64,000 nucleotides of DNA from Arcobacter caeni (GTDB lineage Bacteria; Campylobacterota; Campylobacteria; Campylobacterales; Arcobacteraceae). The notes under the pieces are model-generated. The model did no database searches. It saw nothing but the letters and a program-made list of their open reading frames with translations, and was not told where the DNA came from. The position numbers and the translations under genes were made by a program. Where the stretch lies: positions 1-64,000 of the forward strand of contig NZ_MUXE01000011.1 of the NCBI RefSeq assembly GCF_003063245.1, written 5' to 3'. The number at the start of each line of letters is the position of its first letter. The stretch's first letter is position 1. Below are positions 1-64,000 of the stretch, in pieces.

Positions 1-101
1 TAACATTTATTCTTATTTTACATCTGTAATAAACAACAGATTATTCTACAAGAATTCTATATTCGGTTTATAAAGATTACTTTATAAATTGTTTATAATT
101 A

Positions 102-114
102 TTTTTAAAGATCA
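102..114 (-). promoter_or_regulatory. boxA-like antitermination site
   Basis: On the minus strand this reads TGATCTTTAAAAA, close to the rRNA antitermination boxA (TGCTCTTTAACAA in E. coli). It lies about 65 nt downstream of the predicted transcription start, where a 16S leader boxA would sit. In rRNA operons boxA recruits NusB/S10. The match is by eye, and the assignment depends on an rRNA gene lying left of position 1. Confidence 0.5.
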
Positions 115-181
115 TCCAGCTTCAATTGCAACGCTTCTTATCATTCTTTCGTTTGATGCGCTTCAGTCAATTTGGACGGGA

Positions 182-210
182 ATTATAATAGGTTTCCTTC
201 CCTTTGTCAA
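182..210 (-). promoter_or_regulatory. Consensus stable-RNA (likely rRNA) promoter
   Basis: Read on the minus strand, TTGACA (210-205) is separated by exactly 17 nt from TATAAT (187-182), an exact match to the sigma-70 consensus. A C/G-rich discriminator (TCCCGTCC) follows the -10, and A/T-rich DNA with a tandem TTGGCTTAAAT repeat (217-238) lies upstream like an UP element. This is the only perfect -35/-10 pair I noticed in the window; other promoters have just a -10. It fires toward position 1. Together with the boxA-like site downstream, it suggests an rRNA (or tRNA) operon just beyond the left edge. That gene itself is not visible. Confidence 0.72.
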
Positions 211-380
211 TAGCTTTTGGCTTAAATTTGGCTTAAATTTTTGGATTTGTCTCCTGTTTGTCTTTCTATGGGGTTTTGAGTTTGCTTTTGAGATTTATTT
301 GAGTTTACTTTTGAGAGATTTCTAAGTATTTTTTAAATTTAGGATACATTTGAATGTTTAAAAAATATTTTTATATTAAA

Positions 381-399
381 AATGGAGAATAACTCCATT
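381..399 (-). terminator. Terminator after the cytochrome c gene
   Basis: AATGGAG (381-387) and CTCCATT (393-399) form a 7-bp stem with a 5-nt loop, 9 bp beyond the stop of the cytochrome gene. In the minus direction the stem is followed by a T-rich tract, as expected for an intrinsic terminator that separates this gene from the stable-RNA promoter. Confidence 0.6.
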
Positions 400-408
400 T
401 CTGATATT

Positions 409-951
409 TTACATTTTAGAAATTAAATCTGCTAGTGCTTCTATTTCTGATTCTGTTTTAGTATTTACTTGTCCTGTCATAATGTTTTTCATAACTCCAC
501 CATAACTTCCATCTTTATATCCATTTAGTGAATCAATTATTCTTTGCTTATCCCAACCTGCAATAACTTGAGATTTTCCTAAAGCTGATTTTTCACCTTT
601 TTGTCCATGACATGAACCACAATTTGTATATAAAGCAGTTGCATCAATCACTGTTGACTCTTGTGCTGTTTGTTCTGTTATTGCTGCTTCAATTTTTTCA
701 GGAGCAATAACTTTATTTTCTTTATTCTCTTCTACTATTGTTGAAACTGTTTCTTTTGCTTCTTCGATTTTTCTTTCTTCAACTTTACTATTTTCTTTAA
801 CTTCTACAGAACTTTTCTCTACAGCAGCTACGGTTTCATCTTTCTTGATTTCTTGTGTTGTTCCAGCAGTTTGCGTAGATTCTTTTTTCTCATCTCCACA
901 ACCTGTCAATAATGCAACCGCTACAGCTGAACCTAATAAAAGTTTTCTCAT
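409..951 (-). CDS. Lipoprotein c-type cytochrome
   Basis: A 180-residue monoheme cytochrome c anchored as a lipoprotein. I start it at the ATG at 951, which has AAAGGA upstream and gives a clean lipoprotein signal (MRKLLLGSAVAVALLTGC, lipid-attachment Cys18). The longer frame upstream lacks these. Residues 20-105 are a Glu/Lys/Val/Thr-rich linker, then the heme motif C111-G-S-C114-H115 and a class I cytochrome fold with Met residues near the C-terminus (VMKNIMTG) as candidate axial ligands. The linker would let the heme domain reach across the periplasm to a partner. Its electron partner is unknown; clpA upstream is probably unrelated, since a terminator lies between. Confidence 0.85.
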   Translation of the reverse strand: MRKLLLGSAVAVALLTGCGDEKKESTQTAGTTQEIKKDETVAAVEKSSVEVKENSKVEERKIEEAKETVSTIVEENKENKVIAPEKIEAAITEQTAQESTVIDATALYTNCGSCHGQKGEKSALGKSQVIAGWDKQRIIDSLNGYKDGSYGGVMKNIMTGQVNTKTESEIEALADLISKM

Positions 952-997
952 GATTCTTTGTTCCTTTGTTAAATAAAATAATAACTTGTTTGTTTTA

Positions 998-1019
998 TAA
1001 AAAACAATTTTCGAATTGT
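998..1019 (-). terminator. Terminator after clpA
   Basis: On the minus strand ACAATT-CGAA-AATTGT forms a 6-bp stem with a 4-nt loop and is followed directly by TTTTTTAT. It lies about 30 nt past the clpA stop and upstream of the cytochrome start, so the two genes are probably separate transcripts. Confidence 0.65.
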
Positions 1020-1045
1020 ATCTAAAGAATTGTATAAAAATTGTG

Positions 1046-3265
1046 TTACAAAGCTTTAAATTCAAAAATAAATTCTTTTTCGAAATCTATTTTCACAAAT
1101 CCACCTTTTTTTAGCTTACCAAATAAAATTTCATCTGTTAAAACATTTTTAATTTTATCTGATATTACTCTATTAAGTGGTCTTGCTCCCATAGCTTTAT
1201 CGTAACCTAATCTTGCAAGTTCATTTTTTGCTTTTGTACTTATTTCAATTTTTATTTTTTTGTCTACTAATTGAGTTTCTAAATCTTCCATAAATTTACC
1301 AGCAACTTTTGCAACAACATCCATACTTAATGAATCAAAAGGAACAACAGCATCAAGTCTATTTCTAAACTCTGGTGCAAAGAATTTATTTATTGCTTTA
1401 TTTTCATTTAGTTTTTCATTTTTTGCAAATCCCATTACATTTGCTTCAGTTGCACCTAAGTTTGAAGTCATTATTAAAACTACATTTTGAAAATCTGCTT
1501 TGTTTCCACTATTATCAGTTAATTCTGCATTATCCATAACTTGAAGTAAAATTGACATTAAATCGGGATGTGCTTTTTCTATTTCATCTAGTAATAAAAC
1601 AGTATGTGGATGCTTTCGGATAGCTTCTGTTAAAAGTCCACCTTGTTCAAATCCTACATAACCAGCAGGTGCGCCAATAAGTCTTGAAATTGTATGAGCT
1701 TCCATATATTCACTCATATCAAATCTTTCAAAATGAATTCCTAGTTGAGATGATAACTCTTTGGCTACTTCTGTTTTTCCAACTCCTGTGGGTCCTGTGA
1801 ATAAAAAACTTCCAATTGGTTTTTTATCAAGTCCAAGTCCAGCTTTGTTTCTTTTTATTGATTGAACAATTACTTTTATTGCGCTATCTTGCCCAAAAAC
1901 TCTTTTTTGCATATTCTTTTCTAAAGATTTTAAAAGAGTTAAATCAGATTTTGTCGCACTTCGTTCTGGGATATGTGCCATTTTAGCAATAATACTTTCC
2001 ACATCTTTTGTTGTAATTGTTATATTACTTGTTGTTTTTGTTTTTAGTTCACTTGCTAATAATATTTTTTTAGAAGCTCCAACCTCATCAATTACATCAA
2101 TTGCACAATCAGGTAAAAATCTATCTGTAATATATTTTTTACTTAATTCAACGGCACTTGTTATTGCACCTTTTGAATATTTTACACCGTGATACTCTTC
2201 ATATTTTGATTTTAAACCCTCTAAAATAGTAATAGAATCCTCAATTGATGGCTCATTTACATCAACTTTTGCAAATCTTCTGCTAAGCGCTTTGTCTTTT
2301 GAAAAATCATTTCTAAATTCACTAAATGTTGTAGCACCTATACATCTTAGTTTTCCATTTGCTAACATTGGTTTTAAGATATTTGAAGCATCCATAGCAC
2401 TTCCACCAACACTTCCAGCGCCTACAATTGTATGAATTTCATCAATAAATAAAATTGCGTTTGGTATTTTTGCTACTTCTTTTAAAAGAGATTTTAATTT
2501 TTTCTCAAAATCTCCTCTGTATTTTGTTCCTGCAATCATTGAACCCATATCAAGTGAAAAAACTTTTGCTTTTAGTAAAAACTCTGGAACTTTTTCTTGT
2601 GCTATTTGTAAAGCTAATCCCTCAGCAATTGCCGTTTTACCAACTCCTGGTTCTCCTACTAAAATTGGATTATTCTTTTTTCTTCTACTTAATATTTCTA
2701 TTACTCTTGAAATTTCGTTTTCTCTTCCAATTACAGGATCTATTTCGCCTTTTTTTGCAACAGCTACTAATTCAGTTGAATTTTTATCTAAAACTTTATT
2801 GTCTATATCATTATCATTTTCTAAAGTATTATCTTCATCGTTGTCTTTATGGGCAATCTCTTCTAAAATATCAACTCTTTGAATTCCTAACTTTCTTAAT
2901 ATATATGTAGCATAAGATTTTTCATCTCTTAAAATAGCTACAAACATATCTTCCACATTTGCATTTGCTTTTCCACTTGTTTGTACATGAGAAACCATAT
3001 ATTCTATTGTAGAGGTTAAAGAAATTGTTTCCATTGGTTCATCTATTATATTAACTGGTAATTTTGGTGTATTTTCATCTATATATTGTTTTATATCATT
3101 AAATAATTGATTTGTATCTACACCTAAATCTATAAATAAATTTTCTATTGTTTCATCATGAATTAACATTAAAAAAATATGTTCTAATGTTAGATACTCA
3201 TGTTTACTACTTTTTGCATATCCTACAGCTTGTGTAAAAATGCTTCTTAATTCTTTACTTATCAT
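1046..3265 (-). CDS. clpA: ClpA, ATP-dependent Clp protease ATPase subunit
   Basis: AAA+ unfoldase that feeds substrates into the ClpP peptidase. The 739 residues hold an N-terminal Clp repeat domain (about 1-140), an acidic linker (about 141-160), a first AAA+ module with Walker A GEPGVGKT (204-211) and Walker B LFIDEIH, and a second module with Walker A GPTGVGKT (near 490), followed by a C-terminal D2 small domain. There is no ClpB-type middle coiled coil, which separates it from ClpB. It starts 4 bp downstream of clpS, the adaptor that delivers N-degron substrates to ClpA, so the pair is an operon. Length is normal for the family. Confidence 0.96.
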   Translation of the reverse strand: MISKELRSIFTQAVGYAKSSKHEYLTLEHIFLMLIHDETIENLFIDLGVDTNQLFNDIKQYIDENTPKLPVNIIDEPMETISLTSTIEYMVSHVQTSGKANANVEDMFVAILRDEKSYATYILRKLGIQRVDILEEIAHKDNDEDNTLENDNDIDNKVLDKNSTELVAVAKKGEIDPVIGRENEISRVIEILSRRKKNNPILVGEPGVGKTAIAEGLALQIAQEKVPEFLLKAKVFSLDMGSMIAGTKYRGDFEKKLKSLLKEVAKIPNAILFIDEIHTIVGAGSVGGSAMDASNILKPMLANGKLRCIGATTFSEFRNDFSKDKALSRRFAKVDVNEPSIEDSITILEGLKSKYEEYHGVKYSKGAITSAVELSKKYITDRFLPDCAIDVIDEVGASKKILLASELKTKTTSNITITTKDVESIIAKMAHIPERSATKSDLTLLKSLEKNMQKRVFGQDSAIKVIVQSIKRNKAGLGLDKKPIGSFLFTGPTGVGKTEVAKELSSQLGIHFERFDMSEYMEAHTISRLIGAPAGYVGFEQGGLLTEAIRKHPHTVLLLDEIEKAHPDLMSILLQVMDNAELTDNSGNKADFQNVVLIMTSNLGATEANVMGFAKNEKLNENKAINKFFAPEFRNRLDAVVPFDSLSMDVVAKVAGKFMEDLETQLVDKKIKIEISTKAKNELARLGYDKAMGARPLNRVISDKIKNVLTDEILFGKLKKGGFVKIDFEKEFIFEFKAL

Positions 3266-3269
3266 TTTA

Positions 3270-3569
3270 TTATTCTTCTTCCATTATTGCTTTTAAGGGG
3301 AAACCTTGTTCTCTTGCCATACTTTTAACTTGGGCAACTTTTGTTGCTGCAATTTCATAAGTATAAGTTCCACACAACTCTTTTCCTTTATTATGAATAT
3401 TCAACATTATAGTTGATGCTTCATCAACTGATTTCCTAAATACTCTTACTAAAACATCTATTACAAAATCCATAGTTGAAAAATCATCATTCAGTAAAAA
3501 AACTTTATATTTTTTTGGCTCTTGTAAATCTAAATCGTCTTCTAATTCTATTTCTATTTCATTACTCAC
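3270..3569 (-). CDS. clpS: ClpS, Clp protease adaptor
   Basis: A 99-residue adaptor that binds the ClpA N-domain and presents proteins with destabilising N-terminal residues. An acidic flexible tail (1-18) precedes the ClpS core, with the family signature [16 protein letters not shown], the [14 protein letters not shown] segment and a C-terminal [10 protein letters not shown]. The start is GTG at 3569 with AAAGG seven bases upstream; a CAT at 3560-3562 is out of frame. It is the first gene of the clpS-clpA operon and its promoter lies in the intergenic region shared with the divergent moxR operon. Confidence 0.95.
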
Positions 3570-3607
3570 TTCAAACCTTTGTTATAATAAATTATTAATT
3601 ATCTTAT

Positions 3608-3613
3608 ATTATA
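3608..3613 (-). promoter_or_regulatory. Probable clpS -10 element
   Basis: Minus-strand TATAAT about 39 nt upstream of the clpS GTG, in very A/T-rich DNA with no recognisable -35. This agrees with the extended -10 promoters of Campylobacterota. Several other AT-rich hexamers nearby could also serve. Confidence 0.4.
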
Positions 3614-3716
3614 ATAAAAAAGCAATAATTAAAATAAAATATTTTCTCATATTTATATTAATAAATTGTTAATACAAGATTATCATCTTATTAATGCTTT
3701 ATTTACTCATCTAAAT

Positions 3717-3722
3717 TATACT
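3717..3722 (+). promoter_or_regulatory. Probable moxR operon -10 element
   Basis: TATACT about 40 nt upstream of the moxR ATG, within AATTATACTTC. It is the best -10 candidate for the seven-gene moxR-bat operon. Confidence 0.4.
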
Positions 3723-3761
3723 TCTAAATATAAAGATAAAATCTAAGTAAAAAGGTATTAA

Positions 3762-4709
3762 ATGAATAATCTAATAAACAATATCAAAAATGAAATGAGA
3801 AAAGTTATTGTTGGGCAAGAAGAGTTAATCGACTCTTTAATTATTGGACTTATTGCAAATGGACATATATTAGTAGAAGGGGTTCCAGGACTTGCAAAAA
3901 CAACTGCTATTAATGCATTAGCACAGGCTTTAGGGATTGATTTTAAAAGGATTCAGTTTACTCCTGATTTATTACCAAGTGATATAACTGGAACTGAAAT
4001 TTATAATCCTAAAACTGGCGAATTTTCTATCAAAAAAGGACCTGCATTTACAAATCTACTTTTAGTAGATGAGATAAATAGAGCACCAGCAAAAGTTCAA
4101 GCTGCACTTTTAGAAGTTATGCAAGAGAGACAAATCACTATTTCTGATACAACTTTTAAATCTCCAAGCCCTTTTTTAGTAATGGCAACAGAAAATCCAG
4201 TTGAACAAGAAGGAGCTTATAGACTTCCAGAAGCTCAACTTGATAGATTTATGATGAAAGTTTTAGTTGGATACAACACTTTTGATGAAGAAATGGAAAT
4301 CGTAAATCGAGTTGCTATAAAAGGATTTGATGCGATTCAAGTCGTTGCAAGTGCTGATGATATTATAAATATGAAAGAATCTTTAAAAGAAATTCATGTT
4401 GATACTGCTGTAAAAAATTATATGACAAAACTTATTTTTGCAACAAGAAATCCAAAAGATTATGATTTAGAGGAAATTGCTGAATATATAGAATTTGGTG
4501 CAAGTCCTAGAGCTTCTATTGATTTATATAAAGCAAGTGTTGCAACTGCCTTAATTAGAGGAAAAGATTATGTAACTCCTTTAGATATTTCTTATGTTTT
4601 AAAAGGTGTGTTAAGACATAGATTAATTCTTAATTTCAAAGCCAGAGCAAATGGAATAACAACAGATTATATAATCGAAAAAATCCTTCAAAAAATAAAA
4701 ACTCCTTAA
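3762..4709 (+). CDS. MoxR family AAA+ ATPase
   Basis: A 315-residue MoxR-type AAA+ ATPase, thought to act as a chaperone for maturation of vWA-domain partner proteins. Walker A is GVPGLAKTT (40-48) and Walker B LLLVDEIN (99-106), followed by a sensor 1 segment (VMATENPVEQEGAYRLPEAQ) typical of MoxR and a C-terminal lid domain. The ATG is preceded by AAAAAGG. It heads a co-oriented operon with DUF58, a small membrane protein and four bat genes, the classic MoxR-vWA arrangement, so its likely clients are the BatA/BatB proteins downstream. Confidence 0.93.
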   Translation: MNNLINNIKNEMRKVIVGQEELIDSLIIGLIANGHILVEGVPGLAKTTAINALAQALGIDFKRIQFTPDLLPSDITGTEIYNPKTGEFSIKKGPAFTNLLLVDEINRAPAKVQAALLEVMQERQITISDTTFKSPSPFLVMATENPVEQEGAYRLPEAQLDRFMMKVLVGYNTFDEEMEIVNRVAIKGFDAIQVVASADDIINMKESLKEIHVDTAVKNYMTKLIFATRNPKDYDLEEIAEYIEFGASPRASIDLYKASVATALIRGKDYVTPLDISYVLKGVLRHRLILNFKARANGITTDYIIEKILQKIKTP

Positions 4710-4726
4710 GTAAAAGGAGCATTAAA

Positions 4727-5557
4727 ATGTATGATAAAGCAAAAGAGATAATAATAAAAGCTAAAACAAATATTTTTAATTCAAATCTTGGTGGACAATT
4801 AACTTCACTAAAAGGTGAAGGTTTAGATTTTAAAGAGATTAAAGAGTATAGCTATGGTGATAATATTAAAAATATTAACTGGAAAGCCACAGCAAAAAGT
4901 AACTCTTTAAAAGTAAATGTATTTGATGAGAGTAGACAATTAAATATTATTGTGGCTTTTTTAATAAATGGGAGTTTAGAATTTGGTTCTGTTAATATGA
5001 AACAAGATATTGCAGCTGAGATTATCGCCCTACTTGGCTTTTCGTCTATTTATAATCATGATTTACTTTTTCCTATATTTTTTAGTAATAAAAGTGAAAT
5101 ATTTTATGAACCAACTTATGATGAAACTATTATTTATAAATTAATACAAGATGCTTTGGAAATTAAGTGTATTAAAAAAGAAGTAAATTATAAAAATTTT
5201 TGTGATTATGTAAATAATACAATGAAACAGCGTTCTGTCATTTTTGTAGTTGGAGATTTTTATGGAGATGTGGATTTAAGCCAAATTGCTTATAAAAATG
5301 ATGTTTATGCGTTAATAGTTCGAGATAGATTAGAAGAGTATCCTTTATTAAATGGGGAATTTGAACTTGTAAATGCTATAAATCTTAAAAGTAGTGAATT
5401 TAATATTACTAAAGATGTGGCAAAAAAATATAAAGAGCTTTTAGATTTACAAGATGAGCAACTCGAAGAGCATTTTCTTAAACACAGAATAAAGCATGGA
5501 AAAATATACACAGATGATGATATTTTTCTACGATTATCACAAATCATAAAAGGATAA
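4727..5557 (+). CDS. DUF58 domain protein
   Basis: A 276-residue DUF58 protein with no predicted membrane segment. The family signature is at 38-58 (IKEYSYGDNIKNINWKATAKS). DUF58 proteins are almost always encoded between moxR and vWA genes, as here, and the C-terminal half may adopt a vWA-like fold; biochemical function is not established. Start ATG follows AAAAGGAGC at good spacing. It lies 17 bp after moxR and 2 bp before the next gene, so translation is probably coupled. Confidence 0.9.
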   Translation: MYDKAKEIIIKAKTNIFNSNLGGQLTSLKGEGLDFKEIKEYSYGDNIKNINWKATAKSNSLKVNVFDESRQLNIIVAFLINGSLEFGSVNMKQDIAAEIIALLGFSSIYNHDLLFPIFFSNKSEIFYEPTYDETIIYKLIQDALEIKCIKKEVNYKNFCDYVNNTMKQRSVIFVVGDFYGDVDLSQIAYKNDVYALIVRDRLEEYPLLNGEFELVNAINLKSSEFNITKDVAKKYKELLDLQDEQLEEHFLKHRIKHGKIYTDDDIFLRLSQIIKG

Positions 5558-5559
5558 AT

Positions 5560-5937
5560 GTGGAAGAATTAAAAGATATAAAAGGAATTATTGAAGTTCC
5601 TGATTATTCTCTTTGGATTTTACTAAGCATAATTGCTTGTGTAGTATTTTGTTTAATAATTCTAATTTATTTTTTCAAAAACAGAAGGAAAAAAAGAAAA
5701 AAACCAACATTAAAACAAATTGCCATGAAAAATTTAAAAGAGATAAATTTTGATGATACAAAAAGTGCAGTTTATACTTTTTGTGAAAATTTCCAATATT
5801 TTATAGATGAAAAAAATAAAGAATCTTTTGAAAAGTTACAAAAAGAGTTGGAAATATTTAAATATAAAAAAGAGATAGAAAAACTCTCAGATAAGCAAAG
5901 AAATAGAATAAAAAGCATGATAAAGGAGATTAAATGA
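5560..5937 (+). CDS. Small membrane protein of the bat operon (DUF4381-like)
   Basis: A 125-residue protein with one membrane helix near 17-40, a strongly basic stop-transfer stretch (KNRRKKRKKP, about 40-49) and a helical cytoplasmic tail. Position, size and topology match the DUF4381-type proteins that sit between DUF58 and the vWA genes in BatABD operons; sequence alone gives only weak support. The start is GTG at 5560, with AAAGGA overlapping the end of the previous gene. Its end overlaps the batA start by 4 bp (ATGA). Confidence 0.72.
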   Translation: MEELKDIKGIIEVPDYSLWILLSIIACVVFCLIILIYFFKNRRKKRKKPTLKQIAMKNLKEINFDDTKSAVYTFCENFQYFIDEKNKESFEKLQKELEIFKYKKEIEKLSDKQRNRIKSMIKEIK

Positions 5938-6827
5938 ATTTTTTAAATTATACATTTGAATATCCTTATGCTTTTTTAATTTTAATACTCTTTTTTGTAT
6001 GTTTAAAATTTTGCAAAACAAAGGGTGTCTCTTTTTATTTTCCAAATATCGCTTTGTTAGAAAAAGCCTCAAAAAATTCTATGCTTTTGATAAATAGTTT
6101 GAAGTTTTTAACTGTTTTATTTTTAGTTATAGCTTTGAGTTCTCCTATAAAAGAAGATACTGTAATCATAAAAGATGACAAAGGTTATGAAATTTCACTT
6201 ATTTTAGATGCCAGTGGTTCAATGATAGAAGCAAATAAGTTTGGTATTGTAAAAGATATAGTGACAGATTTTGTAAATGAAAGAGAACATGACAGATTAG
6301 GTTTAAGTATTTTTGCAGATTTTGCTTATGTTGCTATTCCTTTAACTTATGATAAAAATAGTATAAAAAGATTGTTAAGTAAAATCGAAGTGGGAATTGC
6401 AGGGCGACAAAGAACAGCTTTAAATGAAGCTTTGTTTTTAAGCTCAAACTTATTTAAAACAAGTAAATCAAAAAATAAAATTGCAATTTTATTAACAGAT
6501 GGAATGGATAACACAGATACGATTCCTTTGGATGTTGCCATTAAAACTGCAAAAAAATATGGAATAAAAGTTTATACAATTGGTGTTGGAACTCCTGGAG
6601 ATTTTAATCCAGCTGTGTTACAAGAAATAGCTAATCAAACCGATGCAAAATATTTTTATGCTGACACAATTCAAGGTTTAAAAGATATTTATTCAACAAT
6701 TAATAAACTAGAAAAAAGTGAAATAAAAGCTGATAAATATGTGAAAAAAACATACTTTTTTCAATACTTTTTAGCTTTTGCAATGCTATTTTTTATGGCA
6801 TATTTTTATATGTTAAATAAGGAGTAA
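5934..6827 (+). CDS. batA: BatA, vWA domain membrane protein
   Basis: A 297-residue inner-membrane protein with a periplasm- or cytoplasm-facing von Willebrand A domain. Two N-terminal helices (about 10-26 and 52-70) are followed by the vWA domain with MIDAS motif DASGS (92-96), conserved Thr and Asp (LTDGMDNTD) and a final helix (about 272-292). In Bacteroides the Bat proteins support aerotolerance; in spirochaetes they relate to stress tolerance. Here they probably form a membrane complex remodelled by the MoxR ATPase. The start overlaps the previous stop by ATGA and batB follows after 2 bp. Confidence 0.9.
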   Translation: MNFLNYTFEYPYAFLILILFFVCLKFCKTKGVSFYFPNIALLEKASKNSMLLINSLKFLTVLFLVIALSSPIKEDTVIIKDDKGYEISLILDASGSMIEANKFGIVKDIVTDFVNEREHDRLGLSIFADFAYVAIPLTYDKNSIKRLLSKIEVGIAGRQRTALNEALFLSSNLFKTSKSKNKIAILLTDGMDNTDTIPLDVAIKTAKKYGIKVYTIGVGTPGDFNPAVLQEIANQTDAKYFYADTIQGLKDIYSTINKLEKSEIKADKYVKKTYFFQYFLAFAMLFFMAYFYMLNKE

Positions 6828-6829
6828 AA

Positions 6830-7774
6830 ATGTTTTATTTTAAAAATATAGAGTTTTTATATGTACTTCTTTTAATTATTCCTTTAATTTATTTAATAAA
6901 ACAAAAAAAAGAGTTTATTTTAGGGCAGTTTTCAAGTGAAGTATTTAAAAGAATAGAGTTTAAAAACAATAAATTCTCAAAAAAAACAAGAGCTGTATTA
7001 CTAATATTCTCTTTTATTTTTATGATTTTTGCATTTGCAAGACCTATAATTGAAAATGGTGAGATAAAAATAAAATCAAGTTTTGTGGATATGTTAGTAG
7101 CTGTTGATATTTCAAAATCTATGATGGCAGATGATATTTATCCAAGTAGATTTGAATTTGAAAAAAATAAACTTTTTTCATTTTTAGATGATTTAAAAAA
7201 TATTAGAGTAGCCCTTGTAGGCTTTAGTTCTCAAACTTTCTTGATTTCACCTTTGACTGAGGATTTTAACTCTTTAAAATTTTTGGTAAAAAATCTAAGA
7301 TTTGATTATCTGAATCTAAAAGGCACAAATATACAATCTGTTTTAGAAGTCTCAAATGAGCTTTTAAAAGATGAAAAAAATAAAATTCTTCTTCTTTTTA
7401 CAGATGGTGGAAATGAAGATAATTATGAAAATGAAATATCTTATGCAAAAACCCACAATATTAGTGTTTATGTTTACAATATAGGAACTTCAAAAGGTGG
7501 AATTATCAAAGATGATAATGGAAATGCAGTTTTAGTAAAATTAAATGAAAATATCAAGAAATTGGCTTTAAATAGTAATGGTGCATATATGGAACAATCT
7601 TTAAATCAAAATGATATTAAACAATTAAGTGAATTAATCAACAATAATTACAAAGCAAATGCTGAAAAAGAAGAAGTAATCAAAGATGAAAAAGAGTTGT
7701 TTTATTATCCTTTGATATTAGCAATTATCCTATTTTTTATGGGAATTTTTTCACTTCCAAGGAGACAAAAATGA
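6830..7774 (+). CDS. batB: BatB, vWA domain membrane protein
   Basis: A 314-residue paralogue of BatA with the same architecture: N-terminal helices (about 8-23 and 54-70), a vWA domain with MIDAS DISKS (93-97), the BatB-typical continuation MMADDIYPSRFE, LLFTDGGNED for the third metal-binding loop, and a C-terminal helix (about 290-308). SD AAGGAG precedes the ATG. It ends in ATGA overlap with batC. BatA and BatB are expected to pair in the membrane. Confidence 0.9.
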   Translation: MFYFKNIEFLYVLLLIIPLIYLIKQKKEFILGQFSSEVFKRIEFKNNKFSKKTRAVLLIFSFIFMIFAFARPIIENGEIKIKSSFVDMLVAVDISKSMMADDIYPSRFEFEKNKLFSFLDDLKNIRVALVGFSSQTFLISPLTEDFNSLKFLVKNLRFDYLNLKGTNIQSVLEVSNELLKDEKNKILLLFTDGGNEDNYENEISYAKTHNISVYVYNIGTSKGGIIKDDNGNAVLVKLNENIKKLALNSNGAYMEQSLNQNDIKQLSELINNNYKANAEKEEVIKDEKELFYYPLILAIILFFMGIFSLPRRQK

Positions 7775-8496
7775 GAATATTTATAAGTTTATTCTTTATT
7801 GGAATATGTTTTTCTTGGGCTTCGGTTTTTGATTTTAAACATTTAGATGATGCAAAAAAAGCTTATGATAGCAAAGATTATGAAAAAGCAGCAGATTCAT
7901 ACTCAAAAGTAAATAGTGACGAATCAAAATTTAATGAAGCAGACTCTTTATATAAAGCAAAAAAATATGATGAAGCTTTAAAAGCTTATTCATCAATTTC
8001 AAATAAAGATTTGGAGTTTGACAAACTTTATAATATGGGAAATTCTTATGCAAATTTAAAAGATGATGACAAAGCAATAAAAAGTTATGAAGATGCTTTG
8101 AAAATAAAAGATGATGAAGATGCTAAGTATAATTTGGAACTTTTGAAAAAAAAGAAAGAAGATAAAAAAGAAGATAAAAATAAGAACGAACAAAACAAAG
8201 AAGATAAAAAACAAGAAAACAATCAAGAAAATAGTCCAAAAGAAGAAAATAAAAACACTCCTGATGATAAAAATAAAGAGGATAAAAATGCACAAGAAAA
8301 GCAACAAAATACTCAAGATGAACAAAAAGAGTCTAAATCGCAAGATTTAAAACAAGATGAAAATAGTGATAAAAAAGAACAAGAAATAAGTAATATGGAA
8401 GAAAGAAAATGGCAAAAAATGCTAAATGATAGAGAAATAAATACTCTGTTACTTCCATTAACAAAAGGAGATAACAATGAAAAACAACCTTGGTAA
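7771..8496 (+). CDS. batC: BatC-like TPR protein
   Basis: A 241-residue exported TPR protein. A signal peptide (about 1-17), TPR-like helices (about 25-120) and then a long Lys/Glu/Asp/Asn/Gln low-complexity segment (about 125-205) lead to a conserved-looking end (MEERKWQKMLNDREINTLL and a final PW). The low-complexity stretch makes the coding strand almost pure purine and opens a spurious antisense frame. The gene overlaps batB by 4 bp and batD by 20 bp. It probably provides a protein-protein platform for BatA/B. The low-complexity linker length may vary between strains. Confidence 0.8.
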   Translation: MRIFISLFFIGICFSWASVFDFKHLDDAKKAYDSKDYEKAADSYSKVNSDESKFNEADSLYKAKKYDEALKAYSSISNKDLEFDKLYNMGNSYANLKDDDKAIKSYEDALKIKDDEDAKYNLELLKKKKEDKKEDKNKNEQNKEDKKQENNQENSPKEENKNTPDDKNKEDKNAQEKQQNTQDEQKESKSQDLKQDENSDKKEQEISNMEERKWQKMLNDREINTLLLPLTKGDNNEKQPW

Positions 8497-9985
8497 AATA
8501 TTTATAATTTATATTTTTTTTCTAACAGGATTATTTGCAGATGTTAAATTAACAGTTACAAGTCCTACAATTTATGAGGGTGAATTAGCTAGTTTTACAA
8601 TTACTTCAAATAGTGATGGTGATATTGAATTTCCAAAAATTAATACTATTGATACTTATAATATAGTTGATAGATATTCTTCACAATCAACAACAATTAT
8701 AAATGGTCATTATTCAAAAGAAATATCAAAAACATACAGTTTTGCTCCAAAAGAAGATGTAGTAATTCCAGCTTTTGAAATAAAACTTGATGGAAAAGTT
8801 TATACAACAACTCCTCAAAAAATCTCTGTTATAAAACCAAGTGCCAGTAAAGAAGGTGAGAATTTTATAATCCAAATTAAAGCGGATAAAAGCGAAGTTA
8901 AAGTTGGAGAATCAGTTAATTTAACTATTTTATTTAAATATAAACTTGATTCTAAAATTGACCAAATCAGAATGAATGAACCAAAACTTGATAATTTCTG
9001 GATAAAAAAAGTTGGTGACGATGAAAAAAGTAGTGAAAAAGATTATATTATTTATACACAAAAATATCTTTTATTTCCACAAAAATCAGGAGAGTATGAC
9101 TTAAAATCTTTAGAGGCATTAATTGGAAAAGCTGTTAAACAAAAAGTTGCAAATGATTTTTTTAATGACCCATTTTTTGATTCAGTAACAAATAAAATAA
9201 CTTGGCAAAAAATTTATTCAAATAATTTGCATATTTCAGTAAAACCACTGCCAAATAATCTTGAACTTTTTGGAGATTATACTTTACAAACAAGTGTTGA
9301 TAAAATGCAAGTGGAAGCAAATCAGCCTGTAAATCTAAGTATAAATATCAATGGTGTTGGAAATATTGATGATATTCAAAAATTTAATTTAAATATAGAT
9401 AATGTAGTGAGTTATGCAGATGAGCCAAAAATTGATTCTTCTTTTGAAGAAAAAGAGTATAAAGGTAATTTTTCACAAAAAATAGCTTTTGTTGCCCTTG
9501 AAGATTATACAATTCCAAAAATCTCTTTAACTTATTTTGATAAAAAAACAAATCAAGTTAAAACAATTTATTCAAATCCAATAGATATAAAAGTTCAAAA
9601 CAATAATCAAAATGGTAATGCTGTTAAAATTGAAACCGCAAATACTCCAACAAAAGTTTCAAATGAAGAAAAAGTTTCTGAGCTAAAAGAAGATAAAAAC
9701 ATAAATTATATGGTTTTAGCTCTTGTTCTTTTCCTTGTTATTTTAGTGTTACTTTTACTTTTTAGAAATAAAAAAACAGACAAAAAAGCTAAAAAAGATA
9801 TTGTTTTATTAATCAAAAAAGCCAAAAATGACAAAGATTTATTTGAGCTACTTTTACCTTATAATAAAAAAAATGAACTTATTAAAAATACTCTTATAAA
9901 ACTTGAAGAGAATCTTTATAAAAAAACAAATCATAAAATTGACAAAAAAGAGTTAATGAACTTCTTCGAAGATGAAATAGTGTGA
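8477..9985 (+). CDS. batD: BatD, oxygen tolerance protein
   Basis: A 502-residue BatD-family protein with a signal peptide (about 1-21), repeated immunoglobulin-like beta domains in the periplasm (about 22-400), one membrane helix (about 410-428) and a basic cytoplasmic tail. The segment EGENFIIQIKADKSEVKVGE is a typical BatD domain boundary. ATG at 8477 lies inside the end of batC, with AAAGGAG a few bases upstream, so the 20-bp overlap is real. It is the last gene of the moxR-bat operon; a hairpin terminator overlaps its stop codon. Confidence 0.88.
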   Translation: MKNNLGKIFIIYIFFLTGLFADVKLTVTSPTIYEGELASFTITSNSDGDIEFPKINTIDTYNIVDRYSSQSTTIINGHYSKEISKTYSFAPKEDVVIPAFEIKLDGKVYTTTPQKISVIKPSASKEGENFIIQIKADKSEVKVGESVNLTILFKYKLDSKIDQIRMNEPKLDNFWIKKVGDDEKSSEKDYIIYTQKYLLFPQKSGEYDLKSLEALIGKAVKQKVANDFFNDPFFDSVTNKITWQKIYSNNLHISVKPLPNNLELFGDYTLQTSVDKMQVEANQPVNLSININGVGNIDDIQKFNLNIDNVVSYADEPKIDSSFEEKEYKGNFSQKIAFVALEDYTIPKISLTYFDKKTNQVKTIYSNPIDIKVQNNNQNGNAVKIETANTPTKVSNEEKVSELKEDKNINYMVLALVLFLVILVLLLLFRNKKTDKKAKKDIVLLIKKAKNDKDLFELLLPYNKKNELIKNTLIKLEENLYKKTNHKIDKKELMNFFEDEIV

Positions 9986-10010
9986 ATTCAAGTCACACTA
10001 TTTTTATTTC
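9978..10010 (+). terminator. Terminator of the moxR-bat operon
   Basis: TAGTGTGA (9978-9985) pairs perfectly with TCACACTA (9993-10000) around a 7-nt loop and is followed by TTTTTATTTC. The batD stop codon is part of the left arm. Confidence 0.85.
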
Positions 10011-10012
10011 GT

Positions 10013-10018
10013 TATAAT
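10013..10018 (+). promoter_or_regulatory. -10 element of the amidohydrolase-like gene
   Basis: TATAAT inside TTTCGTTATAATTTT, about 30 nt before the ATG. The same core (TTCGTTATAATTTT) recurs before bioD at 11131-11144. Confidence 0.6.
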
Positions 10019-10048
10019 TTTTGTAAATAAATTACAAAAGGAATAACA

Positions 10049-11125
10049 ATGAAATATCTACTATTTTTTGCCTTAATTATGAGTCTTAAAGCTGAAACCT
10101 TTACGCCAATACCCTTAAATAATGAACTTTCATCTTATGAAAAAGTTGCTATTCCTTTTGATAACATTACACTTAAGAAAAACTGGAAAACACGAATTGA
10201 AGCCATAAAAAATGTAGGAATCATACCTTTGATTGATGTGGAATCTTCTTTTAATCCTAAAGATTTTAATCTTATCAATTATGCTAAGACCATGGATGAT
10301 GAGGGAATTGCAATGATTGCTTTTTCTGCACAAATTGGAGAAAAAGCTTATGAAAAAGAGTCTAAGTTATGGCATGATTCACCAAGAAATCTTATGAGTG
10401 CTGATCCTTCTCGTTATGTGCCAACTTCAACTGCTGGAACATATCCTGCGTGGACTAAAGAGCCAGAAAATTTTATTAAAGAAAGCATCAAACAAGCTAC
10501 ACTTCAACACTATTTGCTCTTGGGTGAATTTGAATTTAGACATTATCTTTCTCCAAGACAATACAAACGAAATGAGTATTATAGAGATGTAAATATTCCC
10601 ATAGACTCACCAGCATCTCATCTTTTGTTTAAATTTGCCAATGAATTTGGTATTCCTTTTCAAATACACTATGAAATAGAAGATGAATTATTCGAACCTT
10701 TAGAAAAAATGCTTCAACTTTACCCAAAAGCAAAAGTTATTTGGTGTCATCTAGCACAAATAAGATATAGCGAAAAAGCAAAAAAATATGACCCAAAACT
10801 TGTAAGAGGATTAATTGAGCGTCATCCTAATCTTTATTTTGATTTAGCTTTTGGAGATAAAGACTCAATTTATAAACCAAGTAATGAATTTCAATCAAGA
10901 ATTTGGGATAGAAACACTGGAAAACTCAAACCTGAATGGGCGAAACTTATAGAAGATTATCCTTATCACTTTTTAACTGCCTTTGATATTGGTGGAGATA
11001 GAGAAGATGAATTAAAAAATAAAGCAATATCTTCTCGTGAAGTTTTAAAAAGTTTATCATCTAAAACACAAGAAATTGTGGCATATAAAGCATTTTGGAA
11101 ACTTATTTTTAATGAAGACTATTAA
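10049..11125 (+). CDS. Exported amidohydrolase-like (TIM-barrel) protein
   Basis: A 358-residue protein with a short signal peptide (MKYLLFFALIMSLKA). The rest resembles metal-dependent hydrolases of the amidohydrolase_2 type: LGEFEFRHY, FQIHYEIED, KVIWCHLAQ and a late AFDIGGDRED that could provide the final Asp. The His residues in the HYE and CHLAQ segments fit strand-end metal ligands of a TIM barrel. An exported member is uncommon, since most of these enzymes are cytoplasmic. Substrate unknown. Strong SD (AAAAGGAATAACA) and own promoter; flanked by unrelated genes. I cannot exclude a non-catalytic relative. Confidence 0.65.
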   Translation: MKYLLFFALIMSLKAETFTPIPLNNELSSYEKVAIPFDNITLKKNWKTRIEAIKNVGIIPLIDVESSFNPKDFNLINYAKTMDDEGIAMIAFSAQIGEKAYEKESKLWHDSPRNLMSADPSRYVPTSTAGTYPAWTKEPENFIKESIKQATLQHYLLLGEFEFRHYLSPRQYKRNEYYRDVNIPIDSPASHLLFKFANEFGIPFQIHYEIEDELFEPLEKMLQLYPKAKVIWCHLAQIRYSEKAKKYDPKLVRGLIERHPNLYFDLAFGDKDSIYKPSNEFQSRIWDRNTGKLKPEWAKLIEDYPYHFLTAFDIGGDREDELKNKAISSREVLKSLSSKTQEIVAYKAFWKLIFNEDY

Positions 11126-11134
11126 ATGATTCGT

Positions 11135-11140
11135 TATAAT
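11135..11140 (+). promoter_or_regulatory. -10 element of bioD
   Basis: TATAAT in GATTCGTTATAATTTTAC, about 24 nt before the bioD ATG. It shares the TTCGTTATAATTTT core with the promoter at 10013. Confidence 0.55.
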
Positions 11141-11163
11141 TTTACAAAAAATAAAGAGAAAAT

Positions 11164-11781
11164 ATGAAAAAGATTTTATTTGTAAGTGCTACAAATACAG
11201 ATGTAGGTAAAACTTACGCTTGTGAAAAACTACTTAAACATTATGCAAAAAAAGGCTTCAAAGTAGGATATTTTAAACCTTTTGAAACTGGTGTTATTGA
11301 TTTTCCCCTTGATGGCACTAAAATGTTAAATTTAGTAAAAACTTTAAATCCCTCTTTTGATGTTTCAATAAATGATTGTGTTCCTTATCAATTTAAACTT
11401 CCAGCAGCTCCTTATGTGGCAAAAGAAAACACTATTATAGATATAGAGTTTTTAAAAGAGAAAAAGAAGTATTTATTACAATTTTGTGATGTTCTTATTA
11501 TTGAGGGTGCTGGTGGATTAATGGTTCCAATTGAAAAAGATTTATTTATTATTGATTTAATAAAAATATTTGAGGCTAATGCAATTTTAATAGCACCATC
11601 AAAACTTGGATGTATTAATGACACCCTCCTTTCTGTAAATGCTTTAAAAGCAAAAAACATAGATTTTGAATTATTTATAAATTTATATGAAGATATAAAT
11701 AGCTTTGAAAAAGTATCAAAACCATTTTTACTTGACTACTTTGGAAAGCTAAATTTCTTAGAAGATTTGGAAAAATCGTAA
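11164..11781 (+). CDS. bioD: Dethiobiotin synthetase
   Basis: BioD catalyses the ATP-dependent ring closure of 7,8-diaminopelargonic acid with CO2 to dethiobiotin, the penultimate step of biotin synthesis. The 205 residues carry the family P-loop (SATNTDVGKTY, 8-18), a KPFETG substrate-binding segment, and the EGAGGLMVPI motif near 118-127. Length is slightly short but normal for Campylobacterota. No other bio gene is in the window, so biotin genes are dispersed here. The SD is weak (AAAGAG). Confidence 0.93.
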   Translation: MKKILFVSATNTDVGKTYACEKLLKHYAKKGFKVGYFKPFETGVIDFPLDGTKMLNLVKTLNPSFDVSINDCVPYQFKLPAAPYVAKENTIIDIEFLKEKKKYLLQFCDVLIIEGAGGLMVPIEKDLFIIDLIKIFEANAILIAPSKLGCINDTLLSVNALKAKNIDFELFINLYEDINSFEKVSKPFLLDYFGKLNFLEDLEKS

Positions 11782-11790
11782 GATTTTCTA
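11771..11790 (+). terminator. Possible terminator of bioD
   Basis: AAAATC and GATTTT flank GTAA and overlap the bioD stop codon, followed by CTAAATTTTC. The stem is short and A/T-rich, so this is a weak call. Confidence 0.35.
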
Positions 11791-11861
11791 AATTTTCTCA
11801 AATTTTTCTTAACTTTTCCATTTTGTAACACTCATTTTTATGTGGTTTTTGTAGATTTTAG

Positions 11862-11867
11862 TACAAT
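11862..11867 (+). promoter_or_regulatory. -10 element with periodic T-tracts, no gene behind it
   Basis: TACAAT preceded by T-tracts recurring roughly every 10-15 nt (near 11821, 11836, 11846 and 11857), the promoter style described for Campylobacter and Helicobacter. The predicted start is about 11874, immediately before an ATG and the long inverted repeat 11878-11941. No protein gene of normal size begins here. Confidence 0.5.
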
Positions 11868-11873
11868 TTTTAC

Positions 11874-11945
11874 TATGAATTTAAGTTTCATCTCCCTTGT
11901 TTCTGGGCTTTATTGACCTTTCCTGATTTTAAACTTAAATTTATT
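11874..11945 (+). ncRNA. Candidate C/U-rich small RNA or leader element
   Basis: An 11-bp perfect inverted repeat, AATTTAAGTTT (11878-11888) and AAACTTAAATT (11931-11941), closes a 42-nt pyrimidine-rich loop. The loop contains CTCCCTTG and ACCTTTCC, complementary to Shine-Dalgarno sequences, and a CCC/GGG pair (11894-11896, 11905-11907). A promoter-like TACAAT lies just upstream. The same RNA would hold a leaderless 13-codon frame (11875-11916, MNLSFISLVSGLY). ACCTTTC at 11916-11922 is the exact complement of GAAAGGT (12064-12070), the ribosome binding site of the next gene. I recognise no known RNA family; both sRNA and cis-leader are open. Confidence 0.4.
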
Positions 11946-12012
11946 TGCTATTTCAAAACACATTAAAACAATTCATTTTAAATGGTGTATAACTTTCTTG
12001 TTAGTTTTCAAG

Positions 12013-12018
12013 TATAAT
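12013..12018 (+). promoter_or_regulatory. -10 element of the CoA-ester operon
   Basis: TATAAT in AAGTATAATAATT, about 60 nt before the first ATG of the operon. No clear -35; upstream DNA is T-rich. A transcript from here would exclude the element at 11874-11945. Confidence 0.55.
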
Positions 12019-12078
12019 AATTATGATGAAAATAAAGAAACACGAATAAAAATTAATATAAAAGAAAGGTAGATAAGA

Positions 12079-13209
12079 ATGACTTCTGCAATAGATTTAT
12101 CTAAATTAACAGCAAATGATGATTTAACACCAGTTCTTGGTGGATATTGGCCTGGTATTCAAATATACTACCCACCAATCAAATTTAATCCACTTGATGG
12201 AACATATGAAAGTATGGAACAAGCAAAACTTAGACTACAAAAACATGCTTATAAAACAAAAGCACATACAGTGTTATTTGACTTAGAAGATGGTTGTAGA
12301 CAAAAAGCTATGTCAAGAGAGTTATTAATTCAAGAATTACCAAAATTTCCTGAAAGAACTTTTCAAATAGCAGTAAGACTTAATCCTTTTAGAACTGATG
12401 AATATGAAGAAGATTTAAAAATGTTAAAACAAATTCATCAATATATTGATGTTATTGTTCTTGCAAAAGCTGGAGAAGTTTATGGATCTGCAGAAATTAG
12501 AGATTTATCTTCTTGGTTAATTTCAATCGGAAGTAAGTTAACAATTCAACCAATTATTGAACATCCAAAATCACTGCAAATTGCGGATAGATTAATGGAA
12601 CATTCAACTGTTAAACATGTTGTTTTTGGAATTCACGATTTTTCTAAAGCAATGGCTTATAAAATCACTCCTCAAGGATGGATTAATGAGTTAGAAACTT
12701 TCTTTAATATGCTTACAATGGAAGCTAGAATTAAAGGTAAAGGTGTTATTGGTGGAGTTGAAGTTATGTTAACACCACATTCATTACCTGATTCTTGTGT
12801 GGAGAAAAAAGATATTAGAAGATGGTTAGATTTACATGGTGATGATGCTAGTAGACATGTTTATGCTCATGCAATTAGAGAAAATGCAATGGGATTAACA
12901 GGAAAACAAATCATTACTCCAAACCATATTAATATTTGTAAAGTTGCGTTTACGCCATCTCCAAATGAAATTGCAAAAGATGTTGCTATTTTAAAAGAAG
13001 CTATCAAAACTGATGCATTATTATCTGGTGCAATTAGATATGAGGGTGAAATGTTAGATCCACCAATGTTTGGTAAATCTTTACAAAATATTTTAAGAGC
13101 TTACGCATTAAGATCTTTAGCAAAAGAAGATGAAATATTCGCATTATCTGTATTAAACAGAATGCCAATTCACACATTTAAAGAAAACTGGCCATACGGT
13201 CAAATTTAG
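12079..13209 (+). CDS. HpcH/HpaI aldolase / CitE-like CoA-ester lyase
   Basis: A 376-residue member of the CitE/malyl-CoA lyase superfamily. FDLEDG (near 75-80), a metal-binding Glu161 (IIEHP) and Asp187 (GIHDFSKAM) are intact, as is the C-terminal GKQIITPNHI segment matching the G-K-x-x-I-H/T-P signature. Such enzymes cleave or form (S)-citramalyl-CoA, malyl-CoA or methylmalyl-CoA. First gene of the operon and 16 bp before the ligase-CitE fusion. Because a second, more Mcl-like lyase is encoded downstream, citramalyl-CoA lyase (acetyl-CoA + pyruvate) is my guess, unproven. SD AAAGGT before ATG. Confidence 0.8.
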   Translation: MTSAIDLSKLTANDDLTPVLGGYWPGIQIYYPPIKFNPLDGTYESMEQAKLRLQKHAYKTKAHTVLFDLEDGCRQKAMSRELLIQELPKFPERTFQIAVRLNPFRTDEYEEDLKMLKQIHQYIDVIVLAKAGEVYGSAEIRDLSSWLISIGSKLTIQPIIEHPKSLQIADRLMEHSTVKHVVFGIHDFSKAMAYKITPQGWINELETFFNMLTMEARIKGKGVIGGVEVMLTPHSLPDSCVEKKDIRRWLDLHGDDASRHVYAHAIRENAMGLTGKQIITPNHINICKVAFTPSPNEIAKDVAILKEAIKTDALLSGAIRYEGEMLDPPMFGKSLQNILRAYALRSLAKEDEIFALSVLNRMPIHTFKENWPYGQI

Positions 13210-13225
13210 TAAGGAGATTATAATT

Positions 13226-15745
13226 ATGAGTTCAAATATTAAAATAGAAATACCTGAATTTTTAAACATCGGGTTTGCTTGTACATCTGCTCATGTGGGA
13301 ACACCTAAAGAGAATAGTGTTGCCATGATTATCGAAGATGATAAATTAGGTACAGATGAAATAACTTATAAAGATTTAGCAACTAAATCTGATCAAGTTT
13401 GTAATTTCTTTACTGGAATTGGATTAGAGCCAAGAGATAGAGTTTTAGTTTGTTTAAAAAACTCTCTTGCTTACCCTATTTCGTTTTTTGGAACTATGAA
13501 AGCTGGAATCATTGCCGTTCCAACTTCTACACTTTTAAGTGGTAGCGAAGTTAAATATCTTGCAGAAGATTCACAAGCAAGAGCTATTGTATTATCAGCA
13601 TCTATGTATGAAAATTTACTTCCATACTTAGAAAATCTTGATAACTTAAAAACAATTGTTATTGCTGGAATTGACAGCGTTGAAAATATCAAAAAGCCAA
13701 AAGATATTAATGTTTATTCATTAAATGAAATTTTTGCATCTACTGACAAAACTCCAAATCATTATAATTCTAAATCAGGTGAACCTGCATATTTAGTTTA
13801 TACATCAGGAACAACTGGTTATCCAAAAGGTGTTTTACACTCTCATAGATCACTAGTTGGAAGAACACCTGCAACTAAATTTTGGTTTGATTTTAAAGAA
13901 AATGACAGAATCATGCATTCTGGTAAATTTAACTGGACTTATGTTTTAGGATCTGCATTAATGGATCCATTATTTAATGGTCATACTGTTATTGCTTATG
14001 AGGGTTCAAATGATGCCTCAACTTGGATTAATTTAATTAAAAAGCACCAATGTACTATATTTATTGGAGTTCCAACAATTTATAGACAAATTATTCAAAA
14101 AACAGATTTTACTTTAGCTGATTGCCCAAGCTTAAGATATTGTATGAGTGCTGGGGAGCATTTATCTGATGAAATGCTTGGACTTTGGAGAGAAAAATTC
14201 AAACAAGATATTTATGAAGCAATTGGAATGAGTGAATGTTCTTATTATATTTCTCACTCAAAGAATAATCCAATTAGACCAGGAAGTGCGGGATTCGTAC
14301 AACCAGGACATACTGTAAAACTTTTAGATCCAGATACTTTGGAAGAAGTAGTTGATGGTGAAGAAGGAATGATTTGTATTGGTGAAGATGATCCAGGATT
14401 ATTCTTAGAGTATTGGCAATTAGAAGAAGAAACTGCAAAATCAAGACATGATGGATATTTTTTCACAGGTGATTATGCTAAAAAAGATGAAGATGGATAT
14501 ATCTGGTTCATTGGTAGAAAAGATGATATTATCAATACTTTTGGATTTAGAGTATCTCCACATGAAATCGAAAGAGTTGTAAAAACTCATGATGCAGTTG
14601 CAGATTGTGTTGCTTTTGGTTTAGATATTGGTAAAGATAAAACAATAGTAGCAATTGCAGTTATTGGACATGAAGAATTATCAAAAGAAAAACAAGCAGA
14701 AATTTTAGCTTTTGCTCAAGCTAACTTAGCAAAATATAAAGCTCCAAAAGAGATTTTTGCAATGCTTGATTATCCAAGAACTAAAAATGGAAAAGTTTTA
14801 AGAAAACAACTTGTTAAACAATTACATGAGCAATATCATGCAATTGAAACAGGAACAAAAGTAGTTGAATATAAAGCAAGAAGATCAATGTTATTTGTAC
14901 CTGCATATAATAAACATAATGTTGAAAAAGCTCGAACAGTACTTGCAGATGCTGTAATTTTTGACCTTGAAGCAATTTTACAAGAACAAAGAGAAGCTGG
15001 AAGAGCTGTAATTAGAGAAGTTTATAAAGAGAGTGGTTCTAAATTTGGTGAATCAGAAAGAGTTCTTAGAATCAATAACTTAGGTTCTGAAGATTTAAGA
15101 AAAGATTTAGAACTTGCAAAAGAGATTGAAATTGATGGTTTATTATTTTCTAAAATTCAATCAAAAGAAGATGTTTTAGAAGCAGTTAAATTAACAGAAG
15201 AAGTAAATCCTAATATATCTTTAATGATTATGATTGAAACTCCTTTATCTGTTTTAAATATTCATGAAATTTGTGCAGCATCTCCTAAAGTTGAAGTTGT
15301 GGTTGTTGGTTCTAATAAACTTGCAAATAGACTTCATATTGATGTTAAAAAAGGTTCAAAAGCGATGTTTAATTACTTATCGCAAATTGCATTAGCATCA
15401 AAAGCTTATGGAAAAACTGTAATTGATGGACCACATTTTGATGTTAATGATGAGTTCGCTTGTGAAGATTCAACAAAAGATGCCTTTAATCTAGGATTTG
15501 ATGGGAAATCACTGATTCATCCTGTTCAAATTGAATATATTAATGATATTTTTACTCCTAAACAATCAGAAGTTGAAGATTATGAGAATATGATTGCAAA
15601 ATATGAAGAAGCTGTAAAAGAAGGTAAAGAAGTTATTTTACATAATGATAAATTAGTAGATTCTTCAAGAATTAAATGGGCTAAAAAAATGATCACTTTA
15701 TATGAAACATATAAAGCTTTAGGTCAAAACCTATTTAATAAATAA
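13226..15745 (+). CDS. Fused acyl-CoA ligase and CitE-like protein
   Basis: An 839-residue two-domain protein. Residues 1 to about 540 are an ANL-superfamily acid-CoA ligase: ATP loop YTSGTTGYPKG (192-202), GMSECSYY, the hinge region TGDYAKKDEDGY and the catalytic-Lys motif PRTKNGK (517-523). From about 552 to 839 it is a CitE-like TIM barrel (RRSMLFVPAYNKHN, then IETP with Glu671, and GKSLIHPVQI). In that domain DLED has become DLEA (580-583), and the second metal ligand Asp of the lyases is Lys698 (GSNKLANRL), so lyase activity is doubtful. The ligase would activate a dicarboxylate such as mesaconate or citramalate. SD AAGGAG; no internal stop or frameshift seen. Confidence 0.85.
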   Translation: MSSNIKIEIPEFLNIGFACTSAHVGTPKENSVAMIIEDDKLGTDEITYKDLATKSDQVCNFFTGIGLEPRDRVLVCLKNSLAYPISFFGTMKAGIIAVPTSTLLSGSEVKYLAEDSQARAIVLSASMYENLLPYLENLDNLKTIVIAGIDSVENIKKPKDINVYSLNEIFASTDKTPNHYNSKSGEPAYLVYTSGTTGYPKGVLHSHRSLVGRTPATKFWFDFKENDRIMHSGKFNWTYVLGSALMDPLFNGHTVIAYEGSNDASTWINLIKKHQCTIFIGVPTIYRQIIQKTDFTLADCPSLRYCMSAGEHLSDEMLGLWREKFKQDIYEAIGMSECSYYISHSKNNPIRPGSAGFVQPGHTVKLLDPDTLEEVVDGEEGMICIGEDDPGLFLEYWQLEEETAKSRHDGYFFTGDYAKKDEDGYIWFIGRKDDIINTFGFRVSPHEIERVVKTHDAVADCVAFGLDIGKDKTIVAIAVIGHEELSKEKQAEILAFAQANLAKYKAPKEIFAMLDYPRTKNGKVLRKQLVKQLHEQYHAIETGTKVVEYKARRSMLFVPAYNKHNVEKARTVLADAVIFDLEAILQEQREAGRAVIREVYKESGSKFGESERVLRINNLGSEDLRKDLELAKEIEIDGLLFSKIQSKEDVLEAVKLTEEVNPNISLMIMIETPLSVLNIHEICAASPKVEVVVVGSNKLANRLHIDVKKGSKAMFNYLSQIALASKAYGKTVIDGPHFDVNDEFACEDSTKDAFNLGFDGKSLIHPVQIEYINDIFTPKQSEVEDYENMIAKYEEAVKEGKEVILHNDKLVDSSRIKWAKKMITLYETYKALGQNLFNK

Positions 15746-15755
15746 GGGAGTAAAT

Positions 15756-16829
15756 TTGTCAAAAATAAGCAATAAAATTAATTTTGGTAACTTTTTTGAA
15801 GATTTTTCAATCGGACAAAAAATAGTTCATCCACTTCCTAGAACAATAAGTGATGGTGATGTATCTTTATACATCGCTTTTACTGGTTCAAGATTTGCTC
15901 TGCACTCTTCTGATACAGTTGCAATTGAAATGGGATATTCTAAAAAACCAATTGATGATATGTTAATGTTTCACCTAACATTTGGAAAATCTGTTCAAGA
16001 TGTATCTTTAAATGCAATTGCAAACTTAGGTTATGCAGAGATGTCTTTTCCTAATCCAGTTTACGTTGGTGACACAGTTTCTATGACATCAACTGTAATT
16101 GGATTAAAAGAGAATTCAAATGGTAAAAGTGGAGTTGTTTATGTTCACTCTATTGGTGTAAATCAAAATTGTGAAGAAGTTTTAAATTTCAAAAGATGGG
16201 TTATGGTTCATAAAAAAGATAAAGAGACTTTATCAAATATTAACGAAGTTCCAACTTTTGCAAAAACAACACCAATTGCAGATGTAATAAATATTCCAAC
16301 AATCAAAACTATAGATACAGATGCAAGTGGTGGAAAATATTTCTTTGAAGATTATGAAGCTGGTGAGAGATTAAATCACCCTGAGGGAATTACTATTGAT
16401 AATAGTGATCATACATTAGCAACAAAGTTATATCAAAACAATGCAAAAGTACATTTTAATGACCATATGATGAAAAGTTCACCGATGGGTCAAAGACTTA
16501 TGTATGGTGGAATCATTATTTCAATGGCAAGAGCTCTTTCTTTTAATGGTTTACAAAATGCACAATGGGTTTATGCTATTAATAGTGGAGCTCATGCAAA
16601 CCCTACATATGCAGGTGATACTATTTATGCATATACAGAAGTTATTGAAACAATAGATGTAAATAGAGAAGATATTGGATTATTAAGACTTAGAACCGTG
16701 GCTATTAAAAACCAAGTTTCTAAAGAGATTGAAAATCCAAAAAGTGAAGATGGTAAATATTTACCAAATGTTGTTCTTGATTTGGATTATACAGTTGTAA
16801 TTCCAAAGAAAAAAACTGAAAAAAAATAA
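15756..16829 (+). CDS. mch: Mesaconyl-CoA hydratase (beta-methylmalyl-CoA dehydratase)
   Basis: A 357-residue double hot-dog MaoC-type hydratase. The two halves (about 10-170 and 190-350) each begin with an FFEDF/FFEDY-x-x-G motif. TISDGDVSLYIAFTGSRFAL, HLTFGKSVQDVSLNAIANLG and GGIIISMARALSFNGL match what I recall of Mch from Rhodobacter and Chloroflexus, which interconverts beta-methylmalyl-CoA and mesaconyl-C1-CoA. The start is TTG at 15756 with GGGAG at good spacing, 10 bp after the ligase fusion; the next ATG is far inside the conserved region. It is the best diagnostic gene for the pathway of this operon. Confidence 0.85.
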   Translation: MSKISNKINFGNFFEDFSIGQKIVHPLPRTISDGDVSLYIAFTGSRFALHSSDTVAIEMGYSKKPIDDMLMFHLTFGKSVQDVSLNAIANLGYAEMSFPNPVYVGDTVSMTSTVIGLKENSNGKSGVVYVHSIGVNQNCEEVLNFKRWVMVHKKDKETLSNINEVPTFAKTTPIADVINIPTIKTIDTDASGGKYFFEDYEAGERLNHPEGITIDNSDHTLATKLYQNNAKVHFNDHMMKSSPMGQRLMYGGIIISMARALSFNGLQNAQWVYAINSGAHANPTYAGDTIYAYTEVIETIDVNREDIGLLRLRTVAIKNQVSKEIENPKSEDGKYLPNVVLDLDYTVVIPKKKTEKK

Positions 16830-16859
16830 TAAAATTTAAATTTAACAAAAGGAAATAAT

Positions 16860-17843
16860 ATGACACACCCTAATGAAGCACTATTTGGTTCTGGAGACAA
16901 CTTACCAATCATTCCATCATGCGAACACTTTGCAGGTAGCGAAAAGCTAATCTTAAAAGGTTTTGAAATGCAAAAAAAACTAGGACCTGTTTTTGATATT
17001 ACTTGTGATTGTGAAGATGGAGCTGAAACTGGTAAAGAAGTTGCACATGCGCAAATGATTGTAAGAGTTGTAAATTCAGATGCAAACCCTTATGCAATGG
17101 CAGGGACAAGAATTCACGATTTTGATCATCCAGATTGGAGACAAGATATTGATATTTTAGTACCAGGTGCTGGAGAAAAATTAGCATATATTACTATTCC
17201 AAAATCAACTTCTTACGAAGATGCAAAAACTCAAGTTGAATATATCCAAGAAACTGCAAAAAAAGCTGGTATTAAAAGAGAAATCCCAATCCATGTTTTA
17301 ATTGAAACTCATGGTGCTTTAAGAGATGTTGAAAAAACTGCAACTTTACCTTGGGTACAAGTTTTAGATTTTGGTTTAATGGACTTTGTTTCAGGTTACC
17401 AAGGTGCAATTCCTGCTTCTAATATGAGAAGTCCAGGTCAATTTGAACATAGATTAATTGCTGCTGCTAAAGCTAAAGTTGTTCAAGCGGCACTTTCTAA
17501 TCATATTATTCCTTGTCATAATGTTACACTTGATTTAAAAAACCCGTACCAAACTTACAAAGATGCAGAAAAAGCAAGAAATGAGTTCGGATTTATGAGA
17601 ATGTGGTCAATTTACCCAACTCAAGTTCAAGCTATTGTTGATGCAATGAAACCAGATTTTACTGAATTAGAAGCTGCACAAAATATTTTATTAGCAGCTC
17701 AAGATGCTGAGTGGGGACCAATTCAATATGACGGTGAATTACACGATAGAGCAACTTACAGATATTTTTGGGAATTAGTTCAAAGAGCAAACTTCTCTGG
17801 AACAAAATTACAAGATGAAGTAGTAAAAAGATTCTTCTCTTAA
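16860..17843 (+). CDS. L-malyl-CoA / beta-methylmalyl-CoA lyase-like protein
   Basis: A 327-residue HpcH/HpaI-family CoA-ester lyase. DCEDGAETGKE near the N-terminus, Glu149 (VLIETHGALRDV) and Asp175 (GLMDFVSG) supply the usual metal-binding residues; RMWSIYPTQVQ is the equivalent of the C-terminal G-K-x-x-I-H-P region. Beside mesaconyl-CoA hydratase the likely reaction is reversible condensation of glyoxylate with propionyl-CoA (or acetyl-CoA). It is last in the operon, 30 bp after mch, and a strong hairpin follows. It is only distantly similar to the two other CitE-type domains here, so the three are not a recent tandem duplication. Substrate is inferred. Confidence 0.78.
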   Translation: MTHPNEALFGSGDNLPIIPSCEHFAGSEKLILKGFEMQKKLGPVFDITCDCEDGAETGKEVAHAQMIVRVVNSDANPYAMAGTRIHDFDHPDWRQDIDILVPGAGEKLAYITIPKSTSYEDAKTQVEYIQETAKKAGIKREIPIHVLIETHGALRDVEKTATLPWVQVLDFGLMDFVSGYQGAIPASNMRSPGQFEHRLIAAAKAKVVQAALSNHIIPCHNVTLDLKNPYQTYKDAEKARNEFGFMRMWSIYPTQVQAIVDAMKPDFTELEAAQNILLAAQDAEWGPIQYDGELHDRATYRYFWELVQRANFSGTKLQDEVVKRFFS

Positions 17844-17850
17844 TCCTTTT

Positions 17851-17876
17851 AACTAAAGACCAAATGGTCTTTAGTT
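17851..17876 (+). terminator. Terminator of the CoA-ester operon
   Basis: AACTAAAGACC (17851-17861) and GGTCTTTAGTT (17866-17876) form a perfect 11-bp stem with an AAAT loop, 7 bp after the lyase stop. The tail is only moderately T-rich. Confidence 0.75.
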
Positions 17877-17924
17877 ATCTTCTACAATTTAAACTTTTTT
17901 TAAATGAGAAAAGTTCACACTTAT

Positions 17925-17950
17925 ATTAAATAAAATCTCTTTTATTTAAT
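17925..17950. repeat. A/T-only inverted repeat upstream of fumarase
   Basis: ATTAAATAAAA (17925-17935) and TTTTATTTAAT (17940-17950) are perfect complements around TCTC. The repeat ends 30 nt before the fumarase -10 and is followed by an A-tract and T-tract. It could be an operator, a DNA bend or a second hairpin; the sequence does not decide. Confidence 0.5.
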
Positions 17951-17980
17951 AAAAAAAGATTTTTTTCATCTGTGCATTGG

Positions 17981-17986
17981 TATAAT
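17981..17986 (+). promoter_or_regulatory. -10 element of the fumarase gene
   Basis: TATAAT in GCATTGGTATAATAATT, 29 nt before the ATG, so the fumarase gene is transcribed separately from the operon upstream. Confidence 0.6.
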
Positions 17987-18015
17987 AATTAAATTTCTAA
18001 AGTAAAAGGAAAAAA

Positions 18016-19509
18016 ATGAAAGTAATTAAACAACAAGATATTATAGATAGTATTGCTGATGCCTGTCAGTATATTTCATATTTTCACCCAGAAGATTTCG
18101 TAAAAGGAATGGTTGAAGCATATGAAGTAGAAAAAGGTGAAGCTGCTAAAAATGCTATTGGACAAATTCTAATAAACTCTAAAATGTGTGCAATGGGGCA
18201 TAGACCTTTATGTCAAGATACAGGAAGTGTTAATATTTTTATCAAAGTTGGTTTAAATGCTAAACTTGAATTAACAAAAGAGTTAGCTGATGTATTAAAC
18301 GAAGGTGTTGCAAAAGGTTATACTAATCCTGATAATACTTTAAGATACTCTGTAGTTTCAGATCCTGCTGGAAAAAGAACAAATACAAAAGATAACACTC
18401 CTGCTGTTATTCATGTTACTGTTGATAATTCTGATGAATTAGATATTACAGTTGCTGCAAAAGGTGGTGGAAGTGAAAATAAATCTAAATTTGCAGTATT
18501 AAATCCAAGTGATTCAGTTTATGACTGGGTTATGGCAAATGTTAGAGAAATGGGTGCAGGTTGGTGTCCTCCTGGAATTTTAGGAATTGGTATTGGTGGA
18601 AATCCAGAAAAAGCAATGTTATTAGCAAAAGAGTCTTTAATGGGTCATGTTGATATTCATGAGCTAAAAGCTAGAGGTCCTCAAAACGCATTAGAAGAAT
18701 TAAGACTAAGACTTTATGAAGATATTAACAAAGTTGGTATTGGAGCTCAAGGACTTGGTGGATTAACAACTGTTTTAGATGTTAAAATCTTAGATTACCC
18801 ATGTCATGCGGCATCACTTCCTGTTGCTATGATTCCAAATTGCGCTGCAACTAGACATATTCACTTTAAATTAAAAGGTGGAAATGGTCCAGCTGTATTT
18901 GAAAGACCAGATTTAGATTTATGGCCAGATATTGAACTTCCAATGGATACTATTAAAAGAGTAAATATTGCAGATTTAACAAAAGAGAATTTATCTCAAT
19001 TTAAATCAGGTGATACTTTATTACTTTCTGGAAAAATTTTAACAGCAAGAGATGCAGCTCACAAAAAAATCGTTGAGTACAAAAATGCTGGGAAAGCACT
19101 TCCAAATGGTGTTGAATTAAAAGATAGATTTATTTATTACGTAGGACCTGTTGATCCTGTAAGGGATGAAGCTGTTGGACCTGCTGGTCCTACTACATCT
19201 ACAAGAATGGATAAATTTACAAAAGACATGATGGAAATTGGAATCATGGGAATGATTGGAAAAGCTGAAAGAAAACAACCTACTATTGATTTAATTAAAG
19301 AGTATAAATCTATTTATTTAATTGCAACTGGTGGAGCTGCTTATTTAATTTCTCAATCAATCAAATCTGCAAAAGTTTTAGCTTTTGAAGAACTTGGTAT
19401 GGAAGCAATTTATGAATTTGATGTAAAAGATATGCCTGTTACTGTAGCTGTTGATACGCAAGGTGTTTCAATTCATACAACTGGTCCTGCTAAATGGAGA
19501 ACAATTTAA
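18016..19509 (+). CDS. Class I fumarate hydratase (possible mesaconase)
   Basis: A 497-residue iron-sulfur fumarase with the alpha and beta parts fused. Three Cys segments fit the 4Fe-4S ligands: LCQDTG, GWCPPGI and PNCAATRH. The beta part carries GPAGPTTSTRMDKFT and a terminal IHTTGPAKWRTI. It interconverts fumarate and malate; some class I fumarases also hydrate mesaconate to (S)-citramalate. Its position after the mesaconyl-CoA genes makes the second activity plausible, but it may simply be the TCA-cycle enzyme. Own promoter, SD AAAAGGA, and hairpin terminator. Confidence 0.92.
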   Translation: MKVIKQQDIIDSIADACQYISYFHPEDFVKGMVEAYEVEKGEAAKNAIGQILINSKMCAMGHRPLCQDTGSVNIFIKVGLNAKLELTKELADVLNEGVAKGYTNPDNTLRYSVVSDPAGKRTNTKDNTPAVIHVTVDNSDELDITVAAKGGGSENKSKFAVLNPSDSVYDWVMANVREMGAGWCPPGILGIGIGGNPEKAMLLAKESLMGHVDIHELKARGPQNALEELRLRLYEDINKVGIGAQGLGGLTTVLDVKILDYPCHAASLPVAMIPNCAATRHIHFKLKGGNGPAVFERPDLDLWPDIELPMDTIKRVNIADLTKENLSQFKSGDTLLLSGKILTARDAAHKKIVEYKNAGKALPNGVELKDRFIYYVGPVDPVRDEAVGPAGPTTSTRMDKFTKDMMEIGIMGMIGKAERKQPTIDLIKEYKSIYLIATGGAAYLISQSIKSAKVLAFEELGMEAIYEFDVKDMPVTVAVDTQGVSIHTTGPAKWRTI

Positions 19510-19518
19510 TTTAAATTG

Positions 19519-19538
19519 CAAAAGGCTTTTGCCTTTTG
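19519..19538 (+). terminator. Terminator of the fumarase gene
   Basis: CAAAAGGC (19519-19526) and GCCTTTTG (19531-19538) form an 8-bp stem with a TTTT loop, 10 bp after the stop. No long T-run follows. Confidence 0.65.
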
Positions 19539-19657
19539 TGATTCTGCTTAATTATAACTTTGTATTATCTCTTTTCTAAAATAATTCTTATACTAATAAA
19601 CTATATTCGATTTTTGACTTTAAGACAATACAATAAATGCTATTCTTCAAGCAATAA

Positions 19658-19663
19658 TATAAT
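19658..19663 (+). promoter_or_regulatory. -10 element of the DUF5718 gene
   Basis: TATAAT in CAATAATATAATACAT, about 19 nt before the ATG. Confidence 0.45.
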
Positions 19664-19681
19664 ACATAGGAAAATAATAAA

Positions 19682-20515
19682 ATGTTATTAGATGATTTAA
19701 AAGATTATTTGGGTTTTGCTGTTGCTGGAAATTTTGCTAATCACTTAGGTGAAGCTGGTGAAGCTGATGAATTTGCAGTAATTAAAACCGAAGAAAAAGA
19801 TGCCCCAAAAGGAATGTTTCCTTTTTATATAAAAGACCATAATAGTTTTTTAGGAACTTATCCAATATGTGATGAAATCATTTTAACACATGGAAGAGAA
19901 AATGAAAATCTCCAAGTTGAAGCAGAAGTTGCTTTGATTTGTGATTTTGAATATAAAGATGGAAAAGTAGTTGATATTATTCCCAAATATTTTTCAGCCT
20001 TTAATGACTGTTCTATAAGAGTAAATAATGGTGAAAAATTAAGTACTAAAAAAAACTGGGGAACAAATACAAAAGGTATTTCTCAAGATATTATCGAAAT
20101 TGATAACTTTACTGAAAAAGGAATTTTAAGTAAATATCATATCTCTTCATTTATCAAAAGAGATGGAATTGTTTATGATTATGGAACAACAAGTGCTGTA
20201 AAATCATACAGTTATTTCTTTCATCAATTAAAAGATTGGATGATTCATAAATTAAATACTCAAGAAGATTGTGGACCATTAGAAGAGTTAACTCAATTTA
20301 TGTTTGATGCAAAAAATGCAAAAGGTATTTTAATAGCAGCTGGTGCCACAGCTTATACAGAATTTGGAAAACATAACTTTCTGAAAAAAGGTGATGAGAT
20401 TTTTGTATATGTTTATAATGCCCATGCACACAGTTTCTTAGATATTATGAATGATATGTGTGGAATGGATATTTATTTAGGACAATGTTCAAAACTTCAT
20501 CAATATGTTCAATAA
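19682..20515 (+). CDS. DUF5718 family protein (FAH-like fold suspected)
   Basis: A 277-residue cytoplasmic protein that I recognise as the DUF5718 type found in Arcobacter relatives. LGFAVAGNFANHLGEAGEADEF at the start and NLQVEAEVALICDF in the middle look like the fumarylacetoacetate-hydrolase fold, where acidic residues bind a metal; this is a guess from pattern. If so, it could act on a beta-keto or oxo-acid, perhaps linked to the CoA-ester genes just upstream. It has its own promoter and a hairpin at its end. Function is not known. Confidence 0.6.
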   Translation: MLLDDLKDYLGFAVAGNFANHLGEAGEADEFAVIKTEEKDAPKGMFPFYIKDHNSFLGTYPICDEIILTHGRENENLQVEAEVALICDFEYKDGKVVDIIPKYFSAFNDCSIRVNNGEKLSTKKNWGTNTKGISQDIIEIDNFTEKGILSKYHISSFIKRDGIVYDYGTTSAVKSYSYFFHQLKDWMIHKLNTQEDCGPLEELTQFMFDAKNAKGILIAAGATAYTEFGKHNFLKKGDEIFVYVYNAHAHSFLDIMNDMCGMDIYLGQCSKLHQYVQ

Positions 20516-20542
20516 AATAAGGCTTTTTGCTTTGTTTTATTG
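20510..20542. terminator. Bidirectional hairpin between DUF5718 and chemoreceptor genes
   Basis: A 14-bp stem (20510-20523 with 20529-20542, two G-U pairs) with a TTTTT loop overlaps the DUF5718 stop. A second A/T-only inverted repeat, AGTTATATA (20559-20567) with TATATAACT (20584-20592), overlaps the chemoreceptor stop. Together they probably end both convergent transcripts. Confidence 0.55.
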
Positions 20543-20590
20543 AATATTAAATATATACAGTTATATAGAATTATATAGCAATATATATAA

Positions 20591-23506
20591 CTATATATTT
20601 TTCTTAGCTTTTAAAGAATCAATATATAAAATATCATTTAAACTATCAAAAACTTTTATTGTAGAATCTTCAACAAAAGCAGATACTTCTCTTAAAATTT
20701 TATTTTCTATCTTTTTGGCATTATTATCCATATAAACTTGAATATTTTGATGTACATCCTCATGATTTTGTTTTAGTATTTCCCACTCTTTTACTTTTGT
20801 AAAATCCTTTTTTTCATTCTCGCAACGAGTAATCCATTTTCCCATATCACAAGATTTACAATCTAAAACTGTACAATTTTCAAATGTATCTAAAGTTGAG
20901 AAATATCTTTTTTTAAAACTTATATGATCATTTTTATATTTTGAAATTTCTTTCATTAAATCAATATTTTCAACCATTTCATAATATTTCTTATCTATTT
21001 TTGCTTGAGCTGTAATTTGCAATAATCTAGTTGATAATTTAGAAACTTCTTTTGATAAAGTATCTATATTCAAAGCAGTTGAAGCATTTTTTTGAGTTGC
21101 TGTATCTAATCTCGAGATTGTCTCATTTATTTGAACTATTCCAATTTCTTGCTCTTTACTAAATTGCGTAACACTTTGTATAATATCTTTTGTCTGAGTA
21201 ATTTTTGAAGTTAAGCTCTCATATCCTATTATCATATCTTGAGCTATTTGTTTACCTTCATTTGATTTAACACTTGCGCTTTGAACTAAATTTTTTATTT
21301 CCTTTGCTGCATCTGCACTTCTATTTGCAAGATTTCGCACTTCTGCTGCTACGACTGCAAATCCTTTTCCTGCTTCTCCAGCCGTTGCTGCTTCTACGGC
21401 TGCATTTAATGAAAGAATATTTGTTTGAAATGCTATTTGGTCAATTATAGTAATTGCTTCATTTATCGCTTTTACTTTATCGTTTATCTCATCCATAGAA
21501 GTTGAAGTTTTAAGAGCAAAGTTACTTCCAATATTTGAAGCTTCGTTTACTTCATTTGCTATTTTCATCATCCGATTCATATTTTCATTATTATTTTTTA
21601 TATTTGAAGTTATTTGTTCTAAAGCTGCTGAACTTTGCTCCAAAGAACTGGCTTGTTCACTTGAAGATAAAGCAAGTTCATTTGAAGAAATAGTTAAAAT
21701 ATTTGTATTATTTTCAAGTTCCATTCCAGCATTTGTAATCATTGCAATTAATTCAGATGATGAATGTCCTAAAAGTAAAGTTGCTGTACACAATGTGCCA
21801 AAATCTCCATACATTCCTCTTTTTTGGACTTCATCTAATTTGAATAAATAGTTTGATTGACTATAACTATTTAATAAAAGATTTATATTGTCAATTTTTA
21901 GTTTTGTTCTATTTAACATTTTGTTTATAATAAATCTCAAATCTTCTATATCTTTTGTAACTGCTTTTTGTTTTATAGTATATTCAAAAAATCCATTATT
22001 AACTTTTTCCATTACATCTGAAATCTCTAAAACTACCTTTTTATCTTGTTCTTGTATTTGTTCAATTTTTATAATTTGTTTATTCATTTCTTTTGTCATA
22101 ATAGCAAATTCATCATTTCCTTGAATATCATGCAATATTACATCATCTTTTTCTTTCATTGAATATGCTAAGAATTCATTTAAATTAACTTGAAATTTAT
22201 TCATTGATAAAACTAGTTTTTTAGTCATCAAAACAATACTAAAGATTATTGTTAAGATTAAGATTGTTATAAAAAGTAATTCATACATTATTTGATTTCT
22301 AAAATTTGATATTTCATCATTTACATATAAAATTAGATTATCAAATAGATTATTTTCTTGATTTATCAACATCATTAATTTATTATTTGAGCTTTGTTTC
22401 CAATTTAAATCTATTCCATAAATGCTATTTGATAATTTATCAATTGCATTTATTGCTTTTTTATTATCAATTTTTTCTTTAGAAGAAATTTCACTTGTAT
22501 TTAAAAGAATTAAATCAAAAGTATCTCTTATTTGTTTTAATAACTCTTTTTCTTCGTTACTTGTTGATTCAAATTTCTCATAAGTTTTAATTACTTTTAA
22601 AACCAAAGAGTGTTTTGCTTGTATTTTATTTACCAAGTTTTCATCTTTTGTTTCTAAATAATCTTTATAAAAATGAATCAAACCACCATAACCACTAAAT
22701 TCTTTTATTTTAAGCATAAAATCATTTTTTTGAGTTTTTAGAAATATCACTTTTCTCATATTATCCATCTGTTCAAAATCTTTTGATGAATATATTTTCT
22801 TTAAATCTTCTAACTTTTCTTTAAAAATATTCTCTTTTATAATTTCTAAATACAAATTTTGTTTTGAAACAGAACTTATAAAACTATTAAAATCATCTCC
22901 TGTAATATTTCCAACATTAAAAATATTTCTAATATATTCTTCTTCATTAAATGATTTTTCAATTAATTTATTAAAAGCAATATATGATTGTGAATATTTT
23001 GACAAATTCCCAATATTTGAATAACTAAGTAATTCATCTATAAAATATGTCAAATTGTCTATTTCAGAAGTATAGTTTTTTTCTAAATCTTGTTTACTAA
23101 TTTGTAAATTTATACTTTTTTGTCTTATTTCAATTATATTTTTAATACTTTTTTCGAAATTAGAAATTCTTTTAGTAAATTCTTCATTTTTTGAAAAAGT
23201 GTATCCTTTTAAAAAATTATTTAATTTATTGATTGATTCATCACTTTTAATAATTTGGTTTTTATATTCACTATCAAACTCTTTTGCGTAACTTTCCAAA
23301 AAAAGGATTGAGATACTTCTCTCTTTTTGCAAATCATGAATTAAAGATGAAATATTTTTCAAAAAATAAAGATATTCTAAACTCTCATTCATTTCTAAAT
23401 TTTTTTGATATTTATCATAAACCGAATTAAAAGATAAAATTAATATTGCAGCAATGGGAAGCAACAATATTAAAAATATCTTATTTTGTAGTTTTAAATT
23501 ACTCAT
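20591..23506 (-). CDS. Methyl-accepting chemotaxis protein with NIT-like sensor and CZB domain
   Basis: A 971-residue chemoreceptor. A first membrane helix (about 10-27) is followed by a long, mostly helical periplasmic region with the NIT-type signature [19 protein letters not shown], suggesting nitrate/nitrite or related anion sensing. After a second helix (about 405-430) come HAMP-like segments, a full signalling domain ([20 protein letters not shown], about 690-720) and a C-terminal CZB zinc-binding domain (about 860-935) with H, CDMGKW and HEDVH elements. CZB domains bind zinc and can respond to redox or hypochlorous acid. Such double sensing would couple two inputs. Monocistronic, divergent from mscL. 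Confidence 0.9.
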
Positions 23507-23555
23507 TTTTTACCTTCTAAAAATTTTCAGCAATATATCTTCCTTTTCTTACAAT

Positions 23556-23566
23556 TTGGTTACCAA
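23556..23566. repeat. Small palindrome in the receptor-mscL intergenic region
   Basis: TTGGTTACCAA is an odd-length palindrome in the divergent intergenic region, about 50 nt upstream of the chemoreceptor start and 35 nt upstream of the mscL -10. It could be an operator half-site pair; no regulator can be named. Confidence 0.3.
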
Positions 23567-23600
23567 CTCATTATTTTATTATCAATAAAGATATTTTGAT

Positions 23601-23606
23601 TATAAT
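23601..23606 (+). promoter_or_regulatory. -10 element of mscL
   Basis: TATAAT in TTGATTATAATTC, 23 nt before the ATG; SD TAGGAGAAAAT follows. Confidence 0.5.
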
Positions 23607-23629
23607 TCAAAAAAACATTAGGAGAAAAT

Positions 23630-24058
23630 ATGTTAAAAGAGTTTAGAGACTTTCTTATAAAAGGAAATGTTGTTGATATGGCAGTTGGATTTATTTTTGG
23701 AGCTGCATTTGCAACATTAATAAAATCACTTGTGACAAACATAATTATGCCTCCAATTGGATTATTACTTGGAAGAGTTGATTTTTCACAATTATTTATA
23801 TCATTAGATGGAAATTCTTATGCCACATTAGCTGATTTAGAAAAAGTTGGAGCTCCTGCTATTAAATTTGGTTTATTTGTAAATGATACGATTTCATTTG
23901 TAATTTTAGGTTTTGTTATGTTTATGTTTATCAAATCATATAATAAACTAAAAAAGGAAGATATTGTAGTTGCTAAAACAAAAGTTTGTAGTGAATGTGC
24001 TATGGAAATTCCAGTTGCTGCAAAAAAATGTGGACATTGTGGAAATACAGCTGTATAA
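23630..24058 (+). CDS. mscL: MscL, large-conductance mechanosensitive channel, with zinc ribbon
   Basis: A 142-residue channel that opens under high membrane tension to release solutes during hypo-osmotic shock. The N-terminal helix and TM1 signature (FRDFLIKGNVVDMAVGFIFG, 5-24), the TM1-TM2 loop and TM2 (about 85-103) are standard. The C-terminal extension carries Cys120-x2-Cys123 and Cys134-x2-Cys137, a small zinc-ribbon in place of the usual helical bundle. Zinc-ribbon tails occur in some MscL proteins; a role in assembly or gating is not shown. Single gene with its own promoter and a strong terminator. Confidence 0.94.
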   Translation: MLKEFRDFLIKGNVVDMAVGFIFGAAFATLIKSLVTNIIMPPIGLLLGRVDFSQLFISLDGNSYATLADLEKVGAPAIKFGLFVNDTISFVILGFVMFMFIKSYNKLKKEDIVVAKTKVCSECAMEIPVAAKKCGHCGNTAV

Positions 24059-24070
24059 ACAGTAAAAATA

Positions 24071-24095
24071 TTAAAAGGCTATTTTAGCCTTTTAA
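24071..24095. terminator. Bidirectional terminator, mscL and flavin reductase
   Basis: TTAAAAGGCTA (24071-24081) pairs perfectly with TAGCCTTTTAA (24085-24095) around TTT. The hairpin lies between two convergent genes and ends right at the flavin reductase stop. Confidence 0.8.
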
Positions 24096-24659
24096 TTATA
24101 AATCAACTAAAGCTTTAAAAGCAACGCCACATCTTCCGATATTTTCTACATTTATATGATTTCTTTCATTAATTCTATCATCATCAATATATTGGTATTT
24201 TAACTCTAAAATAATAGGCGTTATATCTCCTTTTATTTCATAAGTATCATAATATTCACAAAACATTGCACTTTGAGAGCTAGCAATCATAGGAGGAAAT
24301 CCATCCATAATTTCTTTTACTTCAATTTCGAATTTTTCAATTTCACTTTCATCTTTTTTTAGTTGTATTGCACATTTTTGAACTTGTTCAACATTGTCTT
24401 TATTTACAAAACAAATAGTTGCTTTTTTTGTTTTTAAAATATTTGCCAAAGAATCTTTTGGACTTCCATCATCTTTTTGCCCAATTGCTACAAGTAAAAG
24501 TGCTGGGTTTGAAGAAATAGGAATAAAATAAGAAAAAGGTGCAGCATTTAAAACACCATTATCATCTGTTACAATCCAAGCAATTGGTCTTGGAATTACA
24601 GTTCCTGACATAATTTTATATCTATTTAAATCGTTTATATCTTTGTAATCTAAAATCAT
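24096..24659 (-). CDS. Flavin reductase family protein
   Basis: A 187-residue protein of the flavin reductase-like FMN-binding family. The signature SGTVIPRPIAWIVTDDNGVLNAAPFSYF (about 18-46) is the FMN-binding core, and the closing segment ERNHINVENIGRCGVAF is typical of the subfamily close to the DIM6/NTAB group. It may reduce free flavin with NAD(P)H or act as a flavoprotein oxidoreductase on an unknown partner. It lies 12 bp after the 74-residue gene and is the last of a four-gene minus-strand run beginning with the molybdopterin enzyme. Confidence 0.85.
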   Translation of the reverse strand: MILDYKDINDLNRYKIMSGTVIPRPIAWIVTDDNGVLNAAPFSYFIPISSNPALLLVAIGQKDDGSPKDSLANILKTKKATICFVNKDNVEQVQKCAIQLKKDESEIEKFEIEVKEIMDGFPPMIASSQSAMFCEYYDTYEIKGDITPIILELKYQYIDDDRINERNHINVENIGRCGVAFKALVDL

Positions 24660-24671
24660 TTATTTCCCTTT

Positions 24672-24896
24672 TTATATCTTAAATTCTTGTTCAACACTTT
24701 TTGCCATTACATCACCTTTAAAAGTTAAAAAAGAGTCACCAATAAATTGTTCATTTTTGAGCTTCTTTAGTAGCTTTTTTCCCTCTTTTAAACTGAACAA
24801 TCCAGTATTTTCTAGTTTTAATACAACATCATTTAAAGACTCATTTTCTTCTTTTTTTAATATTGCAAGTAACAAAACTTTTTCATTTATATCCAT
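24672..24896 (-). CDS. Small hypothetical protein
   Basis: A 74-residue protein, MDINEKVLLLAILKKEE at its start. I use the ATG at 24896 because AAGGA lies nine bases upstream; the longer upstream frame would overlap the transporter by 130 bp. It has helix-rich content and an ending (FLTFKGDVMAKSVEQEF) reminiscent of winged-helix DNA-binding folds, but no family is recognised. The start overlaps the MFS stop by 10 bp, so the two are translationally coupled. Confidence 0.7.
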   Translation of the reverse strand: MDINEKVLLLAILKKEENESLNDVVLKLENTGLFSLKEGKKLLKKLKNEQFIGDSFLTFKGDVMAKSVEQEFKI

Positions 24897-26068
24897 TTTA
24901 AAATCCTTGTGTAATAAAAAGCAAAAGCAAAAAAACATACTCCCAAAAGAATAGTAATTATATCTACAGAAGTTAAACTTGCCATTAATCCTATAAACAA
25001 AGTTGTAAGTACACATGAAAACATAAATAACATATCGTTGTATGAAATAACTCTTCCTATGTATTTTTCATCACAATTATTTTGTAATAAAGCATAAGTA
25101 AATGACCATAAAGTCGTAGTACTTAAACCCACAACAAATAAAGCTATCAAAGAAATATAAAAATCATTTTGAACAAATCCCCATAAAATTATTGCAAATC
25201 CTTGAAAAATCATTAAATAGTGCAAGTTCTCTTTTGTAACATATTTTGAGATAAATATAGGTCCAAACATTAAAGCAACAGCTCTAGTTGCATTTGATAA
25301 TCCAATTGCCAAAGGAACAGAAATGATATATTTATATTCATTTTTCGCTAAAATAGTAATAAGTGCATCAAAAGAAGTAAGTCCAACACAAGAGTGCAGA
25401 AATATTAAATGTAAAATAATTTTATTGTTTTTAATATAAATAAATCCATCTTTTATAAGTTGAAGAATTTTATCACTTGTAGTACTTGCCTTTACTACAA
25501 AATCTATTTTTATAAAAATCATTAAAGCAGTAAAAAATATAAAAGCATCTATTACAAAAGCTGCTTTTATTCCATAAGAATTTACTACAAATCCACTAAT
25601 TGCCATACCAAAAGCATAAGTAAATGACCAAATTATTGAGTGAATCTCATTTGCCATTTGAAGAGGTTTTCCTCTTAACAGCTTTGCTAAAAGTGACATT
25701 TCAGTTGAAAAAAACATAGATGCTGCACTCATTCTAATGAAAATAAAAATCATCAAAAGCCAAAGTTGGCTTTTATCATCTATTGTTAAAAATAAAATTG
25801 TCATTAATAATTCTGTAGCCAAAAGAGTAATCATCAAAGGTTTTATCTTTACTCTATCAATAATAGCACCTGAAAATGGAGCAATTAAAATAGCTGGTAA
25901 AAAGTGCATTGCAGTTACAACTGAAATTGCCATTTCACTCGAACCAAAATCCACAAGCATAGTATATATAGCAACATTTGAAAACCATGCACCAAAATAT
26001 GCAATAAATTGCACCAACGATAAATCTCTTATTATTTTATGCTGTAAAAAAAGTTTACGATAATTCAA
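24887..26068 (-). CDS. MFS transporter (efflux type)
   Basis: A 12-helix major facilitator superfamily transporter of 393 residues. LSLVQFIAYFGAWFSNVAIYTML opens TM1, and FSGAIIDRVKIKPLM is the loop 2-3 signature (G-x-x-x-D-R). This type resembles the MFS_3/enterobactin-exporter-like group, so export of a small molecule is likely; substrate unknown. I choose TTG at 26068 (protein MNYRKLFLQHK), 14 bp inside the oxidoreductase end. The ATG at 26113 would add 15 residues read out of frame from the neighbouring gene and has no proper SD. Start uncertain. Confidence 0.8.
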   Translation of the reverse strand: MNYRKLFLQHKIIRDLSLVQFIAYFGAWFSNVAIYTMLVDFGSSEMAISVVTAMHFLPAILIAPFSGAIIDRVKIKPLMITLLATELLMTILFLTIDDKSQLWLLMIFIFIRMSAASMFFSTEMSLLAKLLRGKPLQMANEIHSIIWSFTYAFGMAISGFVVNSYGIKAAFVIDAFIFFTALMIFIKIDFVVKASTTSDKILQLIKDGFIYIKNNKIILHLIFLHSCVGLTSFDALITILAKNEYKYIISVPLAIGLSNATRAVALMFGPIFISKYVTKENLHYLMIFQGFAIILWGFVQNDFYISLIALFVVGLSTTTLWSFTYALLQNNCDEKYIGRVISYNDMLFMFSCVLTTLFIGLMASLTSVDIITILLGVCFFAFAFYYTRILKWI

Positions 26069-27761
26069 TTTGAACCAACACTTCTTGATACATTGCAGAA
26101 TTAGAAACTTCATCTTCTAACGCTGGAGTTAGATAGTTTGCATATTTATTTCCCGTAAAGAAAAATGCACAATTTGATTTTATATTATCATCTATTTTTA
26201 CAATAAAATTTGCATTTCCATATTTTGAAGATACTCTTACTACATCATCATTTTTAAAATTTGTAGATGAATGTAAATAAACAAAATCATCTTTTGCAAA
26301 TTGTGAATTTAATGAATTTTTACTTTTCCCTGTAATATAGTAAAAATTATCATCTTTTTTTTCTTTATATAATGGTTCTATATCTATATCTTCAATAAAT
26401 TCAAAAGTATCAAAATCTTTTAAAATCGGTTTATGATTTTCATAATAAGAAATAACTTCATCTTCTGTTTTTAATTTCTCTAAGTTAAACTCTTCTATTA
26501 AAAAGCTTGTAATTTCATATTCACTTATTGTATTTTCATCTTTTAATTTAACCACATGTGAAATTGATTTTAACTCATGACCATAAGATAATCTAACATC
26601 TTTTTTTGATAAAAACGAACTTGATGGAATTATTAAATCTGCATATTCACAAGTCTCATTTAAAGTTGTTCCAAAATAAACTACAAAACTCTTTTTTAAA
26701 CCATCTATTACTTTTTGAGTATTTGGAGCTGATACAACAGGATTTGCGCCTTGAATAAAAACCAAATCATAAGAGCCAAAATCAACTGTTGGAATTGAAA
26801 CTTTTTTATTTGTTCCTTTTGTTTCAAATTGATTTTTATATCCAAAAGCAGAATCACTTAAGTACCAAACTCCACCTGCTTCTTTTTTATGATAACCCAT
26901 ATAAGCAGCAAATGAATCAATACATCTAGTTATTTGAGCACCTTCAAAATATTTTTGAACACCTAGTCCTAACATAATAGCAACACTTTTACCTTCAATC
27001 AAATCAAAAAAATCATTTACTAAAGTAAGAGGAACTCCTGTTGTTGATTCATAAGAAACAATAGGTCTATTTCTTGCAACATCAAAAAACCAATCAGCTC
27101 CACTTCCAAATTCTTCAATAAATTCATTATCTTCTAAATCTTGCATATATGCAAATCTTGTAAAAAGAAGTGCTAATTCATGGTCGGTTTTTGGATTTAT
27201 TTGCATATAGATTTTAGATTTTTTTGCAATATCTGTACAAACAGGATCGATTGTCACAAAGGTTTTATCTTTTACAAGATTGTATAAATGAGATGAAGTA
27301 ACTGAAAAATTTCTTCCCCAAACTACTATAATATCTGCATCAAGGAGTTTTTGAAGAGGAGGATTAACTACATTTCCTCGCCCTATTTCAATTCCTGTTC
27401 CTCCACCGCCATCACACAAACTTCCTTTTGTTAAAGTTGAACCATATTGCGTAAAAAAGTTTTTTGTCGCATTTTGCATAACACCAATATTTCCACTTCC
27501 TTTATAAAAAAGTGTTTTCTCTGGCTTTGTATTTTTTAATTTATCAACTAATATATCCAAAGACTCTTTTAATGATATTTGCTTTTGCTTAAAAATTGAA
27601 TTTTTTAGATTTTCTTCTTTTAATAAATTTGCAAAGTTTATACAAAGTTTTCCATTTGTAGTTTCGTGTTCTTTTGAACCTTTTATATTTTCATCTATTA
27701 TTTCTGCTTGACATGCATCATAACAATCCATGGGACAAGCAACTTTATTATTTAAACTCAA
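26055..27761 (-). CDS. Molybdopterin-dependent oxidoreductase (DMSO reductase family)
   Basis: A 568-residue Mo/W-bis-PGD enzyme. C9-x3-C13-x3-C17-x22-C40 forms the N-terminal 4Fe-4S site (CPMDCYDACQ), followed by GSGNIGVMQNATKNFF, VVWGRNFSVTSSH and IDPVCTDIAKKS for cofactor binding, and a C-terminal molybdopterin-dinucleotide domain (VRVSSKYGNANFIV). It is shorter than catalytic FdhF/NapA-type subunits (700 or more). Cys115 in GSLCDGGG is near where a metal ligand might lie. No Tat signal, so cytoplasmic. Start is TTG with TAAGG upstream. Electron partner and substrate unknown; the flavin reductase downstream is a candidate partner. Confidence 0.85.
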   Translation of the reverse strand: MSLNNKVACPMDCYDACQAEIIDENIKGSKEHETTNGKLCINFANLLKEENLKNSIFKQKQISLKESLDILVDKLKNTKPEKTLFYKGSGNIGVMQNATKNFFTQYGSTLTKGSLCDGGGGTGIEIGRGNVVNPPLQKLLDADIIVVWGRNFSVTSSHLYNLVKDKTFVTIDPVCTDIAKKSKIYMQINPKTDHELALLFTRFAYMQDLEDNEFIEEFGSGADWFFDVARNRPIVSYESTTGVPLTLVNDFFDLIEGKSVAIMLGLGVQKYFEGAQITRCIDSFAAYMGYHKKEAGGVWYLSDSAFGYKNQFETKGTNKKVSIPTVDFGSYDLVFIQGANPVVSAPNTQKVIDGLKKSFVVYFGTTLNETCEYADLIIPSSSFLSKKDVRLSYGHELKSISHVVKLKDENTISEYEITSFLIEEFNLEKLKTEDEVISYYENHKPILKDFDTFEFIEDIDIEPLYKEKKDDNFYYITGKSKNSLNSQFAKDDFVYLHSSTNFKNDDVVRVSSKYGNANFIVKIDDNIKSNCAFFFTGNKYANYLTPALEDEVSNSAMYQEVLVQIELS

Positions 27762-27809
27762 TTTTTATAACCTTAAAATATTTTTATATCTTTATTATTT
27801 TTATATTCT

Positions 27810-29921
27810 TTAGAATTCTAAAGTTCCCTCAATTGCGAAGTTTGCTCTTGAATCCAATTCAGCATGTGATAAAACTGAAACTTGTAAACCAAATTTTTCA
27901 TAAATTTCTGATATTCTTTTTCGTAGAACTGGATCTACAACCATTGTAATTTTAGAAAAACCTTTTGCTTCTATATCATCTAAAAGTTTTTTTGTTTTTG
28001 TAACTAAATTATTAATTTCTGCTATTGAAATCATCAGTTGAGAAACTCCATGATGCTCTTGAAGTTTTCCAATAAACTGCTGTTCAAGTTCAGGTTTTAT
28101 TGTAATAATGTGTAAAATTCCGTCTGTATCTTTATATTTTTGAGTAATAAGTCTATAAAGTTTAGCTCTTACATGTTCAAGTAAAATCTCAGGAGCTTTA
28201 GTAAACTCAGCAATATCAGCCACTGCTTCAATAATTGTTAACATATCAATTATTGGAATTTTTTCATGTAATAAATCTTTACAAACTTTTAATAATGAAC
28301 CATAAGAAGTAACTTTCATAGCTTCATCAATTACAATAGGGAAATCTTTTTTAATTCTTTCAATAATATCTACAATATCTTGTCTTGTAATAATATCTTC
28401 TGCATGTTTTTTAATAATTTCAGAGATATGTGTAGAAATAATTGTTGGTGCATCTACAACAGTAAATCCTTTCATTAAGGCTTCTTCTTTTAATTCTGTT
28501 GAAATCCAAGTCGCATCAAGATTAAATACAGGTTCTTTTACCTTTAATCCTTCTAGTTTTTCATTTGCTAATCCGCCCATTGCAAGAAGTTTATCTACTT
28601 CAACTTTTCCTTTTACAAGTGGAATTCTTTTTAAATATAATTGATACTCATTTGGATTTAAATTTGCATCATCTGAGATTCTTATTTGTGGTATTACAAA
28701 ACCTAATTCACTAGCTATTGTTTTTCGTATTGCTTTAATTTTATCAAGTAATTCTGAATTTCCTTGAACTAATTGTAATAATCGAATTCCAAGTTTTAGT
28801 TCTAAAACTTCTAATTTCATTATATTTTCAATAGTTTGAGATTCATCAGCAACCGACATACTTTTCTTTCTTTCTTTTAATGCATTAACATCATCAACGA
28901 CTTTTGGTTTAATAGCATCTGTTTTAAAGAATCGAGTAAGTGCATTATCTTTTTTATCATTTATCATAGTTATTACATAACCTGTAAATATCATTAAAAA
29001 ACCCATTACCATCAAAATACCAGTTGGGAAACCTGGAATAAACCCAAATAAAACTAAGCCAATTCCTAGTAAAATTAATGATTTACTATCTTTTACTAAT
29101 TGAGAAATAGATTGATTAGCAAAAGTTTCTTCATCCATATTAGACCGGGTAATAATAATAGCAGTTGCAGTTGATAAAATAAGTGCAGGAATTTGAGCTA
29201 CTAATCCATCTCCAATAGTTAAAATAGTGTAAACTTCTCCAGCTTCATTAATACTCATATCATGTTGAAAAAGACCTATTAATATTCCTCCAACTAAGTT
29301 TACCATCGTAATGATAATACCTGCAACTGCATCACCTTTTACGAATTTTGAAGATCCATCCATCGCTCCGTAAAAACTTGCTTCTGAAATTAGGATTCTT
29401 CTTCTTTCCTGAGCTTCTTTATCATCAATAAATCCAGCATTTAAATCCGCATCAATAGCCATTTGTTTACCAGGCATAGAATCAAGTGTAAATCTAGCAG
29501 TTACCTCAGCAACCCTTGTAGCACCTTTTGTTACAACCATAAAATTAATAAGTACTAAAATAATAAATATAATAATACCAATAACCATATTTCCACCAAC
29601 AACAAACTCTCCAAACGCAGCAATAATTGAACTTACAGCGTCTACTCCATTATGTCCTTGACTTAAAATAGATCTTGTTGTAGCAATATTTAAAGACAGC
29701 CTAAAAAGTGCAAATATTAAAATAAGTGTTGGAAAAGTTGTTAAGTCTGAGGGTTTTTGAATATATAAAGATATTAACAAAATAAGTATAGAAATTGATA
29801 GAGATATTACCAAAAAGAAATCTAGGATTTCTTTTGGTAAAGGTACTATTATAATTAATAATATTGCAACAAATAGTGCAACAACTATTAAATCTTTTGA
29901 AAATATCTTTTTTATGTTCAT
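27810..29921 (-). CDS. flhA: FlhA, flagellar export gate protein
   Basis: Core gate of the flagellar type III export apparatus, 703 residues, normal length. Eight membrane helices (about 15-315), with the conserved FHIPEP-region equivalents PTLILIFALFRLSLNIATTR and VKGDAVAGIIITMVNLVGG, then a linker and the large cytoplasmic domain that docks chaperone-substrate complexes. ATG start, 22 bp after flgL. Last gene of the flagellar block: a 16-nt palindrome (27808-27823) overlaps its stop. FliP and FliQ, its partners in the gate, are not in this window. Confidence 0.97.
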   Translation of the reverse strand: MNIKKIFSKDLIVVALFVAILLIIIVPLPKEILDFFLVISLSISILILLISLYIQKPSDLTTFPTLILIFALFRLSLNIATTRSILSQGHNGVDAVSSIIAAFGEFVVGGNMVIGIIIFIILVLINFMVVTKGATRVAEVTARFTLDSMPGKQMAIDADLNAGFIDDKEAQERRRILISEASFYGAMDGSSKFVKGDAVAGIIITMVNLVGGILIGLFQHDMSINEAGEVYTILTIGDGLVAQIPALILSTATAIIITRSNMDEETFANQSISQLVKDSKSLILLGIGLVLFGFIPGFPTGILMVMGFLMIFTGYVITMINDKKDNALTRFFKTDAIKPKVVDDVNALKERKKSMSVADESQTIENIMKLEVLELKLGIRLLQLVQGNSELLDKIKAIRKTIASELGFVIPQIRISDDANLNPNEYQLYLKRIPLVKGKVEVDKLLAMGGLANEKLEGLKVKEPVFNLDATWISTELKEEALMKGFTVVDAPTIISTHISEIIKKHAEDIITRQDIVDIIERIKKDFPIVIDEAMKVTSYGSLLKVCKDLLHEKIPIIDMLTIIEAVADIAEFTKAPEILLEHVRAKLYRLITQKYKDTDGILHIITIKPELEQQFIGKLQEHHGVSQLMISIAEINNLVTKTKKLLDDIEAKGFSKITMVVDPVLRKRISEIYEKFGLQVSVLSHAELDSRANFAIEGTLEF

Positions 29922-29943
29922 TTATTAATTATATTGTTGCTAG

Positions 29944-31086
29944 TTATTTTAAAAAATTAACTAGTGACAATTGATTTGTTTTACTAATTGTTGAATAAAG
30001 TGCTGTATATGTTAACTCTAAAGCTTTTGATTCAATCGCAACTTGTGCTAAATCAGCACTACCTAAATTACGAGATAAAATATCAAATTGAGTCAATTTA
30101 GAACTAACTCTTTCTAAAGAAATCTCAAATATTTTATTTTTTCCACCTAAATTAGCATGTGCAATATTAACAGAATCATAAGCTTTATCAACTTCTCCTT
30201 GATAATTAGCAACTAATGATTTTGCATTTTCTGCAGAAATTGGATTACCATTACTATCAACTTTTTTTAATGCATTTACAGTAGCATCAACTAAATCAAA
30301 AATACTTGTTTTTGCTTCAAATTTTGTACCATCAACATTTGGCATTGATGCACTATATGTAGGTGGAGTTAAAGCATCACTTGTAACAGGATTTATAGTA
30401 TCAGTTGTAGCATTTCCATTTAAATCATATTTTGTTAATGTATCATTTGTTGGAGAATTTAATTTCCATTCATTACCATCTTGATCAATAATTCTATCAG
30501 TTTCTTTAAAAGTTAAAGTTCCACCTTTATATGCAGTTGAAGAGGGATATGTCATCATATCAAAGCCATTAATTCCTCTTTCTCTATATGAACCTTCTTC
30601 AATAGCTACTTTTTTCAATTGACTATTACCAACATAAGTTATTTTTCCATTAACATCTTTTTCAAACGGTTTTATTGAGGAATCTGAACCAGCAAATACA
30701 TATTCATTTTCAACTTGTGTATTAGCTAATTGAAAAAGATTTTCTTTTAATCCTGCCAGACTTGAAGCAATTGCAGTAATTCCATCATCAGTAGTTGTTG
30801 CTGTATTTGCTTTTACTAATTGTTCTTTTATATTCTCTAAAATCTTTTTAATCTCTGCCATACTTGAATCAGCCATATTATTTTGAACTTGAGTTTTTTG
30901 AATTTGAGTTTTTAAACCCTCAAAAGTTCTAACTTTTTCATCAACAAGAATTAATCTTGAGTACAACATAGAATCATCACTTCCATCTTGAAGTTTTTCT
31001 TGTGTACTTGTTTGATAAGTTAACCTTTGTTGTTGAGTATTTAAAAGGCTCAATCTATAAGTCATTTGTTCTGTTTGAGTAATCAT
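29944..31086 (-). CDS. flgL: FlgL, hook-filament junction protein
   Basis: A 380-residue hook-associated protein 3 that joins hook and filament. The N-terminal flagellin-like helix (MITQTEQMTYRLSLLN) and a coiled-coil D0/D1 region, a variable middle domain with Thr/Asn-rich beta segments, and a C-terminal helix (ALELTYTALYSTISKTNQLSLVNFL) match the family. It overlaps fliI by ATGA. FlgK, its partner, is not in the window. Confidence 0.85.
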   Translation of the reverse strand: MITQTEQMTYRLSLLNTQQQRLTYQTSTQEKLQDGSDDSMLYSRLILVDEKVRTFEGLKTQIQKTQVQNNMADSSMAEIKKILENIKEQLVKANTATTTDDGITAIASSLAGLKENLFQLANTQVENEYVFAGSDSSIKPFEKDVNGKITYVGNSQLKKVAIEEGSYRERGINGFDMMTYPSSTAYKGGTLTFKETDRIIDQDGNEWKLNSPTNDTLTKYDLNGNATTDTINPVTSDALTPPTYSASMPNVDGTKFEAKTSIFDLVDATVNALKKVDSNGNPISAENAKSLVANYQGEVDKAYDSVNIAHANLGGKNKIFEISLERVSSKLTQFDILSRNLGSADLAQVAIESKALELTYTALYSTISKTNQLSLVNFLK

Positions 31087-32387
31087 TGTAAAACCTTTCT
31101 AAACATTGTTACTATCTCATTAAATCCAAAGATTTTTTGAGTATCTTGAGTTAGAAATTCTCTTATTTGTTCTTTCTTTGACATTGCATTGTCAAGTTCT
31201 GGATCCATTCCAGCTTTATAAGCACCAACTCTAACCAACACTTCATTCTCTTTTATTAATGATAATACTCTTTTTAACTTTAAAAAATCATTATAATGTT
31301 CTTTATCAACGACCTTATCCATAACCCTTGAGGCTGATTTTAGTAAATTTATTGGAGGATAAAAACCTTGTTCTGTTAACTCTCTTGTTAAAACAATATG
31401 CCCATCAAGAATTGACCTACTTTGGTCTGCTATTGGATCATTCATATCATCTCCATCAACTAAAACTGTGAAAAATGCAGTAATAGACCCTTTTTTATTA
31501 TTTCCAGCTCTTTCCATTAGCTGTGGAAGAAGTGCAAATACTGAGGGTGGATAACCACGACTTACAGGAGGTTCACCAGTACTAAGACCTATTTCCCTTT
31601 GTGCCATAGCAAATCTTGTTACTGAATCCATCATTAGTAAAACATCATGACCTTTATCCCTAAAAAACTCAGCAATAGCCATAGCTGTAAATGCTCCATA
31701 TTTTCTCATTAAGGCAGATTCATCAGAAGTTGCTGCAACTATTACAGTATTTTCTAAATTATTATCCAAATTATAATGAATAAATTCGGGAATTTCCCTA
31801 CCCCTTTCACCAATTAGTGCAACTACTTTTATTTGAGCTTCACAACCTTTTACAATCATACCCATAAGAGTAGATTTTCCAACTCCTGAACCTGCAAAAA
31901 TACCGATTTTCTGACCTTTTCCACTTGTTAACATAGAATCAATTGCTTTTACACCTGTTGCAAATTTTTGATCAATTATTCCTCTTTCTAATGGTGGCAT
32001 AGAGAGTTTATTAATTGCAGCATTTTCTTCTAAATCTGTAATTTTTCCCAAATTATCAATCGGTTCACCCAAAGCATTTATCACTCTACCAAGTAGCCCA
32101 TAACCACATTTAACTGTTAATCCATCTTTTTGAATATAAACTTTATCTTGTATTCTAAAACCATCAATAAATGAAAAAGGAACAATGGTAAAAGATGTAT
32201 CATCAATTGAAGCAACCATTCCTAAAACTGTTGATAAATGTAAAACAGATTCTATTTTTACTATGTCTCCTACTGCTACTTCTAAACCTGTTGCAGTCAA
32301 AGTTGTAGATGAAATATTTTTAATTCTTCCAAAAGGTATTGATAAATTTGTTGAGTCAATTCTATTTAATATATCTTCAATATTCAT
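31083..32387 (-). CDS. fliI: FliI, flagellar export ATPase
   Basis: A 434-residue AAA-like ATPase that energises flagellar protein export and releases substrates from chaperones. Walker A is AGSGVGKST (165-173); LLMMDSVTRFAMAQREIGL gives Walker B and the catalytic region; the N-terminal beta-barrel domain is at 20-90. Closely F1-beta-like, but sequence around GERGREIPEF is FliI-typical. The start overlaps the TPR gene stop by one base; the end overlaps flgL. Its regulator FliH is encoded about 20 kb upstream in the same block. Confidence 0.97.
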   Translation of the reverse strand: MNIEDILNRIDSTNLSIPFGRIKNISSTTLTATGLEVAVGDIVKIESVLHLSTVLGMVASIDDTSFTIVPFSFIDGFRIQDKVYIQKDGLTVKCGYGLLGRVINALGEPIDNLGKITDLEENAAINKLSMPPLERGIIDQKFATGVKAIDSMLTSGKGQKIGIFAGSGVGKSTLMGMIVKGCEAQIKVVALIGERGREIPEFIHYNLDNNLENTVIVAATSDESALMRKYGAFTAMAIAEFFRDKGHDVLLMMDSVTRFAMAQREIGLSTGEPPVSRGYPPSVFALLPQLMERAGNNKKGSITAFFTVLVDGDDMNDPIADQSRSILDGHIVLTRELTEQGFYPPINLLKSASRVMDKVVDKEHYNDFLKLKRVLSLIKENEVLVRVGAYKAGMDPELDNAMSKKEQIREFLTQDTQKIFGFNEIVTMFRKVLQ

Positions 32388-34381
32388 TACATCTCATCGC
32401 ACATTTTTTTATATAAACTATCCACACTATCTTTTACTTCTTTACATTTTAAAATATATTCATTTTTTTTAGCTTTATTTCCCATATTATCGTATAAATT
32501 TAATATATCATAATAAACTTTTACTTCATCATCAGGTCTTATTTTTCTTGTATTTTGCAAAGATTCTAGTAATAAATCTATTGATTTTTGATTCTTTTTT
32601 GATTCTTTAGCAATCCTTGCTAATTCTGTTTCAACAAAAGGTGAATATACAAAAGCTTTTAAATCTTTTTGTTTATTATATAAACTATTTAATATTTCAT
32701 TTGCTAAAACTTCATTTTTTCCTTTTAATAAATTTAAATAATAATCATAATAAAAGTCAATAATTATTGGATTATTTTCATTTGCTTTAATATACTTAGG
32801 ATTTTGATTTGTATATGTAAAAAACCTTTCCATTGCTATTGGTTCTGATTTTTGTTTTATTATTTGGTATCTATATAAAAATTCATTCGATAAAACCACT
32901 GGATCATCAACCATTTCAACTTTTGTTGAAAAATCTGAAGCTTCATCCATTAAACCTAAATTATAAGCCATTTTTTCCAAATATAAATAAATATTTGCAT
33001 CTCTTGTTTTATTAAAAGTTTCTTTAATTTGTAAGTAAGCTTTTTCATATGGAGATTCAACTAAACACTCAAAAAAAGCATACTTAATACTCTCATCTTC
33101 TATTAATTTAACCAAAGTTTCATTTCTTGAAGTTTTTAAAACCTCATTTAATTCTGTACATTTCCCTTGTGCTAAATAATCTTTTATTATATCAATATTA
33201 ATTTCATCATAAATTTCACTAATACTTCCATAACCAAATCTTTTTACTATTTCGGGAGCTACTTTACTGTAAACTTTTTCAGCCCTTAAAATAAGATCAT
33301 ATTTTTTATCGTTTTTATCATTCATTAATTCTTGTAAAAGAGCTTTTTGTTGCATTGCTTCATCCTCTGGATACTTAGAAGCAACAACTGCTGGACTTAA
33401 AAATCCTTGTCTCATTAAAATCTCATCTATATAAGCTTTTGAATCTTTTGCATAAATACTTTGAGGATAATCATTAATAATATCTTTATATAACTCTTTT
33501 GCTTTTTCTAAATAATAATTAGTTCTATCATACATAATCATATAAGTATTTGCAAGTTTAAATTTAAAATCTTCTATTACATCTTCTTTTGTTGTTCTTT
33601 TTAATAACTCTTTTAAAATTTCAGAAGCATGTTCTGGCATACCGGCTTTTATTAATTTACTAACTTTTTTATTTGCTAAATATGAATCATTTGCATAAAA
33701 ATCAATATTAGTTTTTAAAACTTGAGTAATTAATTCATTTGCTTTATCATATTTTTCATCTAAAATATATACATCAAACAATTCATCAGCAACTACAGTA
33801 GCAACTTTTTTATCACTTGTAACTGTTAATATTTCATACAAATATTTAGTAGCTTTTGCATAATCTTTTTGATATTTATATACTTTAGCAAGAGAAATTT
33901 TTCCATAAGTTTTAGTTAATTCATCATCAAAATTATCTATTATAATTTGAGCAAAATATTTTGCATCTTCAATTTTATTTATTTCTAGTTTTAATTCAAC
34001 CAAAATCATATATGCTTTTGCCAAATCATATTGATTAATTTTTGAAGAATTTATTGCCATTTCTAACTCAGTAGAAGCATCTAAAATCAATCTCTTTGAT
34101 TGTTTTTTTAAAGCCAATTCTGAATATAAAATTATGCTATCAGAAGTTAAAATATTAAGTTTATTTTTTTCTTTAAAATCTTTTACTTGAGTATAGGCTT
34201 CATCAATTTTTCCATCTTTTGCAAGAATTCTTACGTTTTGCAAAATATCAAATCCATCATTTATCGATTGTTTTCTTTGCTCAGAAATTTGGACACCTGA
34301 AGAATCAATAAAACCATAATAAAAATCTTTTTTAGCATTTAAAATGTTTAACATTAAAAATATAATCATTAATACTTTCAA
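32387..34381 (-). CDS. Exported TPR-like protein of the flagellar block
   Basis: A 664-residue protein with a signal peptide (MKVLMIIFLMLNILNA) and then almost entirely helical repeats of TPR type, for example KYFAQIIIDNFDD..., DKKVATVVADELFDVYILDEKYDKANELI and LYDNMGNKAKKN near the end. Start is TTG at 34381 with AAAGG in good position. It is translationally locked between flhB (3 bp) and fliI (1-bp overlap). I suspect a periplasmic motor scaffold equivalent to PflA or PflB of Campylobacter, based on location, export and architecture; homology is not shown. A second protein of identical length is at 45155-47149. Confidence 0.7.
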   Translation of the reverse strand: MKVLMIIFLMLNILNAKKDFYYGFIDSSGVQISEQRKQSINDGFDILQNVRILAKDGKIDEAYTQVKDFKEKNKLNILTSDSIILYSELALKKQSKRLILDASTELEMAINSSKINQYDLAKAYMILVELKLEINKIEDAKYFAQIIIDNFDDELTKTYGKISLAKVYKYQKDYAKATKYLYEILTVTSDKKVATVVADELFDVYILDEKYDKANELITQVLKTNIDFYANDSYLANKKVSKLIKAGMPEHASEILKELLKRTTKEDVIEDFKFKLANTYMIMYDRTNYYLEKAKELYKDIINDYPQSIYAKDSKAYIDEILMRQGFLSPAVVASKYPEDEAMQQKALLQELMNDKNDKKYDLILRAEKVYSKVAPEIVKRFGYGSISEIYDEINIDIIKDYLAQGKCTELNEVLKTSRNETLVKLIEDESIKYAFFECLVESPYEKAYLQIKETFNKTRDANIYLYLEKMAYNLGLMDEASDFSTKVEMVDDPVVLSNEFLYRYQIIKQKSEPIAMERFFTYTNQNPKYIKANENNPIIIDFYYDYYLNLLKGKNEVLANEILNSLYNKQKDLKAFVYSPFVETELARIAKESKKNQKSIDLLLESLQNTRKIRPDDEVKVYYDILNLYDNMGNKAKKNEYILKCKEVKDSVDSLYKKMCDEM

Positions 34382-34384
34382 TTT

Positions 34385-35431
34385 TTACCTTTTTCTTTTT
34401 AATTCATAAATATATGAAAATATTTCAGCCATTGCTTTATAAAATTCACCTGGTATTTCTCTATCAATTTCTATTTGGTCATATAAAGACCTTGCTAGAG
34501 ATGGATTTTCAATAATTGGTATATTATGATCTTTCGCAATATCTTTTATTTTAATTGCTAAAAAATCTATTCCCTTCGCTACAATTTTCGGTGCAGAATT
34601 CACTTTATTATCATATTTCAAAGCTACAGCATAATGTGTTGGATTTGTAATAACTACATCCGCTTCAGGAACTGAACTCATCATCCGTTGTTGAGCCATC
34701 TTCATCTGAATTCTTCTAATACGCCCTTTTACTTGAGGATCTCCCTCCATGTTTTTATATTCATCTTTAATCTCTTGTTTACTCATCTTTAAAGATTGCA
34801 TATAATAATGTTTTGTAAAAAAGAAATCTATTATAGCAAAAATAAAAATAATAAAAAGAATAGCTGAAATAAAATAAAGTGTTAATTCAAGCATCGTGGC
34901 AATAGTATCTACTATCTCTTGATTCATCATTGCTAAAAACTTTTGATAAGTTAATGAAAAAAGAATAAACATTACGAGCATAATCAACATTAATTTTGCC
35001 GTTAATTTTAAAGCTTCAATAAGCTTTTTAACTGCAAAAACATTTTTTATTCCTTTGATTGGATCTAATTTCTGAAGATCAAATTTTAATGGTATAGTTA
35101 AAAAACCAAATTGTGCTAAATTACTAGCAAATACCAATAATAATACCAATGCAAATAATGGTGCTAAAGCTTTTAAAAGAGTTACAACAACATGATATGT
35201 AATTGCATAATATAATGGTCCATCTAACTCTTGACCAATAAAACTATAGGAGAATAGCATTAACTTCTTTATTTCAAGTAAGGAATAAGATGAGAAAAAA
35301 AGTAAATATGCAGTTCCAAATGATAAAATTGCTACTCCAGAAATTTCTGCTGATTTAGCTACATTTCCCTCTTCTCTGGCATCACTAATTTTCTTATCGG
35401 TGGGTTCTTCTGTTTTATCATCATCAGCCAT
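34385..35431 (-). CDS. flhB: FlhB, export substrate-specificity switch
   Basis: A 348-residue membrane protein that switches export from rod/hook to filament substrates. Four helices (about 31-50, 85-110, 140-163, 185-207) are followed by the cytoplasmic domain with autocleavage site NPTHYAVAL (263-271). The opening DDKTEEPTDKKISDAREEGN is the family signature. Normal length. It follows fliR by 14 bp, as in many flagellar operons, and FliK, the ruler that triggers the switch, lies one gene further up. Confidence 0.97.
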   Translation of the reverse strand: MADDDKTEEPTDKKISDAREEGNVAKSAEISGVAILSFGTAYLLFFSSYSLLEIKKLMLFSYSFIGQELDGPLYYAITYHVVVTLLKALAPLFALVLLLVFASNLAQFGFLTIPLKFDLQKLDPIKGIKNVFAVKKLIEALKLTAKLMLIMLVMFILFSLTYQKFLAMMNQEIVDTIATMLELTLYFISAILFIIFIFAIIDFFFTKHYYMQSLKMSKQEIKDEYKNMEGDPQVKGRIRRIQMKMAQQRMMSSVPEADVVITNPTHYAVALKYDNKVNSAPKIVAKGIDFLAIKIKDIAKDHNIPIIENPSLARSLYDQIEIDREIPGEFYKAMAEIFSYIYELKRKR

Positions 35432-35445
35432 ATTAAACCCTTAAG

Positions 35446-36195
35446 TTATTGAAATTTTGAAATAAAATATTCGGTAAATGCTTCTGTAAACATTTCCATT
35501 CCAAGTATCAAAAATACAAATATTAAAGCATATTTCAATTGGAATGTAACTACAAATGGAGAAAAAGATGGCATAGATTTTGTTCCATAACCATAATAAA
35601 CATCAAGAATAAATCCTATAAAAAATAAAGGTAAAGCAAATGCAAATGCAAATGCAAACATTCTTTTAATTTCATCAATAGCCATTTGTACACCATTGTA
35701 TGAAAAAACATCAAAGTTTCCTAAATGTATCATAGAAAAACTTTTTACTAAAATAACTAAAGTCATTTCATACATTCCTGTTTGAAAAAACAACATTAAA
35801 GCAATCCAAAAAAGTAATTTTGAAACTATTCCTTGTTGTCCTCCTGTAGAGGGATCAAACATAGCAGCCATTGAAAGAGCAGTTGAATATTCAACAAATT
35901 CTCCAATTATTTTAACAGCTGAGAATATAATATTAATTAACATTGAAGCTATTAGTCCTAATGTTAATTCAGATATTAAACTTATTAAAAAATTATCTTG
36001 AGTAATATTTGATGTTATATCGACCAAAGGAAAAATAAAAATTGTTATGTAAAAAGCAAAAGCAATTCTAATAGTTGGGCTGATTGCAGCGTGTCCAAAA
36101 ACAGGCATAAATGCAACAAAAGATAATATCCTTGCAAGGAGTAGAAGAAATTGATATAAAGTTTCTTCATTAAGTAAAGATAAAAGAGCTTCCAT
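35446..36195 (-). CDS. fliR: FliR, flagellar export gate component
   Basis: A 249-residue six-helix protein of the export gate. LLLLARILSFVAFMPVFGHAA near the N-terminus and EFVEYSTALSMAAMFDPSTGGQQGIVSKLLFWIALMLF match FliR. It overlaps the fliK stop by one base and leads into flhB. FliP and FliQ, usually adjacent, are elsewhere. Confidence 0.93.
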   Translation of the reverse strand: MEALLSLLNEETLYQFLLLLARILSFVAFMPVFGHAAISPTIRIAFAFYITIFIFPLVDITSNITQDNFLISLISELTLGLIASMLINIIFSAVKIIGEFVEYSTALSMAAMFDPSTGGQQGIVSKLLFWIALMLFFQTGMYEMTLVILVKSFSMIHLGNFDVFSYNGVQMAIDEIKRMFAFAFAFALPLFFIGFILDVYYGYGTKSMPSFSPFVVTFQLKYALIFVFLILGMEMFTEAFTEYFISKFQ

Positions 36196-38105
36196 TACAT
36201 ATAGTCTATGCTTTTTTCTTCTATATCTCTATTTTCTTCTTTTAATTGTAATACTGATTGAGTATCCATTTGTTGCTCAAATCTTCGATTATTACCTTGA
36301 CCTTCATTTGCATTTGATGATTGATTACTACTATTTTGGTTTGAAGAACTAAAATCTAGATTAAAGTTAGTACCTTCATCAAATGTTTTATTTAATGAAT
36401 TTTTTAACATATTTTGATTTTCTATTAAAGTATTTAATGTTACATTATTAGTAACATTCATACTAATTGTTAAGCCATTATTTCTATCATTTTTCATTAA
36501 AATTGCAATAGAACCTAACTCTGTAGGATTTATATTTATTCTAAAGGCAGTCATAGGAGGCTTGTAATTCTCATACATTTGCTTAGCAATATCAGACATC
36601 ATTATAGACATTTGTTGTTTTGCACCAATTATTTTTGATTGAATATTAAAAGATAAAGGGGAATTAACAGTAATCGTTGCATCATCTGCTAAATTTAGAC
36701 TATTATCCAATAAAGCACTACTTGCTTCAACAGATTGTGTAATTAAATTTCTTACTTCTTCACTTTTTACATTTTTATCTAGAAATAAATTATCAATTTG
36801 ATTTTTTCTAGTTAATGCTTGAATATCAGATTTTTTTACTTCTATCTTATCAACATCAATATCAACATTTTGTTCAATACTCATATCTTCTAAACCTAAT
36901 TCTAATATTTCAGCACTAGTTTTAACCGCTTGGATCGAGTTACCATCTTTTAAAAGATTCACAGCTTCATTTCTGTTAAACAATACCTGGCTATTTATTT
37001 TATTTTTTTGAGAACCTAGATAGATACTAGAAATTAAATCTTTTGCAACAACATCTTTTAAAGGAGCTGGAATAGTACTATCGATAGTATCAAAAGTTAA
37101 TTTTTCATTATTTTTCGAAATTAACTGATCCATTAATGATAACTTTTCTTCTTTTTTTATAACTAAACTTTCCTGTTTTACACCATTTTCTTCAACAACT
37201 TCTGTTGTTGTAATAGGTAAAGTTAAAAGTGAACTTTCTTTAACATTAGAAAGATTATCAGTATTTAAATCCGTTTCTGCAATAACCTTAATATCACTAC
37301 TTACAACTTCTTGTGTACTTATTCCATTTTGAGTTTTTGTTACTATTTGTTCTAACAAAATATCAGTTGAATTTACTTTTTGTTCTTTAGTTTTTATCTC
37401 TAAATTACTTGAATTACTATTCTTTTTTGGAATTATTAAAGTATCTAGATTTTGTTTTATTTCTTCAGAAATTATTATTTTAGGAATATTTTCTTTAGGA
37501 ATTATAGGAGTATCTAAGTCTTGTTTTATTTCAGGTGGAATTACAATATCTATAATATCTTTTATTCCTAAATTATTTGTAACAATATTTTCTTTAGGGA
37601 TTATAAAATTGTCTTTATTATTTTCTAAACTATTTTCTTTTGTTGTTATAGGAATATCAGAATTTTGCTTCATTTCTTCTGGAACTATTATATCTTTAAC
37701 ATTTTTTTTAGCTTCAATAATCAATCTATCTAATAAAGAAGTTGTTGAAGTTGGTTTTTGTTCTTCAATTTTTCCAGTTTTAGTTTTCTCTGGTTCAACT
37801 TTCTCTGTTTTAACTTTTTCTGGTTCAATTTCTATATTTTTTAATAATAAATTATCTACTTTTATTTCTGGATTTATTTCTAAATTCTCAGCGGTAAGTT
37901 TTTCTTCAATTTTCACTTCCTTTACAGGAGTTGTGATAGCAGTTGCTTTAGCCGTTATATTTTCTTCTTTTGTTGCTGTATTATTTGATAATAACGAATC
38001 AAATAAAGAAGGTTTATCTTTTACCGTTTGTTCAGAAGTTGAACTTGTAATATTAGTATTTGTTGTTGTTTCACTCGAAAGTAAATTATTTATTATATTT
38101 GGCAT
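36195..38105 (-). CDS. fliK: FliK-like hook-length control protein
   Basis: A 636-residue protein. The N-terminal two thirds are low-complexity, Lys/Glu/Ile/Asn/Thr-rich, as expected for an unfolded ruler, with three imperfect repeats (about 141-157, 190-206 and 213-229; P/S-E-E/I-x-K-Q consensus) and a short PEK-rich run (94-115). The C-terminal hook-length control domain is at about 500-590 (FRININPTELGSIAILM and ILMKN), followed by an Asn/Gln/Ser tail. It measures the hook and signals FlhB. Position between flgC and fliR fits. Start ATG. The function call rests on the C-terminal domain; the rest is not alignable by eye. Confidence 0.82.
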   Translation of the reverse strand: MPNIINNLLSSETTTNTNITSSTSEQTVKDKPSLFDSLLSNNTATKEENITAKATAITTPVKEVKIEEKLTAENLEINPEIKVDNLLLKNIEIEPEKVKTEKVEPEKTKTGKIEEQKPTSTTSLLDRLIIEAKKNVKDIIVPEEMKQNSDIPITTKENSLENNKDNFIIPKENIVTNNLGIKDIIDIVIPPEIKQDLDTPIIPKENIPKIIISEEIKQNLDTLIIPKKNSNSSNLEIKTKEQKVNSTDILLEQIVTKTQNGISTQEVVSSDIKVIAETDLNTDNLSNVKESSLLTLPITTTEVVEENGVKQESLVIKKEEKLSLMDQLISKNNEKLTFDTIDSTIPAPLKDVVAKDLISSIYLGSQKNKINSQVLFNRNEAVNLLKDGNSIQAVKTSAEILELGLEDMSIEQNVDIDVDKIEVKKSDIQALTRKNQIDNLFLDKNVKSEEVRNLITQSVEASSALLDNSLNLADDATITVNSPLSFNIQSKIIGAKQQMSIMMSDIAKQMYENYKPPMTAFRININPTELGSIAILMKNDRNNGLTISMNVTNNVTLNTLIENQNMLKNSLNKTFDEGTNFNLDFSSSNQNSSNQSSNANEGQGNNRRFEQQMDTQSVLQLKEENRDIEEKSIDYM

Positions 38106-38110
38106 TTTGA

Positions 38111-38572
38111 TTACACATTTAATATTTCTAAAGTTTTAGAATCGATGTTTTTATGAGTATTAAATGAAGCTAAATTTGATTCATAAGATCTCATAGCTTC
38201 AATTAAATCAACCATTTCAACAACAGGATTAATATCAGGATATGCCACATAACCTTTTTCATCAGCATCAGGATGTGCTGGTTCATATCGCATAACAGGT
38301 TTTGCATCAGATTGAACTATTGATTTAACACCAACACCTCTTAATGAAATATCTGAATTTTTATTATTTGTAGTTTCAACTTCATTTGAATTAGTTTTTT
38401 TACTATTTGCTAAAAGAATATCTTGAAATACTACTTGCTGTTTTTTATAAGGACCACCTTCTAAAGTATGAGTAGTTTTAGCATTTGCAATATTCGCACT
38501 CACAACATTAATTCTTGTTCTTTGAGCACTCATACCAGAAGTTGATACATTATATCCATCAAAAAAACCCAT
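38111..38572 (-). CDS. flgC: FlgC, proximal rod protein
   Basis: A 153-residue rod protein. The N-terminal helix MGFFDGYNVSTSGMSAQR and NVVSANIANAKTT motif and the C-terminal helix (VDLIEAMRSYESNLASFNTHK) are diagnostic. FlgC builds the proximal rod with FlgB and FlgF, through FliE to the MS ring. It is 14 bp after fliE and 5 bp before fliK. Here flgB is 18 kb away in the block, a separation that differs from the common flgB-flgC-fliE order. Confidence 0.95.
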   Translation of the reverse strand: MGFFDGYNVSTSGMSAQRTRINVVSANIANAKTTHTLEGGPYKKQQVVFQDILLANSKKTNSNEVETTNNKNSDISLRGVGVKSIVQSDAKPVMRYEPAHPDADEKGYVAYPDINPVVEMVDLIEAMRSYESNLASFNTHKNIDSKTLEILNV

Positions 38573-38586
38573 CTTAAATCCTTTTC

Positions 38587-38883
38587 TTAAACTTGCATTC
38601 TCATAATTTCTTTATACGCAGTTAAAGCTTTATTTTTAACTTCTAATGCCAATTTCATAGACAACTCAGCTTCTTCAATTTTTTGTACTGCTTCTTGTAA
38701 ATTTGTAACTTTTCCAGTTGCAATACCTTCCATAGAATTATAACCTTCAACTTGTTCATCATTTACATCAGTAATAGCATCATTTAACATATTTTGAAAC
38801 GATTTATCTTGGCTTGGCAATACTTTATTCGTTGTATTTAATCCTAAAGAACCTATTGAGTCTGATATTGAAGATATATTCAT
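38587..38883 (-). CDS. fliE: FliE, MS ring-rod junction protein
   Basis: A 98-residue adaptor between MS ring and rod. The C-terminal half (VQKIEEAELSMKLALEVKNKALTAYKEIMRMQV) is a clean FliE signature. SD AAAAGG precedes the ATG. Upstream, 10 bp away, is a small membrane protein of unknown role. Confidence 0.95.
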   Translation of the reverse strand: MNISSISDSIGSLGLNTTNKVLPSQDKSFQNMLNDAITDVNDEQVEGYNSMEGIATGKVTNLQEAVQKIEEAELSMKLALEVKNKALTAYKEIMRMQV

Positions 38884-38893
38884 AATTTACCTT

Positions 38894-39229
38894 TTATTTT
38901 GTTTTTTTCTGGTCTTTATTATTCGCGTCAGAAATATCTTTTACTGTTAATTCATTTAACATAAGTTGAATTTTTTCTTCATTATATTTGAAATTAAACT
39001 CATTTCTTTTATTTTCAAGACTGAAAAGACTTATGATTAATGAAAGCATCATATTACTAACACCTTTTAAAACTATTGTTATTAGAATTATACCTAAAAT
39101 CATCTCCATAGGAGTAAATAAATCAGCATTTATTATAAAAAATATTAGTGTTGCAAAAAATCCAGTGGCAATATAAAATCTAAATACCCCACTATTTATT
39201 ACAGTTTGTGAGAATCTCTCAATTACCAT
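38894..39229 (-). CDS. Small membrane protein of unknown function in flagellar block
   Basis: A 111-residue protein with two predicted membrane helices (about 15-35 and 42-68) and a charged cytoplasmic tail with KKT at the end. I recognise no family. It is co-oriented and only 10 bp before fliE, with FlhG 68 bp upstream, so a role in flagellar assembly or placement is suggested by context alone. Confidence 0.65.
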   Translation of the reverse strand: MVIERFSQTVINSGVFRFYIATGFFATLIFFIINADLFTPMEMILGIILITIVLKGVSNMMLSLIISLFSLENKRNEFNFKYNEEKIQLMLNELTVKDISDANNKDQKKTK

Positions 39230-39297
39230 GATTCTGTACTTTTTCTAACAATATTAAAAGAATTTATTGAACTTAGTTTTTGCACTTAGAACAAACC

Positions 39298-40116
39298 TTA
39301 ATGAATATTTTTTAGTAACTTATCGATAATCACTTGTAACTGTTTTGTTGTTTCATCAGATGAAAATTCATTGGCAAATAATTTTCTAAGTCTTCCTGTC
39401 GTAGAAATATTTGCAGAAGTTGAAACGTTTCCTATATATTCTACCATAAAATCTGTATTTAAACTATTTTTCTTTCCCAAATTTATTAAAGAATTAGCTA
39501 TCGTTTCGCCTATTTGATAATTTCTTGTATGATTAAAACTCAACATTAATTTACTTTTTTCAAGAGAAAGCATTTTCATTAAAGAATATACATCAGTTAA
39601 TGCACTAGGATCTGTAGTTGTAATTGCTAAAACATTATCTGAAATTGATAAAAACTCTTTTACATACTCATTTAATCCAGCACCTGTATCAACAAGTAAA
39701 ATATCAAAATTATTTAATGAAATTATATCTTTTACTATTCTAGAAAAAACAAAAGTATTTTTATTTGTACTATATTGATAACCACTTCTTCCAGCAATTA
39801 AATACACATTTGGATATATTGTTGAACTAATTACCTCATCTAAAGTTTTGGTTCCATCTATATATTCAAAAAGCGTATTTTGAGGTTTAATATCAAATAG
39901 AACTTGCATATTTGCTAAACCTATATCTGCATCTAAAACAGCAACTTTAAAGCCTCTTTTTGACAATAGAAATGCCATATTTGCAGTAAAAGTAGATTTT
40001 CCAACTCCACCTTTTCCTGAAGTTATTGTTATAAGTTTAGTTTTAGAATAATTTTTTTTTACTCTATTAGTAAGTTTAACTAATTTACTAGCTTGAGAAG
40101 AAATTGCATCAAACAA
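39298..40116 (-). CDS. flhG: FlhG (FleN/YlxH-type), flagellar number regulator
   Basis: A 272-residue MinD/ParA-type ATPase. The deviant Walker A is TSGKGGVGKST (32-42), followed by DADIGLANMQVLFDI and LLVDTGAG. With FlhF it controls pole placement and number of flagella. The start is TTG at 40116 with AGGAG at 7 bp spacing; 3 bp separate it from flhF. A C-terminal amphipathic stretch (TKQLQVIIDKLLKN) could serve as the membrane-targeting sequence. Confidence 0.93.
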   Translation of the reverse strand: MFDAISSQASKLVKLTNRVKKNYSKTKLITITSGKGGVGKSTFTANMAFLLSKRGFKVAVLDADIGLANMQVLFDIKPQNTLFEYIDGTKTLDEVISSTIYPNVYLIAGRSGYQYSTNKNTFVFSRIVKDIISLNNFDILLVDTGAGLNEYVKEFLSISDNVLAITTTDPSALTDVYSLMKMLSLEKSKLMLSFNHTRNYQIGETIANSLINLGKKNSLNTDFMVEYIGNVSTSANISTTGRLRKLFANEFSSDETTKQLQVIIDKLLKNIH

Positions 40117-40119
40117 TTC

Positions 40120-41268
40120 TTATCTCCTAACGCATTGTTTATTCATAAAACAATCTATTAAAAAAGTTGAATCAGAAACAATTAAATCATCTGGTACATT
40201 TTGTCCAATAGAAAAATATGTAATAGATTTTTTTGTTTTATGTGCAAAAGATATAAGATTCCCAAAACTTCTTGTTTCGTCTAATTTTGTAAAAGTTAAA
40301 TAGTCAATAGAAAGTCTTGAGTAGTTCTTATAAATTTCTAGTAAATCACTATGTTTAACATTCGCTGGAAGTACTAATATTTTTTCAATTGGTAATTCTT
40401 CAACTCTTTTTTGATACTCATTTATAAGCTCAATTTTATCAATATCATATTGACTTGAACCTGCTGTATCAATAAAAATATAATTACAATCTTTTAATCT
40501 TAAAAGTGCTTCTGCTAATCCCTCAGGTTTTTTCACTATTTCCAAAGGTAATCTCATAATATTTGTATAAGCTTGTAATTGCTCAATTGCTCCAACTCTA
40601 AATGAGTCAAGAGTAACAATTCCAACTTTATAGTTCTGTCCCAATTTATAAGCATATCTTGCTGCTAATTTTGAAATAGTTGTAGTTTTTCCAACACCTG
40701 TGGGTCCTACCATCATAATTATTTTTCTTTGATGTTTTCGTAAAGGAACTTCGTGTTTTATTGGAATTACTCTTCTCAAAATTAATTTAAAAAAGTCATT
40801 TACTTTTTTTGGATTTGATTTTAATGCAATTGGTAATTGTTTAATAGTTTTTTTCATGATAGTATAAGTCATCTCTTGATCAAACTCATTTTGTTCAAAA
40901 GTATTATACATTGATGCAAATTCTGGAGGAATAGTTAAATCATATAATTGACTTTTTGGATTCCAAATAGATTTTTGAACTTGTTCTAAAACGCTTTGCA
41001 TTTTAAGAATCTCTTCTTTAAAATCATATACTTGTGTTTTCATTGCTTCTGAATTCGCAGTTGCTTTACTAATTGCAGTTTTTGTATATTGTAAATTTTT
41101 CTTTTTATGTTGATCTTCAATTGCTACAACAACTTCATACATACTCTTACCATTTTGTTGTGTAGATATTTTCTTTGTAGATATTACAATAGCTTCTTCA
41201 CCACACTCCTCTTGAGCTTGTCTTAATGCTATTGTTGGTGTTTCTCCTAAAAAAGATAACATTGTCAT
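40120..41268 (-). CDS. flhF: FlhF, flagellar SRP-type GTPase
   Basis: A 382-residue SRP-family GTPase that sites polar flagella. The basic N-domain region (1-90) opens FLGETPTIALRQAQEECGEEAI; the NG domain has G1 GPTGVGKTTT (about 186-195), LDSFRVGAIEQLQ and FIDTAGSSQYD, and the KLDE of G4. Its proximity to Ffh motifs shows the common ancestry, but the N-terminal B-domain is FlhF-specific. The start overlaps the upstream exported-protein gene by 4 bp. Confidence 0.95.
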   Translation of the reverse strand: MTMLSFLGETPTIALRQAQEECGEEAIVISTKKISTQQNGKSMYEVVVAIEDQHKKKNLQYTKTAISKATANSEAMKTQVYDFKEEILKMQSVLEQVQKSIWNPKSQLYDLTIPPEFASMYNTFEQNEFDQEMTYTIMKKTIKQLPIALKSNPKKVNDFFKLILRRVIPIKHEVPLRKHQRKIIMMVGPTGVGKTTTISKLAARYAYKLGQNYKVGIVTLDSFRVGAIEQLQAYTNIMRLPLEIVKKPEGLAEALLRLKDCNYIFIDTAGSSQYDIDKIELINEYQKRVEELPIEKILVLPANVKHSDLLEIYKNYSRLSIDYLTFTKLDETRSFGNLISFAHKTKKSITYFSIGQNVPDDLIVSDSTFLIDCFMNKQCVRR

Positions 41269-41660
41269 TTTGTTCTTCCATCTTTATATATTTGTTCAAT
41301 TGTTCCATCAATATTTTTTATACGAATAAAATCATTATTTTCATAAATAACTTTACCTTTTTTTTCTATTTTTACGCCACCAAAATTAAATATTACAGAC
41401 TCATTTTCATATTTTTTAACATCTTTTATACAAATTATTGTATTTCTATTTATATAATGTGTTGTAGTATACTCTATATTTTGTAGCTGACTTAAAGTCA
41501 AAGGTGTGCAAGATTTATTTATCTCATTTACATTTCGTGCAACAACTTTTGAACTATCAAGTTTTTCTTCAAAATTTATAGCAACTTTCGAAACTAAAAC
41601 ACTAATCGCAAAAAGGTTAACATTTAATAAAAAAACTAAAAAACTAAGCTTTAATATCAA
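41265..41660 (-). CDS. Exported protein of unknown function, flagellar block
   Basis: A 131-residue protein with a signal peptide (MILKLSFLVFLLNVNLFA). I start it at TTG 41660 because GGAGGA lies at good spacing; an ATG 15 bp earlier has no SD. Mature part holds two Cys (SCTPL and IICIKDVKK), possibly a disulfide, and beta-rich segments, a little like the FlgA or CpaB/SAF fold; this is only an impression. Overlaps flhF by 4 bp and flgN-like by 17 bp. A P-ring or periplasmic assembly function is possible. Confidence 0.65.
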   Translation of the reverse strand: MILKLSFLVFLLNVNLFAISVLVSKVAINFEEKLDSSKVVARNVNEINKSCTPLTLSQLQNIEYTTTHYINRNTIICIKDVKKYENESVIFNFGGVKIEKKGKVIYENNDFIRIKNIDGTIEQIYKDGRTK

Positions 41661-42021
41661 AAAATTTTCCTCCATTTGCAGCAGTAATCTCAGAAACTAA
41701 ATCTTTATACAATTGCTGAACTGGTAATACAATTGATGCTAATCTTTTATTTAATTCATAAAGATCTTTTAACTCTACCTCTAACAAATCAACACTTTGT
41801 CTATAAATATTAACATCAACACCCTCTTGAATTTTAGACATAAGTTCTTCATTTAATTTAGTTTTTAATAAAGTGATTTCATCTATCATTATATGTTTTT
41901 CATCATTTCTCTTTAGAAGTTCTTCATGTTTTGCAGCTTTTATATCTACAATATCCTGTTCTATAGAGCTTTTTAATTTTATTATTAAATCTGACATATT
42001 TTTTATAGTGTTTTCAATCAT
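41644..42021 (-). CDS. FlgN-like export chaperone
   Basis: A 125-residue helical protein with long amphipathic helices (about 1-95) and a flexible tail, the size and predicted shape of FlgN, the chaperone of FlgK and FlgL. Primary sequence is poorly conserved in this family, so the call rests on size, helical content and position next to flgJ. Overlap with the next gene is about 17 bp. Confidence 0.6.
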   Translation of the reverse strand: MIENTIKNMSDLIIKLKSSIEQDIVDIKAAKHEELLKRNDEKHIMIDEITLLKTKLNEELMSKIQEGVDVNIYRQSVDLLEVELKDLYELNKRLASIVLPVQQLYKDLVSEITAANGGKFFDIKA

Positions 42022-42029
42022 AAGAATCC

Positions 42030-42335
42030 TTATTTATTATTTTGTGTTAAAAATTCATATAGCATATTACTAATTCCCAAACCACCCGTAGCACTATCAG
42101 CAATAGACTGTGTATACATTCCTTTTATTATATCAGAACCCGCACCCTCTCCTGCAATATTTGTTGACCTTAAAGATACATCCATAATTTGATTTAAGAA
42201 AAATGACTCAAAATCGTTACAAACTTTTTTTAATTGCTCAGAATCTTTGTCTTTTAAATTTTCTTGTTTTACATTATCAAATTTATTTACTTGTAAAATA
42301 TCTTTATTTAATAAATTATTACTACTTATTTCCAT
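42030..42335 (-). CDS. flgJ: FlgJ-type rod-binding protein (no peptidoglycan hydrolase domain)
   Basis: A 101-residue protein equal to the N-terminal rod-cap half of FlgJ. The central motif CNDFESFFLNQIMDVSLRST and MYTQSIADSATGGLGISNML is the rod-binding signature. The muramidase half present in enterics is absent, as is usual for Campylobacterota, so another enzyme must open the cell wall. One-base overlap with motB. Confidence 0.88.
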   Translation of the reverse strand: MEISSNNLLNKDILQVNKFDNVKQENLKDKDSEQLKKVCNDFESFFLNQIMDVSLRSTNIAGEGAGSDIIKGMYTQSIADSATGGLGISNMLYEFLTQNNK

Positions 42336-43114
42336 TATTGCAACCTATCAAAGAAATTTTCTTCATTTAAAATATCTTGCTGACTATTCTCAGAAAAGAA
42401 TCTTATTTCAACTCTTCTATTATCAGCAGGAACATCGCTTTTTTGATGATATGAAGCAAATGCTGAAACCTTTAATATTGAGGGATCTATTTTATTTTTT
42501 ATCAACTCTTTTACAACTGAGATAGATCTTAATGCTGAAATATCCCATGCATCTCTAGGAATTGTAGAACTTAAAACTCTATTTGTATCAGTATGTCCTA
42601 TAATTTCAATATTAAAAGTTTGAGGCATTGTTCTTATAATCCTTGCTATTTTAGAAATAAATATTTTAGAACTTTCATTAGATAATTCATACGCGCCATC
42701 TTCAAACATTATACTAGAAGGAATATCTAAAGTAAATTCATTTTTTCCTTTTTCAATCTTAATTTCTTTATTTTCTATATTTTGACTCGAATTTATCTCT
42801 TGAACAACTTGAGATATATCTTGAACTGTACTATTAATTGAACTTTCATTCGTTGAAGAATCATTTTCTTCAGAACTAGAACTACTTTCTTTTGTAGAAT
42901 ACGAATCACTTTGAGTTTGTACATCAGTTGATGCATCAATAAATCCCATTGCTTTTTTCATAATATCAAAATATTCTTCAACTTTTGTCTTATCCATAAC
43001 AGCCATAGATAATAAAAGAATAAAAAAAGTAAGTAATAATGACATTAAATCACCAAATTGTACAAGCCAACCGGGTAAGCATTTAGGACACTCTGGACAT
43101 TTATTTTTTGCCAT
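42335..43114 (-). CDS. motB: MotB/PomB-type stator protein
   Basis: A 259-residue stator subunit. The N-terminal CPECPKCLPGW followed by VQFGDLMSLLLTFFILLLSM (about 18-37) is close to sodium-type PomB rather than proton-type MotB; Asp22 is the ion-binding residue. After a Ser/Glu-rich plug and linker, the OmpA-like domain (GHTDTNRVLS near 180, DNRRVEIRFF) grips peptidoglycan. SD AAATAATGGC; 3 bp after motA. Ion choice is inferred from local similarity. Confidence 0.92.
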   Translation of the reverse strand: MAKNKCPECPKCLPGWLVQFGDLMSLLLTFFILLLSMAVMDKTKVEEYFDIMKKAMGFIDASTDVQTQSDSYSTKESSSSSEENDSSTNESSINSTVQDISQVVQEINSSQNIENKEIKIEKGKNEFTLDIPSSIMFEDGAYELSNESSKIFISKIARIIRTMPQTFNIEIIGHTDTNRVLSSTIPRDAWDISALRSISVVKELIKNKIDPSILKVSAFASYHQKSDVPADNRRVEIRFFSENSQQDILNEENFFDRLQ

Positions 43115-43117
43115 TAT

Positions 43118-43873
43118 TTACTCTGAAGCATCAACTAAAATTGCATTTAACTGCATTTTAATATTTCCTATAGACTCTTCAGCTGCTATCATAGTTGCAC
43201 CTAAAATTATAACTTCACATGCAGTAACTTCTTTTGAATGTTTTTGAGAAAGTTTACTCTCAAATACACCAGCAAAAAGGGTACCTGTTAATGCCCCATA
43301 TAATGTTGTTAATAATGCAACTGCCATCGCAGGTCCAACGGCAGCTGGATCAGAAAGATTTGCAAGCATAGCAACAAGTCCGACAAGTGTTCCAATCATC
43401 CCCATAGCACCAGCTGTTCCACCAATATTTCCAAAAATAGATATCATAGAAGAATGTCTTTTCTCCATATGTTCTAATTTTAATTCCATCAAAGGCTGAA
43501 TAACATCAGATTTAGCTCCATCAACTAATAGCTGAAAAGCTTCTTTAAAATAAGGATTAGTTTCTTGTAAAACTTTTTGTTCAATTTGCATTACACCATG
43601 CTTTTTTATTTCAGTAGCATAAAATATAATTTTTTCAATTAGCTCAGGCAAAGGTTCAACTTTTACTTCATTTAAAGCAACTTTCATTGCTGGCGCAATT
43701 CTTTTTAAATCAGAAGTTTCAAACTGAGCAGTAGTTACGGCGATTGTTCCACCAAAAACGATTACTACAGAAGGTATATCTATGTAAGGAGTAAAACCAA
43801 CTCCTCCTAGCACAATGGCTAAAACCATCAATGCCCATCCTGCTCCAAACCCTCCAATAGTACTTTTATCCAT
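43118..43873 (-). CDS. motA: MotA/PomA-type stator protein
   Basis: A 251-residue stator channel component with four helices. GFGAGWALMVLAIVLGGVGF opens TM1, and MGMIGTLVGLVAMLANLSDP with GPAMAVALLTTLYGALTG matches PomA very well. The cytoplasmic loop has the charged residues that interact with FliG. Located 3 bp before motB and 3 bp after fliY. With MotB forms the torque generator. Confidence 0.95.
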   Translation of the reverse strand: MDKSTIGGFGAGWALMVLAIVLGGVGFTPYIDIPSVVIVFGGTIAVTTAQFETSDLKRIAPAMKVALNEVKVEPLPELIEKIIFYATEIKKHGVMQIEQKVLQETNPYFKEAFQLLVDGAKSDVIQPLMELKLEHMEKRHSSMISIFGNIGGTAGAMGMIGTLVGLVAMLANLSDPAAVGPAMAVALLTTLYGALTGTLFAGVFESKLSQKHSKEVTACEVIILGATMIAAEESIGNIKMQLNAILVDASE

Positions 43874-43876
43874 AAA

Positions 43877-44752
43877 CTATAACCCTATATGATTTAATCT
43901 AAATTCTTCATTTCCAATTTTCTTTATTTTTAATCCAAATTTTCCATCAACAATAACAGCTTCACCAACTCCAATTTTTACGCCATTTACTAAAACCTCA
44001 AGAGGTTCATTTACCATTTGTTCAAGTTCTATAATTTCACCAACATCCCATCTTAGAATGTCTTTTAGTAAAACAACTTTCGTTCCTAATCGAACACTTA
44101 ATTTTAGTTTTATATGATATAAAAGTTCAAGATTTTTTGGTGTTTGAAAAGTTGGTGCAGGTTGATAGTTATAATAATTATTATTAGAAGTATTTGTAGA
44201 TATTTCATTATCTTTTGAATCATTTCCTCCTTCAACTCCTGTAATTGAAGAGAAAAATGGTGAAATAATTTCATCAAAATATAAAATAACTGGTAATTTT
44301 TCTTCATCTAAAGATAGAATTATTTCAAAAATATTTGTTTTATTTTCTAAAGAAGAACCCTCAACAATTGTTGAACTCTTTACTTCTGATTTTATAGATC
44401 CAATATCAGGTAATCCTTGAGCATTTACAGATGTACAAAAGCTTCCACAGATATTTGAGATAATTTCATTTACAGCATCAGTAATTTCATCATCAATATG
44501 CTCTTTTAAATCACCCATTCCACCAAGCATCAAATATTCAAATTTAGTTGCACTTAGCGTTGGTATAAAAAAAGTTAATTTTGCAGAAATACCTTTAAAA
44601 TCAAATTTAACTACACATTCAACAAGTTGTGTAGAATCAAAATTATCACTTACTAAAGCAACAATTGACTCAACTTGAGAGCTTTTTGATAACAATTGTT
44701 CCAAAGTATTTGAAAGTTCTTCTTTTAATATATTTGATAAATCTGATGCCAA
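43877..44752 (-). CDS. FliY-like switch protein (CheC-like domain plus SpoA domain)
   Basis: A 291-residue protein. The first two thirds look like a CheC/CheX/FliY domain (DEITDAVNEIISNICGSFC, the D/E-x-x-x-E-x-x-N phosphatase-type helix), then a linker and C-terminal SpoA/FliN-like domain (LLYHIKLKLSVRLGTKVVLLKDIL, VNEPLEVLVNGVKIGVGEAV). This is a C-ring component that may also help dephosphorylate CheY-P. Start is TTG with AAAGGT upstream. A separate, short FliN is at 51880. FliM is not in the window. Confidence 0.82.
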   Translation of the reverse strand: MASDLSNILKEELSNTLEQLLSKSSQVESIVALVSDNFDSTQLVECVVKFDFKGISAKLTFFIPTLSATKFEYLMLGGMGDLKEHIDDEITDAVNEIISNICGSFCTSVNAQGLPDIGSIKSEVKSSTIVEGSSLENKTNIFEIILSLDEEKLPVILYFDEIISPFFSSITGVEGGNDSKDNEISTNTSNNNYYNYQPAPTFQTPKNLELLYHIKLKLSVRLGTKVVLLKDILRWDVGEIIELEQMVNEPLEVLVNGVKIGVGEAVIVDGKFGLKIKKIGNEEFRLNHIGL

Positions 44753-44764
44753 TTAAAACTACCT

Positions 44765-45076
44765 TTATTTATTTTGAGATTCTAATTCTTGTAATATATA
44801 GGCTTTAACTTTCATTATATCCTCAGTTGGATATTTATATTCAGCCTCACCTCTTGTTATTTTTACAAAAAAGTCTTTTGAACTTTTGTTATATCCAAAT
44901 TTTACATTGTCTAAGATTATTTCATTTTTGTCAGCAATATTCTCTGATCCTAATGCTTTTTTATATTTATCTTCTTGTATTACTTTATTCTTTTCGTCAA
45001 CATTAACAACTTTTTCAGTTTTCTCTGAATTATTAACTTTTGAATTTTCTATTTGTGCAATTCTACCAATTTCCAT
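44765..45076 (-). CDS. FlaG-like protein
   Basis: A 103-residue protein with a flexible polar N-terminus and a C-terminal FlaG-type domain (LDNVKFGYNKSSKDFFVKITRGE then YPTEDIMKVKAYIL, about 58-95). FlaG proteins affect filament length. First gene of a presumed flaG-fliY-motA-motB transcript: a strong SD (AAGGAGGA) and -10 lie just upstream. The call is by pattern and moderately certain. Confidence 0.6.
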   Translation of the reverse strand: MEIGRIAQIENSKVNNSEKTEKVVNVDEKNKVIQEDKYKKALGSENIADKNEIILDNVKFGYNKSSKDFFVKITRGEAEYKYPTEDIMKVKAYILQELESQNK

Positions 45077-45110
45077 AGTATCCTCCTTAAAAAAGTAACA
45101 ATTTTAAGTT

Positions 45111-45116
45111 ATTATA
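45111..45116 (-). promoter_or_regulatory. Internal promoter before the flaG-like gene
   Basis: Minus-strand TATAAT in TCTGCTATAATAAC, about 35 nt before the ATG, followed by SD AAGGAGGA. It would drive the flaG-like, fliY, motA and motB genes. Confidence 0.55.
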
Positions 45117-45154
45117 GCAGAATTAAATTAAATTATTTAAGTTTGCTTCTGAAA

Positions 45155-47149
45155 CTATAAAGATTCTAAATACTCGTCAAATCCTATTAATTTAAAATCT
45201 ATTAAAGAATCTAAATACGGTTGAAGCAAAAATTGCTTAGCACTTGAAATTTTCAAATCTTGTATTAGCTGAATAGCTGTTAAAAAATCTGCATCTGGAT
45301 CATTTAAGATAACTTTAATTAATGATATTTGAATAGAAGCATCATTATATCTTCCTGCTTCAAGTAATGCAGCAACCATTAAATACATACTATATTTATC
45401 TTCTAATTTATACTCTGATTGTAAATATTCAAGCGTTTTAATTGCTTCATCAGGTGAATTAAAATGTAAATCTCTTAAAGCTTTTGTTCTTAAATAAGAA
45501 GGTGTTTTTTTACCTGAGATATTCATATCAGCCTTTGAAAAAATACCTAATCCTTTTAAAATATCTACATAAAATCTTGTTATTATCAAAGATCCTTCTA
45601 AAAATTGATTATTCAAACTCAGAGGAATAGAATCTTGTAATCTTGAATAATAAGTGTAATCTGTCTCACCTTTTCTTCTTTGTACCATTTTTATTAGAAA
45701 TGTTAAAGGATCTTTAAAATGCTCATCAAGTAAAGTATGATCTTCATTTACTTTTCCACTTTTCATTGCTTTTAAGAAATCCAATGCTTTATAAAATATT
45801 GTATTCTCATACTCTAATGGCTTATCTACTGAAGTAAACTGAGGATTTATAAATAATTTATAAATTTCTTTTGAGAAATAATTATACAAACCATTATTAC
45901 TTTTTATGTTACCCTCAATATACTCTTTGTCTCTAATTTTGATATTTAATCTATCAGCTGTTATTAAATACATAATGGAATAAAGCTTATTCCCTGGATT
46001 TAATTTATATGCTCTTTCAAAATATTTAAAGGCATTATTAAAATCATTTATTTGAGCACATGATAATGCTAAATTATAAAAGATATATGATTTTGTATCT
46101 TTTGTTAACATTTTTTCTAATTCTACAACTCTAATAATTGGATCTTCTTTCACAATTTTTAGAAATTTAGCATTATATTCAACCATCTCCTCAAGATTAA
46201 GAATGCTCTCTTTTTGATTGTAAATAAAACCTTTTAAACTATCATAAATAATCTCTTGCGAATCTGAAAAAATAAATGGTGCAAAATAAAAAATAAAATC
46301 TATTTTTCTATTATCATCAAAATTTATAACTGAATTTAAGTATTGTTTTGATGTAAATTTATTTTGATTGAAAAAAATCTCCAAAGGCAATTCTGTATTT
46401 GCTTTAAAAGTATTTTTTCTTTCATTTATTAAATCTAATGTCTCTTTTAACTGTTCAATATTATTCATTTTAAGATTTGTAAAACTTGTAAACCATAAGA
46501 TTTTATCAATAGTGTTTGGATTTACATTTTGTTCTTTTGCTTTTTTTAGTAATAAATTTGCTTTTTCATAATCTTTTAATTTTATATAAATTAATGCTTT
46601 TTTTAAATCCATAGCATAATCCATAGTATTTAAAACCTCTAAAGCATTTTCATACTCTTTTAATATTATGTAGGTATCTGAAAGCATTCTTTTTGAGTGT
46701 TCAGATAAATTTTTATACTTTTTTGAAGTTTTAACAATCGTATCAAGATATTTATTATCTTTTGAAATTTGATATAAGTAATAACAAGCCGCCATATAAG
46801 GGTATGTATGAATATTTGCATTTTCTGGTTTTGCATAAACTTTATTCAAATATACTATTGCATTATCAACAGAACCTAATTTGTAATAGGCAATTCCCAT
46901 ATTTAAATATGATGGTACTTCTAATATTTTCGAAGTTTTTTCAAAAAGTTTAATAGCTTCTTCATATTCATTTTTACTCAAATGTAATACTGCTTTATTA
47001 AAATCAATTTGTAAAGATAAATTTTCTTGAGATTTTACTAGTCTTTCAAACTGAAATATTATTTCTGGTTGTGATTCGATTAAATCATCTGTAGCATATA
47101 AAATACTATTGAAAAATATTGCTAATAATATTTTATATACTAGTTTCAT
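45155..47149 (-). CDS. Exported TPR protein of the flagellar block (PflA-like?)
   Basis: A 664-residue protein with a signal peptide (MKLVYKILLAIFFNSILYA) and multiple TPR motifs, clearest at the start (DFNKAVLHLSKNEYEEAIKLFEK, LNMGIAYYKLGSVDNAIVYLNKVY) and at YNLALSCAQINDFNNAFKYFERAYKLNPGN. Exported TPR proteins of this kind in Campylobacter (PflA) build the periplasmic motor disk. Location just before the flaG/mot genes fits a motor scaffold. Homology to PflA is a guess. Confidence 0.72.
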   Translation of the reverse strand: MKLVYKILLAIFFNSILYATDDLIESQPEIIFQFERLVKSQENLSLQIDFNKAVLHLSKNEYEEAIKLFEKTSKILEVPSYLNMGIAYYKLGSVDNAIVYLNKVYAKPENANIHTYPYMAACYYLYQISKDNKYLDTIVKTSKKYKNLSEHSKRMLSDTYIILKEYENALEVLNTMDYAMDLKKALIYIKLKDYEKANLLLKKAKEQNVNPNTIDKILWFTSFTNLKMNNIEQLKETLDLINERKNTFKANTELPLEIFFNQNKFTSKQYLNSVINFDDNRKIDFIFYFAPFIFSDSQEIIYDSLKGFIYNQKESILNLEEMVEYNAKFLKIVKEDPIIRVVELEKMLTKDTKSYIFYNLALSCAQINDFNNAFKYFERAYKLNPGNKLYSIMYLITADRLNIKIRDKEYIEGNIKSNNGLYNYFSKEIYKLFINPQFTSVDKPLEYENTIFYKALDFLKAMKSGKVNEDHTLLDEHFKDPLTFLIKMVQRRKGETDYTYYSRLQDSIPLSLNNQFLEGSLIITRFYVDILKGLGIFSKADMNISGKKTPSYLRTKALRDLHFNSPDEAIKTLEYLQSEYKLEDKYSMYLMVAALLEAGRYNDASIQISLIKVILNDPDADFLTAIQLIQDLKISSAKQFLLQPYLDSLIDFKLIGFDEYLESL

Positions 47150-47163
47150 TGATTTACTAAAGC

Positions 47164-47493
47164 CTAAACCATTGCATTAACTTGAGCATAAAGCTCTTCG
47201 TTTCTTTTTTGGAATTCATCTAACTTATTTTTTAAATTAATATTTTCAATACGCAATTCTTGTAAATCATCTCTTGCAACTTGTAAATTTCCTTGGTTTG
47301 ATTTTAATGTATTAGAACTTATTTTTACTTGTTTTTCATATCTTTCAATTAGTGACTCAAACTTAGTAATCTCTTCTTGTAAAATATTTTTTTCTTCATT
47401 TACTTTCTTGTATAAAGATTTGTAAACATTTGCACTTGAAAAAAAGTAGAGTAATAAAACTCCAAGCACTACAATTAATAAAAAATTTTCCAA
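47164..47493 (-). CDS. Membrane-anchored coiled-coil protein
   Basis: A 109-residue protein with an N-terminal membrane helix (about 4-22) and a continuous coiled coil (about 28-105), rich in Glu, Lys, Asn and Leu heptads. No family recognised. It is 14 bp before the TPR gene and follows the hook gene terminator, so it may be the first gene of a small unit with the TPR protein; role unknown. Confidence 0.65.
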   Translation of the reverse strand: MENFLLIVVLGVLLLYFFSSANVYKSLYKKVNEEKNILQEEITKFESLIERYEKQVKISSNTLKSNQGNLQVARDDLQELRIENINLKNKLDEFQKRNEELYAQVNAMV

Positions 47494-47511
47494 ATTTATC
47501 CTATTTAAGTA

Positions 47512-47540
47512 TAAATAGAGTAGATTTTCTACTCTATTTA
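47512..47540 (-). terminator. Terminator after the large hook gene
   Basis: TAAATAGAGTAGA (47512-47524) pairs perfectly with TCTACTCTATTTA (47528-47540) around TTT, 5 bp past the hook gene stop. A 13-bp stem, without a strong T-tail; may give partial termination within the block. Confidence 0.7.
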
Positions 47541-47545
47541 AAAAA

Positions 47546-49639
47546 TTATCTTTTTAAACCAATCAAGGTAGTTAGAAGTTCATCCGCCGTAGTAATTGAT
47601 TTTGCATTAGCCTCAAAAGCTCTTTGAAATACCATTAAATTTACCAAACTCTCTGATAAATCTGCAGTACTTAATTCTAGCGTTTTTGATTTTATCTCTG
47701 CCGTTTTATTATTATTTATATTATATACAGGATCACCTGATTCATTTGTTTTTGCTAATAAATTATTCCCTATTGGATTTAATCCTCTATTATTATTAAA
47801 AACTGCAACGGCTACTTGCCCTATTGCAAATTCAGCGCCATCTTGTTTCATTGTAATCAATCCTGTACTATCTACAGAAAATTCTCCAAATGCTGAATCA
47901 GAAATCCCTAAAGTATCTAGTCTTAATTGTAAACTTCCTTTTGATGCTGTTTGGTCAACTTTATTTATTATTTCTATAAATTCAGCTCCTGCTCCTTTTC
48001 GTCCTGAGTAGTTTGCATTTACATCAAGAGGTTCAAATGTTCCAACAATTGTTGGATCACCTTTCATACTTCCAGTAAATTCAACATCATAATTTGAATC
48101 TAATGTATTTATTACTAAATTACCATTTACATTTCTAGCATTTACATATTTTGATAATGAAGGATCTATATTTATTCCAGCAACAATATCATCAATGCTA
48201 GCAACTGGAGTAATACTAATAGGTGCCATAACAGGAGGATTAGCACCATTATTTGGAACAGGAATATTTTTTCCTAACTCTTTATCATAAATATTTATTC
48301 CATACTCAAAAGTTGTTGTTGTTCCTATTTTTAAATCAGCAGCAGTATAAACATCTTGTTGTTTTCCTGTTATTAATTTACTTAAAGCTTCTTTTGATGT
48401 TGCTAATCCTGTTGTCCCTGAAACTGTTGATGCTTCTGCTTTTGTTTGGAAATTTCCTTGCAATGTTGTTCCGCTTGCAACTTCACCTATTTCTGAAATT
48501 CTAAATGCTTGTCCAGGTATCAAAGATTTTATTTGAATAATACCTTTTAGCACATCTGCATTTTTTGTAGAATTTGTATATGTCTCTGATAAACTCAAGT
48601 TATCTACATGTCCTGAATCTATTGCCATTGTTGCAACTAAACCTGGTATAGTAGAAATATTATCTGCTAGTGCTTTATATGTCGCTATTTTTCCTGCTAA
48701 TTTATCATATGCAGCATTTTGAGCCGGTGTTAATGCAATTGGAACAGCAACTGTTCCTGGGTCTACTAATCCATAATCTGTTATTTCTGATGCACTTAAT
48801 GAAGTGAACAATTCAGTTTTTAATGCTTGACTTGCTGTTGATACTATAAAGTTTTGAGATTTCTTCTCACCATTTATATAAGCATATATTTGGTCTCCAT
48901 CAGTTCCTATTATAGAATCTGTTCCTGATTTAAAGTTTATTTGTGAAATTTGAGCACTTGTAGTATCAAACAAACCATCTGGTTGATCTTTTAATTTTTG
49001 TAACCAACTCGTATAATCTTTTATTGCTTCTTCAATATCTGATATTTTTGCTGATTTTGTTTTTGCTCCATCTCCACTAAATACAGTTGTTGAATCAGAT
49101 TTTGCTGTTAGTGTATAATCAGTTGCTTTTGCTGTAACTGTTTCTACATAAGTATCATGTCTAATTATTTTTGAACCTAATAATTTTGTATAATCATTAG
49201 TAAAAACACTTGTATTTGGATTTGTACTTGTAACATCATTTTGACTATCAATTGCAGTCATCATCCAACCTTGTACTTCATTTCCAGCTGAATCTTGAAG
49301 GGTCCCATTATCACCCATTCTAAAGTTACCAGCTCGTGTATAAAAGGTTTCTGCTGTTCCTAAAGTATTTTTATTTATTACGGTAAAAAATCCATCCCCA
49401 TATAATGCCATATCATAATTTACACCTGTTAATTTTGTACCACCTTGTGTATACAATTTCTCTGCATCAAGTACCGTTGAACCTTTTCCGATTCTATCTT
49501 GGTATATTTGATCTGCAAACGAAATTCTTGAGGCTTTATACCCTATTGTATTTACATTGGCAATATTATTCGATTCATTATCTAAAGCTTTTTGTTGTGA
49601 CGCTAATCCTGAGATTCCTGTCCAAAGTGCTCCTATCAT
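47546..49639 (-). CDS. FlgE-like flagellar hook protein, long paralogue
   Basis: A 697-residue hook-type protein. I start it at the ATG at 49639 (MIGALWTGISGLASQQKALD) because AAAGGATC sits at the right distance; the longer frame would add 14 residues without SD. The N-terminal rod/hook motif ALDNESNNIANVNTIGYKAS, the FlgE D1 segment LYGDGFFTVINK and the C-terminal helix LVNLMVFQRAFEANAKSITT are intact. The middle is an expanded variable region. Probably a structural hook subunit. The adjacent gene is a second, 486-residue paralogue. Confidence 0.88.
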   Translation of the reverse strand: MIGALWTGISGLASQQKALDNESNNIANVNTIGYKASRISFADQIYQDRIGKGSTVLDAEKLYTQGGTKLTGVNYDMALYGDGFFTVINKNTLGTAETFYTRAGNFRMGDNGTLQDSAGNEVQGWMMTAIDSQNDVTSTNPNTSVFTNDYTKLLGSKIIRHDTYVETVTAKATDYTLTAKSDSTTVFSGDGAKTKSAKISDIEEAIKDYTSWLQKLKDQPDGLFDTTSAQISQINFKSGTDSIIGTDGDQIYAYINGEKKSQNFIVSTASQALKTELFTSLSASEITDYGLVDPGTVAVPIALTPAQNAAYDKLAGKIATYKALADNISTIPGLVATMAIDSGHVDNLSLSETYTNSTKNADVLKGIIQIKSLIPGQAFRISEIGEVASGTTLQGNFQTKAEASTVSGTTGLATSKEALSKLITGKQQDVYTAADLKIGTTTTFEYGINIYDKELGKNIPVPNNGANPPVMAPISITPVASIDDIVAGINIDPSLSKYVNARNVNGNLVINTLDSNYDVEFTGSMKGDPTIVGTFEPLDVNANYSGRKGAGAEFIEIINKVDQTASKGSLQLRLDTLGISDSAFGEFSVDSTGLITMKQDGAEFAIGQVAVAVFNNNRGLNPIGNNLLAKTNESGDPVYNINNNKTAEIKSKTLELSTADLSESLVNLMVFQRAFEANAKSITTADELLTTLIGLKR

Positions 49640-49716
49640 GACTGATCCTTTTATTATTAAGGTTATGAACTTAATGTTCATATATTAATTCTAAAAATAG
49701 AACTAATATAAAAACA

Positions 49717-51177
49717 CTATTTTTTTAATTCAATGGCTGTTTTTAGCATTTCATCAGAAGTAGTTATAGATTTAGAGTTTGCTTCAAAAGCTTTTTGATA
49801 TACAAGTAAATTTGTCAAACTATTTCCCAAATTTGATGTACTTAACTCCAATGAACTACTTACTAATTTATTTAATTTCCCTGCATAAAATGCTCTTCCT
49901 GACTCTGCAGTAGTTTGGTAAATATTATCACCTTGAGGATCAAGCCCTTGTTCATTTGTAAAATGTGCTGTTTGTAATTTTCCTACAATAAATTTATTAT
50001 CGCCATCTTTTAAAAAGATCACTCCATCATTTATTTCAATTGTACCAAAAGTATTTTTTGATAAATTTAAATTTGCCAATTTTAATTGGATTTCATTAAC
50101 AGATAAAGATTCTTGACCAACCAAAGATAAAGTACTTGTAATATCCAACAATTCAGCATTTGAAAACTCTAAAGCACTTTTTAAAGCCTCTCTTGAACTA
50201 TTAACCAATCCAATTCCTGAACCTAACTTAGCCTCTTGTAAATTTGTTGTTGATAAATAATTTTCATTTATCTGAGCATCTTTTATCAAAACTTCTTTTG
50301 CTGGAATTAAAGAATTAATAGTTAGCATTCCTGTTGTTGTATTAATAGATGAACTTAATCCTTTAATATCTGAAATTTTATCAGAGAGTTTTTTTAATGT
50401 TGTTTCAATATTTGTATCAAAAAACTGTATTACATCTTCATTATTTATTTTAATTTTAATAAAATCATTTTCACCAACTAATTGATTCATAGATGTTGAC
50501 ATATCTATATTTGTAATCTGTGAAGTTGAGGGTGATGGTATTGCTGTTGAAGTTGATGAATACAAATCAATCTTACTCTTATAATCAGCAATTAAAGCTT
50601 CTATATCTGCGATTTGCGCTGATTTTGTTTTATAACCCTCTCCACTAAGACCTTTATTAACTGCTGTTGTATTATAATTAGTTGCTCTTGCATTTATTGT
50701 TTGTAAAAAATTATCATTACTTATAGTTTTAGATACTACACTATTTGTAAGTGTTTCATCAAATTGAGTTTTTGCAGAATTTGATGAAACAACACTATTT
50801 GATTGAGGTGTTAATCCTAGAACTTTCATACCATTTTGACTTTGCAATAGACCATCTTCTGCCATATAAAAATTACCAGCTCGTGTATAAAAAGTTTCAT
50901 TAGTTTTTCTATCTGAAACCATAAAGTAACCTTTTCCCTCGATTGCAACATCATAAGTATTATTAGTTAATTTAAGATTTCCTTGGGTCATAACTTTACT
51001 AATACTATCAATATTAGTTCCCATTCCATATCCATACTGATACATCATATCTTCAAAACGAATATCATCAGCTTTGTGTCCAATTGTATTAACATTAGTA
51101 GAATTATTTGATTCAACATTTAACGCTTTTTCAAAAGCATTTAAACCTGAATATCCATTCCATAATGCGCTAATCAT
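49717..51177 (-). CDS. FlgE-like flagellar hook protein, short paralogue
   Basis: A 486-residue hook-family protein. MISALWNGYSGLNAFEKAL, NVESNNSTNVNTIGHKADD, AIEGKGYFMVSD and the end LTNLLVYQKAFEANSKSITT parallel the long paralogue, but the conserved NNIAN is NNSTN. The middle is much shorter. It follows flgD by 9 bp, the usual place of flgE. Which of the two is the main hook subunit is unclear; a minor hook or hook-cap variant is possible. Confidence 0.85.
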   Translation of the reverse strand: MISALWNGYSGLNAFEKALNVESNNSTNVNTIGHKADDIRFEDMMYQYGYGMGTNIDSISKVMTQGNLKLTNNTYDVAIEGKGYFMVSDRKTNETFYTRAGNFYMAEDGLLQSQNGMKVLGLTPQSNSVVSSNSAKTQFDETLTNSVVSKTISNDNFLQTINARATNYNTTAVNKGLSGEGYKTKSAQIADIEALIADYKSKIDLYSSTSTAIPSPSTSQITNIDMSTSMNQLVGENDFIKIKINNEDVIQFFDTNIETTLKKLSDKISDIKGLSSSINTTTGMLTINSLIPAKEVLIKDAQINENYLSTTNLQEAKLGSGIGLVNSSREALKSALEFSNAELLDITSTLSLVGQESLSVNEIQLKLANLNLSKNTFGTIEINDGVIFLKDGDNKFIVGKLQTAHFTNEQGLDPQGDNIYQTTAESGRAFYAGKLNKLVSSSLELSTSNLGNSLTNLLVYQKAFEANSKSITTSDEMLKTAIELKK

Positions 51178-51186
51178 ATTAAAACC

Positions 51187-51870
51187 TTAGAATATTTTAG
51201 TAATATTTGAAAATGGTAAATTAGTTAACTGGTCAGAATATACAGCGGCAGAAACTCCTGCTAAAGTATATTTATGATCAGTAACTATTTTATTATTTTC
51301 ATCCAATATTGTTAATTTACCATCACTTATAACTGGTTGACCAGGCTTTGATAAAACAATTTTATTTCCTGTTTTTAGACCTTTGTCATCAAGAATTTCT
51401 CCAGCAACATTATAATTAACTACTTGATTTTTTGTAGGATCTGTTGAATCAGGAACAATAACTCTATCTTCTAGATATAAAATTTGTTGAGCTTTTACTT
51501 GTATTACACCATCTACATTTTCAACTGATCTTACAGTATAAGCTTTACTAACTCCATCTGCTCCAGCATTTCCATCTTCAATATTTTTTCCAATTATTCC
51601 AGAAGCATTAGATAAAGATGATTGAGTAAAGGCTGTTTGCATTCCTTGCATAGCTTTTATCATTTGTTGATTTGTATCAATAGCTGACATTTGCATTTGA
51701 CTAGAAAGCATTTGAGCTGAATCCATTGGTTTTGTTGGATCTTGTAATTTTAATTGCTGAATCATTATTTTCAAGAAATCCTCATTAGTTAACTTATCAT
51801 TACTAATTGCCGTTGTATAGCTATTTCCATCAATACCAACACTTGAATTTACTTCTATATTACTAGCCAT
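51187..51870 (-). CDS. flgD: FlgD, hook-capping protein
   Basis: A 227-residue scaffold that caps the growing hook. N-terminal conserved region LTNEDFLKIMIQQLKLQDPTKPMDSAQMLSSQMQMSAI (about 27-64) is diagnostic; a C-terminal beta domain (TLAGVSAAVYSDQL) follows. SD GGAG precedes the ATG. It lies between fliN and the hook genes. Confidence 0.93.
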   Translation of the reverse strand: MASNIEVNSSVGIDGNSYTTAISNDKLTNEDFLKIMIQQLKLQDPTKPMDSAQMLSSQMQMSAIDTNQQMIKAMQGMQTAFTQSSLSNASGIIGKNIEDGNAGADGVSKAYTVRSVENVDGVIQVKAQQILYLEDRVIVPDSTDPTKNQVVNYNVAGEILDDKGLKTGNKIVLSKPGQPVISDGKLTILDENNKIVTDHKYTLAGVSAAVYSDQLTNLPFSNITKIF

Positions 51871-51879
51871 TTTAATCTC

Positions 51880-52167
51880 CTATATCATATGTTCTTCAAA
51901 GAAATATTGAACTACATTATCAGAATCCATTGCATCTTGAACTCTAACTGCTAACTTATCATCCATTACGATTATATCACCAGTTCCTATTATTCTTGTA
52001 TTTACATAAATTTCACCACCAGTTCCAGCAGCTTTATGTAAAGAAATAATATCACCATCACTTAATTTTAGAAATTCTGAAACTGTAATATTAGTACTTC
52101 CTAGCATTACATCTACAACTATTTCCGTATCAACTAATAAATCGTAATCTCTTTCACTAATTTCCAT
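51880..52167 (-). CDS. fliN: FliN, C-ring switch protein
   Basis: A 95-residue protein consisting of a single SpoA domain (LLVDTEIVVDVMLGSTNITVSEFLKLSDGDIISL; then YVNTRIIGTGDIIVMDDKLAVRVQ). It forms the base of the C-ring and binds FliH. Together with FliY upstream in the block there are two SpoA-domain switch proteins. It is preceded by its own -10 and is followed 9 bp later by flgD. Confidence 0.92.
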   Translation of the reverse strand: MEISERDYDLLVDTEIVVDVMLGSTNITVSEFLKLSDGDIISLHKAAGTGGEIYVNTRIIGTGDIIVMDDKLAVRVQDAMDSDNVVQYFFEEHMI

Positions 52168-52195
52168 TTAAATACTTTACTTGTTATTTTGATAA

Positions 52196-52201
52196 ATTAT
52201 A
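52196..52201 (-). promoter_or_regulatory. Internal promoter before fliN
   Basis: Minus-strand TATAAT in TATGATATAATTTATC, about 30 nt before the fliN ATG, in the 72-bp gap after fliH. The gap is unusual among genes that otherwise touch, which supports an internal start. Confidence 0.45.
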
Positions 52202-52239
52202 TCATAAAGTTATAATATTTAATGAATGATTTTATTTTA

Positions 52240-52899
52240 CTATATAATCAAATCCAAAGAATCTAACATTGTTGAAACTTTTGATTCAATATTTCCATCA
52301 AAATTCCCAAGATCACTAGCAATTACAACACCACCTGCTGTAACATTTGCATCACTTTTTAATTCAATAAAAGGCTCTAAATCCAACTGTCCTTTTAAAA
52401 TTTCATAATCTTTTGGGTTAAGATGAATTTGTACTTTTGATGCTGTTTTTATTTTGTCTAAAAGATGATTTATTGTCTGTTTCGCAATTTTTGATGAATT
52501 TTCCCCAACTTCTATGCTAATAATTTTTTGTGCAATTGAAATAGAAGTTTTTAATAACTTTGTTTCCATTTGAAAAGTTGCTTGTTCAAAAAATGCTGCA
52601 TAATGTTTTAAATCTCTTATTGCTTGAATAACCTGTGCATCTATATCTTTACCTTTGATTCCATCACTTTCAATACTATCAACTTTTTGTGATATTTCAT
52701 TTAATTTAGCAGTTAAATTTCTAACTTCAATTAGAACAGGATCCACTCGTCCATTTATTTCTCTATCATATAAAACTGAATTTGAATTTGTAACAAGATT
52801 ATTATCAACTGAAGAATTAATAAAATTGCCTAATTCATATTTTTCTACTTCTGTGTTTTTAGTTAAAATTTTTGCGCTAGAATATACATTATCAGCCAT
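52240..52899 (-). CDS. fliH: FliH, export ATPase regulator
   Basis: A 219-residue protein that holds FliI at the C-ring. Poorly conserved N-terminus, a central helical region with AAFFEQATFQMETKLLKTSISIAQKIISIEVGE (about 100-135), and a C-terminal FliH domain (VQIHLNPKDYEILKGQ, SDANVTAGGVVIAS). The start overlaps the fliG stop by one base (TAATG). Confidence 0.88.
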   Translation of the reverse strand: MADNVYSSAKILTKNTEVEKYELGNFINSSVDNNLVTNSNSVLYDREINGRVDPVLIEVRNLTAKLNEISQKVDSIESDGIKGKDIDAQVIQAIRDLKHYAAFFEQATFQMETKLLKTSISIAQKIISIEVGENSSKIAKQTINHLLDKIKTASKVQIHLNPKDYEILKGQLDLEPFIELKSDANVTAGGVVIASDLGNFDGNIESKVSTMLDSLDLII

Positions 52900-53906
52900 T
52901 AGTTATTCTCTCTATCAATGATTCCATCTTCTATCATTTTTTGCGTTACATCTAACATTTTTCTTTGAGCAGCCTCAATATCTTTAATTTTAACTTTATT
53001 TGACATCTCAAATTCTTCTTTAAATCTATCTCGTCCTCTTTGAGACATAGCAGATGTAACTTTTTCCATATCTTCTTCTGTTGCATTTTTCATTGCAATT
53101 ACAACATCACCTGTATCAACATTTTGTAAAATTCTCATCATATATTCAGCATCTAAATTTAATAAATCTTCAAATACAAACATATTTTCTTTTATTTTTG
53201 TAGCTAATGAAGTATCAATCCCATTAATATTTTTTAAAATATCTTGTGCTTTTGGACCTAACTTATTAAGCATATCAGCCACAACTTTTACTCCCCCAAC
53301 ATCTACAATTGAAGAAAATAAAGATTCTAGTTTTTTCTCGAGAACCAAAGATATTGTTCTTACTACATCAGGAGAAACATCTTTTATTGTAGCAATTTGA
53401 ATAGTTACTTTTACTCTTATTTCTTCATCTAATTGCATTAAAACTTCTGAGGATTTATTTGGATCCATGTGAGATAATATTACTGCAATTGTATGTGGAG
53501 ATTCATCTTTGATAAAATCACTTAATTGTTTTGGATTTATTCCATCTAAATATGAAAAAGCTTGTGATGCTAGTTTCATTCTAGATAATTTTGCTAATAC
53601 TTCATCTGCTTCATTTTTACCAAGTGATTTGTATAAAATTTCTCTTGCAAAATCATAACCACCAGAACTTATAAAACTTTTTGATCTTGTATATAAATGA
53701 AATTCTTCTAAAACAGCTAAAGAAACCTCTTTATTTATTGAAGTAATTTGTGTAATAGCAGTAGATATTGCCTCAACTGTATCTTTTTGAAGATGTTGAA
53801 ATATTTTTACTGTAGATTCTTCACCAATTAATACAAAAAATCTAGCGACTTTTTCCATCATTGACATTCCTCTTAGAATATCATTTTCTTTTGAACTTTC
53901 AGCCAT
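52899..53906 (-). CDS. fliG: FliG, motor switch protein
   Basis: A 335-residue rotor protein. The N-terminal domain (about 1-110) binds FliF; ARFFVLIGEESTVKIFQHL opens it; the middle EHPQ-like region is DESPHTIAVILSHMDPNKSSEVL; the C-terminal torque domain ends with MRILQNVDTGDVVIAMKNATEEDMEKVTSAMSQRGRDRFKEEFE. The conserved charged residues of the torque helix are present. Length normal. 15 bp after fliF. Confidence 0.96.
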   Translation of the reverse strand: MAESSKENDILRGMSMMEKVARFFVLIGEESTVKIFQHLQKDTVEAISTAITQITSINKEVSLAVLEEFHLYTRSKSFISSGGYDFAREILYKSLGKNEADEVLAKLSRMKLASQAFSYLDGINPKQLSDFIKDESPHTIAVILSHMDPNKSSEVLMQLDEEIRVKVTIQIATIKDVSPDVVRTISLVLEKKLESLFSSIVDVGGVKVVADMLNKLGPKAQDILKNINGIDTSLATKIKENMFVFEDLLNLDAEYMMRILQNVDTGDVVIAMKNATEEDMEKVTSAMSQRGRDRFKEEFEMSNKVKIKDIEAAQRKMLDVTQKMIEDGIIDRENN

Positions 53907-53921
53907 TGTTTAACACCTTTT

Positions 53922-55640
53922 TTATTTAAAAGTACCACTACCTTCATTTAATAATAATTCAATCATTCTTGCTATTTCAAGTGGACTATTATTTATTTCT
54001 CTATCCAGCTCTTCAATAAATACTTCATATCTTGCTGCTGATTCTTCATCTAAACCATCTATATTATTAAGAATTTGGCTTTTAACTTTTGATTTCAATC
54101 TTCCTTGTGCGGTACTAGAATCAAACTCATTTTCATAATCAGATAACATATCTTTAACTAAAGTTTCATCATATCTATCTACATTCTTTTTAATACCATC
54201 ACCAATAATAACTACTTCATTATTTGCAATAAATTTTTTATAGAAAATTAAAAGTAAAATTGCTGCAATTATATATTGTATATATTCACTAAAGTCTTTA
54301 AGAATTGATTTTATCATAGATACAGTATCAGTTGATTCTTCAGATATAATAACTGCATTTCCATTCTCATCAACAGTTTGAGCGACTTGATCAATGGGTT
54401 TTACACCAATAAACTTAAAGTCCCTAACAGTAATTTTATCGCCTCTTACTTTATCATAACCAATTGTATCTTGAACCACTGATTCCAATGAACTAATGAA
54501 TTCATCTTTATTCTGAATATCTTTTAATACAGATGAATCAAATGTTACAGCTGCCGTTATACGCTTAATATTTGTATAATTATTATCTTTTTGAGAAATT
54601 ATTTTTTTAGAAATCTCATAATTTGTAACGGTATTTGTTCCTTCATTATTTGAAGCAATATTACTACTTCCATTTCCGGTACTTGGGGTTTGAATATTAC
54701 TATCAACTCCAGCAACTCCACCATTATTTGAAGGCATACCTTGAGATTTAGAACTATTTTCAATAACTTGCTGAGATCTTATACTTCCCTCTGGATTATA
54801 GATTTCTTCTTCAACATCTTTTTTCACAAAATCTAAAGAAACTGTAACCTTTGCTACAACTCTTCCAACTCCAACAAAAGGTTCCAAAAGTGCAACTACT
54901 TTTTTAGAATAATCTTCTTCTAATCCTTCTTTATATTTATTTTGAGTTGTTGATTGTTGATTATTTATATCATCTGCGGATTGTTGAAGTAAACTTCCAT
55001 CTTGGTCAATAAGCTGAATATTTTCATGTTTTAAATCAGGCACAGCTGAAGCAATAAAATTTTTGATTCCATCTATTTGTTTTTGAGTTAAAAATACACC
55101 TGGCTTTAATGATAACATTGCAGATGCAGTTGTATCACTTTTCTTTTCTGTAAAAATTGTATCTTTTGGAATTGCAATTTTTACATTAGCTCGTAAAACA
55201 CCAGTTAATGACTCTAAAGACCTAGATAATTCACCTTCTAATGCTCTTAAATATTTAACTTTATTTTCAAAGTTTGTAGTACCCAAAGATGATTTTTCAA
55301 AGATTTCCCAACCAACATGTTTACTTGTTGCTGCTTCACTTGTAACTAATTTAATTTTTGCGATATTTATAAAATCTTTTGATGTTTTTAATGTAAGACT
55401 ATTTCCAGTACCACTAACTGCAAATATTATCCCTGAAGCTTCAAGTTCATCACTTGCCAACATAACTTGTGATTTAGTTAAATTTGAAGCGATCGTATAA
55501 TTCAATTTTTTATCTTCAGCTTTAATACTTGAATAAACTAATAAACCAACTAACAATATAAATAATAAAGAGAACCCTCCTATTATTACAGCTCTTTGAG
55601 CTGTGTTTAAATTATTAATAAACTTTAAAAGTTGATCCAT
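53922..55640 (-). CDS. fliF: FliF, MS ring protein
   Basis: A 572-residue MS ring subunit. First membrane helix (about 17-38), two ring-building motifs (about 45-230, with NFENKVKYLRALEGELSRSLESL, the FliF/YscJ signature), a Gly/Ser/Asn-rich middle, second helix (about 447-465), and the C-terminal FliG-binding tail (EVFIEELDREINNSPLEIARMI). Length normal. 16 bp after flgB. Confidence 0.97.
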   Translation of the reverse strand: MDQLLKFINNLNTAQRAVIIGGFSLLFILLVGLLVYSSIKAEDKKLNYTIASNLTKSQVMLASDELEASGIIFAVSGTGNSLTLKTSKDFINIAKIKLVTSEAATSKHVGWEIFEKSSLGTTNFENKVKYLRALEGELSRSLESLTGVLRANVKIAIPKDTIFTEKKSDTTASAMLSLKPGVFLTQKQIDGIKNFIASAVPDLKHENIQLIDQDGSLLQQSADDINNQQSTTQNKYKEGLEEDYSKKVVALLEPFVGVGRVVAKVTVSLDFVKKDVEEEIYNPEGSIRSQQVIENSSKSQGMPSNNGGVAGVDSNIQTPSTGNGSSNIASNNEGTNTVTNYEISKKIISQKDNNYTNIKRITAAVTFDSSVLKDIQNKDEFISSLESVVQDTIGYDKVRGDKITVRDFKFIGVKPIDQVAQTVDENGNAVIISEESTDTVSMIKSILKDFSEYIQYIIAAILLLIFYKKFIANNEVVIIGDGIKKNVDRYDETLVKDMLSDYENEFDSSTAQGRLKSKVKSQILNNIDGLDEESAARYEVFIEELDREINNSPLEIARMIELLLNEGSGTFK

Positions 55641-55656
55641 AAATTACTTATCCTAA

Positions 55657-56061
55657 TTAATTTTTTGCTGAAGATTCAATAACTGATCTAAATAATTTAG
55701 AATCTCGTTTTATAGAGGATTGAATAGCATCGAATAATATCTTGTTTTTAGACATTTCACTCATTTGAGTATCTAAATTAACATTATTACCATCATTTTG
55801 TTCTTCTAAACCTTTTACATCAACTAATTTAGGATTAGTATTAGATAAATTAGTTCCTAATGATGACATATGTTTAGAACTTGTTAATTTCATTTTTAAA
55901 GTACTATCTAAATTATTATTTAATTCATCTTCAAAAATCAAATCTTTTGTTTTATAAGCAGGCGTGTTAATATTAGCAATATTACTTGAAATAACTTTTT
56001 GTTTTTCACCTCTAAAATTTAACTGTTCAAAAAGTTTATTACTTATGCTACTTGCTTCCAT
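55657..56061 (-). CDS. flgB: FlgB, proximal rod protein
   Basis: A 134-residue rod protein. RGEKQKVISSNIANINTPAYKTKDLIFEDEL (about 17-47) is the FlgB signature, with a helical C-terminus. It overlaps flgF by one base. Unlike in many genomes flgC and fliE are not adjacent but about 17 kb downstream. Confidence 0.9.
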   Translation of the reverse strand: MEASSISNKLFEQLNFRGEKQKVISSNIANINTPAYKTKDLIFEDELNNNLDSTLKMKLTSSKHMSSLGTNLSNTNPKLVDVKGLEEQNDGNNVNLDTQMSEMSKNKILFDAIQSSIKRDSKLFRSVIESSAKN

Positions 56062-56780
56062 TATTTAGTGTTACTTCCAATTTTTTCTATTAATGAAGCA
56101 TTTAAACTATCTATTGAACTAATAGCTTTTTGTGATTGATCAAATCTTCTATGAGCATCAATTAATTCAACCATTGAACTAACTGAATTTACATTTGATT
56201 TTTCAATCGCTCCACTAACTAATAAATTATCATTATTTTCAAATATTTCTAGTTCATTTGGATTTTTCAGCTTATATGTATTATCACCAATTTTTTCTAA
56301 ATTTGTATAAGGAATTTTTGTTACTCCAATTTGTGACGCAAAATTATCTTCCACAACTATAGGTTCGTTATCTGCATTTAATACATTATTTCCATTTCCA
56401 TCTACTAAAAAATTATCTAAATTTTTAAACGCGCCATCTCTTGTATATACAATATCACCATTTGTATTTTGTACTTTAAAAAATGTATCAGGATTATTTA
56501 ATGCAAAATCTAATGCATTTCCAGTCATAGCAATTGGTCCCATTTCTGAATTTATAAATTTTGAATCAATTTTTGGGATATTATTTGTTACTGTATTTAT
56601 TTTGCTAGGTGCACTATTTTGTTCTTGCATCCTTTGTAAATAATAATTAAAAGTAGTCTCAGTAGTTCCTTCTTGTTTAAAACCATTTGTATTTATATTT
56701 GCCAAATTATTACTAATTTGATCCAATCTATTAAATTGATTTATCATTGATGCAGCAAGAGGATAAGTACCTTGATTCAT
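56061..56780 (-). CDS. flgF: FlgF-like rod protein
   Basis: A 239-residue member of the FlgF/FlgG rod family: MINQFNRLDQISNNLANINTNGFKQEGT (N-terminal motif), DTFFKVQNTNGDIVYTRDGAFK and the C-terminal SMVELIDAHRRFDQSQKAISS. Weaker than FlgG in the middle, so FlgF is the likelier assignment; FlgG is clearly the gene at 58318. SD AAAGGAG. Lies 19 bp after the CheZ-like gene. Confidence 0.85.
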   Translation of the reverse strand: MNQGTYPLAASMINQFNRLDQISNNLANINTNGFKQEGTTETTFNYYLQRMQEQNSAPSKINTVTNNIPKIDSKFINSEMGPIAMTGNALDFALNNPDTFFKVQNTNGDIVYTRDGAFKNLDNFLVDGNGNNVLNADNEPIVVEDNFASQIGVTKIPYTNLEKIGDNTYKLKNPNELEIFENNDNLLVSGAIEKSNVNSVSSMVELIDAHRRFDQSQKAISSIDSLNASLIEKIGSNTK

Positions 56781-56799
56781 AAAAACACTCCTTTAATTA

Positions 56800-57771
56800 T
56801 TATTGATTTGAAAATTCAGCAATTAATTTATCTAAATCATCACCTATTAAGTCATCTGTATCATCACCATGAATATGTCGTGCAACAGCAACATCTTTTG
56901 TTGTACTATTATCTTCGAATAAATTATTTAAATAAAGAGATAATTTTCTTATCACAGACATAACTCTTTCAATTTTTTGTCTATTAATATCATTAAATTG
57001 CATTAATTCCATTGCTTGAAAAATTTCTGTATCTCCAGAATTTATCAATTTATGTAAATCTTTTAAAGAACTTGTTACTTTATTTGCATTTGCCAAATGT
57101 TCATCAAATATTTTTATATTTGGAAATTTAGTATTTAAAGAAATAAGTAAATCTGATTGTGCTTTTGTAAAAACTTCAAAATCTTTTATATAACTTCTAA
57201 CTTCATTATTATTATCAAGAGTTAAACTTAATACATCAAATATTTGAGAAACTTTCTCTTCTGAATCATTTGCAACTTGACTTAATTGATTAACAACCTT
57301 AGTATCTTTTTCAGCTGGCAATGGGAAAATCCCTTCATTTATTTTAGAAGAAGTCCAATCTTGAACTATTTCATCTTCGCTTCTAGTGTCTTTTTTTTCA
57401 GCTATTTCAACATTAGTTTTTGTATCTTCAAATGCACTTAAATCAAAAGGCATCTCTTCTTCATCTAAAATTGAATCTTTTGTATTAGAACTTTCATTTA
57501 CACTTTCTATTTCACTTAATAATTTTTCAATATCACTATTACTAACACTATTTATGTTAGATTTTAAACTATTTTTATCTTCTATCTCATCTATCTTTAT
57601 TTCTTCTGTCTCGAATTTAATATCTTCTTTTAATTCTTCAGTTTGAGATAATAATTCCTCAATTTCTTGAGTATTGACTTTCACATTTTCTGTAATTTCT
57701 TCAGAACTGACATCATCTTCAATATCAAGACCATTCATTAAAGCTTCAATTTCTTCTTGGCTCATACTCAT
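56800..57771 (-). CDS. CheZ-like CheY-P phosphatase with a FliM-like N-terminus
   Basis: A 323-residue protein directly downstream of cheY. The C-terminal half contains ELMQFNDINRQKIERVM, with Asp261 and Gln265 at the spacing of the catalytic Asp/Gln pair of CheZ, and ends in DDLIGDDLDKLIAEF, like the CheY-binding tail of CheZ. The first 15 residues (MSMSQEEIEALMNGL) look like the FliM N-terminal CheY-binding peptide, and a similar SQ-x-E/D-I-x-x-L motif recurs (IEELLSQ, SDIEKLLSEIE). The middle is a Glu/Asp-rich linker. It probably dephosphorylates CheY-P, perhaps tethered near the motor. Confidence 0.75.
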   Translation of the reverse strand: MSMSQEEIEALMNGLDIEDDVSSEEITENVKVNTQEIEELLSQTEELKEDIKFETEEIKIDEIEDKNSLKSNINSVSNSDIEKLLSEIESVNESSNTKDSILDEEEMPFDLSAFEDTKTNVEIAEKKDTRSEDEIVQDWTSSKINEGIFPLPAEKDTKVVNQLSQVANDSEEKVSQIFDVLSLTLDNNNEVRSYIKDFEVFTKAQSDLLISLNTKFPNIKIFDEHLANANKVTSSLKDLHKLINSGDTEIFQAMELMQFNDINRQKIERVMSVIRKLSLYLNNLFEDNSTTKDVAVARHIHGDDTDDLIGDDLDKLIAEFSNQ

Positions 57772-57785
57772 GATAATACCTTATA

Positions 57786-58157
57786 TTATTTTTTCAATAC
57801 CCCATCAAGCTTTTCTTTTAAAACTTCAGCATTAAAAGGCTTAACTATATAATTATTAACACCGGCTTTTAGTGCAATAATAACTTCACCTTTTCCACCT
57901 TCAGTTGTAATCATGATTATAGGTGTTTTTTGATGTATCCCTTCGCTTCTAACTTTTTTAACAAGTTCTAAACCATTCATATTAGGCATATTCCAATCTG
58001 TCAATATAACATCATAACGACTTTCACTAAGTAGTTTCCAAGCTTTAACACCATCTTCAGCTTCATCAAAACTATCTTTAGTAAATCCTAATTGCATAAC
58101 TACATTTCCAATGATTCTTCTCATCGTAGAGCTATCATCAACTATTAGAATTCTCAT
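57786..58157 (-). CDS. cheY: CheY, chemotaxis response regulator
   Basis: A 123-residue single-domain response regulator. Acid pocket VDDSSTMRR (6-14), phospho-acceptor Asp in ILTDWNMPNMNG, Thr in MITTEG and Lys in IVKPFNAE are all present; it is the CheY that binds the switch. First gene of the large flagellar block, with a strong SD (AAAGGGATAG). The CheZ-like gene follows 14 bp later. Confidence 0.96.
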   Translation of the reverse strand: MRILIVDDSSTMRRIIGNVVMQLGFTKDSFDEAEDGVKAWKLLSESRYDVILTDWNMPNMNGLELVKKVRSEGIHQKTPIIMITTEGGKGEVIIALKAGVNNYIVKPFNAEVLKEKLDGVLKK

Positions 58158-58188
58158 TAACTATCCCTTTATTTTACAAATATTTTCA

Positions 58189-58194
58189 ATTATA
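58189..58194 (-). promoter_or_regulatory. Likely promoter of cheY and the flagellar block
   Basis: Minus-strand TATAAT in TGCAGTATAATTG, about 30 nt before the cheY ATG. No sigma-54 (GGCAC-N5-TTGC) or sigma-28 pattern is visible in the 160-bp divergent region. Confidence 0.5.
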
Positions 58195-58283
58195 CTGCAT
58201 TATATATAATTTGTTTTAAATTTATACTTAATGTATACAAAAAATAACTCTTCAAATTTATCTATATTTAATTATTCTTAAAA

Positions 58284-58289
58284 TATAAT
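58284..58289 (+). promoter_or_regulatory. Likely promoter of flgG
   Basis: TATAAT in TTAAAATATAATAAATA, 29 nt before the flgG GTG, again without a -35. Confidence 0.5.
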
Positions 58290-58317
58290 AAATATATGTA
58301 ATTTTAAAGGATATATC

Positions 58318-59106
58318 GTGATTAGAGGACTTTATACAGCAGCAACAGGTATGAATTCAATGCAACATCAAATTGATGTAACATCAAATAATATAGCCAA
58401 TGTTAATACAACAGGATTTAAGCAAGATAGAGCTGAATTTCAAGACTTAATGTATGAATCACTAAATTATACAGCAGGGAAAACAACTCAAACAACTATA
58501 AATCCCACGGGAATAGATGTTGGATTAGGAGTTAGAGTTTCAGGAGTTCAAAAAAACTTTTCTGAAGGTGATTTAAAATTAACATCAAATACCCTAGATT
58601 TAGCAATAAAAGGTAAAGGATTTTTTCAAATTACACTTCCTAGTGGAGAAACTGCTTACTCAAGAAATGGTGCTTTTAAATTAAATGAAGAAGGTTCTAT
58701 CGTAAATGGAAGTGGTTATGCACTTACACCAGAAATCGTTGTTCCTGATAATGTAACAAAACTTACAATAGGAACAGATGGAATTGTAACAGCGACAGAT
58801 CCACAGACAGGTGATATAGTTAATTTAGGACAAATTACTATCGCAGATTTTATAAATCCAGCTGGTCTTACTCCATTAGGTGATTCGTTATTTATGAAAA
58901 GTGCCGCATCTGGTGATGTTTTAGAAGGGAATCCAACAGAAGAACAATTTGGAGCAATTCAACAAGGAATGATTGAATTATCTAATGTAAAATTAGTTAA
59001 TGAAATGGTTGATTTAATTACTGCACAAAGAGCTTACGAAGCAAATTCAAAAGCAATTACAACAACAGATAGTATGTTAGATACAGTTAATAGACTAAAA
59101 AACTAA
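58318..59106 (+). CDS. flgG: FlgG, distal rod protein
   Basis: A 262-residue distal rod protein. The sequence is textbook: MIRGLYTAATGMNSMQHQID, SNNIANVNTTGFKQDRAEFQDLMYE, IKGKGFFQITLPSGETAYSRNGAFKLNEEG, and the C-terminal LVNEMVDLITAQRAYEANSKAITTTDSML. Start is GTG at 58318 after AAAGGATATATC. It is divergent from cheY and starts a three-gene run with a Lys/Tyr-rich protein and a SPOR-like protein. Confidence 0.97.
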   Translation: MIRGLYTAATGMNSMQHQIDVTSNNIANVNTTGFKQDRAEFQDLMYESLNYTAGKTTQTTINPTGIDVGLGVRVSGVQKNFSEGDLKLTSNTLDLAIKGKGFFQITLPSGETAYSRNGAFKLNEEGSIVNGSGYALTPEIVVPDNVTKLTIGTDGIVTATDPQTGDIVNLGQITIADFINPAGLTPLGDSLFMKSAASGDVLEGNPTEEQFGAIQQGMIELSNVKLVNEMVDLITAQRAYEANSKAITTTDSMLDTVNRLKN

Positions 59107-59124
59107 AGTAAATAAATAAGATTT

Positions 59125-59490
59125 ATGAAATTAGAAGAATTAAAAAAACTTCGTGAAGAAAAGTTTTTAGCACATAAAAAAAAGAAAAGAGAATATTATT
59201 TAAATAAAAAAGAAGTAAAAAAAGTTTATGACTATGATGAAGAGCTTAATAATGAAAACTTTGCATCTAAAATAAAAGAAATTATAAAAGCTCAAAAAAA
59301 TTATTTAGATAATAGAAAAGATATAATAATATCAAAATTAAATGACTACAAAAATAAGAAAAAAGAATATTATGAACTAAATAAAGAAAAAAGACTTGAA
59401 TATGATAAAGAATATAGGGAAAAGAAAAAAGAAGAACTTAAAGAGTATAGAAAAGAGTATTATAAAAAGTTAAAAGAAAATAAAAGTTAA
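59125..59490 (+). CDS. Lys/Tyr-rich basic coiled-coil protein
   Basis: A 121-residue, extremely basic, helical protein (about a third Lys plus many Tyr and Glu), with repeated K/R-E/K-Y-Y modules such as KKREYYLNKKE, KKKEYYELNKE and RKEYYKKLKEN. No family recognised. It is 18 bp after flgG with a weak SD and 12 bp before the next gene, so it belongs to this operon. Could bind nucleic acid or a negatively charged surface; nothing more can be said. Composition differs sharply from flgG. Confidence 0.6.
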   Translation: MKLEELKKLREEKFLAHKKKKREYYLNKKEVKKVYDYDEELNNENFASKIKEIIKAQKNYLDNRKDIIISKLNDYKNKKKEYYELNKEKRLEYDKEYREKKKEELKEYRKEYYKKLKENKS

Positions 59491-59502
59491 AAAGAGTAAA
59501 TA

Positions 59503-60537
59503 ATGGCAGATGATTATAGACAAGTAGATCCTAATGATATAAATTATACTACAAATACTTATGGTAGTTCAAATGATACTGAAGACAATTCAAGTGAAGA
59601 GGTTGAAGAGAATACGACGAATGAACCTTTAGTTGAAGTAAAAGAGGAATTTGTTAAACCTAAAAAAAATCTTCTTCATAAAATATTATTTGGTATTGTC
59701 GCTTTTTTACTTTTACTTCTAATAATTGGAGGTGTTCTATATTTTACTGGTTTTTTCGATCCTAAAGAAGTAAAAAAAGTTGAAATTCCACTTGTTGAAC
59801 AAACTGTTGAAAAAGTTGAAGCACCTGAAAATAATTATAAATTCGACATCAAAGATATTAATTCAAAAAAATTAAACGAACAATTAGCTGCGTTAACAAG
59901 TAAAAATTTAAATGATGAAAAGATTGAAGAATTAGAAAAAAAAGATAATGAAAAAAGATTAATTGATGAGCAAAAAAGAAAAGAAGATGAATTATTAAAA
60001 AAACAAGAAGATGAATTACTAAATCAAAGATCTCAATTAGAACAAAAGAAATTGGAATTAGAAAGAGAAAAAATTCACCTTGAAACTATGAAACAACAAG
60101 CTTTACAATTAAAAGAAGAATTACACATAGAGAATCATGACAAAAGTACAGAAACAATATCTGCTTTAGATTCAGAAAAACAAAAAGTTATTGAAACAAT
60201 GAATAACACTATTCCTAAAAAAGCATTAGAAGAGAAAAAAGAAGAAATAGTAAATAATACTGAAAAGGCTAAAGATAATAATGGTTTTTTATTATTCATA
60301 AATGTAGCAAAAGTAAAAGATGTTTTGTATAAAAAATATCTTGATAAGATTGTTGCTATAAATTCAAATATAAAGCTATGTAGAGATGATAAAAATAGAA
60401 TAGAAATATATTATGGTCCATTTGACAATAGTGAAGACAGAAGCAAATTGTTAAATAAATTACTTGAAAATAAATTTAATGAAGCATATGAATTAGAGTT
60501 TACACAAGAAGAATTTGATAAAAGATGTAACTATTAA
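59503..60537 (+). CDS. Membrane protein with coiled coil and SPOR-like domain
   Basis: A 344-residue protein with an acidic cytoplasmic N-terminus (1-53), one membrane helix (about 60-87), a Lys/Glu coiled coil (about 125-205) and a C-terminal globular part (about 263-340, with FLLFINVAKVKDVLYKKYL and IEIYYGPFDNSEDRSKLLNKL) that looks like a SPOR domain, which binds denuded peptidoglycan. The role may be cell-wall anchoring of the flagellar apparatus or an unrelated envelope role. SD AAAAAGAG. The last gene of the flgG operon, 1 bp from convergent rimM. Confidence 0.7.
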   Translation: MADDYRQVDPNDINYTTNTYGSSNDTEDNSSEEVEENTTNEPLVEVKEEFVKPKKNLLHKILFGIVAFLLLLLIIGGVLYFTGFFDPKEVKKVEIPLVEQTVEKVEAPENNYKFDIKDINSKKLNEQLAALTSKNLNDEKIEELEKKDNEKRLIDEQKRKEDELLKKQEDELLNQRSQLEQKKLELEREKIHLETMKQQALQLKEELHIENHDKSTETISALDSEKQKVIETMNNTIPKKALEEKKEEIVNNTEKAKDNNGFLLFINVAKVKDVLYKKYLDKIVAINSNIKLCRDDKNRIEIYYGPFDNSEDRSKLLNKLLENKFNEAYELEFTQEEFDKRCNY

Positions 60538-60538
60538 T

Positions 60539-61072
60539 TTAAGAGTTTTCTAAAATAATTAGTGAATCTTTTACTTGAATCTTTTTATTAGTAATATCTA
60601 TATTTAAAACATACTTATCAAAGATATGAGGTATTAAAAATACTTTTGGATGACCTTTTCCAATAAGTTCATTAGAAGTTTGGATTTCTAAATAATCATT
60701 TAAAGGGTATCTTTGAATTTCTTTTACTTTTCCTAGAAATAAATCATTTTCATAAACATCGCAAGAAATTAAATCAAACCAAAAAAATTCATTCTTTTTT
60801 AATTTACAGTTCTCTTTTGTTTTCTCAATAGTAGAATAAAGTTCTTGATTAGTTAGTATTTTAGAAGTTTCGAGATCATCAAAATTTTCAAATTTTATTA
60901 GTTCTCGAGAAGAATTGTATTCAGCTACTTTTAGTTCTAATTTTTTATTAGTTTTAAAAAAAGCACCTTTTTTAAACTGTTCAGGAAAATCTGTATCCAT
61001 AAAAAGTCGTAAATGACCTTGTAATCCAACAGCTTTTCCTAACTTAGCTACAAAAATTTCATCATTATTCAT
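60539..61072 (-). CDS. rimM: RimM, 16S rRNA processing factor
   Basis: A 177-residue ribosome maturation factor that assists 30S head assembly. The N-terminal domain opens VAKLGKAVGLQGHLRLFMDTD; the PRC-barrel region has DLISCDVYENDLFLGKVKEI and a C-terminal VFLIPHIFDKYVLNIDI. I choose ATG at 61072; a TTG six bases upstream abuts the khpA stop. It ends one base from the convergent SPOR-like gene. trmD, which often follows rimM, is not present here. Confidence 0.9.
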   Translation of the reverse strand: MNNDEIFVAKLGKAVGLQGHLRLFMDTDFPEQFKKGAFFKTNKKLELKVAEYNSSRELIKFENFDDLETSKILTNQELYSTIEKTKENCKLKKNEFFWFDLISCDVYENDLFLGKVKEIQRYPLNDYLEIQTSNELIGKGHPKVFLIPHIFDKYVLNIDITNKKIQVKDSLIILENS

Positions 61073-61078
61073 AGACAA

Positions 61079-61318
61079 CTATTTCACCACTACTTGTATT
61101 TTATAAGAAACACCATCTTTTGCTTTACAACCATTTGCCATAGTTTTTAAAGCATTAATCATATTTCCATTTTTACCAATAAGTTTACCAATATCAACAC
61201 TATTTACACTAATAACAATTTCAGCGAAATTATCATCAATTAATTCTTTTGTAATACTAACATCCTCAGGTACACTTACAATTAGTTTTGCATAGTTTTC
61301 TATAAATTTAATTATCAT
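61079..61318 (-). CDS. khpA: KhpA, KH-domain RNA-binding protein
   Basis: A 79-residue single KH domain protein. The GxxG loop is in IGKLIGKNGNMINALKTM (about 44-61). In many bacteria the gene lies between rpsP and rimM, as here, and the protein binds RNA globally with KhpB/Jag. ATG with weak upstream SD. Small but clearly conserved in this gene order. Confidence 0.88.
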   Translation of the reverse strand: MIIKFIENYAKLIVSVPEDVSITKELIDDNFAEIVISVNSVDIGKLIGKNGNMINALKTMANGCKAKDGVSYKIQVVVK

Positions 61319-61335
61319 ATTATTTTCTGTATTAA

Positions 61336-61563
61336 TTATTTAGAAGCTAGTTTTTTAACTTTTTCTGATGGTTTAGCACCAACACTTAGCCAATAGTTAT
61401 ATCTTTCTTCATCAATTTTTAATACTTTTGGCTCAACAACTGGGTTGAAATAACCAATAGATTCAATCCAACCTGAATCTCTTCTTTTTCTTGAATCTGT
61501 TACAACGATTCTATAAAATGGTTTTTTGTTTCTTCCCATTCTTGTTAATCTAATTACTGTCAT
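61336..61563 (-). CDS. rpsP: 30S ribosomal protein S16
   Basis: A 75-residue ribosomal protein; [21 protein letters not shown] is the S16 signature. I start at ATG 61563 with AAGGAAAG upstream; a longer frame would add 17 residues with no family match. Heads an rpsP-khpA-rimM unit with a -10 at 61583-61588. Confidence 0.97.
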
Positions 61564-61582
61564 GTTTTCTTTCCTTTTTTTG

Positions 61583-61588
61583 ATTATA
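61583..61588 (-). promoter_or_regulatory. -10 element of rpsP
   Basis: Minus-strand TATAAT in CAATACTATAATCAAA, about 20 nt before the rpsP ATG, located in the 87-bp gap after ffh. Confidence 0.5.
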
Positions 61589-61650
61589 GTATTGAATTCT
61601 GAACTCCAAAACAAAAGTTAAAAGTTCACAGCTCAACACTATTTATTTTT

Positions 61651-63003
61651 TTATCTAGGGATTTTAGGCATCCCATTTGGTCCCATTTGAGACAACATAT
61701 TTTGTAAACCTTTCATTCCGCCTTTAGAAGAAAGTTGTTTTGCCATTTTTGAAGCATTTTTAAACTGCTTTAAAATTTTATTAATTTGAACTTCAGAAAG
61801 TCCTGAACCAACAGAAATTCTCTTTTTTCTACTAGAATTCATTAAATCTGGATTTTCTCTTTCTTTTAAAGTCATAGAGCCAATAAGTGCTTTAATTCTT
61901 TTAATTTCACTAGAGTTTTCAAAATCCATATCTTTTAGTGGTCCAGCAACCTGAGAAAGACCTGGAATCATTCCAATAATCGATTTCATTGAACCTAATT
62001 TACTCATCATAGAAAGTTGGTCTAAAAAGTCATTAAAATTAAATTCACCTTTTTTAATCTTTTTACTAACTTCTTTTGCTTTTTTTTCATCAATAATGGC
62101 AGATGTTCTTTCCGCTAATCCCTCGATGTCTCCAAGACCTAATAATCTTGAAACAATTCTATCAGGAATAAATACTTCTAAGTCTGGCATTTTCTCACCA
62201 GTTCCTATAAATCTTAAAGGAACTTCTACTTGATTAGCAATTGAAAGTGCAACTCCACCTTTTGTATCACCATCATATTTTGATAAAATTACACCATCAA
62301 TTCCAATTTTTTCTTTAAAAGTTGTTGCTGTTTTTGTAGCATCATGACCAGTTAGCGCATCTGCCACATAAAAAATTTCACTAGGATTTATAGCATCTTT
62401 TACATTTTTTAGTTGAAGCATTAACTCTTCATCAATAGCTAGTCGTCCAGCTGTATCTATTAATAAAACATCATAATGCTCTTTTATAGCTTTTTCTTTT
62501 GCGGCAAGTGCAAGTTTAATTGGATCTTTTTCATTATCATCAAAATAAATATCAACTTCAATTTGAGCTGCAATTTGTTTTAATTGTTCAACTGCTGCAA
62601 GTCTTTGTAAATCACAAGCTGCAACTAAAACTTTTTTCTTTCTTATTTTTAAATAGTTTGCCAATTTTCCAGTTGTAGTTGTTTTTCCAGAACCTTGAAG
62701 TCCTGTCATTAAAATTGTTGTTGGAGGAGTTGAAGAGAAAACGAAACCTTGATTTCCAGAAGTTGTTAAAAGGTTTGTTAATTCACTTTTTAAAGCTCGT
62801 AAAAAAGAATCTTGTCCAATACCAGAATTTTTTGTTTGTAATTCGATAGAAGCAATTAATTCTTTTGTAGTTTTATGATGAACATCGGCTTTTAATAAAG
62901 CTTTTTTTAGTTCTGCTGTTGCTTTTGTTAAAGCTGCAACATCGTCTTGATGTCTTATTTTGTTAACTGCATTTCGAATTGAGCCGGTTATTGAATCAAA
63001 CAA
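61651..63003 (-). CDS. ffh: Ffh, signal recognition particle protein
   Basis: A 450-residue SRP54 homologue that targets membrane proteins co-translationally with 4.5S RNA. NG domain with G1 GLQGSGKTTTTGKLA (near 105), RLAAVEQLKQI, LIDTAGRLAIDEELM and the GDTKGGVALS region; C-terminal Met-rich M domain (MLSQMGPNGMPK). I pick TTG at 63003 (MFDSITGSIRNAV), which has GGAG at the proper distance; another TTG 15 bp upstream has no SD. A hairpin overlaps its SD. Its 4.5S RNA partner is not in this window. Confidence 0.95.
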   Translation of the reverse strand: MFDSITGSIRNAVNKIRHQDDVAALTKATAELKKALLKADVHHKTTKELIASIELQTKNSGIGQDSFLRALKSELTNLLTTSGNQGFVFSSTPPTTILMTGLQGSGKTTTTGKLANYLKIRKKKVLVAACDLQRLAAVEQLKQIAAQIEVDIYFDDNEKDPIKLALAAKEKAIKEHYDVLLIDTAGRLAIDEELMLQLKNVKDAINPSEIFYVADALTGHDATKTATTFKEKIGIDGVILSKYDGDTKGGVALSIANQVEVPLRFIGTGEKMPDLEVFIPDRIVSRLLGLGDIEGLAERTSAIIDEKKAKEVSKKIKKGEFNFNDFLDQLSMMSKLGSMKSIIGMIPGLSQVAGPLKDMDFENSSEIKRIKALIGSMTLKERENPDLMNSSRKKRISVGSGLSEVQINKILKQFKNASKMAKQLSSKGGMKGLQNMLSQMGPNGMPKIPR

Positions 63004-63012
63004 AGTAAATCT

Positions 63013-63039
63013 CCACAATTTTTAAATTGTGGAATTATA
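63013..63039 (-). promoter_or_regulatory. ffh promoter with inverted repeat over the ribosome binding site
   Basis: Minus-strand -10 TATAAT (63034-63039) is followed at once by CCACAATT (63032-63025), TAAA and AATTGTGG (63020-63013). The right arm runs into GGAG, the SD of the TTG start at 63003. The repeat could be an operator or a 5' hairpin that masks the SD; if transcription starts about 7 nt after the -10 the left arm would be only partly transcribed. Confidence 0.5.
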
Positions 63040-63152
63040 CTCTAGAAATTCTTTATTTTAGATTAAAAAAATATATGATTTTAAGGTAATATTTATATTT
63101 TGATTTTCTTCAAATCACTATTTATAGGGATTAGTGTTTAAACAAACCTTAA

Positions 63153-63911
63153 TTATGAATTAAAGTCATACACTCTAAATTCTTTTGGTTCAGGTGATTC
63201 AAAAACATAATTAAAAATTTTAGTAACTTTAGAATGTAATAAAACTCTATTTATATTTGAAGCTGTTCTTCCATAAATAGCATCACCAATTATTGGTAAT
63301 CCCACAGAATTTAGATGAACTCTAATTTGATGAGTTCTTCCTGATTCTATAACTATCTTAATTTTTGATTTATTTCCCTCAACTAATACTGGATAAACTG
63401 TACTTTTTGCAGGTTTTCCTCTTTTTAAATCAATTTTAGATTTTGCCATTCCCCTATCTTTTGTTGTTAGAATTGGTTTATCAATTTCTATTTCATCAAC
63501 AACTTTTCCTTCAACAATAGCTACATACTCTTTATAAACTCTATTTTGTGCAAACTCTGTAATTGCTTTTTTTTGAAAGTCTTCATTTTTTGCAAACATC
63601 ATTACACCACTTGTTTCTTTATCAAGTCTATTTAATAAAATTGCTTTTTCATATTTTTTTGCAACATCATCAGCAGTTAAAAATGCTGGTTTATCAACAA
63701 CTAAAATATCCTTATCTTCAAATATTACTCTAATTTTTCCAATTTCTTTAATATTAAATTTAGTATCACTTCTAATTTCACCTCGTGCAATTAAAACTTT
63801 TTGTTCACCAACTTTTACAACACCTCTATCAATTAACTCTTTTGCTTTTGAGTTTGATATATTTTCTTGTAATGCTAATAGTTTATATGCTTTATCATAA
63901 GTTACAGCCAT
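63153..63911 (-). CDS. RluA-family pseudouridine synthase with S4 domain
   Basis: A 252-residue RNA pseudouridine synthase. An N-terminal S4-like domain (about 1-50) precedes the catalytic domain with RLDKETSGVMMFAKN, catalytic Asp97. ESGRTHQIRVHLNSVGLPIIGD (about 188-210) is the RluA/RluD C-terminal signature. The substrate nucleotide cannot be told. It overlaps the upstream gene by about 10 bp, so the two are translationally coupled. Confidence 0.9.
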   Translation of the reverse strand: MAVTYDKAYKLLALQENISNSKAKELIDRGVVKVGEQKVLIARGEIRSDTKFNIKEIGKIRVIFEDKDILVVDKPAFLTADDVAKKYEKAILLNRLDKETSGVMMFAKNEDFQKKAITEFAQNRVYKEYVAIVEGKVVDEIEIDKPILTTKDRGMAKSKIDLKRGKPAKSTVYPVLVEGNKSKIKIVIESGRTHQIRVHLNSVGLPIIGDAIYGRTASNINRVLLHSKVTKIFNYVFESPEPKEFRVYDFNS

Positions 63912-64000
63912 CTGTTTATCTCCTTTATTATTGGTTCTATCGAACCTGCTTTTGTTAGAATTGGCTTCTCTAAATCTTCTAAATTATTTAGATATTCACC
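63902..64000 (-). CDS. 3' end of a gene cut by the window edge (waaA candidate)
   Basis: Reading the minus strand from the right edge, an open frame gives 32 residues (starting GEYLNNLEDL and ending IIKEINRWL) and stops at 63902-63904. It covers the RluA-type start and contains its SD (AAGGAG), the normal sign of a coupled upstream gene. From memory, in Helicobacter the KDO transferase gene waaA precedes an RluA-type gene, so waaA is a guess; the fragment itself cannot identify it. Confidence 0.5.
   Translation of the reverse strand, partial: GEYLNNLEDLEKPILTKAGSIEPIIKEINRWL

Follow-up and report, generated by a model that had tools for sequence, protein, structure and literature searches.

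Loss of metal-site residues in a CitE-like domain fused to an acyl-CoA ligase in Arcobacter caeni and its relatives

Introduction

CitE-like enzymes have so far been described as always keeping their metal ligands. The locus studied here, located in a 64,000-nucleotide stretch of DNA from Arcobacter caeni (the window; genome size 2.4 Mb), raises the question of what such a domain does when one of these ligands is gone. It encodes an acyl-CoA ligase fused to a CitE-like domain with a lysine on the site of a metal-binding aspartate, in the same operon as 2 CitE-like lyases with intact sites. We find it very improbable that the fused domain works as an ordinary Mg-dependent lyase. That it instead serves as a non-catalytic partner or scaffold domain is a reading for which we judge the chances to be about even, the loss of lyase activity being deduced from the residues present.

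Domain architecture of the fused protein

The protein of 839 amino acids is encoded on the forward strand by a single open reading frame (13226-15745), with abundant termination codons on the opposite strand. Its N-terminal part is an intact acyl-CoA ligase, and the remainder is a whole CitE-like TIM barrel with its lid. The Pfam domains AMP-binding (residues 42 to 397), AMP-binding_C (residues 447 to 523), and HpcH_HpaI (residues 553 to 766) were all identified above their cut-offs. In the ligase domain (residues 1 to 535, 13226-14830, PF00501 and PF13193), the motifs YTSGTTGYPKG, GMSE, FTGD, GRKDD, and TKNGK were intact, and the residues checked (A3, A5, A7, A8, and A10) were invariant among 97 distinct relatives, with the A10 lysine present in 91 and gapped in 6. 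As judged from these residues, the N-terminal part of the protein belongs to the acyl-CoA ligases of the ANL superfamily, with an acid substrate that can be proposed from the operon alone. It is joined by a fast-evolving linker (residues 536 to 550, 14831-14875) to the putative pseudo-lyase domain (residues 551 to 839, 14876-15742, PF03328, E-value 2.9e-33), which comprises the barrel and a complete C-terminal lid.

A structural model of the CitE-like domain alone, generated with AlphaFold2 from a 29-row alignment, had a mean pLDDT of 89 and matched human CLYBL (5vxs, Z-score 33.9) and malyl-CoA lyase (5ugr, Z-score 33.8), with the lid included. The domain is thereby predicted to have the CitE-like (HpcH/HpaI) fold, a TIM barrel with a C-terminal lid. 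The model contains a strand at residues 689 to 694 and a helix from residue 696, with residue 698 at the helix start. The full-length model had a pLDDT of 74.7 and a pTM of 0.55, and the domain arrangement is unreadable at such confidence.

Residues of the metal site

The Mg2+ ligands Glu141 and Asp168 of malyl-CoA lyase and the water-holding Glu44 and Asp45 have been described as absolutely conserved across the superfamily, as have Arg76 and the lid residue Asp299, the one exception being a lid Glu in the malyl-CoA thioesterase group (Zarzycki and Kerfeld, PMC3832036). All family members characterised so far, among them the thioesterase, require a divalent metal (PMC3832036).

In the window protein, Glu671 (15236-15238) corresponds to the metal ligand Glu141/Glu157, Arg615 (15068-15070) to the catalytic Arg76/Arg92 of malyl-CoA lyases, and Asp812 (15659-15661) to the lid residue Asp299/Asp318. 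The site of the other metal ligand, Asp168/Asp184, is taken by Lys698 (15317-15319), and the DLED motif has degenerated to D580-L581-E582-A583 (14963-14974) by the deletion of one residue; the position of the gap in DL-EA is ambiguous, and the missing acid is either the E or the D of DLED. The metal Glu, the catalytic Arg, and the lid Asp of a Mg-dependent lyase are thus present, and the metal Asp and the Glu-Asp pair of DLED are absent. Nor does the fused form have the residues of a malyl-CoA thioesterase, in which a lid Glu is combined with the metal ligands, since its lid residue is Asp812 and the metal Asp is missing.

The first-pass annotation of the window had read Glu671 as kept, Lys698 in place of Asp, and DLEA in place of DLED, all of which was found as described, and it had singled out the 680-710 region for alignment. 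Lys698 fell on the metal Asp in every alignment tried, and in none was the Asp placed elsewhere. It aligned without gaps, in the GSNKL stretch, to the metal Asp of the PDB chains 5vxc (CLYBL), 4l9y, and 3qll in phmmer comparisons. The same column of the multiple alignment, likewise free of gaps here, contained Asp in all 19 canonical lyases and in 24 of 29 unfused copies of the domain (see below), where related proteins have GTTDLANSL versus GSNKLANRL in the window. It was also considered whether the metal Asp had moved to a neighbouring position; this was ruled out, as no acid is located within 3 residues of position 698 across the fused set.

Distribution and variation of the fused form

A search for the domain pair in other genomes had also been proposed in the first-pass annotation, and the pair was found to recur in 79 of the 104 genomes of the family, representing 13 of 20 genera. 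The fused frame contained 840 to 864 codons in all 79 genomes with the exception of one fragmented assembly, which rules out that the fusion is an assembly artefact. The fusion is fixed wherever it is present in the family.

When 69 distinct fused sequences were compared, the residue at position 698 was Lys in 52, Asn in 9, Thr in 3, Ser in 2, Arg in 2, and Ala in 1, and never Asp or Glu. With the sequences weighted by kinship (effective number 9.9), the variability of position 698 exceeded that of 93% of the columns and that of position 643 exceeded 95%. Arg615 and Glu671 were close to the median column, with replacements to Lys and Asp, respectively, in the basal fused genera (7 of 69 sequences in both cases). 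Asp812 (69 of 69), Asn617, and Asp734 did not vary, and the motifs FDGK..HPxQ and DGPH were conserved. Position 698 thus ranks within the most variable 7% of columns in the domain, and Lys698 is a feature of a clade, not a conserved catalytic residue. What the relatives share is the loss of Asp, and a general catalytic function of a Lys at this site is improbable. A family-wide role for Lys698 as a conserved class I (Schiff-base) lysine is ruled out by the Asn, Thr, Ser, Arg, and Ala residues found there.

Lys643 accompanied Lys698 in 48 of the 52 sequences, which represent the Aliarcobacter-type clade, and the remaining 4 had Leu or Gln at position 643. Strict covariation of the 2 lysines, as seen in 33 of 33 cases in the first 41 sequences, failed with wider sampling because of these 4. 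Median pairwise dN/dS values were 0.187 for the CitE-like domain, 0.128 for the ligase, and 0.48 for the linker; the CitE-like domain is under purifying selection and evolves slightly faster than the ligase.

Unfused modules and phylogeny

The same 5 genes were adjacent in many gammaproteobacterial genomes (e.g. L062, L064, and L141-L154), where the domain is encoded by a separate gene, usually located between the genes for the ligase and the hydratase. In the 29 unfused copies, DLED was replaced by DLQES, DLHES, or DLYES. The metal Asp was present in 24 and replaced by Asn in 5, the metal Glu was present in 27, and the lid residue was either Glu (25 copies) or Gln (4 copies). The full catalytic set was found in none of 70 module copies, fused or unfused, versus 18 of 19 canonical lyases, the nineteenth of which departed from it by a lid Glu alone. 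The degeneracy is independent of the fusion, with the unfused copies also degenerate but at other positions, and most of them could still bind Mg.

In a maximum-likelihood tree, all module copies grouped together (support 99/95), and the fused copies formed a single clade (100/100) on a long stem, sister to the Alteromonadales-like unfused copies (98/89). The 2 lyases of the window were located on very long branches, and their placement is unreliable. From the positions of the fused clade, a Chromatiales-like clade, and the copy in locus L128 in the tree, we infer that the metal Asp was lost at least 3 times.

It was also noted that the unfused copy in L128 (G429) lacks both direct metal ligands, with Glu replaced by Ala and Asp by Asn. 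In another locus, on a Chromatiales contig (L065, 8965-19002), the ligase gene was directly followed by the hydratase gene with no gene for the CitE-like domain between them; 3 other CitE-like genes were located nearby, one of which encodes a lid Glu in an otherwise full catalytic set. This arrangement may be the state before the module was formed. A gene for an acyl-CoA thioesterase (PF02551) adjoined the gene for the 327 amino acid lyase in L148 (1858-2718), with an equivalent in L149.

Operon partners and function of the module

The neighbouring lyase, hydratase, and fumarase genes are located on the forward strand. The gene upstream of the fusion (12079-13209) codes for a CitE-like lyase of 376 amino acids, assigned to the module by synteny. 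Downstream are the genes for a tandem-MaoC mesaconyl-C1-CoA (beta-methylmalyl-CoA) hydratase (15756-16829, PF19315) and a second CitE-like lyase of 327 amino acids, close to 3qqw (16860-17843), both of which are also module members, and for a class I fumarase (18016-19509), which is part of the operon in some relatives only. All 7 catalytic and metal residues were kept in the 376 amino acid lyase among 49 distinct sequences, and in the 327 amino acid lyase among 47, with the exception of one row gapped at 2 sites. The 2 acids previously noted in each lyase (E161 and D187 in the former, E149 and D175 in the latter) are accompanied by the Arg, the DLED or CED acids, and the lid Asp. The module, consisting of the 2 lyases, the ligase, the hydratase, and the degenerate domain, recurred in gammaproteobacterial and Campylobacterota loci.

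The hydratase had a full-length homolog in 4e3e, described as a MaoC domain protein dehydratase (E-value 2.7e-112), which we take to be the mesaconyl-C1-CoA hydratase of Chloroflexus, and was also similar to the beta-methylmalyl-CoA dehydratase 8hgn (E-value 4.7e-104). Given the identity of the hydratase together with the ligase and the CitE-like lyases, the module probably converts mesaconate or beta-methylmalyl-CoA to glyoxylate and propionyl-CoA, or the other way round. The protein families point to a route from mesaconate through mesaconyl-C1-CoA and beta-methylmalyl-CoA to glyoxylate and propionyl-CoA, in either direction. No malate synthase was identified in the genome by Pfam, and the sole relative of isocitrate lyase is, with 297 codons, of PrpB size. 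The module in L145 lies next to genes for a malic enzyme, a GntR regulator, and a Kinase-PPPase family protein, which fits with malate or pyruvate feeding into gluconeogenesis.

The fumarase was the only one of class I found in the genome, and its gene is located elsewhere in relatives. It is probably the TCA fumarase of the cell and at most a loose member of the module; for the same reasons, the case for a specific mesaconase of the pathway is weak. A DUF5718 protein of 277 amino acids (19682-20515, E-value 9.9e-96), encoded downstream of the module in 8 of the 10 fused loci compared, may belong to the pathway. An IclR-type regulator gene was located divergently beside the gene for the 376 amino acid lyase in 8 fused loci, namely L045, L049, L053, L060, L157 (4198-4914), L158, L159, and L161. 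The window has no IclR gene at this site, and a BioD-like protein is encoded upstream of the lyase gene.

A role for a lyase-like domain with an eroded site

The suggestion in the first-pass annotation of a binding or regulatory domain, or of a lyase with different chemistry, stands in so far as an ordinary Mg-dependent lyase is disfavoured. It has to be revised on 3 points. Lys698 is not conserved, degenerate copies occur with and without the fusion, and the loss extends beyond a single ligand: DLED has also lost an acid, and the basal fused genera have replaced Arg615 and Glu671, with the lid Asp constant throughout. We propose that the domain is a pseudo-lyase, in which the barrel and the lid would still be folded but could no longer hold Mg2+ for aldol chemistry, and that it has been retained for a non-catalytic task in the 5-gene module, most likely assembly. 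CitE-like lyases assemble as trimers and hexamers, and in malyl-CoA lyases each active site is closed by the lid of a neighbouring subunit, on which the lid Asp is located (PMC3832036). The presumably inactive domain may thus join one of the intact lyases in a hetero-oligomer and lend the invariant Asp812 to it in trans. The ligase would thereby be tethered beside the intact lyase and might channel its acyl-CoA product to it by local transfer.

In the fused form, residues acting within the same barrel drift, but the lid Asp, whose place of action would be the site of a neighbour, stays fixed; such a pattern is expected of a partner subunit with an inactive barrel. The 6 different replacements of the metal Asp, affecting all 69 fused sequences in the presence of intact partners, argue for a pseudo-lyase. 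Against a lid acid supplied in trans throughout the family counts the lid Glu or Gln of the unfused copies, most of which also keep both direct metal ligands. A bolder reading, which we consider doubtful, is that the domain is either a metal-free barrel that binds or hydrolyses a dicarboxyl-CoA from the fused ligase, with Lys698 and mostly also Lys643 occupying the place of Mg2+ in the Aliarcobacter-type clade, or an inactive lyase subunit that gives its lid acid in trans to an intact paralogue.

Other explanations were weighed against the pseudo-lyase. A metal-independent hydrolase, or some other new chemistry, in which acyl-CoA from the ligase or the hydratase (e.g. malyl-CoA or mesaconyl-CoA) is hydrolysed with Lys698 or its neighbours in place of the metal, is unlikely. 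The lid Glu of the Rhodobacter malyl-CoA thioesterase group (PMC3832036) recurs in the 25 unfused copies, the module has no separate thioesterase gene, and the conserved FDGK..HPxQ and DGPH motifs and the pairing of the 2 lysines are in line with such a function; but the characterised thioesterase itself needs a divalent metal, the fused form has a lid Asp, and position 698 is too variable for any one replacement residue to be the catalyst in the whole fused clade. A ligand-sensing domain that binds CoA esters or dicarboxylates without turnover and controls the ligase would agree with the retention of the fold and several superfamily motifs beside an eroded metal site, and with the fusion to the ligase in 79 genomes. 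The separate protein in the Gammaproteobacteria is incompatible with simple tethered allostery there, and we regard this explanation as quite improbable.

That the domain is still a lyase, binding Mg2+ through Glu671, Glu582, and water molecules or through a metal Asp from elsewhere, seems very unlikely despite the Arg615, Glu671, and lid Asp of the window protein and the Asp in most of the unfused sister group. Both metal ligands have been described as absolutely conserved in the superfamily (PMC3832036), position 698 has no acid nearby, and even Glu671 and Arg615 are replaced in the basal fused genera. Least credible, and by our estimate highly improbable, is a functionless remnant of a gene fusion in decay. 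The dN/dS value is higher for the domain than for the ligase and several catalytic positions drift, but the domain is under purifying selection, the frame is full-length in all but the one fragmented genome, many columns are invariant in a fold predicted to be intact, and the separate genes of the Gammaproteobacteria have been retained as well.

Comparison with known systems

The same operon has been described in Arcobacter butzleri, where the cluster ab1917-ab1921 encodes a CitE protein, a ligase-CitE fusion (AB1918, an acyl-CoA synthetase/CitE fusion), an enoyl-CoA hydratase, another CitE protein, and a fumarase, and a pathway from glyoxylate and propionyl-CoA to pyruvate and acetyl-CoA was proposed (Miller et al. 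2007, PMC2147049). In the parts of that paper concerned with the cluster, all 3 CitE proteins are taken as possible lyases, and neither the missing metal site and how widely it is missing nor the unfused gammaproteobacterial modules are mentioned. In the literature collection searched, nothing on the module was identified besides this genome paper. The fusion and the pathway proposal were accordingly known since 2007, and the loss of the metal site and its spread are new. If the domain is a pseudo-lyase, the subfamily, in which parts of the site were lost repeatedly although it is encoded in the same operon as 2 intact paralogues, would be a clear lineage of pseudoenzymes in central carbon metabolism. 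The 3 CitE annotations of the Arcobacter cluster can then not all mean lyase, which alters the published pathway scheme.

Among enzymes with solved structures, the malyl-CoA/beta-methylmalyl-CoA lyases of R. sphaeroides (4L9Y), C. aurantiacus (4L80), and M. extorquens (5UGR) share with the window domain the fold and the lid, the Arg, the equivalent of Glu141, and the lid Asp, but they require Mg2+ or Mn2+, whereas the window domain lacks the metal Asp and one acid of DLED and is fused to a ligase. The 4E3E and 8HGN hydratases resemble the next gene of the operon over its whole length, that is, the partner and not the fused protein. The Rhodobacter (3S)-malyl-CoA thioesterase has the lid Glu in common with unfused module copies, in contrast to the fused copies with their lid Asp and missing metal Asp. 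The closest solved fold is that of human CLYBL (5VXC, 5VXO, and 5VXS), tied with 5UGR, and CLYBL keeps the Asp of the metal pair, unlike the window domain.
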